Source of the DNA: Bradyrhizobiaceae bacterium
GTDB taxonomy: Bacteria; Pseudomonadota; Alphaproteobacteria; Rhizobiales; Xanthobacteraceae
DNA length: 38,517 nucleotides
Reading direction: 5' to 3'
NCBI GenBank assembly: GCA_947479905.1
Contig: CANKBJ010000014.1
Coordinates: 1-38,517 of the forward strand
Part shown: piece by piece, positions 1 through 38,517 of the stretch
How the letters are laid out: each line of letters opens with the position of its first letter
Position numbering within the stretch: position 1 is the stretch's first letter
Position numbers and translations under genes: made by a program
Notes under the pieces: model-generated
What the model was told of the DNA's origin: nothing
Seen by the model: only the letters and a program-made list of their open reading frames with translations
Databases searched by the model: none

Positions 1-801
1 CAGCCCGGCCGGCGAGAAGGTGAACACCTCGACGCCGTCCTGGGTCACGCCCACGCTGTGCTCGAATTGCGCCGACAGCGAGCGGTCGCGGGTGACGGCG
101 GTCCAGCCGTCCGACAGCACCTTCACATGCGGACGGCCGAGATTGATCATCGGCTCGACCGTGAAAAACATGCCGGGCTTGAGCACCACGCCTTCGCCGG
201 GGCGGCCGACATGGACGATGTTGGGCTCGTCATGGAAAAGTTGGCCGAGGCCGTGGCCGCAGAAATCCCGCACCACGCTCATGTGCTGGGCCTCGACGTA
301 ACTCTGAATGGCGTGGCCGATGTCGCCGGTGGTCGAGCCGGGTCGGATGGTGGCGATACCGCGCATCATCGATTCAAAGGTCACCTCGATCAGCCGCTCG
401 GCCCGGCGCGGTATGTCGCCGACCGGGTACATGCGGCTGGAATCGCCGTGCCAGCCGTCGAGGATCAAGGTGACATCGATATTGACGATGTCGCCGTCCT
501 TGAGCGGCTTGTCGCCAGGAATGCCGTGGCAGACCACATGGTTGAGCGAGGTGCAGGTGGACTTCTTGTAGCCGCGATACATCAGCGTCGCCGGCAAGGC
601 GCCGTTGTCCAGCGCGAAGTCGTGAACCAGTCTGTCGATCGTATCGGTCGGGACACCAGGACCTACATGCTCGGTCAGCATGTCGAGGCAGCGCGCGGTC
701 AGTTGCCCGGCCTTGCGCATGCCCTCGAAGGCAGCGGGGCCGTGAATCTTGATCTGTCCGGTCTTGCGGAGGGGGGTGGCTGCGGCGTCGACGTAGGTCA
801 T
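1..801 (-). CDS. map: Methionine aminopeptidase, type I (3' end outside window)
   Basis: Removes the initiator methionine from nascent proteins in the cytosol. Reading the minus strand from the ATG at 799-801 gives 267 uninterrupted codons; the gene runs off the left edge, so only the last few residues are missing. The metal ligands of the pita-bread fold are visible in order: Asp in VNIDVT, Asp in HGDSS, His in CGHGLG, Glu in FTVEPM and Glu in QFEHSVGV. The NHVVCHGIP motif of the family is also present. The N-terminus is short, without the zinc-finger extension of eukaryotic type I enzymes. The next gene upstream on this strand (DenD-like) ends 183 bp away across a palindromic repeat, so map is probably transcribed separately. 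Identity is very secure. Confidence 0.97.
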   Translation of the reverse strand, partial: MTYVDAAATPLRKTGQIKIHGPAAFEGMRKAGQLTARCLDMLTEHVGPGVPTDTIDRLVHDFALDNGALPATLMYRGYKKSTCTSLNHVVCHGIPGDKPLKDGDIVNIDVTLILDGWHGDSSRMYPVGDIPRRAERLIEVTFESMMRGIATIRPGSTTGDIGHAIQSYVEAQHMSVVRDFCGHGLGQLFHDEPNIVHVGRPGEGVVLKPGMFFTVEPMINLGRPHVKVLSDGWTAVTRDRSLSAQFEHSVGVTQDGVEVFTFSPAGL

Positions 802-839
802 GGTCCCAATGTAAGGACCGCGGCTGAAACCGGCAACCC

Positions 840-972
840 GTGTCCCGGACGAGCGACTGCGTGGCCGGAGCGATGATCCGGGACCCAGGATAGTGAAATA
901 CGCAATTCCCTAGCTGGGTCCCGGGTCTTGTTCCGCTCGGCCGAGGGGCCTCGCTTCACGCGCCCGGGACAC
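840..972. repeat. Nested palindromic repeat element (CCGGGACCCAG family)
   Basis: Fills most of the gap between map and the DenD-like gene. An outer inverted repeat, GTGTCCCGG at 840-848 and CCGGGACAC at 964-972, encloses an inner 11-bp inverted repeat, CCGGGACCCAG at 878-888 and CTGGGTCCCGG at 914-924. No reading frame here looks coding. The layout resembles intergenic palindromes that recur in Bradyrhizobium-type genomes; only this one copy is seen in the window, so the family assignment is from memory. Confidence 0.6.
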
Positions 973-984
973 AAAGCAACGAAC

Positions 985-1962
985 TTAAGCGATCTTCCCG
1001 CCGAGTTCGTCCTCGATATGCGCCTTGACGATCTCGTCGAAATTAGCCTCGGCGGTAAACCCGAGGGTGGCGGCGCGCTTGGCGTCCAGCCGTTCGGACC
1101 AGCCGGCGACGATCCGCATCACCAGTTCGTCCGGCTCGCGCTTGATGCGGGCGGCGACCTTCGGGCCGGCGATTCGGGCGAGCGCCTCAATCTGCTCGGC
1201 GACGGTGCAGCAGACGCCGGGCATCGCCAGGCTGATGCGGGGGCCGAGCTGGTCGCGAGTCAGACCGGCGGCATGAATGAGGAAGCCGACCGCCGCGCGC
1301 GGGCTGGCATGGGTGTGCCGCACCGTATCGGCGACCGGCAAAATGGCTTCGTGTCCGGACAAAGGTTCGCGGATAATGCCGGAGAAGAAGCCCGAGGCCG
1401 CCTTGTTTGGCTTGCCCGGCCGCACGCAGATCGTCGGCAACCTGATGCCGACGCCGTCGAGAAAGCCGCGCCGGTTGTAATCGGCTAGCAGCAATTCGCT
1501 GATCGCCTTCTGCGTGCCGTAGGAGGTCAGCGGCGTCAGATGGAATTCGTCGGGAATGGCAAAGGGAAACGGCGCGCCGTAAACCGCGATCGACGAGGTG
1601 AAGATCACCTTCGGCTTATAGCCGTCGGCATGGCGGATCGCTTCGAGCAGCGCGCGGGTGCCGTCGAGATTGACGTGATAGCCCTTGTCGAAATCGATTT
1701 CGGCTTCGCCCGAGACGACACCGGCAAGGTGGAAGATCGCATCCGGGCGCTGCGCGATCAATTTATCCGCAGCGCCAGCCGCGGCCAGATCGCCGGTCGA
1801 AATATCGACCGCGCCGGCAAAGCCCGCCGGCTTTTCCGCCGCGACCACGTCGGTCAGCGTGAATTTGTCGATTGTCTGGCCGTTGAGCTTGCCGTCCTTG
1901 ACCAGCCGGGCGGTCAGCTTGCGCCCGATCATGCCGGCGGCGCCGGTAATCAGAATATGCAT
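985..1962 (-). CDS. denD: DenD-like D-erythronate dehydrogenase (extended SDR)
   Basis: A 325-residue NAD(P)-dependent extended short-chain dehydrogenase. The cofactor loop GAAGMIG is at residues 7-13, the catalytic Ser in FTSSIAVYG near 123-124, and the YxxxK pair is Y148/K152 (SYGTQK). Sequence style, including the segment VRPGKPNKAASGFFSG, matches the DenD family, which oxidises D-erythronate to 2-keto-D-erythronate at the head of a four-carbon acid sugar pathway. Known partners (DenK- or OtnK-type kinase, OtnC-type decarboxylase, OtnI isomerase) are not in this window. It is the last gene of a four-gene operon, beginning 24 bp after the MFS gene ends. The exact substrate here is inferred; the fold and catalytic triad are directly visible. 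Confidence 0.85.
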   Translation of the reverse strand: MHILITGAAGMIGRKLTARLVKDGKLNGQTIDKFTLTDVVAAEKPAGFAGAVDISTGDLAAAGAADKLIAQRPDAIFHLAGVVSGEAEIDFDKGYHVNLDGTRALLEAIRHADGYKPKVIFTSSIAVYGAPFPFAIPDEFHLTPLTSYGTQKAISELLLADYNRRGFLDGVGIRLPTICVRPGKPNKAASGFFSGIIREPLSGHEAILPVADTVRHTHASPRAAVGFLIHAAGLTRDQLGPRISLAMPGVCCTVAEQIEALARIAGPKVAARIKREPDELVMRIVAGWSERLDAKRAATLGFTAEANFDEIVKAHIEDELGGKIA

Positions 1963-1986
1963 TCGCTTCCCCTCTAGGCTTTAATT

Positions 1987-3231
1987 TTATTTCTTTTCAG
2001 CCGCCGGCTCGAACCGGTCGATTTTGCGCAAATCAGGAAACAGGCCCATCCATGTCGCCGCGATCACCAGCGAGCCGATGCCGCCGATGAGAACCGACGG
2101 GACCGCGCCCAGCCAGGCGGCGACCGCGCCGGACTCGAACTCGCCGAGCGTATTCGATGAGCCGACGAAAAGGTAGTTGATCGCGCTGACCCGGCCGCGC
2201 ATGTCCTCTGGCGTCTCGATTTGCACCAAGGTGAAGCGGATGACGACGCTGACCGCATCCGACGCGCCGAGCGCGACCAAGGCCAACAAAGACAGGGGAA
2301 ACCAGTCCGACAGCGCGAAGGTGATGGTGGCCAAACCATAGATCGCCACCACCCCGAACATCTTGCGGCCGATATGCCGTTCGACCGGGTAATGCGACAA
2401 GATCACCGCCGTGGTCAGCGCGCCGACCGCCGGCGCCGAGCGCAGCAGGCCGAGACCGATCGGGCCGACGTCGAGGATGTCCTTGGCGAAAACCGGCAGC
2501 AGGGCGGTGGCGCCGCCGAGCAGAACGACAAACAGATCGAGCGTCACGACGCCCAAGAGCCGCCGGCGTTGCCGGATATAGTGGAATCCCGCCAGCACCG
2601 AACTGAATGTTGGCGGTTCGCGGTTGGCCACGACATTCGTAACGACGCGGATCAGGCTGACGAGCGTCACCGACGTCATGAAGAACACAACGCACAGCGC
2701 GCTCACCGCCGCCGGCATGACGGCGTAAATAACGCCGCCCAGCGCAGGACCGCTGATGACCGCGACCTGATTGGCCGAACTCCAGGCTGCCACCGCGCGC
2801 GGCAATAGCCGCCCCGGGACCAAGGCCGGCACCAGCGCATGCCCGGTCGGCAACTCAAAGGCGCGGGCACAGCCGATCATGAAGACCGCGAAAAACAACA
2901 GATCCCGGTTCAAAAAGCCGAACCATGTCGCCGCGGTCACCAAAGCGGCGGCCAGCGCATAGACGCTCTGCGACAACTGGACAATGCGGCGGCGGTCGTA
3001 ACGGTCGGCGGTGTGGCCGATGAGCAAGGTCAGCACCACGGCGGGGATGAACAGGATCAGCCCGACCAGACCGAGATCGAAGGCGCTGCCGGTGATTTCA
3101 TAGATCTTCCAGCCGATCACCAGAGCCATCATCTGGTAGCCGATGGTGGCGGCAATTCGCGCCAGCCAGAACAGCACGAACGGCCGTTGCTGGACGAGGC
3201 CGCCGGCCGGCGACAAATCCCTTTCGCTCAT
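1987..3231 (-). CDS. MFS transporter (MFS_3/EntS-like exporter)
   Basis: A 414-residue inner-membrane transporter with about 12 hydrophobic segments. The loop between helices 2 and 3 has the MFS signature GHTADRYDRRRI, and a second such loop follows helix 8 (SHYPVERHIGRK). Residues near the end (TPEDMRGRVSAINYLF) are typical of the EntS/MFS_3 exporters. The start chosen is the ATG at 3229-3231, which overlaps the TGA of the upstream acetyltransferase gene as ATGA; a longer frame from 3336 merely reads into that gene. The overlap indicates translational coupling. Substrate is unknown; given its neighbours it may export a product or analogue handled by the acetyltransferase. Confidence 0.87.
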   Translation of the reverse strand: MSERDLSPAGGLVQQRPFVLFWLARIAATIGYQMMALVIGWKIYEITGSAFDLGLVGLILFIPAVVLTLLIGHTADRYDRRRIVQLSQSVYALAAALVTAATWFGFLNRDLLFFAVFMIGCARAFELPTGHALVPALVPGRLLPRAVAAWSSANQVAVISGPALGGVIYAVMPAAVSALCVVFFMTSVTLVSLIRVVTNVVANREPPTFSSVLAGFHYIRQRRRLLGVVTLDLFVVLLGGATALLPVFAKDILDVGPIGLGLLRSAPAVGALTTAVILSHYPVERHIGRKMFGVVAIYGLATITFALSDWFPLSLLALVALGASDAVSVVIRFTLVQIETPEDMRGRVSAINYLFVGSSNTLGEFESGAVAAWLGAVPSVLIGGIGSLVIAATWMGLFPDLRKIDRFEPAAEKK

Positions 3232-3938
3232 TCTGAGACGCCATTCATCGCGCCGAGGCTGAGCTTCTGCCCGCCGTCGGCGCCGAAATTCTCCGGCGCC
3301 AGCCATCTCTCGAAGGCGGCCTTGCGCGCCGGCCATTCGCTATCGAGCATCGAGAACATCGCGGTGTCGCGGTTGCGGCCTTTGGCGATCATCTGCTGGC
3401 GCAGGATGCCCTCGAATACGAAGCCGTAGCGCAGCGCGGCGCGCCGCGACGGCGCATTGAGGGCGTTGCATTTCCATTCGTAACGGCGATAGCCCAATGT
3501 CTCGAAGGCGTAGCGCGCGAGCAGATATTGTGCCTCGGTGCCGAGCGGCGTCTTCTGCAAAACCGGCGAATAGACGATATGGCCGACTTCGATCGCGCGC
3601 ATGGCCGGCCTGATCTCCATCAAGGTGGCGATGCCGACACAGCGGTCATTCTTGTCGATAATGGCGTAGGAATAGGGGTCGTCGAGCGGCGGGCGCGACG
3701 CCACCCAGGCGGCGAATTCATCACGATCGCCGAAAGGCCCGTAAGCGCTCATATACGTCCAGATCGTGTCGCGATCCGTGACCAGCGGCCAGAGGTCGGC
3801 GGCATGCCCGGCTTTCAGCCTTTCGACACGTCCGTACTGGCCGTGCAGCGTTACCGGACCGGGACGTTGCGCCGGCGTGGCGTCGACCTTGAGCCCAACC
3901 GGCTGGCCGGTTTCGGGCAGCGGTTCTGATGCGATCAT
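3228..3938 (-). CDS. GNAT-family N-acetyltransferase (RimJ/RimL-like)
   Basis: A 236-residue soluble acetyl-CoA-dependent transferase. The core runs from about residue 35 to 210. The acetyl-CoA region is recognisable in CVGIATLMEIRP and in the motif NALNAPSRRAALRYGF followed by FEGILRQ, which is characteristic of the RimJ/RimL-like GNAT branch acting on protein N-termini or small amines. The start is the ATG at 3936-3938, overlapping the TGA of the upstream lyase-like gene as ATGA; its own TGA overlaps the MFS start in the same way. An upstream extension of this frame to 4241 would lie inside the lyase gene and is rejected. Substrate unknown. Confidence 0.87.
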   Translation of the reverse strand: MIASEPLPETGQPVGLKVDATPAQRPGPVTLHGQYGRVERLKAGHAADLWPLVTDRDTIWTYMSAYGPFGDRDEFAAWVASRPPLDDPYSYAIIDKNDRCVGIATLMEIRPAMRAIEVGHIVYSPVLQKTPLGTEAQYLLARYAFETLGYRRYEWKCNALNAPSRRAALRYGFVFEGILRQQMIAKGRNRDTAMFSMLDSEWPARKAAFERWLAPENFGADGGQKLSLGAMNGVSE

Positions 3939-4783
3939 GGCAATTTTCTTTTCGCGGCGCTGTCGGCAAAAATTTTGTTGAGTTCGGCATTGGATACAAC
4001 ATTGGCAAAGCTGTCGAAGCTGCCCTCGTCGGCAATGGCGCGTGCCGACTTCATGAAGGCATCCATCGCTACCCGCGCCATCGTGCCGCCGACGCTGATC
4101 CGGCGCACACCCATGCCGGCAATATCGTTGACGGAAAAGCCGCCGGCAAACGACATCAGCAGGTTGACCGGCTTCGGCGCCACGGCTTTGACCACCGTCT
4201 CGATCTGCTCGCGCGTCTTGATACCCGGCACATAGAGACAATCCGCGCCGGCATCGCCGAAGGCTTTCAGCCGCCTTATCGCCTCATCCATGTCGGCGCG
4301 GCCATGCAGGAAGCCCTCGGTGCGCGCGGTGAACACGACATCGGTGCCGTACTGGTCAATGGCCTGGCGCGCCGCCTTCACCCGCGCCAGCGCCAGATCA
4401 AAATCGTACAGCGGCGCGCTCTCGTCGCCGGTGAAGTCCTCGATCGACAGTCCGGCGACGCCGGTCTCGACGCAGAGCCGGACATTGGCGGCGACATCGG
4501 CCGGATCGTGTGCAAAGCCGTTCTCGAAATCCGCGTTCACCGGAATGTCTGTCGCCGCCACCAATTCGCGATAATGCGCCAGCACCATGTCGCGGTTTTC
4601 CGCGCCGTCTGGCAGACCGAGCGAATGGGCATGGCCCGAACTGGTGGTGGCCAGCGCATTGAAGCCGAGTCCTTGCAGATAAACCGCCGAGCCGACATTC
4701 CATGGATTGGGAATGACAAAGCAGCCGCGCTCATGCAGCGTGCGGAAGACGCGGCGTTTGTCGGCGGCGGAAGGCTTGGACAT
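3935..4783 (-). CDS. Isocitrate lyase / PEP mutase superfamily enzyme
   Basis: A 282-residue TIM-barrel enzyme of the ICL/PEPM superfamily, which makes or breaks C-C or P-C bonds next to a carboxylate with Mg2+. The metal-binding segment is PVNADFENGF (D85, E87) and GLSIEDF gives E115/D116; VFTARTEGF is also a family block. The cysteine loop KKCGH of true isocitrate and methylisocitrate lyases is absent; at that place the loop reads DESAPLYDFD. It therefore more likely belongs to the oxaloacetate-decarboxylase, hydrolase or phosphonomutase-like branch. It is the first gene of the four-gene operon and is divergent from the FMN oxidase at 4950. Exact reaction not assignable. Confidence 0.85.
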   Translation of the reverse strand: MSKPSAADKRRVFRTLHERGCFVIPNPWNVGSAVYLQGLGFNALATTSSGHAHSLGLPDGAENRDMVLAHYRELVAATDIPVNADFENGFAHDPADVAANVRLCVETGVAGLSIEDFTGDESAPLYDFDLALARVKAARQAIDQYGTDVVFTARTEGFLHGRADMDEAIRRLKAFGDAGADCLYVPGIKTREQIETVVKAVAPKPVNLLMSFAGGFSVNDIAGMGVRRISVGGTMARVAMDAFMKSARAIADEGSFDSFANVVSNAELNKIFADSAAKRKLP

Positions 4784-4949
4784 GGCGCTTTCTAAGGGTG
4801 AGATGCGGACGCGACCGTGCCACGATTACGCGGACAAGGACAATGCCATTCCGTGATGGCGGACATGACCATCTTTCATGAAACTCTCTGATACAGTGCC
4901 GCCCGCGCGAAATTGTTGCATCGCGAAATAATCATGCAGGAGGATTGCC
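4784..4949. promoter_or_regulatory. Divergent promoter region with inverted and direct repeats
   Basis: This 166-bp gap separates the lyase-like operon (minus) from the FMN oxidase (plus) and must hold both promoters. It contains the inverted repeat GCCAT (4845-4849) / ATGGC (4856-4860), and two direct copies of CGCGAAAT at 4906-4913 and 4922-4929 just before the oxidase ribosome-binding site. They are candidate operators; no regulator gene lies alongside. Confidence 0.4.
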
Positions 4950-6005
4950 GTGGATAGTGTCGACTTCGATGCCCTGGAACACGAAGCGCGCCGGCTGATG
5001 CCGCCCGCGTCCTTTGCCTTCTGCGCCTGCGGCGCCGACGACGAAATTAGCATGGTCGAAAACATCACGGCCTGGCGCGCCCTGCGGTTGCGGCCGCGCG
5101 TGCTGCGCGACGTCACCGCGATCGACACCCGCGTCACTTTGCTCGGCCGGCAAGTGCCGACGCCGATCATGGTGGCGCCGACCGGCCGGCATAAGCTGTT
5201 TCATCCACTTGGCGAGCGCGCCACCGCGCGCGGCGCGGCCGCTGCCGGCTCGGCTTATGTGATGGCCAGCAACTCCAATATCCTGATCGAAGACGTCGCC
5301 GAGGAACGCCGTGACGCGCCGCAGTGGTTTCAGCTCTATTATTGGCCCAACCGCGCCGAAGTCGAAGCCCTGATCGATCGCCTGGTCGAGGCCGGTTTCA
5401 CCGCGCTGGTGCTGACGGTCGACGCGCCTGTCGGCGGCTGGGCGCCGCGCGCCGCGCGCGAGCAGCATCAGCCGACGCCGGATATTCTCAATATCAACAT
5501 GCCGGGCAAGCCGATGGCGCGCACCGCCTATCATCCCGATTTCGTCGGCAAGGTGATGTATCCGGCAACCTGGCGCGAACTGGAATGGCTGGTGAAGCGA
5601 TCGCCAATTCCGGTGATCGTCAAAGGCGTGCTGCGCAGCGACGATGCCGTGGCCTGCGTCGAGCAGGGCGCGCGCGCGATCATGGTGTCCAATCACGGCG
5701 GCCGCCATCTCGATACCACGGTGACGACGGCGGCCGCGATCGGCGAAGTGGCGCAGGCGGTGGGCAACAAGGCCGAGGTCTATGTCGACGGCGGCATAAG
5801 GCGCGGCACCGATATTCTTAAAGCCCTGTCGCTCGGTGCGCGCGCGGTCATGGTCGGGCGGCCGATCATCTGGGGGCTGACGGTGAATGGCGCCGACGGC
5901 GTCGCCGCCGTGCTCGATCATTTACATGTCGAGTTGGTGCGGGCCATGCAGCTCAGCGGCACGGCCAGCCTCGGCGAAGCCGTTCCGGATTTGCTGGCGC
6001 GTTAA
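4950..6005 (+). CDS. FMN-dependent alpha-hydroxyacid oxidase/dehydrogenase family protein
   Basis: A 351-residue TIM-barrel flavoprotein of the glycolate/lactate oxidase family, expected to oxidise 2-hydroxyacids to 2-oxoacids. FMN and active-site features: FQLYY (Y130), VIVKGV (K225), the catalytic His in SNHGGRHLD (H249, R252), and the phosphate-binding DGGIRRGTD...GRP block. The start is GTG at 4950, preceded at 4938-4943 by AGGAGG with six bases spacing. Two departures are seen: the Tyr that sits at position 24 of spinach glycolate oxidase is Phe24 here, and the segment after TVDAP, which normally supplies an active-site Arg, is rewritten as VGGWAPRAAREQ. Substrate may therefore differ from classical members. 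Confidence 0.92.
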   Translation: MDSVDFDALEHEARRLMPPASFAFCACGADDEISMVENITAWRALRLRPRVLRDVTAIDTRVTLLGRQVPTPIMVAPTGRHKLFHPLGERATARGAAAAGSAYVMASNSNILIEDVAEERRDAPQWFQLYYWPNRAEVEALIDRLVEAGFTALVLTVDAPVGGWAPRAAREQHQPTPDILNINMPGKPMARTAYHPDFVGKVMYPATWRELEWLVKRSPIPVIVKGVLRSDDAVACVEQGARAIMVSNHGGRHLDTTVTTAAAIGEVAQAVGNKAEVYVDGGIRRGTDILKALSLGARAVMVGRPIIWGLTVNGADGVAAVLDHLHVELVRAMQLSGTASLGEAVPDLLAR

Positions 6006-6017
6006 ACGACAATGGAT

Positions 6018-6341
6018 TCAGCCGCTGCGTTTGGCCCGTTGCGCCAGTGGCCGGCCATCGACGCGCGTCATGACCAGACGGCCCTGTTCATCGATCGACG
6101 TGATAATCGATTGCGGCTTGTATTTGCGCAGAAAGCCGCCGAGCTGGCGCTGCGCGCGCTCGGGAAGTTCGAGATAGGCACGGATCAGATCGACAATGCC
6201 CGGCTCGCGGGTCCAGTAATACATTTCCAGAAGGCGGCTGGCGTCGCCTTCGTTGGCGGCAATTGTCTTTATGACTTCGCCGGCATGGCCGGCGGCCACG
6301 CCACGCGCACCGGTGTCGTCGCTTCTGACGTTACGCCCCAT
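6018..6341 (-). CDS. Conserved small protein of unknown function
   Basis: A 107-residue, probably cytosolic protein that I do not recognise by name. It begins MGRNVRSDD, has a helical centre (EVIKTIAANEGDASRLLEMYYWTREPG, given as positions about 22-48) and a basic tail ending QRAKRSG. The start chosen is the ATG at 6339-6341 with a purine-rich GGGGGACGGG upstream; a longer frame from 6482 adds 47 residues with no obvious conserved character and is less likely. The gene is convergent with the FMN oxidase, ending 12 bp from it. No function can be given. Confidence 0.6.
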   Translation of the reverse strand: MGRNVRSDDTGARGVAAGHAGEVIKTIAANEGDASRLLEMYYWTREPGIVDLIRAYLELPERAQRQLGGFLRKYKPQSIITSIDEQGRLVMTRVDGRPLAQRAKRSG

Positions 6342-6631
6342 ATCCCGTCCCCCATCCGGCAAAAAATTGTCAGCCGCCCAGGTGAGCCCCATCCTCACCT
6401 GGGAAAACTTAGGGAAGCCCCCGAATGCAACTCTAGCGCCCTTCTCGTCAGGCGGGTAGTGCTGGAAATCGCAATGCCGCACGACAGCACAAGCGGGATT
6501 TATGAGCCATTATAAAACGAATGGGGCGCTCCGCACCGCTTATGCCGACCCCCAGCGGGTTTGTTGATTTCGGCCCACGAATACGGTGAAGTGCCGGCCA
6601 AAATCGGACTGCGCCCGGGAGGACTAAAAAG

Positions 6632-7813
6632 ATGCTCAAGACAGTCGCGAATTTCGACCGGATCGGCGAGGAAAACGCCTTTGCCGTGCTGGCCCGCGCC
6701 AATGCGCTGGCCGCCCAGGGCCGCGACATCATCAGCCTCGGCATCGGCCAGCCGGATTTCCGTACGCCCGAGTTCATTGTCGAGGCGGCGATCAAGGCGC
6801 TGCGCGACGGCCACCATGGCTATACCGCGGCCAACGGCATTCTGCCATTGCGCGAGGCGGTCGCCGCGTCCTTGCACAAGCGCTATGGCGTAGATGTCTC
6901 GCCCGACTCGGTCATGATCATGCCCGGCGGCAAGCCGACCATGTTCATGTCGATCATGATGTTCGGCGAGCCGGGCGTGGAAATTCTTTATCCGGACCCG
7001 GGCTTCCCGATCTATCGCTCGATGATCGAATTCACCGGCGCCACGCCGGTGCCGGTGCCGATCCGCGAGGAAAACGGTTTCGCCTTCTCGGCGGAGGAAA
7101 CGCTCAAGCTGATCACGCCGAAGACGCGGCTGCTCATTGTCAATTCGCCGGCCAACCCGACCGGCGGCGTCACGCCGAAGAGCGAGGTCGACAAGCTCGT
7201 CGCCGGCCTGGAAAAGTGGCCGGATGTCGCCGTCATGTCGGACGAGATTTACGATCACATGGTCTATGACGGCGAGAAGCATGTCTGCCTCTTGTCTTAT
7301 CCATCGATCCGCGACCGGCTGATCCTGCTCAATGGCTGGTCGAAGACGTACGCCATGACCGGTTGGCGGCTCGGCTATGCGGTGTTTCCGGGAAAGCTCT
7401 ACGACTATGCGCGCAAGCTCGCGGTCAATCTGCATTCCTGCGTCAACGCCTCGGCGCAGTTCGCCGGCCTCGCGGCGCTGACAGGTCCGCAGGACGAAGT
7501 GTGGAAGATGGTCGCCGAGTTCGACAAACGCCGCGGCGTGGTCGTCGCCGGGCTGAACAAATTGCCGGGCGTGTCCTGCGTCGTGCCGAAGGGTGCGTTC
7601 TATGCCTTTCCGAACATCAAAAGAACCGGCTGGAAAGCCAAGGAGCTGGCCAATACGCTGCTGAACGAGACCGGCGTCGTCACCATCGGCGGTCCGGACT
7701 TCGGCATTCTCGGCGAGGGCTATCTGCGTTTGTCCTACGCCAACTCGACCGAGAACATCCTCAAGGCGCTCGACCGCATGGGCGACTTTCTGGCGACGCG
7801 CAAGGCGGCGTAG
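6632..7813 (+). CDS. PLP-dependent aminotransferase, class I/II
   Basis: A 393-residue fold-type I aminotransferase. Pyridoxal phosphate contacts are all present: N175 in NPTGG, D204 and Y207 in SDEIYDHM, the Schiff-base lysine K238 in GWSKTYAMTGWR, and the substrate carboxylate Arg near the C-terminus in YLRLSYA. The motif GIGQPDF near residue 37 is typical of aspartate/aromatic/alanine-type aminotransferases of subgroup I-gamma. GGGAGGA at 6617-6623 is a strong ribosome-binding site eight bases before the ATG. It stands alone, divergent from the small protein at 6018-6341 and convergent with the channel gene. The amino donor cannot be told from sequence. Confidence 0.93.
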   Translation: MLKTVANFDRIGEENAFAVLARANALAAQGRDIISLGIGQPDFRTPEFIVEAAIKALRDGHHGYTAANGILPLREAVAASLHKRYGVDVSPDSVMIMPGGKPTMFMSIMMFGEPGVEILYPDPGFPIYRSMIEFTGATPVPVPIREENGFAFSAEETLKLITPKTRLLIVNSPANPTGGVTPKSEVDKLVAGLEKWPDVAVMSDEIYDHMVYDGEKHVCLLSYPSIRDRLILLNGWSKTYAMTGWRLGYAVFPGKLYDYARKLAVNLHSCVNASAQFAGLAALTGPQDEVWKMVAEFDKRRGVVVAGLNKLPGVSCVVPKGAFYAFPNIKRTGWKAKELANTLLNETGVVTIGGPDFGILGEGYLRLSYANSTENILKALDRMGDFLATRKAA

Positions 7814-7842
7814 CGGATGGTTGCCGCGCTCTTCTTTTCCCC

Positions 7843-7860
7843 CTCCCCGCAAGGGGGGAG
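7843..7860. terminator. Possible terminator hairpin between convergent genes
   Basis: CTCCCC GCAA followed by a G-run ending GGGGAG forms a short GC hairpin in the 56-bp gap between the convergent aminotransferase and channel genes. A T-rich stretch precedes it on the plus strand (CTTCTTTTC), which would be an A-rich stretch after the stem for the minus strand only in reverse order, so the termination signal is weak. Confidence 0.3.
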
Positions 7861-7869
7861 TAGAAAGGA

Positions 7870-9213
7870 TCACCCCGGAAACGGCGATTTGCCTTGCGGC
7901 GGCGTCTCCGTGCCGTGCGCCGCTTTGTCTTTCGCCAGTTCGTAGATCACCCGCGCCGGGCCGGGCTTCGGGATGTTCACGCCCTGCTTGGCGAGCGTGT
8001 CCCACAGCGCCAGCAGCACGTCGCTTTTGACATTGGTGACGCCGGCGGCCGGATCCTTGATCCAGAACCACAGTTCGAACTCGATCGAGGTCGAGCCGAA
8101 CTCAGTCAGCATGCATTGCGGCGCCGGCTTTTTCAGAACGCGCTCGATGCTGAGCGCGGCTTCCACCGCCGCCTCCTGCGCCTGACGCGGATCGCTGTCA
8201 TAGGTGGTGTTGAACTTGACGAAGAGGCGCACAAGGTCGCTTGAATAGGTCCAATTGGCGACGCGCTGGGTGATGAAGTCTTCGTTCGGAATGAGATATT
8301 CGCGGCCGTCGCGCGTATCGACCGATGTGTAGCGCGCGCCCATATTGCCGACGCGGCCGAAATGGTCGCCGACAGAAATCACGTCGCCCGGCTTGATCGA
8401 CTTGTCGGCCAGAAGAATGATGCCGCTGACCAGATTGGACACGATCTTCTGTAGGCCGAAGCCGAGGCCGACGCCGACCGCGCCGGAGAACAGCGCCAGC
8501 GCCGACAGATCGATGCCGACCGTCGATAAAACAATCAGAATCGCAAAGGAGATCAGCAGAAGGCGGATCAGCTTGCCGATCAGCACCGCGATCGACGGTG
8601 TCAGATCGGTGGAGCTTTGCACCCGCTTGTCGAGAAAATCGCTGGCCGCGTTCGCCATCCACAGTGTGAACATCATCAGGACCGTGGTCTTGATCGCCAG
8701 GAGCGGCGTAATGCGCAGACCGCCGACGACGACCGCGACTGAATCCAGCGCTTCCGTCGTTGGCTGCAACAGGCCGAGAATGCTGAGCGCCGCGAGCGCC
8801 CAGGCCGATACCGCGACCAGGCGATAAACGAACTGATTGCGGATCAGTCCGGCGACCAGAGCGATTACCACCCAGGCGGTGGCCAGACTCGCGGCGACGC
8901 CTAGCAGGTAGGACCGGCTCGGCCAGGTCATCGCCAGCATGCTGTGCCGCATGCTGAGGATCGTCAGCACAAAAATAATGGTGCCGATATTGTCCAGCAA
9001 ATGGCGCGCGAAAAGCCGCAACAGCGGCGGCCAGCCCATGCTCAGCGAAACGATATCGAGGCGGCGGCGCAAGACCGCCGCGGTCAGAGTGCCGACGATG
9101 CCGGCGAGCGCGATCAGGCCGAGTTGGACGATCAGCCAGACCGAGGTGAATTCATTGCCGAACGATTTCAAGGCGTCGGAAATTCCTGCGGCCAGTTGCT
9201 GAAAATCGTCCAT
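7870..9213 (-). CDS. Mechanosensitive ion channel, MscS family
   Basis: A 447-residue inner-membrane channel that opens under membrane tension after osmotic down-shift. Several N-terminal hydrophobic segments precede the conserved pore-lining helix (GAVGVGLGFGLQKIVSN) and the beta domain (SIKPGDVISVGDHFGRVGNM, then SVDTRDGREYLIPNEDFI), followed by the cytosolic alpha-beta vestibule with FELWFWI. The extra N-terminal helices make it one of the larger MscS-like proteins rather than a minimal 286-residue MscS. The ATG at 9211-9213 is preferred because AAGGAG lies nine bases upstream; a start at 9288 has no such support. Neighbours give no functional clue. Confidence 0.93.
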   Translation of the reverse strand: MDDFQQLAAGISDALKSFGNEFTSVWLIVQLGLIALAGIVGTLTAAVLRRRLDIVSLSMGWPPLLRLFARHLLDNIGTIIFVLTILSMRHSMLAMTWPSRSYLLGVAASLATAWVVIALVAGLIRNQFVYRLVAVSAWALAALSILGLLQPTTEALDSVAVVVGGLRITPLLAIKTTVLMMFTLWMANAASDFLDKRVQSSTDLTPSIAVLIGKLIRLLLISFAILIVLSTVGIDLSALALFSGAVGVGLGFGLQKIVSNLVSGIILLADKSIKPGDVISVGDHFGRVGNMGARYTSVDTRDGREYLIPNEDFITQRVANWTYSSDLVRLFVKFNTTYDSDPRQAQEAAVEAALSIERVLKKPAPQCMLTEFGSTSIEFELWFWIKDPAAGVTNVKSDVLLALWDTLAKQGVNIPKPGPARVIYELAKDKAAHGTETPPQGKSPFPG

Positions 9214-9356
9214 GGCCAACACTCCTTGCGCGAAAAATTGACATAGGGGACATGCCAGATGGGTAGCCCCCTTGGAAAGGGCGCGCAAACCAGATCATTA
9301 TCAAATTTGAACGGGTGCCGGGCATCAGCAGCGGCGGGAAGCAAGAGGTTATACAC

Positions 9357-10589
9357 ATGCAAGACCGGGGATTAACCGACGACCAGCGAATGATGCGTCA
9401 GAGCTGCCGCGATTTCGTCGACGATGTCGTGCTGCCATTCGTCAAGCAGAACTGGAAGCAGGAATGGTCGATGACGCCGGAAGCCCGCTTGCCGGCTAGC
9501 ATTCTGGAAGGCGCCGAGAAGGTCGGTATCCGCACGCTCGGCGTGCCGGAGGAGTTCGGCGGGCTCGAACTGGAGAAAGGCACCGAAGTAAAGACCTTCG
9601 CCGTCATCTCCGAGGAAATTGCGCGCGGCGATTCAGGCCTCGCCGACAAGCTGGTGCAGAACTGGAAAGTCTCCGTGTTGCTGCGCCAGTTCGCGCCGAA
9701 GCATCTGCAGGAAAAATGGTTCAAGCGCCTGATCGATGATTCACAGTTTCTCCTGGCGCATTGCCTGACCGAACCGCGCGGCGCGTCGGATCGCTGGCTA
9801 CCCTATAATGTGCCTGAAGCGGCGATGCAGACCAAGGCGGTCAAGACCAATGGCGGCTGGGTCATCAATGGCCGCAAGCAATTCATCTCCAACGGCTACG
9901 ATGCTGGTCTCTATGTCGTCTATGCCAATACCAACAGCAAGGTCGGCATGCTGCAGGGGACGTCGTCGTTCCTGGTGCCGCGTGAAACGAAAGGGTTCAC
10001 TGTCGCTCGCTGCAATGAGACGCTCGGCTGCCGCTACATGAACAACGGGGAACTGGTGTTCGAGGACATGTTCGTGCCCGACGATCACCTGATGGTCCAG
10101 GATGCCGCGCTCGCGACAGCCGGCATCTATTTCCGTCCCGGCAAGATCATCCAGGCCTCAAAGAATCTTGGCGTTGGCGTACGTGCCTTCGAGGTAACGG
10201 CCGAATACGCGCAGAATTACGTTCAGGGCGGCCGTATCCTGATCAAGCATCAGGCCGTCGCGTTGCGGCTCGCCGATATGGCGACGCGCATCGAAGCGGT
10301 GCGCGCGCTGCTCGATCATGCCTCGCGCGCGGTCGATGAAGTGTCACCGGACGCCGATGTTCTCTGCAACATGGTCAAGCTGTTTGCCTCGGAAGAAATC
10401 ATGAAGGTCGCGCAGCACGCGGTCGAGCTGCATGGCGGCAACGGCATGATGCTTGATTTTGGCGTCGAGAAGTTATTTCGCGACGCGGCGATTTTCCTGC
10501 ACATGGACGCGTCGGTCGATATCTCGAAGATGAAGATCATCAAGAGCATGTTCCCGGAAACGGCGGGAAAATATGCGGGGCCGGAGTGA
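9357..10589 (+). CDS. Acyl-CoA dehydrogenase family protein
   Basis: A 410-residue FAD flavoprotein of the acyl-CoA dehydrogenase fold, with the N-terminal helical domain, the middle beta domain (HCLTEPRGASDR, GRKQFISNGYDAG) and the C-terminal helical domain (ELHGGNGMMLDFGVEKLFRD, cited as about residues 355-375). The start at 9357 is preferred over 9315 because AAGAGG lies eight bases upstream. Aligning by eye with medium-chain acyl-CoA dehydrogenase, the catalytic Glu of the YEGT motif corresponds to Asp in HMDASVDIS. The gene sits alone between two minus-strand genes, so the acyl substrate cannot be guessed from context. Confidence 0.9.
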   Translation: MQDRGLTDDQRMMRQSCRDFVDDVVLPFVKQNWKQEWSMTPEARLPASILEGAEKVGIRTLGVPEEFGGLELEKGTEVKTFAVISEEIARGDSGLADKLVQNWKVSVLLRQFAPKHLQEKWFKRLIDDSQFLLAHCLTEPRGASDRWLPYNVPEAAMQTKAVKTNGGWVINGRKQFISNGYDAGLYVVYANTNSKVGMLQGTSSFLVPRETKGFTVARCNETLGCRYMNNGELVFEDMFVPDDHLMVQDAALATAGIYFRPGKIIQASKNLGVGVRAFEVTAEYAQNYVQGGRILIKHQAVALRLADMATRIEAVRALLDHASRAVDEVSPDADVLCNMVKLFASEEIMKVAQHAVELHGGNGMMLDFGVEKLFRDAAIFLHMDASVDISKMKIIKSMFPETAGKYAGPE

Positions 10590-10605
10590 CCTTGAGCAAC
10601 CATCG

Positions 10606-11484
10606 CTACTTCATCGTCAGCCTGAAACCGATCAGCACGATTGCCAGGCCGATGAGCTGCGGAATACTTGGAATATTTCCGAGAGCGAAATAGCCGATAA
10701 TAAGTGCGCAGCCGGGCACCAGCGCGGGGAATGTCGCCGCGCGCCCGGCGCCGAGCAGCGTCACCACGCGCGCGAACAGGAAAATTGGCAGCACGCCGGC
10801 GACCAGTCCCTGCGCCACGATCTGCAGCAAATTCTCGGCCCAGCCCATGCGGATGATGGTGTCATAGCCGACCAGCAGGCCATGCAGCGGGGCAAAGACA
10901 AGAACCGACAAAGCGCCGACCGCTGCGACCACGCGCATGCCGGACAGGTTCCAGGTCCTCAGCAATATCCCGAACATCGCCCAGAAGGCGCCGGCAAGCG
11001 CGAACAGCAGGTCGCCGCCAATGCCATGCGTCCCGATGGTCATCAACGATTCGAAGCCGAAGACCACCAGGCCGGCGGTGATGGCTGCACCGCCCAAAAT
11101 GCGCGATCCAGAGGGCCTTTCGTGCAACATGACGGCTGCGAGGACGATACCGCACAGCGCCGCGGTCGCCGGCTGAATGACGGTGCCGTGCCCGAGCGGC
11201 ACGAGGATGAAGCCTGTGTAGGCAAGGAGTGCCTGCGCCGGGCCGGACAGGATCCACACAACGACGCCGCGACCCCAGCCGACGCCGCCGAGGTCCTTGA
11301 TGCCATCGCGCAGTACCAGCGGCATCAGCAGCAGGCCAGACCACAGGAATCGATGCAGTGCCAGATCGGCCGGCGAAAAGCCGATGCTGATGCCGTGTTT
11401 GGCGACGACGAAACCCGTGGCCCAAGCCAGAGCGGCGCCGGTGCCGCACAAGGTGCCGATCAGCACTCCCGACATACGGGCCAC
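10606..11484 (-). CDS. EamA/DMT-superfamily permease
   Basis: A 292-residue inner-membrane protein with ten predicted hydrophobic segments in two repeated EamA halves (roughly 8-140 and 150-288), the layout of the drug/metabolite transporter superfamily. The first half has the typical LAWATGFVVAKHG start and the second GDLLFALAGAFWAMFG. Start is either the ATG at 11484 or the internal Met four residues later. It is convergent with the acyl-CoA dehydrogenase gene (16 bp gap). Substrate unknown; family members export amino acids, nucleobases or other metabolites. Confidence 0.87.
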   Translation of the reverse strand: MARMSGVLIGTLCGTGAALAWATGFVVAKHGISIGFSPADLALHRFLWSGLLLMPLVLRDGIKDLGGVGWGRGVVVWILSGPAQALLAYTGFILVPLGHGTVIQPATAALCGIVLAAVMLHERPSGSRILGGAAITAGLVVFGFESLMTIGTHGIGGDLLFALAGAFWAMFGILLRTWNLSGMRVVAAVGALSVLVFAPLHGLLVGYDTIIRMGWAENLLQIVAQGLVAGVLPIFLFARVVTLLGAGRAATFPALVPGCALIIGYFALGNIPSIPQLIGLAIVLIGFRLTMK

Positions 11485-11545
11485 CTTGGGTTGCTGCTCG
11501 GTCAGGATGGCTGTCCTTCGTTTGCCGCAGGTGACTTAGAGCCGC

Positions 11546-11621
11546 CTAGTGCCCCGTTTCCGAAGTTCGTGATACATTGAAACAGGCTCCGACACGAACT
11601 TCGGAAACTAAGGGGCACTAG
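11546..11621. repeat. Palindromic element 1, CTAGTGCC-ended hairpin
   Basis: A 76-base hairpin. CTAGTGCCCC (11546-11555) pairs with GGGGCACTAG (11612-11621), and GTTTCCGAAGTTCGTG (11556-11571) pairs perfectly with 11593-11608. The right arm has an unpaired TAA (11609-11611) and the loop is 11572-11592. There is no T-tract, so it does not look like a simple terminator. Confidence 0.75.
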
Positions 11622-11634
11622 CATGTATATGATT

Positions 11635-11712
11635 CTAGTGCCGCTAATCGATTTGAAGTTCCTGAACGAATCTGCTGCAGGTGATGCAGGAACTTCAAAT
11701 CGGCGGCACTAG
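11635..11712. repeat. Palindromic element 2, CTAGTGCC-ended hairpin
   Basis: A 78-base hairpin 13 bases after element 1. CTAGTGCCGC (11635-11644) pairs with GCGGCACTAG (11703-11712), and GATTTGAAGTTCCTG (11650-11664) pairs with 11687-11701. Here the unpaired TAATC bulge (11645-11649) is on the left arm, the mirror image of element 1. The shared ends and the common GAAGTTC core show the two are relatives in opposite orientation. Confidence 0.75.
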
Positions 11713-11779
11713 TATCTAGGATCGCGCCCGACGTCTAACAAAGAAACCGCAACGCTCATATCACGGGGATGGATAGCTC

Positions 11780-12715
11780 ATGGCGAAGTCGCCCAAGGTC
11801 ATCATAACTTGCGCCGTAACCGGCTCGATTCACACGCCGTCAATGTCGCCGCATCTGCCGGTCACGGCCCAGGAGATCGCCGATGCCGCCATCGGCGCCG
11901 CCGAAGCCGGCGCTGCGATCGTCCATCTGCATGCCCGCAACCCGCAGGACGGCCGGCCCGACCAGACGCCGGAGGCCTTCCTTCCCTTTCTTAAGGTGAT
12001 CAAGCAGCGCTCGAACGTGGTGGTCAACCTCACCACCGGCGGGTCGCCGACCATGACCGTGGAAGAGCGCGTGAAGCCTGCCGCTTCGCTCAAGCCGGAA
12101 GTCGCGTCGCTCAATATGGGTACGATGAATTTCGGGCTCTACCCGATGATCCCGCGCTTCAAGGGCAAGTTCAAGCACGACTGGGAAGAGCCGTATCTCG
12201 AAGGTTCCCGCAAAGGCTTCTTCAAGAACACGCTCGCCGATATCGAATTCATTCTAACCACTTGCGCCGAGAACAACACCCGCTTCGAGGTCGAGTGCTA
12301 CGACATCGGCCATCTTTATACGTTGCGGCATTTCCTCGATCGCGGCCTGATCAAGGCGCCGGTCTTCGTGCAGTCGGTGTTCGGCCTTCTCGGCGGCATC
12401 GGCGCGCACCCCGAAGACGTCATCATGATGAAACGCACCGCTGACCGGCTGCTCGGCGATAATTATCACTGGTCGGTGCTTGGCGCCGGCGCCAACCAGA
12501 TGAAGGTCGCGGCCATCGCCGCGGCGATGGGTGGCAATGTCCGCGTCGGCCTGGAAGATTCGCTCTGGCTTGGCCCCGGCAAACTGGCCGAATCCAATGC
12601 CCAGCAGGTGACCAAGGTGCGTCAGATCCTCGAAGGCCTCGGCCTCGAGATCGCCAATCCGGACGAGGCGCGCGAAATCCTGTCGCTCAAGGGCGGCGAC
12701 AAGGTGAATTTCTAG
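11780..12715 (+). CDS. BKACE family protein (3-keto-5-aminohexanoate cleavage enzyme-like, DUF849)
   Basis: A 311-residue TIM-barrel Zn2+ enzyme of the beta-keto acid cleavage family, which condenses a beta-keto acid with acetyl-CoA and splits it to acetoacetate plus a CoA ester. The zinc pair is H49 and H51 in IVHLHARNP; further family blocks are NLTTGG, NMGTMNFG, FEVECYDIGHL and VFGLLGG. The N-terminus ITCAVTGSIHTPSMSP is that of one particular BKACE subgroup, whose substrate is not known to me. It follows the twin hairpins by 67 bp and precedes the GIY-YIG unit; no carnitine or lysine degradation genes are adjacent. Confidence 0.9.
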   Translation: MAKSPKVIITCAVTGSIHTPSMSPHLPVTAQEIADAAIGAAEAGAAIVHLHARNPQDGRPDQTPEAFLPFLKVIKQRSNVVVNLTTGGSPTMTVEERVKPAASLKPEVASLNMGTMNFGLYPMIPRFKGKFKHDWEEPYLEGSRKGFFKNTLADIEFILTTCAENNTRFEVECYDIGHLYTLRHFLDRGLIKAPVFVQSVFGLLGGIGAHPEDVIMMKRTADRLLGDNYHWSVLGAGANQMKVAAIAAAMGGNVRVGLEDSLWLGPGKLAESNAQQVTKVRQILEGLGLEIANPDEAREILSLKGGDKVNF

Positions 12716-12720
12716 ACTTT

Positions 12721-12768
12721 CGTCATTCCGGGACGCGGGCGCATGCCCGCGGGCCCGGAATCCAGGGG
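12721..12768. repeat. Left palindromic repeat flanking the GIY-YIG gene
   Basis: Begins CGTCATTCCGGG and ends CCCGGAATCCAGGGG. ATTCCGGG (12725-12732) pairs with CCCGGAAT (12754-12761), and CGCGGGC (12734-12740) pairs with GCCCGCG (12745-12751) around a GCAT loop. It lies directly after the BKACE stop codon and ends nine bases before the GIY-YIG start codon. It is the inverted counterpart of 13073-13122. Confidence 0.85.
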
Positions 12769-12777
12769 CCACGGACA

Positions 12778-13065
12778 ATGGCCTACTATGTGTATCTTCT
12801 CGCCAGTGATCGTAACGGAACGCTGTATGTCGGCGTGACGCGGGATCTGGTTCGCCGCATTTACGAACATAAGAACAAGTTGAAGCCGGGCTTTACCAAG
12901 CGCTACGACGTCCATCGGTTGGTTTGGTTCGAGGTTTACGACGATCCGACCAACGCCATTCTCCGCGAGAAGGAGATCAAGAAATGGCGGCGGGCTTGGA
13001 AATTGCGACTAATTGAAGAGTCGAACCCGCAATGGGTCGACCTTTATGATCAAATCAGTCAGTAA
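12778..13065 (+). CDS. Single-domain GIY-YIG nuclease family protein
   Basis: A 95-residue protein consisting only of a GIY-YIG domain of the UPF0213/SLX1-like type. The two signature strands are YYVYLLAS (residues 3-10) and LYVGVT (16-21); the helix TRDLVRRIYEHK carries the catalytic Arg, and Glu64 in LREKEIKKW is the expected metal ligand. No DNA-binding domain is fused to it, unlike homing endonucleases. Its start and stop codons lie nine and seven bases inside a pair of inverted palindromic repeats. From memory, proteins of this exact type occur in many copies per genome in Hyphomicrobiales. Activity is untested in most; the fold assignment is firm. Confidence 0.92.
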   Translation: MAYYVYLLASDRNGTLYVGVTRDLVRRIYEHKNKLKPGFTKRYDVHRLVWFEVYDDPTNAILREKEIKKWRRAWKLRLIEESNPQWVDLYDQISQ

Positions 13066-13072
13066 TTTATAG

Positions 13073-13122
13073 CCCCTGGATTCCGGGCTCGCCCGCCTTT
13101 CGGCGGGCGCCCCGGAATGACG
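13073..13122. repeat. Right palindromic repeat flanking the GIY-YIG gene (inverted copy)
   Basis: Begins CCCCTGGATTCCGGG and ends CCCGGAATGACG, the reverse complement of the left copy at both ends. ATTCCGGG (13080-13087) pairs with CCCGGAAT (13111-13118); GCCCGCC (13091-13097) pairs with GGCGGGC (13102-13108) around TTTC. The inner stem differs in sequence from the left copy but keeps its pairing. It ends eight bases before the antiporter start codon. Confidence 0.85.
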
Positions 13123-13130
13123 AGTTAGAT

Positions 13131-14909
13131 ATGGCCTCGCTCGACACCGTCAGTATTGCGATACTTCTAGGCAGTCTGCTGGTCATGGCCGGCATCCTTT
13201 CGAGCCTGGTCGCCTTGCGGTTCGGTGCGCCCTTGCTGCTGGTGTTCCTGCTCGTCGGCATGCTGGCCGGTGAGGGCGGCCCCGGCGGCGTCAAATTCGA
13301 CGATGTCGCCACCGCCTACACGGTCGGTTCCATCGCGCTGGCGCTGATCCTGTTTGACGGCGGTCTGCGCACGCGCTTTGCCAGCATTCGCAGCGTGGTC
13401 GCCCCGTCGGTGGTGCTGGCGACCGCCGGCGTCCTGATCACCACCTTGCTGACCGCGCCGGTGGCTAAATATGTCCTCGGCATCGGCTGGATCGAGGCCC
13501 TGCTGATGGGGGCGGTGGTCGCCTCGACCGACGCCGCGGCTGTGTTCCTGTTGATCAATGCCGGCGGTTTGCGCCTGCGGCCGCGCGTGCGCGGCACGCT
13601 GGAAGTCGAATCCGGCACCAACGATCCCTTCGCGGTGTTCCTTGCGCTGCTGCTGGTCGAGATTCTCGCCGTCGGTGGACAGAGCTGGTCGCAGGCCGCT
13701 GTAACACTGCTGCGCGACACGGTCCTCGGCGGCATTATCGGCTATGGCGGCGGGCGGATCATTACCCTGGTGCTCAACCGTGTGCCGCTGGCGCAGGGTC
13801 TTCACGCGCCCTTCGTCGCCATCAGTGCGCTGGTCGTCTTCGCGTTCGGCAACGCCGTGCATTCGTCGGGTTTCCTGGCCGTCTATCTCGCCGGCCTTAT
13901 TGTCGGCAACCGGCAAACCCGCGCGCACAATTCGGTGGTGGTGTTTCTCGACGCCATCACCTGGCTGGCGCAGATCGTGATGTTCGTGCTGCTCGGCCTG
14001 CTGGTCTGGCCCGAGCGGCTCGCGTCCAACTTACTGGGTTCCATCGCGGTGGCGCTGGTGCTGATGCTGGTGGCGCGGCCGGCGGCGGTTTTCCTGTGTC
14101 TGGCGCCGTTCACCTATTCCTGGCGCGAGAAATTGTTTATCTCCTGGGTGGGCTTGCGCGGCGCGGTGGCGATCTTCCTGGCGTCGATCCCTCTGATGGT
14201 CGGCTTGCCGGGCGCTCATCTTTACTTCGACGTCGCCTTCGTGGTCGTCCTGTCGTCGCTGTTGATCCAGGGCTGGACCGTGGCGCTGTCGGCTCGCAAG
14301 CTCGGCATGTCATTCGCGCGCAGCGATCCGCTGCCGCGGCGCGTCGAACTCGACCTGCCCGGCCAGTTGGCGCGCGAGATCGTCGGCTATCCGGTGTCGG
14401 CCAACAGCCCGTATTTGCGCCGCGGCCTCATCCCGAACTGGGCGCGGCCGACCCTGGTGATCCGCAAGGAAGAGATCATGACGCCGGCGGAAGCCGAGCC
14501 CGTGCGCGTCGGCGACTATGTCTATTTGCTGGCGCCGCCGGAAAAGGCGCAGGCGCTCGACCGCTTCTTCGTGAACATGCCGCCGCCGCGCGCGCCGGAG
14601 CCGGAACTGCTTGGCGACTTCTTCGTGCCCGGCACAGCGACGCTCGGCGCGCTCGCCGATATTTACGGGTTGCAGGTCGCCGCAGACCATGTCGAGGTGT
14701 CGTTGGCCGAATTGTTCACCGAAAAACTCGGCCGCGCCGCCAAGTCGGGCGACATCGTCCAGCTCGGGCCGATCGCACTGTTGGCGCACAAGGTCGAGAG
14801 CGGCCGCGTCGGCACGGTCGGCCTGCGGCTGGCCGAGGCGGAAGAGCAGTCGACAATGCCCGGTCGCGCCAGGGCGCTTTGGCGACGCCTGCAGAAGTGG
14901 ATCGGCTAA
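13131..14909 (+). CDS. nhaP2: Potassium/proton antiporter (CPA1, NhaP2/CvrA type)
   Basis: A 592-residue inner-membrane cation/proton antiporter. About 12 membrane segments occupy residues 1-390, with the ion-site motifs ASTDAAAVF and GTLEVESGTNDPFAV and the later WVGLRGAVAIFLA typical of CPA1 members. The C-terminus is cytosolic: a TrkA_C-like regulatory domain (about 400-490) and a CorC_HlyC-type transporter-associated domain (about 500-575), the arrangement of NhaP2/CvrA K+/H+ antiporters that protect from high internal K+ or nucleotide-linked stress. The start codon lies eight bases after the right palindrome of the GIY-YIG unit, so that unit sits where the native promoter should be. Confidence 0.9.
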   Translation: MASLDTVSIAILLGSLLVMAGILSSLVALRFGAPLLLVFLLVGMLAGEGGPGGVKFDDVATAYTVGSIALALILFDGGLRTRFASIRSVVAPSVVLATAGVLITTLLTAPVAKYVLGIGWIEALLMGAVVASTDAAAVFLLINAGGLRLRPRVRGTLEVESGTNDPFAVFLALLLVEILAVGGQSWSQAAVTLLRDTVLGGIIGYGGGRIITLVLNRVPLAQGLHAPFVAISALVVFAFGNAVHSSGFLAVYLAGLIVGNRQTRAHNSVVVFLDAITWLAQIVMFVLLGLLVWPERLASNLLGSIAVALVLMLVARPAAVFLCLAPFTYSWREKLFISWVGLRGAVAIFLASIPLMVGLPGAHLYFDVAFVVVLSSLLIQGWTVALSARKLGMSFARSDPLPRRVELDLPGQLAREIVGYPVSANSPYLRRGLIPNWARPTLVIRKEEIMTPAEAEPVRVGDYVYLLAPPEKAQALDRFFVNMPPPRAPEPELLGDFFVPGTATLGALADIYGLQVAADHVEVSLAELFTEKLGRAAKSGDIVQLGPIALLAHKVESGRVGTVGLRLAEAEEQSTMPGRARALWRRLQKWIG

Positions 14910-14921
14910 TGAATTGGCGCT

Positions 14922-15479
14922 TTACCGCCGCGCCAGCGCGGGCACGTGCTGAATGGCCCAATAGCCGCCGAACAGCACCGCGGTCCAGAACATGTCGCCG
15001 GCGACGGTATATTGCAGGAACGGCAGCGCGGCGATGTAGCACTGGGTCAGGCCGGCGAGGTCGAGGCTGTACATACCGCTGAATGCCCACACCGCGAAAT
15101 TCGACAGGGCAAAGAACGCCAGCGAGCAGGGCAGCATGATCGCCACGGTGCCGACGGCGCCAAGTTTCCCGCGCGACAGGATGCCGACAATCGCCGGGAT
15201 CGAGATCGCCGTATAGACGATCAGCGCCACGCGCCAGTCGTCATGACCGAAGGCCAGCCAAGACGAAACCGACATCGCCACGACTGGAACGACGATCGCC
15301 AGCGCCGGAAGCTTCAGAACGCGGGCCGCGAACAGGCCGCTCGCCGCGATCGGCAGGAAGCCGTAGGCATGCGGCAGGAGCCGCGCGACCACGTCGAACG
15401 CGATCAGAAACGCCACCAGCGCCAGATCCGGCCAGAGAGCGGACAGCGTAACGGCGGGCTTTTGCGTCTGGACGGGCAT
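14922..15479 (-). CDS. DUF6580-like multi-pass membrane protein
   Basis: A 185-residue inner-membrane protein with five to six hydrophobic segments. The C-terminal half has the blocks FFALSNFAVW, LAGLTQCYIAALPF and YTVAGDMFWTAVLFGG that I associate with DUF6580, a family sometimes annotated as putative transport proteins and reminiscent of ECF S-components in size and topology. It follows the BtuF-like gene on the same strand after 31 bp, so the two are probably co-transcribed. Two Cys residues lie in or near membrane segments (MLPCSL, TQCYI). A role in corrinoid uptake is inference from the neighbour only. Confidence 0.7.
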   Translation of the reverse strand: MPVQTQKPAVTLSALWPDLALVAFLIAFDVVARLLPHAYGFLPIAASGLFAARVLKLPALAIVVPVVAMSVSSWLAFGHDDWRVALIVYTAISIPAIVGILSRGKLGAVGTVAIMLPCSLAFFALSNFAVWAFSGMYSLDLAGLTQCYIAALPFLQYTVAGDMFWTAVLFGGYWAIQHVPALARR

Positions 15480-15510
15480 CGGTCGAATTCCTTGTTTTCC
15501 GCAGCGAACT

Positions 15511-16338
15511 CTACCCTAGCATGGAAGGGGGCTGGTTTTCCACCCATTCGGCGACGATCTGGACCAGTGCGTCGAGGCCGTCGGTCAGCGCTGCCGGACC
15601 GGGCTGCAGGATGATGGTTGATTTGATCTCGCGCAGCCAGCCGGAGGCGACTGCCGGTATAGCGGCAAAACCGGGCCGGGCGGCGACTCTTGCGGGCACG
15701 AATTTCTTGCCGCACCAGGAGCCGATGATGATGTCGGGCCGGGCGGCGATGACGGCCTCGGGCGAGACGATTCGGTCCCTGGCGTTTTTGCGCTGGCTGA
15801 GGTCGGGGAAAACGTCGATACCGCCGGCGGCCTCGATCAACTCCGACACCCAGCGGATGCCGGAAATCATCGGCTCGTCCCATTCCTCGAAATAGACACG
15901 TGGGTGACGGGGCAAGGCTTTGCCCCACGCACGCACCAGTTCGAGGCGACCCTCGAAAGTGCGCGCCAGCATGTCGCCATTTTGCGGCTGTCCCACCAGC
16001 GCGCCAAGCGTTCGGATCATGTCGAAGATGCCGGCGAGGTCGCGCTGATTGAAAGCGTGAACCGCGACATTGGCGCGGATCAGGTCGGCGACAATGTCGG
16101 CCTGCAAATCCGAGAATGTCAGAACAAGGTCTGGCTCAAGCGCCAGAATTTTCGGCACGTCGGCGGAGATGAAGGCCGAGACGCGCGGCTTTTCCTTGCG
16201 CACCTGCGGCGGCCGCACCGCATAGCCGGAGACGCCGACAATGCGCGCGTCCTCGCCGAGGAGATAAAGCGTCTCGACGGTCTCTTCGGTCAGGCAGACG
16301 ATTCGGGAGGGCGGGAACATGAAGATAGTGTAGCGCAT
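15511..16338 (-). CDS. Corrinoid (cobalamin)-binding protein, BtuF/TroA-like
   Basis: A 275-residue protein of the BtuF/FepB periplasmic-binding fold: SRIVCLTEETVETLYLLGE opens the first lobe, VSAFISADVPKILALEPDLVL forms the ligand loop region (about residues 52-72), and WVSELIEAAGG opens the second lobe. It lacks a signal peptide from either ATG (16338 or 16320), and no permease or ATPase of a B12 importer is adjacent; the only partner is the DUF6580-like membrane protein downstream. This signal-less form is found in many proteobacteria under the name cobalamin-binding protein. Corrinoid binding is by family; its location and partner here are inference. Confidence 0.83.
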   Translation of the reverse strand: MRYTIFMFPPSRIVCLTEETVETLYLLGEDARIVGVSGYAVRPPQVRKEKPRVSAFISADVPKILALEPDLVLTFSDLQADIVADLIRANVAVHAFNQRDLAGIFDMIRTLGALVGQPQNGDMLARTFEGRLELVRAWGKALPRHPRVYFEEWDEPMISGIRWVSELIEAAGGIDVFPDLSQRKNARDRIVSPEAVIAARPDIIIGSWCGKKFVPARVAARPGFAAIPAVASGWLREIKSTIILQPGPAALTDGLDALVQIVAEWVENQPPSMLG

Positions 16339-16345
16339 TTTTTTT

Positions 16346-16425
16346 CGTCCCCGCGAAGGCGGGGACCTATACGCCGTGTACTATCGAGAGGCTGCGGTGC
16401 ATGGGTCCCCGCCTTCGCGGGGACG
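16346..16425. repeat. Palindromic repeat pair (CGTCCCCGCG family), copy 1
   Basis: A perfect 22-bp inverted repeat, from CGTCCCCGCG at 16346-16367 to its complement at 16404-16425, with a 36-base spacer. Each arm is itself nearly palindromic (GTCCCCGC GAAG GCGGGGAC). It fills the gap between the BtuF-like gene and the modC stop codon at 16430. A related pair occurs at 26533-26655. Confidence 0.85.
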
Positions 16426-16429
16426 ACGA

Positions 16430-17095
16430 TTACGAATTCAATAAATCAGTTCCACCCACCGCCACCACCTTGCCGCCTTCGACACGCACGACGCGCGAGG
16501 CGATGCGCTTCACCTCGTTGGCATCGTGGCTGACGTAGATCATCGGCACCTTGGCCTCGTCGCGCAGGCGTTCCAGGTACGGCAGGATATCGTCCTTGCG
16601 GCCGGCGTCGAGCGAGGCAAGCGGCTCGTCGAGCAGTAGCAGGCGCGGCCGCATCAGCAGCGCGCGGCCGACGGCGACACGCTGGCGCTCGCCGCCCGAC
16701 AGTTTGCCAGGCCGGCGATCGAGCAGGTGGCCAATGTCGAGCAGATCGACCGCATGCGCGAAAGCGGCCGGGTCGGCCGGGTGGCCGCCCATCCAGCGGC
16801 CGTAATCGAGATTGCGCCGGATCGACACATGCGGAAACAGCCGGCCGTCCTGAAACACATAGCCGATGCGCCGCTGTGCCACCTTCATGTCGGTGCCCGT
16901 GGCGCTATCGAACAGCACGAAGTCATCAAGCGCAATGCGGCCGCGGTCGGGCATCATCAGCCCGGCGATCATGTTGATGATGCTGGTCTTGCCGGCGCCG
17001 GACGGCCCGAACAGGCCAGTAGCGCCGCCTTCGCTGTCGAAGCGGGCATTGACGCTGAAAGTACCGAGGTTCTTTTCGACGGCGACGGCTAGCAT
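16430..17095 (-). CDS. modC: Molybdate ABC transporter ATPase, short form
   Basis: A 221-residue ABC ATPase powering molybdate uptake. Walker A is GPSGAGKT (30-37), Q-loop FQDGRLFPH (81-89), signature LSGGERQ (132-138), Walker B LLLLDEP (152-158) and switch His190. Typical ModC proteins continue for a further 120-140 residues as a TOBE/Mop domain that binds molybdate; here the frame stops right after the ATPase core, five bases before a palindromic repeat pair. Either this lineage uses a short ModC or the domain was lost at the repeat. No Shine-Dalgarno sequence is obvious before the ATG at 17095. Context with modA and modB makes the assignment firm. Confidence 0.9.
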   Translation of the reverse strand: MLAVAVEKNLGTFSVNARFDSEGGATGLFGPSGAGKTSIINMIAGLMMPDRGRIALDDFVLFDSATGTDMKVAQRRIGYVFQDGRLFPHVSIRRNLDYGRWMGGHPADPAAFAHAVDLLDIGHLLDRRPGKLSGGERQRVAVGRALLMRPRLLLLDEPLASLDAGRKDDILPYLERLRDEAKVPMIYVSHDANEVKRIASRVVRVEGGKVVAVGGTDLLNS

Positions 17096-17113
17096 TCAGG
17101 CACATTTCCATTT

Positions 17114-17162
17114 GCGCATGATCTTATCCGAAAACCGGGTTCCACTTTTCGGGATCATGCGC
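17114..17162. repeat. Palindromic repeat (GCATGATC family) overlapping the modB end
   Basis: GCGCATGATC (17114-17123) is complementary to GATCATGCGC (17153-17162), and inside it CCGAAAA (17128-17134) pairs with TTTTCGG (17146-17152). This short nested palindrome is one I recall as very common between genes in Hyphomicrobiales. It overlaps the modB stop codon (17155-17157) and occupies most of the modB-modC gap. Confidence 0.75.
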
Positions 17163-17850
17163 CGTGCAATCTGGCTTGCGCGCGCCGCGCCAGCCACTCC
17201 GATGCCACCAGCGCGGCCACCGAAATGACCATGGACACCAGCACCAATTGCATCGCGGCGCGGTCGCCGTCCGGCACCTGGGTCAGCGTATAGATCGCCG
17301 CCGAGATGGTTTGCGTCTCGCCGGGAATGTTGGAAACGAAGGTAATCGTCGCGCCGAATTCGCCGAGCGCCTTGGCGAAGCCGAGCATGGAGCCGGCAAT
17401 GATGCCCGGCAGCGCCAGCGGCAACGTGATGGTGGCGAAAGCCCAGAAGCCGTTAGCGCCGAGCGTCTTCGACGCATCCTCCAGTCGCCGGTCGATGGCT
17501 TCGATGGATAGCCGGATCGGCCGCACCACCAGCGGAAAGGCCATGACGCCGCAGGCGAGCGCAGCTCCCGTCCAGCGAAACGAAAACACGATGCCGAGAT
17601 GATCGGCGAGCCACGCCCCAACGGGGGCGCGGCGTCCGAGCGTGATCAGCAGCAGATAACCGGTGACGACCGGCGGCAACACCAAAGGCAGATGCACCAT
17701 CGCGTCGAGCAGCGACTTGCCCCAGAAATTTTTGCGCGCCAGCACATAGGCGACGGCGACGCCGAACGGCAGCGCCACCGCGGTCGCAACCAAAGCGACG
17801 CGCAGCGACAGTTGCACCGCGACCCAGTCCTGGGGAGTGAGATCGAACAT
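17155..17850 (-). CDS. modB: Molybdate ABC transporter permease
   Basis: A 231-residue inner-membrane permease with five to six hydrophobic segments. The cytosolic coupling loop (EAA motif) reads EDASKTLGANGFWAFATITL, followed by PLALPGIIAG, as in ModB. It follows modA by 6 bp and precedes modC by about 60 bp. Its last codons and stop (HGA, TGA) fall inside a GCATGATC-family palindrome, so the C-terminus may have been set by that repeat. Function in molybdate import with ModA and ModC is well supported by order and motifs. Confidence 0.95.
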   Translation of the reverse strand: MFDLTPQDWVAVQLSLRVALVATAVALPFGVAVAYVLARKNFWGKSLLDAMVHLPLVLPPVVTGYLLLITLGRRAPVGAWLADHLGIVFSFRWTGAALACGVMAFPLVVRPIRLSIEAIDRRLEDASKTLGANGFWAFATITLPLALPGIIAGSMLGFAKALGEFGATITFVSNIPGETQTISAAIYTLTQVPDGDRAAMQLVLVSMVISVAALVASEWLARRAQARLHGA

Positions 17851-17856
17851 TCGTTA

Positions 17857-18645
17857 TTATGACACCGGCTTGATCAAAAAACTGAAGCCGTATTTCTCGA
17901 AAATCGCCTTCGCCGCGCCGGTGCGCAGGAAATCGAGATAGGTCAACATCGCGGCATTGATCGTCGTCGACGTCGCGGCGACCGGATAGACCACCGGCGG
18001 ATGCGAGCCATCCGGAAAGACGCCAATGACTTTCACCTTCGGCTCCACCTTGGCGTCGGTCTCATAAACGATTCCAATAGGCGTTTCGCCGCGAGCGACG
18101 AAAGCGAGCGTGGCCCGCACGTTCTCGGCCATCGCCAATTTCGGCTCGGCGGCCTTCCAGCCATCCAGCGCTTCAAGCGCCGCCTTGGCGTAAAGCCCTG
18201 CCGGCACAGCTTTGACGTCGGCGACCGCGATGCGGCCGTCGCCGGCAAGTCTGGCGACGTCGAAAGGCTTGGCGATGGTCACCTTATCGAGCTTGGAATC
18301 GGTTGGTGCTATCAGCACAAGCTTGTTGCCGAGCAGATTGACGCGCGTGTCAGGCTTGATCAGCTTCTTCTGCGCAACGTAATCCATCCATTGCAGGTCG
18401 GCGGAGATGAACACATCGGCCGGCGCGCCTTGCTCGATCTGTTTGGCCAGCGCCGAGGAAGCGGCATAGCTCGCCGTGACCTTGGTGCCGGTGGCCTTGG
18501 TGAAGGCGGTATTGGCGTCGTCGAGCGCATTCTTCAGCGACGCGGCGGCGAAGACGGTGATGGCTTCCTGCGCCGCCAAAGGTTGCGCGGCGCCTAGCAA
18601 AAGACTGACGATTGCAAGAATGCTCGGGAAAATTCTGGCAGACAT
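17857..18645 (-). CDS. modA: Molybdate-binding periplasmic protein
   Basis: A 262-residue periplasmic solute-binding protein for molybdate/tungstate. Residues 1-25 form a signal peptide (hydrophobic core SILAIVSLLLGAA, likely cleavage after PLAA). The ModA signature ITVFAAASLKNAL opens the mature chain, and the second ligand segment ASYAASSALAKQIEQGAPAD (about 59-78) with FISADLQWMD follows. GAGGAGAAC eight bases before the ATG is a strong ribosome-binding site. First gene of modABC. The upstream 187-bp gap to the divergent GMC gene shows no clear ModE-type palindrome. Confidence 0.95.
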   Translation of the reverse strand: MSARIFPSILAIVSLLLGAAQPLAAQEAITVFAAASLKNALDDANTAFTKATGTKVTASYAASSALAKQIEQGAPADVFISADLQWMDYVAQKKLIKPDTRVNLLGNKLVLIAPTDSKLDKVTIAKPFDVARLAGDGRIAVADVKAVPAGLYAKAALEALDGWKAAEPKLAMAENVRATLAFVARGETPIGIVYETDAKVEPKVKVIGVFPDGSHPPVVYPVAATSTTINAAMLTYLDFLRTGAAKAIFEKYGFSFLIKPVS

Positions 18646-18832
18646 GGCGGTTCTCCTCGGGCGCCATAACAGCGCCGGCGGGCAAAAATCGTGATAACTG
18701 ACGATCTTGGTCGGAACCGCCGTTCCGGCTCGCTAGCGGCGCACGCACAGTGGGCCGCGGGACATGACACAAGCCTAGCAAGTCTCGCAGGTCAAGGTAA
18801 AGTCCAATGCGAGAGAAGGTCGAGGGGACGAA

Positions 18833-20461
18833 ATGGCCAATGCGACGCCCATCGAGGGCGAGTTCGACTACATCATCGTCGGCGCAGGCTCGGCCGGCTG
18901 TGTGCTGGCCAACCGGCTGTCGGCCGACCCGACCAAGCGGGTGCTGCTGCTGGAAGCCGGCGGCCGCGACAACTGGATCTGGTTTCACATTCCGGTCGGC
19001 TATCTGTTCGCCATCGGCAATCCGCGCGCCGACTGGATGTTCAAGACCGAGCCGGAGCCCGGCCTCAACGGCCGCTCGCTGAACTATCCGCGCGGCAAGG
19101 TGATCGGCGGCTCGTCGGCGATCAACGGCATGATCTACATGCTGGGGCAGGCAACCGATTACGACCAGTGGCGCCAGCTCGGCCTGCCCGGCTGGTCGTG
19201 GGACGACGTCCGGCCGTTCTTCCGCAAGCATGTCGACCATTTCATCGCGAGCGATGAGCATGCGTCGGGTGGCGAGTGGCGCGTCGAACGGCAAAGGCTG
19301 TCGTGGGAAATCCTCGAAGCCTTCCGGCAGGCGGCCGTGCAGTACGGCATTCCGGCGGTCGACGATTTCAATACCGGCGACAACGAAGGCATTGGCTATT
19401 TTCACGTCAACCAGAAGCGCGGCCGGCGCTGGTCGGCGGCGCGCGGATTTTTAAAGCCGGTCATGAGGCGCAAAAACCTTCGCGTCGAATCAGGCTGCCT
19501 TGCGGAAACTGTCGAATTCACCGGAAAGCGCGCCACCGGCGTGCGCTGGCGGCAGAACGGCGAAGCGCGTGTCGCGCGCTGTCGCGGCGAAGTCATTCTC
19601 TCGGCCGGCGCCATCGGCTCGCCGCATCTGCTGATGCTGTCGGGCGTCGGCCCGGCAGCGCAGTTGGCGCACCATGGCATCGCGGCGGTTCTCGATAAAC
19701 CGGGCGTTGGCAGCAATCTGCAGGACCATCTGCAGCTGCGCACGATCTACAAGGTGTCGGGCGTCAAGACGCTGAACGCTATTAATGCGTCTCTGGCTGG
19801 CCGCGTCGGCATGGGCCTCGACTATTTCCTGCGGCGGCGCGGACCGATGACCATGTCGCCGTCGCAGCTTGGCGCTTTCACCAAATCCGATCCGCATCAG
19901 GACCGCGCCAACATCCAGTATCACGTTCAGCCATTGTCGCTGGAAAAGTTCGGCGATCCGCTGCATCCGTTTCCGGCCTTCACGGCGAGCGTCGCCAATT
20001 TGCGGCCGACCTCGCGCGGGCAACTCACACTCAAATCCGCCGATGCGGCGCAGGGCCCGGCGATTGCGCCGAATTATCTATCGACGCCGGAAGATCGCCG
20101 CGTCGCCGCCGATTCGATTCGTGTTACGCGCTCCATCGTTTCTCAGGATGCGTTGCGTAAATATGCGCCGGTCGAATATCTGCCGGGCGAAAGTATCCGC
20201 AGCGACGACGAAGCGGCGCTGGAAAAAGCCGCCGGCGATATCGGCACGACGATCTTCCACCCCGTCGGCACCGCGCGCATGGGCCGCGATGACGATCCGC
20301 GCGCGGTGGTCGATAGCAGGCTGCGCGTTATCGGCATTGACGGCATGCGCGTCATCGATGCCTCGGTGATGCCATCGATTACATCTGGCAACACCAATTC
20401 GCCGACCATGATGATCGCCGAAAAAGGCGCGGCGATGATCGCGGAAGATGCGAAGCGCTAG
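18833..20461 (+). CDS. GMC-family FAD oxidoreductase (choline-dehydrogenase-like)
   Basis: A 542-residue flavoprotein of the glucose-methanol-choline family that oxidises alcohols to aldehydes. The FAD dinucleotide loop is IIVGAGSAGCVLANRL (residues 14-29), the first PROSITE-type block is around PRGKVIGGSSAINGMIY (87-103), the second is GAIGSPHLLMLSGVG, and the C-terminus has HPVGTARMG and the active-site VIDASVMPSITSGNTNSP. GAGGGG lies seven bases before the ATG. It overlaps the end of the minus-strand E1 gene by four bases. Betaine genes (betB, betI) are absent nearby, so it is probably not BetA proper; the alcohol substrate is unknown. Confidence 0.92.
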   Translation: MANATPIEGEFDYIIVGAGSAGCVLANRLSADPTKRVLLLEAGGRDNWIWFHIPVGYLFAIGNPRADWMFKTEPEPGLNGRSLNYPRGKVIGGSSAINGMIYMLGQATDYDQWRQLGLPGWSWDDVRPFFRKHVDHFIASDEHASGGEWRVERQRLSWEILEAFRQAAVQYGIPAVDDFNTGDNEGIGYFHVNQKRGRRWSAARGFLKPVMRRKNLRVESGCLAETVEFTGKRATGVRWRQNGEARVARCRGEVILSAGAIGSPHLLMLSGVGPAAQLAHHGIAAVLDKPGVGSNLQDHLQLRTIYKVSGVKTLNAINASLAGRVGMGLDYFLRRRGPMTMSPSQLGAFTKSDPHQDRANIQYHVQPLSLEKFGDPLHPFPAFTASVANLRPTSRGQLTLKSADAAQGPAIAPNYLSTPEDRRVAADSIRVTRSIVSQDALRKYAPVEYLPGESIRSDDEAALEKAAGDIGTTIFHPVGTARMGRDDDPRAVVDSRLRVIGIDGMRVIDASVMPSITSGNTNSPTMMIAEKGAAMIAEDAKR

Positions 20462-22866
20462 GGCAACGCTTTCAAGAACCTGATAGGCTTGCCCGGCGCA
20501 ATCGCCTGCGCCGCGGCGATGATGGCATTCGTGTCGATGCCGTAGTGCCGGTACAGATCGGCCAAGGTGCCGGTCTGGCCGAAATGCTCGACGCCTAGCG
20601 CGCGCGTGCGATTGCCCTGCACGGCACCCAGCCACGCCAACGTCGCCGGATGGCCATCGACGACGCTGACGATCGCGCAATTGGACGGCAGATCGCCGAG
20701 CAGCCGTTCGATATGCGAGCGCGCATGCACCTGGCCGCGCTCGCGGGCGCGTTGCGCTGCGCTCCAGCCGGCATTGAGGCGGTCGGCGGATGTCACCGCG
20801 AGCAGGCCGATGTCGCGGCGGTCCTCAGCCATCAGGCCGACGGCGGCGATGGCCTCCGGCGCGACGGCGCCGGTATAGGCGACGATTACCTGACAATTCG
20901 GGCCCGGCTTGCGCAGCCAGTAAGCGCCGTCGACGATCTCGCTGCGCAGCCCCTCGGTCATCTCGCGCCGCATCTGCTCGATCGGTCGCGTCGACAGCCG
21001 CAAATAAACGGAGCCGCCGGTTTCGTCGCGCAGCCAGTTCTTTTCCGACGCCTCGCCGCTTCCGTCCTTCTGCATATAGCCGAAGGCCCAGTTCATGATG
21101 ACGGAAAGTTCGTCGACGAAGGCCGGTTCAAACGATGCGAGGCCATCCTGCGCCATGCCGATCAATGGCTCGGCGATCGATTGATGCGCGCCGCCTTCTC
21201 CGGCCAAAGTGATGCCGGACGGCGTCGCCACCACCATGAAGCGGGCGTCCTGATAGCAGGCGTAATTAAGCGCATCGAGACCGCGGGCGATAAACGGATC
21301 GTAGAGCGTGCCGATCGGCAGCAGCCGTTCGCCGTTGATCGAATGCGACAGGCCGAGCGCCGACAGCATGATGAACAGGTTCATCTCGGCGATGCCAAGC
21401 TCCATGTGCTGGCCTTGCGGCGAGAATTCCCAGTTGAAGGTCGATGGAATGTGTTCGCTCTTGAACGTGTCCTTCATGATCTCGCGGGCGAACAGGCCGC
21501 GCCGGTTCACCCACGGCCCGAGATTGGTCGACACCGTCACGTCGGGCGACGTCGTGACGATGCGGCGCGCGAATTCGCTGTCGCCACGGCCGATTTCATT
21601 CAAGATGGCGCCGAAGCCGGTCTGCGTCGCCATCGTCGGCTGAATGGTTATCGGGATCTCGGCTGGCACTTCAATTGTCGGCGCGCTCAGGCGGCGGTTC
21701 TTGCCGGCGGCGAATGGCACCTTGTCGAGGAAGGCCTGTATCGCTTCCGGCTGCGCGATGGCTTCAAACTTGTCCCACTCGTGTCCGGCACGCACGCCCA
21801 TCGCGGACTGAAAGGTTTCCATCTGCGCCGGCGTCATCATGCCGGCGTGATTGTCTTTGTGCCCGGCCATTGGCAGGCCGAAGCCTTTCACCGTGTAGCA
21901 GATGAAGCAGGTCGGCTTCTCGGCATGCGCACCATGCAGCGCGGCCAGCACGGCCGGCAAATCGTGGCCGCCGAGATTGTTCATCAGTGCGGCCAGTTCG
22001 TCATCGCTGCGCGACGCGATTAATTGTGAGACATTGCCCTGGTCGCCGATCTCGTCATTGAGTCGCTTGCGCCACGCCGCGCCGCCGGCAAAGACCAGCG
22101 CCGAATAGAGCTGGTTCGGGCAATTGTCGATCCAGACTTTAAGCTTGTCGCCGCCCGGCTCCTTGAAAGCCGCCTGTTGCAGCGAACCGTATTTGACGAT
22201 GACCACGTCCCAGCCGAAATTCTTGAACAGCTGTTCGTATCGCTCCCACAGGCCTTCGCGCACGACGGCATCTAAGCTCTGCCGGTTGTAGTCGATGATC
22301 CACCAGCAATTGCGCAAGCCCTGCTTCCAGCCGTCGAGCAGCGCCTCGAAGATATTGCCTTCGTCGAGTTCGGCATCGCCGACCAAAGCCACCATGCGGC
22401 CTTCCGGGCGATCCTTCGCCCAGCCATGCGCGCGCACGTAGTCCTGTACCAGCGACGAAAACAAGGTCTGCGCGACGCCCAGGCCCACCGAGCCGGTCGA
22501 GAAATCGACATCGTCGGTGTCCTTGGTGCGCGACGGATAACTCTGCGCGCCCTTGTAGCCGCGGAAGGCTTCCAGCTTCTCTTTCGTCTGCTTGCCGAGC
22601 AGATACTGGATGGCGTGAAAGATCGGCGAGGCATGCGGCTTGACCGCGACGCGGTCCTGCGGCCGCAGCACGTCGAAATACAACGCCGTCATGATGGTGG
22701 CGAGCGAGGCCGAGGAGGCTTGATGGCCGCCGACCTTCAGTCCGTCATCGTTGTCGCGCAGGTGATTGGCATTGTGGATGGTCCAGCTGGCCAGCCACAG
22801 CACCTTGCGCTCGAGGGCGGAGAGGCTCGCGAGTTTATCCGCGGATACTTCAGTCGGCTTTTGCAT
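20458..22866 (-). CDS. Homodimeric-type 2-oxoacid dehydrogenase E1 (AceE/MdeB-like, transketolase-like)
   Basis: An 802-residue thiamine-diphosphate enzyme with an AceE-like single-chain E1 layout. The TPP/Mg motif is GDAELDEGN (163-171) with N194 in IDYNRQS; the N-terminal block GGHQASSASLATIMTALYF and the second-domain blocks FNWEFSPQGQHMELGIAEMN-type (about 478-497) and GEGGAHQSIAEPL match pyruvate dehydrogenase E1. It is shorter than AceE (about 887). No E2 or E3 gene is adjacent. An Lrp-type regulator is divergent, recalling the P. putida mdeR/mdeB arrangement where the E1-like protein handles 2-oxobutyrate; mdeA is not here. A 2-oxoacid substrate is likely, pyruvate not required. Confidence 0.87.
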   Translation of the reverse strand: MQKPTEVSADKLASLSALERKVLWLASWTIHNANHLRDNDDGLKVGGHQASSASLATIMTALYFDVLRPQDRVAVKPHASPIFHAIQYLLGKQTKEKLEAFRGYKGAQSYPSRTKDTDDVDFSTGSVGLGVAQTLFSSLVQDYVRAHGWAKDRPEGRMVALVGDAELDEGNIFEALLDGWKQGLRNCWWIIDYNRQSLDAVVREGLWERYEQLFKNFGWDVVIVKYGSLQQAAFKEPGGDKLKVWIDNCPNQLYSALVFAGGAAWRKRLNDEIGDQGNVSQLIASRSDDELAALMNNLGGHDLPAVLAALHGAHAEKPTCFICYTVKGFGLPMAGHKDNHAGMMTPAQMETFQSAMGVRAGHEWDKFEAIAQPEAIQAFLDKVPFAAGKNRRLSAPTIEVPAEIPITIQPTMATQTGFGAILNEIGRGDSEFARRIVTTSPDVTVSTNLGPWVNRRGLFAREIMKDTFKSEHIPSTFNWEFSPQGQHMELGIAEMNLFIMLSALGLSHSINGERLLPIGTLYDPFIARGLDALNYACYQDARFMVVATPSGITLAGEGGAHQSIAEPLIGMAQDGLASFEPAFVDELSVIMNWAFGYMQKDGSGEASEKNWLRDETGGSVYLRLSTRPIEQMRREMTEGLRSEIVDGAYWLRKPGPNCQVIVAYTGAVAPEAIAAVGLMAEDRRDIGLLAVTSADRLNAGWSAAQRARERGQVHARSHIERLLGDLPSNCAIVSVVDGHPATLAWLGAVQGNRTRALGVEHFGQTGTLADLYRHYGIDTNAIIAAAQAIAPGKPIRFLKALP

Positions 22867-22971
22867 CGTGCGATTATGAGCCGTGGGCGCTGGCGATGCA
22901 TGCTAATTGCGGTTATAAATTTGGACTGGATTAGCTCTTTCAATCATTTTTCCGAGAAAAACAGGTGCCTT
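22867..22971. promoter_or_regulatory. Divergent promoter region with candidate Lrp operator
   Basis: This 105-bp gap between the E1 gene and the lrp-type gene is AT-richer than its surroundings. It contains the inverted repeat GCTAAT (22902-22907) / ATTAGC (22930-22935) with a 22-base spacer that includes TTATAAATTT. Lrp-type regulators bind such spaced AT-rich half-sites, usually in their own divergent promoter. Confidence 0.45.
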
Positions 22972-23442
22972 ATGCCAATTTCGGCGCTGGACGCGGTCGA
23001 CCTGAAAATCCTCGCTTTGTTGCAGGTCGATGGCCGCGTCAGCATCAACGACCTCGCCGGCAAGGTCGGACTGTCGCCATCGCCCTGTCTGCGCCGCGTG
23101 CGTATCCTTGAGAAGTCCGGCGTCATCGCACGCTACGTCGCGGTGCTTGACCAGCGCGCGGCCGGGTTGCCGGTCAGCGTCTTCATTTCGGTCAAGCTGG
23201 AAAAGCAGAAGGAAGACCTGCTCGATAAATTCGCCAAGACGATCGCGCGCTGGCCGGAGGTGCTGGAATGCTACCTGATGACCGGCCCGCGCGATTACTG
23301 GTTGCGCGTCGTGGTGCCGGACCTGGCCGCCTATGAACGCTTTCTCAAGACGAAGCTCACTCGTTTGGAGGGCATTGCCTCGATCGAGTCGAGCTTCGCG
23401 CTTGAGCAGGTGAAATATACCAACGTGCTGCCGGTCGCGTAG
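22972..23442 (+). CDS. Lrp/AsnC-family transcriptional regulator
   Basis: A 156-residue regulator. The N-terminal winged helix-turn-helix runs from about residue 5 to 55 (LDAVDLKILALLQVDGRVS, then DLAGKVGLSPSPCLRRVRIL), and the C-terminal RAM ligand/oligomer domain from about 65 to 145 (VSVFISVKLEK, ECYLMTGPRDYWLRVVVPD). The start is the ATG at 22972; a long upstream extension of this frame runs antisense through the E1 gene and is rejected. By family habit it would sense an amino acid and control the divergent E1 gene. It abuts the convergent FAH-family gene with no gap. Confidence 0.93.
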   Translation: MPISALDAVDLKILALLQVDGRVSINDLAGKVGLSPSPCLRRVRILEKSGVIARYVAVLDQRAAGLPVSVFISVKLEKQKEDLLDKFAKTIARWPEVLECYLMTGPRDYWLRVVVPDLAAYERFLKTKLTRLEGIASIESSFALEQVKYTNVLPVA

Positions 23443-24294
23443 TTAGCGCACCTTCACCTTCATCGAGCCCAACTGGTCGATGCGGGCATCGATGACGTCG
23501 CCGGACTTGATCGGGCCGACGCCGTCGGGCGTGCCGGTCATCAACAGGTCGCCGGGCATCAAGGTGTAATAGGCCGAGGCGAACACAATCAGGTCGGCGA
23601 TGCCGATGATCAGATCGCTGGTGTTGGACTTCTGCCGCGTCTCGCCGTTCACGGTCAGCTCGAATGCGAGTTTGTCAGGGTTCTTTACGCTGTCGGCGGT
23701 GACCATATAGGGGCCCATCACCGAATAGGTGTCGATCGACTTGCGCAAGCTACGCTCTTCCGGGCCGCGCACGGTGATATCGAGGCCGATGCAATAACCG
23801 GCGATATGCTTCATCGCGTCTTCGCGCTTCACCCGGTCGGCCTTGGTGCCGATGACGGCGACCAGTTCGATCTCGTGATCGGTGCGGCGGTCGGGATGAC
23901 GAATGACGATGTCGTCGCCGGCGCCGCCGAGCGAGCTGGTCGCCTTCAGGAACAGGCCGACGCGCTGGATTTCCGCGATCTGGTTCTGATGATGCAGTTC
24001 GGGATCGCTCTGGGCTTCCTCGAGATGCTTCTTGTAGTTCACGGGAGCTGCGACGATCTTGCCCGGATTGGCGACCGGCGACAGAAGCTTGCAATCCGCG
24101 AACGCCAGGACCTTCGCATCCTTGGCGAGCTTTTCCACTTCGGCGCGGATCGCCGGCAGGTTGGCGATCATCAGATCGTAAGTGGGCAGCGGATAGTGGG
24201 ACGCCGGCAAAATCTTGAGCGCGGCGGTAACGTCCTTGACACGATCGCCTTCGACAAGACCGAGGCGATTATCGTTGAAGCGGCAGAGTTGCAT
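23443..24294 (-). CDS. Fumarylacetoacetate hydrolase family protein
   Basis: A 283-residue metal-dependent enzyme of the FAH fold, whose members hydrolyse, decarboxylate or isomerise beta-dicarbonyl acids. Recognisable blocks: KIVAAPVNYKKH (79-90), the metal-binding DHEIELVAVIG (E141, E143) and GYCIGLDITVR, and near the end GDLLMTGTPDGVG. The ATG at 24292-24294 is taken as start; an in-frame TTG at 24336 is a weaker alternative and neither has a clear ribosome-binding site. The substrate is unknown; no aromatic-degradation cluster is next to it. Confidence 0.9.
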   Translation of the reverse strand: MQLCRFNDNRLGLVEGDRVKDVTAALKILPASHYPLPTYDLMIANLPAIRAEVEKLAKDAKVLAFADCKLLSPVANPGKIVAAPVNYKKHLEEAQSDPELHHQNQIAEIQRVGLFLKATSSLGGAGDDIVIRHPDRRTDHEIELVAVIGTKADRVKREDAMKHIAGYCIGLDITVRGPEERSLRKSIDTYSVMGPYMVTADSVKNPDKLAFELTVNGETRQKSNTSDLIIGIADLIVFASAYYTLMPGDLLMTGTPDGVGPIKSGDVIDARIDQLGSMKVKVR

Positions 24295-24396
24295 GACTGA
24301 TATCCGATCGAACACGAATGGAGAATTTTCCGGCAACCGGATCGCATGTTTCGGCGCGCGGCGCCAGCCGCGATCATCGCGGCCCTTGCATATCCG

Positions 24397-25368
24397 CTAG
24401 TTGTTTGACGCAGCCGGCGCGGCCAGCACGCTCTGACAGGCGGGCGGCAGGTCGGCCATGGTCAAGGGCCGTGGCGGCTTGCCGCCAATCTTCGGCTTGA
24501 TGTGCAGAACCTTGCTTGAGAACCAGAAATCGAGGCTCTTGTCGCAACCAATTTCGCTGGATATCGACGGCTGCTTGCGGCAATCGGGCGAGCCGGCCGG
24601 GCATTCCAGCCGGACGTGAATATGGTCGTGATGGGAATACCAGGGCCGCACCTTCGCCATCCAGGCGGGATGCTTGTCGCCCTGCATCCGGCACATTTCT
24701 TTTTTGATCGCGGCATTGACCAGTACGCGCTCGACCGCTGGCTGCTCGGCCGCGGTGCGGATGAAAGCGGCGTGCGCTGGCGTCCAGGTCTTCGGATTGA
24801 CGCGCAGCCAGTCGTCGGAGACGAGATTGGTCGCCGCGGTTTTCTCGCGCTCCTCCGCGCTGAGAACGTGGGCGGGCATCGGCATGAACCAGACGTCGAC
24901 GTCGAGCCCGGTCTGATGGCTCATATGGCCGAACGGGGTTGGGCCGCCGCGCGGCTGCGCCATGTCGCCGACCAGAATGCCATTCCAGCCGGTGGCCTTG
25001 GCGGCGGCCGGCGCGAATTTCTCCAGGAATTTGACGAGGCTCGGATGGCCCCAGTTGCGGTTGCGCGACACGCGCATGACCTGCCACGTCGGCCCGTTGA
25101 CCGGCAGCGCGACGCCGCCTTGCAAACAGCCGCGCGGGTAATAGCCAATGGCCATCGCCTGCCCCAGGCTCGGCAGCGGTTTGGCGGCGAACAACTGCTT
25201 GGCAGGCGACGCTTCCGTCTTGCCGGCGTCTTTGGCGTCGGCGGCGGGCTTTTCCGGCGCCGCCGCGGGCTTTTCCGGCGTTGCCGCGGGCTTGCCGTTG
25301 TCGATGGCTGCGGCGCTGCCGGCCAGCGCCAGCATGAATCCGAAGCAGATGGCAATTCTGGTCAACAT
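24397..25368 (-). CDS. mepA: Penicillin-insensitive murein endopeptidase
   Basis: A 323-residue periplasmic zinc peptidase that cuts D-Ala-meso-DAP cross-links in peptidoglycan. A signal peptide covers residues 1-22; residues 26-45 are a Pro/Ala/Lys linker with a repeated PEKPAA unit. The catalytic domain has the LAS-type ligands in PFGHMSHQTGLDVD (H151, D158 region) and in HHDHIHVRLECP, plus paired Cys residues. It is about 50 residues longer than E. coli MepA, mainly by the linker. Divergent from the L,D-transpeptidase gene across 218 bp, so two cross-link-handling enzymes share a control region. Confidence 0.93.
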   Translation of the reverse strand: MLTRIAICFGFMLALAGSAAAIDNGKPAATPEKPAAAPEKPAADAKDAGKTEASPAKQLFAAKPLPSLGQAMAIGYYPRGCLQGGVALPVNGPTWQVMRVSRNRNWGHPSLVKFLEKFAPAAAKATGWNGILVGDMAQPRGGPTPFGHMSHQTGLDVDVWFMPMPAHVLSAEEREKTAATNLVSDDWLRVNPKTWTPAHAAFIRTAAEQPAVERVLVNAAIKKEMCRMQGDKHPAWMAKVRPWYSHHDHIHVRLECPAGSPDCRKQPSISSEIGCDKSLDFWFSSKVLHIKPKIGGKPPRPLTMADLPPACQSVLAAPAASNN

Positions 25369-25586
25369 GATGGTTCCAATTTAGCGGGTCGACCGCCGGC
25401 TGTCAGGTTAAATACCGGCGATGGTTTATCGGCCTGCATCCATGTTCCAACGGCGGCCAGGCGCAAAAGCCACGGCACAGCCGAAGATTTTATGGTTAAC
25501 CATGGCTTAACGAAGACAGAGGCGCGCCCGGTCCGGCACTGGCTATTGTCGGCAAAGAACGGGAGATTGGCGCGGGGGAACCTGCC

Positions 25587-26129
25587 GTGCCGCGTCTGAC
25601 GCTTGCGATTGCCATTGTTGCCATGCTGTTCGGCGTTGCCGCGCCGGCGTGGGCCGAAATTATCATCACCGTCGACAAGTCGACGCAGCGGCTGACGGCG
25701 ACCGTCGATGGCTTCACCCGTTATGAATTTCCGGTGTCGACCGGCCGGACCGGCTATCGCACGCCGAACGGCAGCTATCGGCCGGAGCGTCTGGCGGTGA
25801 AATGGTTCTCGCGGACATATGACTGGTCGCCGATGCCGCATTCGATTTTCTTTCACGGCGGCTATGCCATTCACGGCAGTTACGAGATCTCGCGTCTCGG
25901 CAGTCCGGCCTCGCATGGCTGTATCAGGTTGCACCCGGACAATGCGGCGGCTTTGTTCGCGCTGGTGCGAGCCAATGTGAAGGACACCCGCATCGTTATC
26001 ACCGGCGACGCGCCGGCCGCGCTGCGCCGCGACAGTTCCCGGCGTCGCGAAAGACAACGCGCGCCAGCGTTTGATCCGCCGTCGAATACGTTTGAAAGCA
26101 TTTTCCTGACGCCGGGGCGCAACCGTTAA
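25587..26129 (+). CDS. L,D-transpeptidase (YkuD/ErfK family)
   Basis: A 180-residue exported enzyme that forms 3-3 peptidoglycan cross-links or attaches lipoproteins. The signal peptide ends at APAWA (residue 23). The catalytic block is IHGSYEISRLGSPASHGCIR with Cys112, His110 and His96. The start is GTG at 25587 with GGGGGAA ten bases upstream; the signal peptide begins immediately, supporting it. The C-terminal 35 residues are Arg-rich and low in structure. Such enzymes are abundant in Hyphomicrobiales, whose walls are rich in 3-3 links. Confidence 0.93.
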   Translation: MPRLTLAIAIVAMLFGVAAPAWAEIIITVDKSTQRLTATVDGFTRYEFPVSTGRTGYRTPNGSYRPERLAVKWFSRTYDWSPMPHSIFFHGGYAIHGSYEISRLGSPASHGCIRLHPDNAAALFALVRANVKDTRIVITGDAPAALRRDSSRRRERQRAPAFDPPSNTFESIFLTPGRNR

Positions 26130-26146
26130 AGCGCTTCCAGGCGACA

Positions 26147-26446
26147 TCAGTGCTTCTTCTTGCGCGTGCGCGCCGCCTTTTTGGCCGAGCGCGATTTCGC
26201 CGCTTTCGATCGCGCGGCGGACGCCTTGCCGCCCAATTTGCCGCCCTTGCGCGAAGCGGCGTGGCTTTCCTTTTTGCCGCGGCCGGAGCCGGACTTCTTG
26301 CCGCCATGGCTTTCCTTGTTGACGGTAGCCCAGGCGCGGCGTTCGGCTTCGTCCTTCGACACGCCGCGATCCTCGTAGCCCTCCTCGATATGTTCGGCCT
26401 TGCGCTTCTGCTTGTCGGTGTAGGCTGACTTGTCGCCGCGCGGCAT
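26147..26446 (-). CDS. Small Lys/Arg-rich protein with histone-like tail
   Basis: A 99-residue soluble protein. The N-terminal third (YTDKQKRKAEHIEEGYEDRG, residues 9-28, then VSKDEAERRAWATVNK) is a short helical domain often labelled plasmid stabilisation protein in databases, though the label has little support. The remainder is very basic and repetitive, with Gly-Gly-Lys stretches and an Ala/Lys/Arg tail resembling histone H1 or HU extensions, suggesting nucleic-acid binding. GAGGAGGT lies before the ATG at 26444-26446; a longer frame reaching 26569 runs into a palindromic repeat and is rejected. Function unknown. Confidence 0.78.
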   Translation of the reverse strand: MPRGDKSAYTDKQKRKAEHIEEGYEDRGVSKDEAERRAWATVNKESHGGKKSGSGRGKKESHAASRKGGKLGGKASAARSKAAKSRSAKKAARTRKKKH

Positions 26447-26532
26447 GAGGTACCTCCTCGTTTGTTCCCCGGGATTGAACGCACGGAATTGTGAGGCGGT
26501 TCCTTTTTTGATTTGCGCGCCGCTTACGGTGT

Positions 26533-26655
26533 CGTCCCCGCGAAAGCGGGGACCCATAATCCCAAGCATTTCGGTAGAAGGTGAAGCAGCAAGTCAACTT
26601 CTGCTCTGCACTAAGCGGGTGCCGCGGCGTATGGGTCCCCGCGTGCGCGGGGACG
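26533..26655. repeat. Palindromic repeat pair (CGTCCCCGCG family), copy 2
   Basis: CGTCCCCGCGAAAGCGGGGACC (start 26533, end 26554, shown here by its first and last bases CGTCCCC...GGGGACC) is answered by GGTCCCCGCG...GGGGACG ending at 26655. The arms match copy 1 (16346-16425) closely, while the spacer is longer and different in sequence. Confidence 0.8.
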
Positions 26656-26657
26656 AC

Positions 26658-27375
26658 AGTTGAATCCAGACGTGATTCACCGCCCGTATTTTTTGTAAGG
26701 CGCCGGGCACGCCCTTATTCCAAAGTGCCTTCCTTCATCGCCCCGATAAAACGAGGGCGCGCGGAACGCCGGGGTCACAACAACCCCGTAACCCTGTGCA
26801 TGGTGTTTGAGTTTGTATGCACAGGCATCGTCGTCACGCAGTTGCCGGATCTCCCGGCGCTCCGCGCGCGGTGTTTATAGGTTTGCTCCGCTTGACCCCC
26901 GGTGGACTGACCTTTTCAGGCTTCCTCTTGCTTTAGGACATGCCTATCCACCGCTGCGGGGTTTCCTTGCACCTTACGCCGCCGTCTCTGGCTCCGGCCG
27001 GTGGTATCCCGGCTTTTGCATTAGACAGCGCGCGCGAAGGCGCACTTCCGCCCCAGTGATGCGCGGCTGGCGCATCGGGACCAAGCGGCTTGGACCGCCG
27101 ATCGGGTGTTTGCGTCGCATCTCCAACGCCCCGACCAGCCACCGCTCCCCGCCCCAGCATCTGACGACGCTGATCAAACGCCCCTCGTTAGTTGGGACGG
27201 GATAGCTGCGTATATAAACCTAGGTATTTATACAGTCAAGGGGGAAAATTCAGCCGCCTGCCGCCGCTCTTTATGCCGCCTTGATACGGCGCGCCCCATT
27301 TCCGCATCGCGTTCTGATGCCGGCGCCGCCATTTTCCTGTCGTGGCCAAGAGGCCTGTTGAACATGGAGGTGGAG
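26658..27375. other. Gene-poor structured region without convincing coding sequence
   Basis: About 700 bases with no frame that looks like a real protein. Visible structures: GGGGT (26771-26775) with ACCCC (26783-26787), and a perfect 9-bp hairpin CCTGTGCAT (26793-26801) with ATGCACAGG (26817-26825). Around 27212-27232 lies an AT-rich imperfect palindrome centred on CCTAGG, standing out from the GC-rich surroundings and possibly part of the promoter of the small membrane genes. Parts of the block resemble, from memory, a sequence repeated in Bradyrhizobium-type genomes; this is not verified. Confidence 0.45.
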
Positions 27376-27612
27376 ATGACCCCCCGCTATGACCCCTACG
27401 ATGAGAAATATGACGCCGACAGCGCCCGTGCGGGACATTCCTGGGGGCTGATCGCTGCCGGCGCCGCCGCCTTGCTGGCCATCCTGGTGATGGCCGCTTC
27501 GCGCGGCCCGGCCGACTGCGAGCGCATCGCCGACAGCGGCGTGCGGCTGGCCTGCTACGACGCCGCTTCATCGCCGCAACCCGCCAAGGGCGCGGCGGTC
27601 CCCGGCCACTGA
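27376..27612 (+). CDS. Small single-pass membrane protein
   Basis: A 78-residue protein with an acidic N-terminus (YDPYDEKYDAD), one membrane segment (LIAAGAAALLAILVMAA, residues 29-45) and a periplasmic tail containing ADCERIADSGVRLACYD. The Cys-x-x-Ile ... RLACYD pattern is found in several periplasmic domains. The ATG at 27376 is chosen because GGAGGTGGAG precedes it; the ATG at 27364 is the alternative. It overlaps the start region of the next small gene (TGATG), indicating coupling. Function unknown. Confidence 0.6.
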   Translation: MTPRYDPYDEKYDADSARAGHSWGLIAAGAAALLAILVMAASRGPADCERIADSGVRLACYDAASSPQPAKGAAVPGH

Positions 27613-27623
27613 TGGAGGCGAGC

Positions 27624-27815
27624 ATGACCCTGTCGATTCATTGGGATGATGCCTGCCCCGGCGCCAAGACCGTCAAGACCGCCACGCGGGCGAACGCGCG
27701 CAAGGCGGCGCTGCGCGTCATTAAAGCCCTGGCGATCGCCGCCGGCGTCGCGGCTGTGCTGGCGGCGATCGTTGCGATCCGTGTCTATGCCTTTGTGCCT
27801 GGCGTCGGCGTTTAG
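27624..27815 (+). CDS. Small membrane protein
   Basis: A 63-residue protein with a basic N-terminal half (ANARKAALRVIK) and one C-terminal membrane segment (ALAIAAGVAAVLAAIVAI, residues 35-52). GGAGG lies five bases before the ATG at 27624; an ATG at 27612 sharing a base with the previous stop codon is the alternative. Tandem hairpins follow its stop codon. I do not recognise a family. Confidence 0.5.
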   Translation: MTLSIHWDDACPGAKTVKTATRANARKAALRVIKALAIAAGVAAVLAAIVAIRVYAFVPGVGV

Positions 27816-27825
27816 GCATTCGGCT

Positions 27826-27888
27826 CTCAAGTCGGCTGTAGCCGACTTGAGCATTTAATTTGCTGACATCGGGTAAACCCGATGTCAG
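27826..27888. repeat. Two tandem perfect 12-bp hairpins
   Basis: CTCAAGTCGGCT (27826-27837) pairs with AGCCGACTTGAG (27840-27851) over a two-base gap, and CTGACATCGGGT (27863-27874) pairs with ACCCGATGTCAG (27877-27888). Eleven bases (CATTTAATTTG) separate them. They follow the small membrane genes and could end their transcript, but two unrelated perfect palindromes side by side also resemble dispersed repeats. Confidence 0.65.
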
Positions 27889-27951
27889 TGGAGCGGGGAG
27901 GTGTAGGATGGTCCGGCCTGACCCGCTTCTCCCGCTTTGCCAAGGACCGCC

Positions 27952-28935
27952 ATGCGCCTCATTGCTCTTGAAGAACACTTCACCACGCCGGCGTTTCTCG
28001 ACGGCCCGGGCAAAGGCTTCAGGGAGGCCATGCTGCGCGCCGGTGGCGAGCGCGCCGCCGCGACCTTCGCCAAACTCGCCGATTTCGGCGACGGCCGCGT
28101 CGCGGCGATGGATGAGGCCGGCGTCGAGATGCAGGTGCTGTCGCTCAATTATCCCGGCACCGAGCAAGCGGAAGGCGCGGAAGCCATCACTGTCGCCCGC
28201 GACGCCAACGATTTGCTCGGCGCGGCATTGCGCCGGCATCCCAAACGCTTCGCCGGCTTCGCCTCGCTGCCGACCGGCGCGCCCGACGCGGCGGCCGACG
28301 AACTGACGCGCTGCGTGCGCGAACTCGGCTTCAAGGGCGCCAATATCAACGGGCACAATCGCGGCCGCTATCTCGACGATCCGTTCTATGCGCCGATCCT
28401 GGCGCGCGCCGAGGCGCTGAACGTGCCGATCTATCTGCATCCGACTTTGCCGCCGCCGGCGGTGATGCAGGCGTCGTATTCAGGCTTTCACCCGGCGACG
28501 ACCTTCATGATCGCCGGGCCGGGATGGGGCTGGCATATCGAGACCGGCATGCACATCCTGCGCATGGTGCTCGCCGGCGTGTTCGACCGCTTTCCGAAAT
28601 TGCAGATGGTGATCGGCCATCTCGGCGAGGCACTGCCTTTCATGATGCCGCGCATCGAAGCCTCGGCCGCGATGCTGCCGCCGGGCGCGGGGCCGAAGCG
28701 CCCGCTCGGCGACTACATGCGCGAGAATTTGCATTACACCTTCGGCGGCTTCAATTACGCGCCGACCTTCGCCGACCTCATCGCCAATGTCGGCGCCTCG
28801 CGCATCATGTTCTCGGTCGATTATCCTTATGGCTCTATGACCGAGGCGCGCGCGTTTCTGGAAAAGTTGCCGATCAGCGACGCGGATCGCGAAGCCATCG
28901 CGCATGGCAATGCGGAGAGGTTGCTCGGCGTCTAG
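27952..28935 (+). CDS. Amidohydrolase family protein (ACMSD/decarboxylase-like)
   Basis: A 327-residue TIM-barrel metal enzyme of the amidohydrolase_2 family, which includes gamma-resorcylate and 5-carboxyvanillate decarboxylases and ACMSD. Metal ligands are seen as Glu-x-His in ALEEHF (E7, H9), His in IYLHPTLPP and Asp in FSVDYPYG; MVIGHLGEALPFMMPR is another family block. AAGGA lies five bases before the ATG at 27952. Its stop codon shares the palindrome CTAG (28932-28935) with the stop of the convergent membrane gene. A non-oxidative decarboxylase of an aromatic acid is plausible; substrate unproven. Confidence 0.88.
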   Translation: MRLIALEEHFTTPAFLDGPGKGFREAMLRAGGERAAATFAKLADFGDGRVAAMDEAGVEMQVLSLNYPGTEQAEGAEAITVARDANDLLGAALRRHPKRFAGFASLPTGAPDAAADELTRCVRELGFKGANINGHNRGRYLDDPFYAPILARAEALNVPIYLHPTLPPPAVMQASYSGFHPATTFMIAGPGWGWHIETGMHILRMVLAGVFDRFPKLQMVIGHLGEALPFMMPRIEASAAMLPPGAGPKRPLGDYMRENLHYTFGGFNYAPTFADLIANVGASRIMFSVDYPYGSMTEARAFLEKLPISDADREAIAHGNAERLLGV

Positions 28936-29498
28936 GGCGCGGCCGATGCCGCGATCGGATAGGGCCGTGGCTCGACCTTGGCCGCCGCCAGCTGCCGGTA
29001 CAGATCGCGCCGGCGCGCCAGCGGCCACCAGTCGTACAGAAATATTTCCAGAGGCCGCCAGTTCGCCACCCAGCCGAGGATCAGCAGGCTTTCCTCCACC
29101 AGCCCTCTGAACGGCGGCTCGAACAGCAGGCCGGCCACGAAATGCGCGGCCATCAGACAGGCAATGAGAATCGCCACGCCGATGGCGAGCGAACGGCGGC
29201 CGATCCGGAACAGTTCGTTGAGGTCGCGCTGAACCGCGTCGGCCCGCTCAGCGAAGTAGCGGCGGAATGCTTCGGCGAGGTCGCCGGCGGTCTTTCGCTG
29301 CGCCTCGGTGTCGGGAAAATCGATCACGATGGTGATGGCGTGATGGGCCGGCAGTTCGCGCGCCCAGCCGACGATGTATTCCTCGGCTTCGCGGTCGAGA
29401 TCCTTCTCGCGGAAAGGGAACGGGTCGAGGGTATGGAAAAGTTGGGCGACGTCGTCGACGCGCAGTTCGATCACATCCTGAGTAATTGCCGTTGCCAT
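28932..29498 (-). CDS. Conserved membrane protein of unknown function
   Basis: A 188-residue protein. The first 100 residues are soluble and acidic (IELRVDDVAQLFHTLDPFPF, residues 10-29, then EYIVGWARELP), a likely coiled region follows, and one strong hydrophobic segment (LAIGVAILIACLMAAHFVAGLLF) lies near 106-128 with a second weaker one after it. The basic C-terminus ends around RRRDLYRQLAAAKV. The ATG at 29496-29498 is preferred over an upstream frame start at 29606, whose extra residues are Arg/Ala-rich and look non-coding. Similar proteins are common in Bradyrhizobium relatives; function unknown. Confidence 0.75.
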   Translation of the reverse strand: MATAITQDVIELRVDDVAQLFHTLDPFPFREKDLDREAEEYIVGWARELPAHHAITIVIDFPDTEAQRKTAGDLAEAFRRYFAERADAVQRDLNELFRIGRRSLAIGVAILIACLMAAHFVAGLLFEPPFRGLVEESLLILGWVANWRPLEIFLYDWWPLARRRDLYRQLAAAKVEPRPYPIAASAAP

Positions 29499-29706
29499 GC
29501 CGTCGACGCTCCTGCCGCGTGATTGCGAGCCGAGCTTAGCGCGGTTGGGAGGGGTGAGTCTGCGGCATGGCGTGGCAGCGCGAACTGCGTGGGCGGCCGC
29601 CCGCAACAGGAATTCGCGGTTCTGGCCGCTATCGCACCCGCTTGATCCGCGCTAGCCTTGGCCATCAAACAACATGTTCGAACAACAATATTCAGGGAGG
29701 AATTCG

Positions 29707-30684
29707 ATGAAGACGCTACCGGCATATGTATTCGCAGGTCTGGCGGTCGCAGCGGCGATGACCGCCGCGCCGGCGCAGGCGCAGAACTGGCCGACCAAGC
29801 CGGTGACGGTGATCGTGCCCTTCGCGGCCGGCGGCAACACCGACGTCGCCGCGCGTATTTTCGCCGACCGCCTGTCGCAGCGCCTCGGCCAGCAATTCGT
29901 GATCGAGAACAAGAGCGGCGCCGGCGGCAGCCTCGGCATCGCGGCGATGGCGAAGGCGCAGCCGGACGGCTACACGCTCGGCGTCGTCACCGCCGGGACG
30001 CTGTTCATCCTGCCGCATATCTACAAGGACAAGCTCGGCTACGATTCGCGCAAGGACATTCGCCCGGTCGCGCAGGTCGGCACGCAGCCCAACATGCTGA
30101 TCGTGCATCCGAGCGTGCCGGCCAAGACCGTCCCGGAGTTCATCGCCTATATCAAGGCAAATCCCGACAAGCTCAGCTACGGTTCGTCCGGCATCGGCAC
30201 CTCGCAGCATCTGTGCATGGAGCTGATCGTGCAGGCCACCGGCGCCAAGATCACGCATGTGCCTTATCGTGCTTCCAATCAGATTATCCAGGATCTGCTC
30301 GGCGGACAGATCCAGATGACCTGCGACCAGTTCTCGACCGCCTATCCGCAGGTTCAGGCCGGCAAGGCGAAAGCCATCGCCGTGTCGTCGCTTGACCGCT
30401 ACGGCTTCGACAACTCGATCCCGACTTTGGCCGAAAGCATTCCGGGCCTGGACGTGACCTGGTCGGCGGTGTTCATTGCGCCTGCCAACGTGCCGGAAAA
30501 TATCCGTAAAAAACTGGCCGACGAACTGATCGCCATCACCAGGGAGCCGGCCATCATCGAGAAGCTGAAGATGCTGGGCGTGACCCCGGCCAGCCTGTCG
30601 GGCGCGGACCTGGAGAAAACCGTCCTCGCCGACTACGACAAGTGGCAGCCGATCGTCGAGCGGGCGAAGATTCCGCAGCCGTGA
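29707..30684 (+). CDS. Tripartite tricarboxylate transporter binding protein (Bug/TctC family)
   Basis: A 325-residue periplasmic solute-binding protein. Residues 1-24 are a signal peptide ending AQA. The mature chain starts NWPTKPVTVIVPFAAGGNTD, the standard Bug opening, and later has PNMLIVHPSVPAKT and the ligand region YGSSGIGTSQHLCMELI (about 157-173). GGGAGGA lies seven bases before the ATG at 29707; a start at 29674 would spoil the signal peptide. No TctA/TctB membrane partners are nearby, as is usual for orphan Bug proteins, which bind carboxylates or other small organic ligands. Confidence 0.93.
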   Translation: MKTLPAYVFAGLAVAAAMTAAPAQAQNWPTKPVTVIVPFAAGGNTDVAARIFADRLSQRLGQQFVIENKSGAGGSLGIAAMAKAQPDGYTLGVVTAGTLFILPHIYKDKLGYDSRKDIRPVAQVGTQPNMLIVHPSVPAKTVPEFIAYIKANPDKLSYGSSGIGTSQHLCMELIVQATGAKITHVPYRASNQIIQDLLGGQIQMTCDQFSTAYPQVQAGKAKAIAVSSLDRYGFDNSIPTLAESIPGLDVTWSAVFIAPANVPENIRKKLADELIAITREPAIIEKLKMLGVTPASLSGADLEKTVLADYDKWQPIVERAKIPQP

Positions 30685-30691
30685 GGTTCTT

Positions 30692-30757
30692 CCGCCCTCA
30701 TCCTGAGGAGCGCGCCGAAGCTTTAGCGAAGGTGGGCGTCTCGAAGGATGGGGGCGG
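30692..30757. repeat. Palindromic repeat (CCTCATCCTGAGGAGC family)
   Basis: CCGCCCTCATCC (30692-30703) pairs with GGATGGGGGCGG (30746-30757) with one mismatch. The following TGAGGAGCGCGCCGAAG and the preceding GGCGTCTCGAAGG are the hallmarks of a repeat I recall as frequent in Bradyrhizobium-type genomes. It fills the gap between the convergent Bug and toxin genes. Confidence 0.65.
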
Positions 30758-30763
30758 GAGAGA

Positions 30764-31108
30764 TCAGCGGTCGAGGCCGAGGACAATCAGCAAAGCGCGG
30801 TCAAGCTGCTCGGCGGTTCGTTTGTCGATCGAGCCAATGACTTCTTTGATCCGATGACGCGGCACCGCGGCCAGCTTGTCGGTCATGATTTGCGAACGCG
30901 CGCGCAGACCGGTTTTCTCGTCCGGTTCGATGACGGGCCGGGCGGGTAATTTGTCAGACAAGACAGACGTCAGCGGGCAAACGAGAACCGACGTGGTGTC
31001 GAGCCCGAGTTCATCGGCCTGAACGACAACGGCCGGACGTGGCCGGCCAAGTTCGCCGTGCGTCACGATGACCGTGTTGCCCCGTTTCAGCGCTCCGGCC
31101 AATCGCAA
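30764..31108 (-). CDS. PemK/MazF-type endoribonuclease toxin
   Basis: A toxin of about 108-114 residues that cuts RNA to halt growth. The MazF fold is seen in LKRGNTVIV, GRPRPAVVVQADEL and the C-terminal SQIMTDKLAAVPRHRIKEVI (about 71-90) with the catalytic Ser/Thr-Asp region. There is no ATG start: TTG at 31108 or 31102 or CTG at 31090 are the options. The CTG overlaps the antitoxin stop as CTGA, in the place where ATGA is usual, and the residues after it (KRGN) match where the family begins; the TTG at 31102 has AGG seven bases upstream. Weak starts would keep toxin below antitoxin. Confidence 0.88.
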   Translation of the reverse strand: MRLAGALKRGNTVIVTHGELGRPRPAVVVQADELGLDTTSVLVCPLTSVLSDKLPARPVIEPDEKTGLRARSQIMTDKLAAVPRHRIKEVIGSIDKRTAEQLDRALLIVLGLDR

Positions 31109-31317
31109 ACCTGCTCAATCCAGGCGTCGATTTCATCATTCTCGGGATGTTGGGCCATCAATTTCCCCTGACGGCGCAAGTCGGCCAGCACCTTCGGATC
31201 GCGCAGGTCGGGCACCCAGTGTTGCACCGGGCGCAGCCCCTGCGCGCGCAAGCGGTCGCGGCGCGCCTGCATGCGCTGCTTGGCCGTCTTGGGCGCGGGC
31301 TTGCGGGAGGCTGGCAT
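31087..31317 (-). CDS. MazE-like antitoxin (DUF3018 family)
   Basis: A 76-residue antitoxin. The N-terminal half is basic (TAKQRMQARRDRLRAQGLRP, residues 11-30) and probably binds DNA; RPVQHWVPDLRDPKV and the C-terminal ENDEIDAWIEQVCDW are typical of DUF3018, the family paired with PemK/MazF toxins. The acidic C-terminus should wrap the toxin. GGAG lies nine bases before the ATG at 31315-31317. It precedes and overlaps the toxin gene. A 14-bp palindrome lies just upstream and is the likely autoregulatory site. Confidence 0.88.
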   Translation of the reverse strand: MPASRKPAPKTAKQRMQARRDRLRAQGLRPVQHWVPDLRDPKVLADLRRQGKLMAQHPENDEIDAWIEQVCDWPER

Positions 31318-31338
31318 GGTGTTGCTCCAGAAGAGGAG

Positions 31339-31352
31339 CGTAACATGTTACG
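31339..31352. promoter_or_regulatory. Candidate toxin-antitoxin operator palindrome
   Basis: CGTAACATGTTACG is a perfect 14-bp palindrome whose near end is 22 bp from the antitoxin start codon, between it and the lepA stop codon (31370). Toxin-antitoxin pairs usually repress their own promoter through such a site. Binding is inferred. Confidence 0.55.
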
Positions 31353-31369
31353 GCGCGATCTTCAAGCCT

Positions 31370-33181
31370 TCACGTATCCACCTTCAGCGCGGCAATGAAC
31401 GCTTCCTGCGGGATGTCGACCTTGCCGAACTGCCGCATTTTCTTTTTGCCCTTTTTCTGCTTGTCCAAGAGCTTGCGTTTGCGAGTGGCGTCGCCGCCGT
31501 AGCATTTGGCCGTCACGTCCTTGCGCAGCGCGCGCACGGTTTCACGCGCGATGATCTTGCCGCCGATGGCGGCCTGGATCGGCACCTGGAACATGTGCGG
31601 CGGGATCAGCTCTTTCAGCTTCTCGACCATGCCGCGGCCGCGCGTCTCGGCGCGCGTGCGATGCACCAGCATCGACAACGCATCGACCGGCTCGTCGTTC
31701 ACGAGGATCGACATCTTGACCAGATCGGCTTCGCGGTAATCGGTGAGGTGATAGTCGAACGAGGCATAGCCCTTCGACACCGACTTCAGCCGGTCGTAGA
31801 AGTCGAACACCACTTCGTTGAGCGGCAATTCGTATTTCACCATCGCGCGCGAGCCGACGTAAGTGAGCTCCTTCTGCGTGCCGCGGCGGTCCTGGCACAG
31901 CTTCAAGACCGAACCGAGATAGTCGTCGGGCGTGAGAATCGTCGCCTCGATCCACGGCTCCTCGATGGTGAGAATCTTCATCACGTCCGGCATGTCGACC
32001 GGATTGTGCAGTTCGATCTTGGTGCCGTCGCGCAGGTTCATCTTGTAGATGACCGACGGCGCGGTGGCGATCAGATCGAGATTGAATTCGCGCTCCAGCC
32101 GCTCCTGGATGATTTCGAGATGAAGTAAGCCAAGGAAGCCGCAGCGGAAGCCGAAGCCGAGCGCGGCCGAGGTTTCCATTTCAAATGAGAACGAGGCGTC
32201 GTTGAGCCGCAGCTTGCCCATCGCCGCGCGCAAATCCTCAAACTGCGCGGCATCGACCGGGAACAGGCCGCAGAACACCACCGGGATCGACGGCTTGAAG
32301 CCGGGCAAAGGTTCGTCGACCGGATTGCGCTCGTCGGTGATAGTGTCGCCGACGCGCGTATCGGCGACTTCCTTGATCGAGGCGGTCAACATGCCGATCT
32401 CGCCGGGGCCGAGTTCGTCGACGATGGTCAGCTTCGGCTTGAACACGCCGACGCGGTCGACTTCGTAAGCGGCGTCGATGCCGATCATGCGAATGCGCTG
32501 GGTCTTCTTCAGCACGCCATCGACGATGCGCACCAGAACGACGACGCCGAGATAGGCGTCGTACCATGAGTCGACCAGCAGCGCCTTGAGCGGCGCATTG
32601 CGGTCGCCTTTCGGCGGCGGCAGGCGGGTGACGATGGCCTCCAGCACGTCGGGCACGCCGAGGCCGGTCTTGGCCGAGATCATTACCGCGTTCGAGGCAT
32701 CCAGCCCAATGACGTCCTCGATCTGTTTCTTGATCTTTTCCGGCTCGGCGGCGGGCAGATCGACCTTGTTGAGCACCGGCACGATTTCGTGGCCGGCATC
32801 GAGCGCGTGATAGACGTTCGCAAGCGTCTGCGCCTCGACGCCTTGCGAGGCGTCGACCACCAGCAGCGAGCCCTCGCAGGCGGCGAGCGAGCGGTTGACC
32901 TCATAGGCGAAGTCGACGTGGCCGGGGGTGTCGATCAGGTTGAGGATGTAGTCCTTGCCGTCATGGGCCCGGTAGTTCAGGCGCACGGTCTGCGCCTTGA
33001 TGGTAATGCCGCGCTCCTTCTCGATGTCCATATTATCGAGAACCTGCTCCTTGCCGGCCATTTCGCGCGCGTCCATGCCGCCGGTAAGCTGGATCAGCCG
33101 GTCGGCGAGCGTGGATTTGCCATGGTCGATATGGGCGACGATGGAGAAATTGCGGATATTCTGGATGGGGACAGCCGTCAT
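31370..33181 (-). CDS. lepA: Elongation factor 4 (LepA) GTPase
   Basis: A 603-residue ribosome-binding GTPase involved in translation initiation and back-translocation. GTPase motifs: G1 AHIDHGKST (16-24), G2 region [12 protein letters not shown]3 DTPGHVDF, G4 NKVDLP and G5 SAKTG. Domain II, the EF-G-like domains and the LepA-specific C-terminal domain follow, the last with [20 protein letters not shown] at about 571-590. Full length for the family, with no break. The ribosome-binding site before the ATG at 33181 is weak. The upstream GT2-GtrA gene on the same strand is separated by a hairpin, so lepA may have its own promoter. Confidence 0.98.
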
Positions 33182-33274
33182 GGCCGCGAGATAACACTCA
33201 GGGGCGGGGCCTTCAAGCGAACCGGACGGCTATTCGGCCCGGAAGGCCTTAAATCCGCAGTTTTCAGCGCCTTA

Positions 33275-33303
33275 CTTCACCTCTCCCTATGGGAGAGGTG
33301 AAG
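33275..33303. terminator. Perfect 13-bp hairpin between GT2-GtrA gene and lepA
   Basis: CTTCACCTCTCCC (33275-33287), TAT, GGGAGAGGTGAAG (33291-33303). It starts five bases after the stop codon of the minus-strand glycosyltransferase gene, where a terminator would be, but no T-tract follows on that strand. It may be a dispersed repeat acting as a transcript end. Confidence 0.45.
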
Positions 33304-33307
33304 CAGG

Positions 33308-34480
33308 CTACTGCGCGCGCCAGACGACGGCGGCGCTGACGGCGTAATTCCACACCGCGCCCATGATGGCGCCGCCGAGACCGGCGATCCACCAGATGCT
33401 GTCCTGGCCATAGAGCAGGCTGGCGATGCCGACATTGGAGATGGCGCCGACCGAGCAGATCAGCTCGAACTCGATCAGACCCTTGACGAAATGCCAGCCG
33501 GTGAGGCGCTGGTCGCGATAGGTGAAGGCGTTGTTGAAGACGAAATTCCAGGCGATGGCGACGCAGGTGGCGACGCCCTGCTGAATGCCGAAATCGCCGA
33601 TGGCGAACGCGTGCTGCGCGTATAAAGCGGCCATGTGAACGGCGACGCCGGTCAGGCCGACCAGGCAGAACATCACGAAGCGGAGCGAGATCGCGTCGTC
33701 GCTCAGTTTCGCCAGCAGCAACAGGCCGAAGTCGAGTGCGACCCGGGCATCGAGCTTGCTCTCGCCATGCAGGCGCGCGCCGAAGGTGAAAGGCAGCTCG
33801 GCGACGCGCAACTGGCCGTGCCCGGTGGCGGCGATGTCGAGCAGTATCTTGAAGCCCTGCGTCGACAGCCTCTGTGCCATGGCGTCGACCAGTTCGCGGC
33901 GGATCATGAAGAAGCCGCTCATCGGATCGGTCAATTCGACCTTGAGCAGGCGGCGCGCCAGCGCCGTCGACCACTGGCTGGCGCGGGCGCGGCCGGCGCT
34001 GAAGCCACCTTGCGCCGCGCCGTCGCCGACGTAACGGCTGGCGACCACCAGATCGGTGGCGCCGTCGCGCAATTTTTCCAGCATCGCCATCAGCAGGGCT
34101 TCGTCATGCTGCAGATCGGCGTCCATCACGGCGACGTAGCGCGCCGGGCTCGCCAGCATGCCTTCGATGCAGGCGCCGGCAAGTCCCCGCCGGCCGATGC
34201 GCCGGATACAGCGGATGCGACGGTCATGGGCGCCCAGCGTCCGTGCCGCCGCGGCGGTGCCGTCCGGCGAATTGTCGTCGACGACCAGGATTTCCCAATC
34301 GACGCCGGCAAGCGACCGGCCGACGCGCTCGACGATGACGGGAAGATTGGCGCGCTCGTTGAAGGTCGGCAGGATGATGGTGAGTTCGGGCGCGGGAGCC
34401 GGCGCGCCACTGGTTTCGCGGGCAAGCTCCGGCGCCAGCGGCGGCGCATCGATGTGACGGGTCAGGGTGACGGTGGCCAT
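33308..34480 (-). CDS. Glycosyltransferase family 2 fused to GtrA-like membrane domain
   Basis: A 390-residue bifunctional protein. The N-terminal GT2 domain (about 30-260) is like dolichyl/polyprenyl-phosphate mannose synthase: LTIILPTFNER, VVDDNSPDGT, and VMDADLQHDE with the metal-binding DxD. The C-terminal GtrA domain (about 265-385) has four membrane segments beginning LRFVMFCLVGLTGV. Together they would attach a sugar to undecaprenyl phosphate and flip it outward. The ATG at 34478-34480 is chosen; an ATG at 34543 is an alternative with AAGGG close upstream. The divergent GT39-type gene is the likely user of the lipid-linked sugar. Confidence 0.9.
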   Translation of the reverse strand: MATVTLTRHIDAPPLAPELARETSGAPAPAPELTIILPTFNERANLPVIVERVGRSLAGVDWEILVVDDNSPDGTAAAARTLGAHDRRIRCIRRIGRRGLAGACIEGMLASPARYVAVMDADLQHDEALLMAMLEKLRDGATDLVVASRYVGDGAAQGGFSAGRARASQWSTALARRLLKVELTDPMSGFFMIRRELVDAMAQRLSTQGFKILLDIAATGHGQLRVAELPFTFGARLHGESKLDARVALDFGLLLLAKLSDDAISLRFVMFCLVGLTGVAVHMAALYAQHAFAIGDFGIQQGVATCVAIAWNFVFNNAFTYRDQRLTGWHFVKGLIEFELICSVGAISNVGIASLLYGQDSIWWIAGLGGAIMGAVWNYAVSAAVVWRAQ

Positions 34481-34586
34481 GGCCCGGAAGCTAGCGGAAA
34501 ATGGTATCCAAATTCCTAGGGCGACCGGCTGGATTTGCTCCATCTACCCTTCTCGCCCGGCGGCAGGCATGGCATAGGGCTTGGCC

Positions 34587-36116
34587 ATGCGTTTGCTGAA
34601 CCCCATGACTGCCGCCGGCCGCCTGCGCGACGCACTTGTTGACCCGGCGCGCGCCAACCGCACGCTGCTGTTGACGCTCGGCGTCTATGTGCTTCTGTGG
34701 ACGGCCTATGCGTCGATCTCCAAGGGCACGCAGGGCTTTCACTTCGACATGGTCGAGGTGATTGCCTGGTCGCGCGATCTCAGCCACGGCTATCTCAAGC
34801 ATCCGCCATTGGCCGCCGCCGTGGCGTGGGCGTGGTTCGCGGTTTTTCCGGTCGCCGAGTGGTCCTATTACCTGCTGGCGATGACGATGCCGGCGCTGAC
34901 ATTGTGGATCGTCTGGCATCTCTCAAAGGATTATCTCGACGCCGACAAGCGCGTCGCCGGACTGGCATTGTTGATGCTGGTGCCGTTCTTCCATTTTCAT
35001 GCGCTCAAGTTCAACGTCAACACGGTGCTGATGCCGCTATGGGCGGCGACGACGTTCGCCTTCCTGCGCTCGGTGCAAACGCGCAGCTCGCGTTATGCGA
35101 CGCTCGCCGGCGTGGCGGCTGCCTGCTGCATGCTTGGAAAATACTGGTCGGTGTTTTTGCTCGCCGGACTTGTGGTGGCGGCGCTCGCCGACCGCCGCCG
35201 CGCGCAATATTTCAAGTCGCCGGCGCCGTACCTCACCGTCATCGCCGGGTTCGTTGTGCTGCTGCCGCATTTGTCATGGCTGCGCGACAACGACTTCGCG
35301 CCGTTCACCTATGCGATGACGATTCACGGCGACAAAAATTTGTCGAATACGGCCGTTGCGACCTTGGGTTATCTCGCCGGGTCGATGGCCTATGTCGCGG
35401 TGCCGGTTATTCTCGTTCTGATCGCGGCGCGGCCGAATCTTGCCACGCTCAAGGATATGGCCTGGCCGGCCGACACCGAACGGCGGCTGGCGGCGGCGGC
35501 ATTCTGGGCGCCGCTCTTGCTGCCGGCGGTGGCCGGGCTTGTCACCGGCACCGAGATCACCTCGCTGTGGTCGATGTCGGCGTGGGCCTTGCTGCCGGTG
35601 CTGCTGCTGTCATCGCCGCGCGTGACGTGGCGGCCGCTCGATACCAGGCGCGTCGTGCTGACCGCCGCCGTGTTGCCGCTCATCATGCTGCTCGTCTCGC
35701 CGGCCATTGCCATCATGACCCGGCGCGACGGTCCGCCTTCGGCCGGCGTGCAATCGCATCTGCTCGCCGTCGAGGCCGAACGGCTGTGGCATGAAGCGAT
35801 GCCGAACCCGCTGCGCTTTGTCGGCGGCGACGGCGACATTGCTCTTGGCGTCGTTACTTACGCCAAAGACAAGCCGCGCGCGCTGCTGCCGGGCCTGCCC
35901 GAACCCGGCGCCGAATATCTGCGACGCAGCGGCATGATGTTGATCTGTTTCACCGGCGATGCGGCCTGCCTGAGCGACGTCAACCGCCGCGTCGCCGGCG
36001 CGCCGAGCCGCACGACGCAAACCGCGATCAGCCAGAAGAGCTGGGGCACCGTGCTGCCGCCGCGCAGCTATACGATCGTCATCGTGCCGCCAGGGGCTGC
36101 GCCCGCCGTTAGGTAA
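34587..36116 (+). CDS. Glycosyltransferase family 39-type membrane protein
   Basis: A 509-residue inner-membrane enzyme with about ten hydrophobic segments, of the PMT/ArnT superfamily that takes sugars from polyprenyl phosphate in the periplasm. The first periplasmic loop contains the catalytic-type acidic residues in GFHFDMVEVIAWSRDLSHGY (about 49-68) and KHPPLAAAVAW. The ATG at 34587 is preferred; a TTG two codons upstream is possible. The last 110 residues form a periplasmic domain. It is divergent from the GT2-GtrA gene (106 bp) and overlaps the convergent phospholipase-D-like gene by eight bases. The acceptor is unknown. Confidence 0.87.
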   Translation: MRLLNPMTAAGRLRDALVDPARANRTLLLTLGVYVLLWTAYASISKGTQGFHFDMVEVIAWSRDLSHGYLKHPPLAAAVAWAWFAVFPVAEWSYYLLAMTMPALTLWIVWHLSKDYLDADKRVAGLALLMLVPFFHFHALKFNVNTVLMPLWAATTFAFLRSVQTRSSRYATLAGVAAACCMLGKYWSVFLLAGLVVAALADRRRAQYFKSPAPYLTVIAGFVVLLPHLSWLRDNDFAPFTYAMTIHGDKNLSNTAVATLGYLAGSMAYVAVPVILVLIAARPNLATLKDMAWPADTERRLAAAAFWAPLLLPAVAGLVTGTEITSLWSMSAWALLPVLLLSSPRVTWRPLDTRRVVLTAAVLPLIMLLVSPAIAIMTRRDGPPSAGVQSHLLAVEAERLWHEAMPNPLRFVGGDGDIALGVVTYAKDKPRALLPGLPEPGAEYLRRSGMMLICFTGDAACLSDVNRRVAGAPSRTTQTAISQKSWGTVLPPRSYTIVIVPPGAAPAVR

Positions 36117-37905
36117 AGCCTTTCATTTTGCTGAAAATGGCCACCCGCTTCCGCTTCAGGCTGTCGGCCTTCGTGTAGTCCTTTAGCCAGCCGTCATTTT
36201 CCTGGAGGAACAGAGATCGCGCCTTGCTTTTCTTCTTTTCGGCGGCGGTTTTTTTCTTGTTCGTCTCTACGATCGACCTGAAATAATAGTGGTTGAACAG
36301 ACGATTGAACTCGGTGAAGTAAATGTCCGCCACGCGCTGCTCACCGCGAATGATGAGCATGTTCTCGTCATTGTCGTTGGTCGAGGCGTCGCTGAAATTG
36401 GCCGAGCCGGTGACGACGATGGGGTCGGTCGAAAGCGGGTCTTTCAGCAGAAACTTCGAGTGGATATAGCTGACATGCGTGTTGAGGCCGAGCGCCTTGG
36501 CGCTGGTCTCTTTGGCCCATTGATAAACCGGATCGCGCAGGTACGAGCCCCAGGCCTTGTAGACGTTGTTCTTCGCCGTCAATGCGACGAAGGGGTCCTT
36601 GCTCCGTGCGTTCGGTTTGTCTTGCTTCTCGAGCAGGAAGAAGGCGATATGACTTTCAGGAGTGTTGTTCGACAGCAGCTCCTTGAAGATTTTGCCGATG
36701 CCGAAGGCCAGCGTGATGCAGGAGAGATCGGCCGCGTCGTCCACCATGGTGGCATACATCTTGAGAACATCCAGGCCGGCGCGCGGACTGAAAACGCAGG
36801 TGATGCCTTTCGGGATCTTGCTTACCGTGGTCGGAACCCTGGCGAGGTCGCCCACCCCCTTCCGCCATTCGGCGTTCTTTTTCTTTGCTTCCGAAGCGGT
36901 CGCCCCTTTTTTCGGACCCGGGTCGTCCTTGAGTAGCTCCCAATAGGCTTTGAACGCGGCGGCGACATCGCTGTCGCGAATCCAGTGGCCGACATTGGTC
37001 TGGCCATGAAAGCCGCCGATGGAAAGGTTGGTTGAGCCGGTCCAGACCTCGGATTTGGCTTTCTTGCCGGGTCGCAGCAGAACCATGAACTTGTTGTGCT
37101 GGATTTCGTTTGGCTTGCTTTCGCGCAAGATGATGTTGTCGTCCGGAATGCCGACACTTTCGATCATGCGCAAATTGTCTTCGCGGGGAAAGCTTTCGAC
37201 CATTTTCCCGAGCTTCTTGTCGAAGTGTTCGTTGACCTTTGCATCGACGATAATCTTCACATCGACGCCTGCGTCGATTGCTTTCTTCAACGCCACCAGG
37301 ACGGGTTCGTAGCGAAACTCATAGAATGAGCAGAGCAGCGTGTCTTTGTCGGTGGCCTGTTCGATGAACCTGACGATGGCCTCGTCGAGGCTGCGGCTCA
37401 ACCATTCCTTGGCTTCCGCCGATTTTTTCGGCGGCAATTGATCCGGTTTCTTGTTGCCGTATTTGCGGACATAGGCCTGGCTGCTGGCGACGCCGCGATT
37501 GAAGAAGATGTCGTGCTGCCGGTCTGAAAAAAGCGGTTCCATTTCAACGGCGATCGGAATCGCCGCCGCGCCGCGGTCGATACTTTTCGGAGTGCCTTTG
37601 AACGGGCGAAACCGGTATTCGTATTTCAGACCTGGCTTTGCCGTGAAGTCGTCCCAGACAAAACTCTGGATCGGATGGGCCGAGGTGAAAACGGCGGTCT
37701 TGCCGTCCGGCTTGGGAATGATCGAGGAAAAGACCTTGTAGCCGTACATGTCGAGCGGTCTGCCGCCCGGCTCCTTCCGCTCAACGGCAAAGCCAAGCAG
37801 GCCCTCGATATTCGCGCCGGCGAAGTCGATTCCGAATGAAACAGTGTTGGTCCCCGAGACGGCGAAGATTTGATAGCCGTCAACGCGCTCCGACTTGAAT
37901 CGCAT
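36109..37905 (-). CDS. Phospholipase-D-like protein with two HKD motifs
   Basis: A 598-residue protein, probably cytosolic, of the PLD phosphodiesterase superfamily (nucleases, lipid-cleaving enzymes, toxins). An all-beta N-terminal region of about 125 residues precedes HKD1 (QHNKFMVLL, H270/K272, with GSTNLS at 290-295) and HKD2 (IHSKFLLKD, H482/K484/D489, with GSANFS at 500-505 and NDENML). HKD1 lacks the usual Asp five residues after Lys. The C-terminus is Lys-rich. There is no signal peptide. It is less GC-biased and more Lys-rich than its neighbours, hinting at acquisition. GGGGGCAG precedes the ATG. Nuclease or defence role is possible but unproven. Confidence 0.85.
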   Translation of the reverse strand: MRFKSERVDGYQIFAVSGTNTVSFGIDFAGANIEGLLGFAVERKEPGGRPLDMYGYKVFSSIIPKPDGKTAVFTSAHPIQSFVWDDFTAKPGLKYEYRFRPFKGTPKSIDRGAAAIPIAVEMEPLFSDRQHDIFFNRGVASSQAYVRKYGNKKPDQLPPKKSAEAKEWLSRSLDEAIVRFIEQATDKDTLLCSFYEFRYEPVLVALKKAIDAGVDVKIIVDAKVNEHFDKKLGKMVESFPREDNLRMIESVGIPDDNIILRESKPNEIQHNKFMVLLRPGKKAKSEVWTGSTNLSIGGFHGQTNVGHWIRDSDVAAAFKAYWELLKDDPGPKKGATASEAKKKNAEWRKGVGDLARVPTTVSKIPKGITCVFSPRAGLDVLKMYATMVDDAADLSCITLAFGIGKIFKELLSNNTPESHIAFFLLEKQDKPNARSKDPFVALTAKNNVYKAWGSYLRDPVYQWAKETSAKALGLNTHVSYIHSKFLLKDPLSTDPIVVTGSANFSDASTNDNDENMLIIRGEQRVADIYFTEFNRLFNHYYFRSIVETNKKKTAAEKKKSKARSLFLQENDGWLKDYTKADSLKRKRVAIFSKMKGFT

Positions 37906-37985
37906 GGCTGCCCCCGCAGTTGTGGAGCCATTACTTTAGCGGGTATTGCTGAAAATGGACAACCGTATCACGATCGTGCCGGAGC

Positions 37986-38017
37986 AAAAAAAAGGCCCGG
38001 AATAATCCGGGCCTTTT
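37986..38017 (-). terminator. Rho-independent terminator of ahcY
   Basis: On the minus strand a 12-bp stem AAAAGGCCCGGA / TCCGGGCCTTTT around a four-base loop runs straight into eight T residues, 24 bases after the ahcY stop codon. It is the clearest intrinsic terminator in the window. Confidence 0.92.
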
Positions 38018-38040
38018 GCTCGCATATTCTTGCGTTTCGA

Positions 38041-38517
38041 TTAGTAGCGATATTGGTCCGCCTTGTACGGGCCCTGCTGCTTGACGCCGATATAGTTCGC
38101 CTGCTCGGGGCTCAGTTCGGTCAGCTTGACGCCGATCTTGGCGAGATGCAGGCGCGCGACCTTCTCGTCGAGCGCCTTCGGCAGCACGTAGACTTCCTTC
38201 TTGTACTTGCCGTCCTTGTTGTTGGCGTAGAGTTCGATCTGCGCCAAGGTCTGGTTAGTGAACGAGGCCGACATCACGAAGGACGGGTGGCCCATGGCGT
38301 TGCCGAGGTTCACCAGGCGGCCTTCCGACAGCATGATGATGCGGTGGCCGTCCGGGAAGGTGATCTCGTCGACCTGCGGCTTGATGTTGTCCCACTTCAG
38401 GTTCTTCAGCGAGGCGATCTGGATCTCGTTGTCGAAGTGGCCGATGTTGCAGACGATGGCGCGATCCTTCATCGCGCGCATGTGCTCGATCGTGATGATG
38501 TCCTTGTTGCCGGTCGC
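38041..38517 (-). CDS. ahcY: Adenosylhomocysteinase, C-terminal part (5' end outside window)
   Basis: Hydrolyses S-adenosylhomocysteine to adenosine and homocysteine, closing the methylation cycle. The last 158 codons are present, beginning in the NAD-domain segment [18 protein letters not shown] and continuing with [34 protein letters not shown] (about the substrate/NAD loop) and the conserved C-terminal [12 protein letters not shown] and PYKADQYRY, whose Lys and Tyr reach into the NAD site of the neighbouring subunit. The frame is open to the right edge, so the start lies beyond the window. A strong terminator follows. Confidence 0.98.

Follow-up and report, generated by a model that had tools for sequence, protein, structure and literature searches.

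The RAYT-REPIN system (PMC3116915, Bertels and Rainey 2011) is the closest working model for the locus described here. In that system, as at our locus, the enzyme gene adjoins its own REP class, REPs occur as inverted pairs, and a genome can hold several classes, each with a protein lineage of its own. RAYTs are, however, HUH tyrosine transposases described there as single-copy entities, whereas the enzyme here is a GIY-YIG nuclease, with up to 10 matches per genome if weak ones are included, whose gene sits between its two REPs. CGTC REPs, surveyed in 2013 by Di Nocera, De Gregorio and Rocco (PMC3733652), were recorded in five phyla and mostly in alpha-proteobacteria; according to that survey they apparently lack a dedicated transposase, no tyrosine transposase gene is flanked by them, and the term GIY-YIG has a count of zero. 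By word search, nuclease, transposase and RAYT are absent from the main text of a 2025 REP survey (PMC12306157). Among the matches listed for open-licence PMC papers, none links GIY-YIG with REPs, REPINs or dRS3 in its title or the start of its abstract.

The Ssn proteins, small GIY-YIG nucleases present in Neisseria and in numerous other bacteria, reportedly cut cognate repeats as single-stranded DNA. The paper in question (Nature Communications, 2025) is said to describe an effect on transformation, to place its emphasis on single-strand cutting, and to report a cognate repeat in hundreds of copies and thousands of homologues with a sequence of their own; reportedly it makes no claim of mobile units, CGTC REPs or empty sites. 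Our nuclease is likewise a small GIY-YIG protein with a cognate repeat, and its family includes a gonococcal copy (L135), 58% identical to it and lying among ATTCCCGC hairpins, which is presumably an Ssn protein. Should this account hold, it is already known in principle that enzyme and repeat are paired, and what appears to be new here, as far as we have checked, is the link to CGTC REPs, the class-by-class match with the nuclease tree, the patchy sites, and dimers as the gene-less relatives of the unit.

The window, that is, the whole stretch of 38,517 nucleotides analysed, contains a compact unit that begins with a class A REP on the forward strand (12720..12769), made up of a CGTC tag (12721-12724), a hairpin (12725-12761) and a gene-facing CCAG tail (12762-12765). 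A GIY-YIG nuclease gene encoding 95 amino acids follows on the same strand (12778..13065), and the unit closes with an inverted class A REP on the reverse strand (13072..13123), whose tail, hairpin and GACG tag occupy 13076-13079, 13080-13118 and 13119-13122, respectively. Each hairpin has its unpaired CGTC tag on the outer side and its CCAG tail on the gene side. Both REPs are recognised from sequence, inverted arms and DNA fold, and the gene from its open reading frame, Pfam profile, alignments, structure model and dN/dS. The inverted arms match over 12720-12736/13107-13123 (17 nt, 94%) and 12749-12769/13072-13092 (21 nt, 95%), and the DNA folds reach -19.9 kcal/mol for the left hairpin (z -3.3) and -20.8 kcal/mol for the right (z -4.5), each more stable than 200 of 200 shuffles. 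The first-pass annotation had described a 95-residue GIY-YIG gene between inverted copies of one palindrome, with start and stop codons close to the repeats and with a BKACE and an antiporter gene on either side, and all of this is borne out. The reading frame matches PF01541 above the cut-off (E 3e-18), the start lies 8 nt past the left arm and the right arm 6 nt past the stop, and the neighbours, both on the forward strand, are a BKACE gene on the left (11780..12715; PF05853, E 2e-109) and, on the right, the gene of a Na/H exchanger with a CorC_HlyC domain (13131..14909; PF00999).

Within the window, CGTCATTCCGGG has its sole exact copies at 12721-12732 (forward) and 13111-13122 (reverse); allowing 2 mismatches gives 11 matches, which is chance level (11 was reached in 7 of 100 shuffles). 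In the host draft genome as a whole this 12-mer has 51 exact copies vs 0 in a reversed control, and other contigs of the draft contain dimers of the window palindrome with tags outward and short spacers. Outside the unit the window also holds a repeat of the same kind, a class C REP dimer (16345..16426) formed by CGTCCCCGCGAAGGCGGGGACC in inverted orientation with 18 nt between the arms; it is present though the only family match in the draft is the window's clade A gene, no clade C nuclease having been found there.

The two window REPs share with the CGTC REPs of the 2013 survey (PMC3733652) the unpaired outer CGTC tag, the AT that starts the stem, the CCA-type tail, the occurrence as inverted dimers and a distribution centred on alpha-proteobacteria with outliers in other phyla. 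They differ in that the survey gives a loop of 4-5 nt, whereas class A has an extra, variable inner hairpin: its outer stem is 8 bp, but it departs from the rule of an 8-9 bp stem with a 4-5 nt loop in that a self-pairing inner segment of 17-37 nt stands where the loop would be. Hairpin classes were defined by the analyst from the flanks, before tree construction, as A (ATTCCGGG, the inner stem being variable), B (a loop of GGGCTTG), C (a loop of GCGAAAGCG) and D (TCCCGGGCG); B and C, found at other copies, look nearer to the CGTC stem and loop rule. The hairpin type of clade B is GTCATGGCCGGG. Inverted REP dimers with spacers of 18-36 nt are common, and in 16 of them the spacers, all within that range, are all different.

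The observation made at first pass on the two window copies, that the inner stem differs while its pairing is kept, extends to the class as a whole. At least five pairs form in 59 of the 60 distinct inner segments of class A, vs 20 of 60 when shuffled. Among the 23 segments that are 18 nt long, six register pairs are paired in 96-100% of cases, with 2-4 pair types each; other registers show lower pairing except at two positions (96% and 70%). Because pairing is kept despite changes of letter, the shape of the hairpin appears to be maintained while its sequence varies. The conserved parts of the REP are the outer arms, tag and tail, and the variable parts the inner stem and spacer. Stable hairpins at both ends of a gene might also be its transcription signals, acting in termination or attenuation and unconnected with mobility, but we consider this very unlikely, given that tens of hairpins of the same class lie elsewhere, that the outer tag and tail are conserved though unpaired, and that neither window hairpin is trailed by a run of T.

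Bracketing was scored as the inverted repeat between the 170 bp upstream and the 230 bp downstream of a gene. We scored 91 family copies, 77 from the genus and order and 14 from a plasmid collection, after excluding weak matches (approximately 35-51% identity, E worse than about 1e-20) and fragments of fewer than 71 query residues; from the plasmid collection 15 of 33 matching records were taken, and the fifteenth, a broken copy (L145), was left uncounted. A score of at least 28 was reached by 81 of the 91 copies and a score of at least 36 by 69, whereas among 304 control genes, taken with a naive ORF caller from 400 kb of one genome (G018), the corresponding numbers are 6 and 2, one of these two lying between two GIY-YIG units. 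With this one relative as the control, palindromes flank the nuclease family far more often than they flank other genes (81/91 vs 6/304 at the lower threshold), in line with the association proposed at first pass. The tags mostly face outward: a crude orientation rule gave inward tags in 6 of the 81 bracketed copies and an ambiguous result in 20.

A wider set of named genomes yielded 580 confirmed loci, the best 80 of which were scored; close relatives are over-represented among these, and two loci (L226 and L227) apparently already figure in the 91. Scores of at least 28 were obtained for 58 of the 80 and of at least 36 for 44, with tags inward in 7 of the 58 and ambiguous in 13. The copies scoring below 28 thus number 10 of the 91 and 22 of the 80. 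By name of record, bracketed copies among these best 80 fall in six named phyla, namely Pseudomonadota (46 of 60), Myxococcota (2 of 3), Thermodesulfobacteriota (2 of 2) and Fidelibacterota, Omnitrophota and Doudnabacteriota (1 of 1 each), together with 5 of 6 unplaced records; the records from Calditrichota, Planctomycetota, Chloroflexota (two), Elusimicrobiota and Binatota scored below 28. The records from outside Pseudomonadota are mostly metagenome-assembled, so that a misplaced contig is possible for them.

Other GIY-YIG genes served as a second control. Of 23 such rows, one duplicate gene and one UvrC without downstream sequence were removed, and of the 21 distinct genes remaining 5 score at least 28 and 4 at least 36, a control that is not clean because some paralogues carry another family of repeats. 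A second, more distant GIY-YIG group of approximately 100-115 residues is bracketed by GTCATCCTGAGGTGCGAGC...GAGCCTCGAAGGATGAC in five of these 21 genes (L310, L311, L313, L315 and L316). That a distant group is bracketed by a repeat of its own suggests that the pairing of enzyme and repeat may extend past the clade studied here.

The hairpin class follows the nuclease lineage. On the GIY-YIG protein tree the four classes of 78 labelled copies require 5 changes, where the minimum possible is 3 and shuffled labels require a mean of 39.8, with none of 200 shuffles as low as 5. The remaining 13 of the 91 copies are unclassed and stand outside this count, and the 78 include a few without hairpins on both sides. 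The tree itself is a quick one built on 95 columns, in which 37 of 88 inner branches are without resolution, and the monophyly of clade A is strongly supported (98). In each of two genomes (G018 and G014), hairpins of types A, B, C and D all occur, each type with its own clade. Across ten genomes picked by flank type from the 80 loci, REPs of the ATTCCCGCG type number 38, 7, 25 and 20 in the four whose nuclease has a ATTCCCGCG flank, vs 0, 0, 2, 0, 0 and 0 in the six with a differently flanked nuclease. Sequence comparison thus strongly indicates a pairing of nuclease clade with hairpin class, which goes beyond the earlier proposal on nuclease and hairpins; a RAYT-like feature, an enzyme lineage paired with its own REP class, is found here in both the tree (5 vs 39.8 changes) and the ten-genome counts.

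This match bears on the suggestion that REPs simply collect at intergenic spots tolerant of insertion, the nuclease gene being there by chance. REP copies are abundant, and one such spot (L092) is taken by a class A dimer in G000 and by class B dimers in G055 and G005. Such a spot effect would not predict that hairpin class tracks the protein tree, and just 2 of the 304 control genes score at least 36; we regard this explanation as highly improbable.

Abundance of the repeats also goes with presence of the gene, though loosely. Among 43 genus genomes, with G044 excluded for its broken copy, the median number of class A REPs is 61 in the 12 that carry a clade A gene vs 15.5 in the 30 without a recognised one (one-sided Mann-Whitney p 2.7e-4, kinship ignored), clade A having been called by identity in part of the genomes and the flanks of three inspected. 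Three genomes without a recognised clade A gene are rich in class A REPs (G045 with 198, G052 with 117 and G053 with 102), and all three have other family members. G042 has 76 class A REPs and no family member was found in its assembly, which is 83% complete; this count speaks against a strict dependence of REPs on the nuclease. Over the eight genomes in which no family member was detected, class A REPs number 20-76 in four and 2 in one, and are absent from three, which indicates, as far as drafts tell, that REPs can outlive a resident nuclease or dispense with it.

A RAYT of the HUH type might in principle move these REPs, as in gamma-proteobacteria, with the nuclease as a passenger, and the dimer layout does resemble that of REPINs as described in PMC3116915. 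Matches to PF01797, the profile of Y1/RAYT-type transposases, were found in 1 of 24 genus genomes and in 6 of the 40 genomes searched, and none in the host draft; the CGTC survey (PMC3733652) likewise reports no tyrosine transposase gene flanked by these repeats. A RAYT as the mover is therefore disfavoured for this genus, and we find it scarcely credible.

How the units are distributed was followed through their outer flanks. In 20 genus genomes, 62 family copies fall into 31 neighbourhoods, the largest having 8, 5 and 5 members; neighbourhoods were drawn by single-linkage blastn of the outer flanks, a procedure that may merge or split sites. The gene is consequently not a syntenic single-copy gene. 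Some copies are inherited in place, five genomes sharing the BKACE site and five another site.

At the window site we compared the exchanger loci of 30 genomes, the window's own included, of which fifteen were uninformative because the BKACE gene was absent from the stretch compared. The nuclease adjoins the exchanger in six genomes (G000, G011, G014, G019, G023 and G043); in G011 the contig ends there and no left hairpin was found. A broken nuclease copy that retains the right hairpin lies at the BKACE site of G044 (contig C329, L117). In eight genomes BKACE and exchanger are separated by 70-213 bp and the nuclease is absent, although three of these sites are not bare: a lone class A-like REP lies in G053, part of a palindrome in G056, and repeats of other kinds in G017. 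On the exchanger tree, presence and absence of the nuclease require 6 changes, and well supported branches force no fewer than 3 of these. Carriers of the BKACE site have a common right junction and are without the intergenic stretch of the non-carriers. Because that stretch is missing, the difference is not a simple insertion, and together with the shared junction it makes common descent, accompanied by loss or by interspecies exchange, as likely an explanation as insertion on several occasions. Judged from sequence, the carriers look like products of common descent followed by loss or exchange between species, rather than of fresh insertion.

The gene-less dimers are polymorphic as well. Eight such dimers of G000 were compared with up to eight relatives, and every one of them is missing in one or more of the relatives in which the left flank aligned. 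The clearest case, on contig C23, has a clean empty site in six relatives, with neither dimer nor spacer there; G000 carries the 105-bp dimer with 15 and 4 extra bases, and no target duplication is evident (the flanks compared differ by 8-27%). Given these extra bases and the want of an evident duplication, no transposition signature was found. The notion that the spacer is host DNA that pre-existed at the site is unsupported, the spacer being absent from the clean empty site. Two dimers (L001 and L008) are common to other species, with similar spacers there. At a third position (L090) G007 has a dimer too, but the spacers of the two genomes differ (L090 vs L179), which counts against the favoured model.

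The first-pass annotation had proposed the unit as a candidate REP-type mobile element that its nuclease may spread or maintain. None of the three outcomes that it had named as refuting this view was obtained, and the view is partly supported. The part of this view that concerns mobility gains from the excess of bracketing, from the 31 neighbourhoods and from the empty sites that do exist in relatives, the BKACE/exchanger site being patchily empty and the gene-less dimers polymorphic; on these sequence comparisons, mobility of units and dimers is likely. The part that concerns the nuclease is less secure: since several copies are inherited in place and G042 is rich in REPs with no nuclease found, we treat nuclease-driven copying as an inference.

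Some further observations on sites were made. A family member lies between sufB and sufC, as annotated, in an Azospirillum record (L136, 2489-2782), and another, unannotated one apparently does so in Shinella (L146, 2501-2840), judged from neighbouring sequence; their hairpin types differ, which would possibly reflect repeated use of one spot. Adjacent pairs of family copies occur in G003 (L079; same direction, one copy broken) and in G018 (L047; opposite directions), and may stem from local duplication or from repeated insertion. In 25 kb of pSymB from six S. meliloti records we saw no REP-type insert by eye, and a pattern set up by the analyst for the Sinorhizobium repeat gave no match there. 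The same region (L304-L308 vs L303) shows non-REP inserts of 112 bp and about 180 bp that vary between approximately 99% identical strains.

In the nuclease, residues Y6, Y17, R27, H31, E64 and N83 are invariant in two alignments (29 and 25 sequences); we take them to be the Tyr, Tyr, Arg, His, Glu and Asn of the I-TevI catalytic set, which by alignment is intact in the window nuclease. For five same-site copies the ten pairwise dN/dS values are 0.05-0.21, with dS above 1 in five of the ten, and on these ratios the nuclease is under purifying selection. An AlphaFold2 model (pLDDT 93.6) has its best solved match by Foldseek in the UPF0213 entry PDB 1zg2 (E 1.4e-4), the single match with E of 0.001 or less, and Slx1 entries follow more weakly (E 0.014 and above). 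By profile and Foldseek the best solved relatives are UPF0213 proteins BH0048 and EF2693 (PDB 1zg2 and 1ywl), Slx1 and I-TevI, all of which have the GIY-YIG fold in common with the window nuclease; identity to the two UPF0213 proteins is low, at 26-28%. Slx1 cuts branched DNA, and by analogy such an activity would suit a hairpin substrate. A PADLOC search with the family returned two weak matches alone (E 0.014 and 0.021), and the four family matches in phage records were all weak. On a Planktothrix plasmid (L141, 1-5258) the neighbours of a family member are a gene for a type IIL restriction enzyme and drmA of a DISARM defence system, and TCATTCTGAG-type repeats surround it.

The explanation that we favour, and hold to be reasonably probable, is that the unit is a gene-bearing, REPIN-like element whose nuclease is the dedicated, sequence-specific partner of one REP class, cutting and host repair spreading both. 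Under this model the element would consist of a REP, the GIY-YIG gene and an inverted REP, and would exist alongside gene-less REP-spacer-REP dimers. A REP would become exposed as a hairpin of single-stranded DNA, as might occur on the lagging strand. The protein would identify it by its conserved arms, together with the CGTC tag and the CCA tail, and would cut at one of the latter two. Once the DNA is cut, repair or recombination by the host would copy or move unit and dimers, the inner stem being free to vary provided that pairing persists. Cutting, the hairpin as its substrate, and cutting as the driver of spread are all putative steps. GIY-YIG enzymes hydrolyse DNA, and to our knowledge have no strand-rejoining step, so that host repair has to be assumed.

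The foremost rival gives the nuclease a role with no mobility at all: it would recognise REPs and act on single-stranded DNA in uptake, repair or recombination control, as in the Ssn account, while the repeats owe their spread to something else or are retained because the enzyme uses them. The gonococcal relative among ATTCCCGC hairpins agrees with this, intact catalytic residues and purifying selection are in keeping with a useful enzyme, several copies have stayed where they are, and REPs are found in genomes with no detected gene. It leaves unexplained, however, why the gene is itself bracketed by inverted, mostly tag-outward REPs in many neighbourhoods, and why gene-less dimers of like layout are polymorphic. 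We consider it a serious reading, if an unlikely one.

Under the preferred model of a REPIN-like element with a dedicated nuclease, these sequence comparisons make the GIY-YIG nuclease the likely missing partner of CGTC REPs. A bolder version, which we put forward tentatively and to which we give somewhat less than even chances, is that of an independent second REP engine, in which GIY-YIG nucleases would mobilise CGTC REP dimers and their own gene as hairpin-ended elements across six phyla or more; each insertion would acquire a fresh spacer of roughly 20 nt, and cut-and-repair would do the job of HUH strand transfer. A family that tracks its repeats class by class gives the CGTC REPs, which the 2013 survey (PMC3733652) left without an enzyme, a testable candidate. 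If movement depends on the nuclease, a GIY-YIG enzyme without known strand joining would represent a new way of spreading DNA, and the pairs would, if the model is true, amount to an extensive natural collection of nucleases and hairpins with matching specificities.
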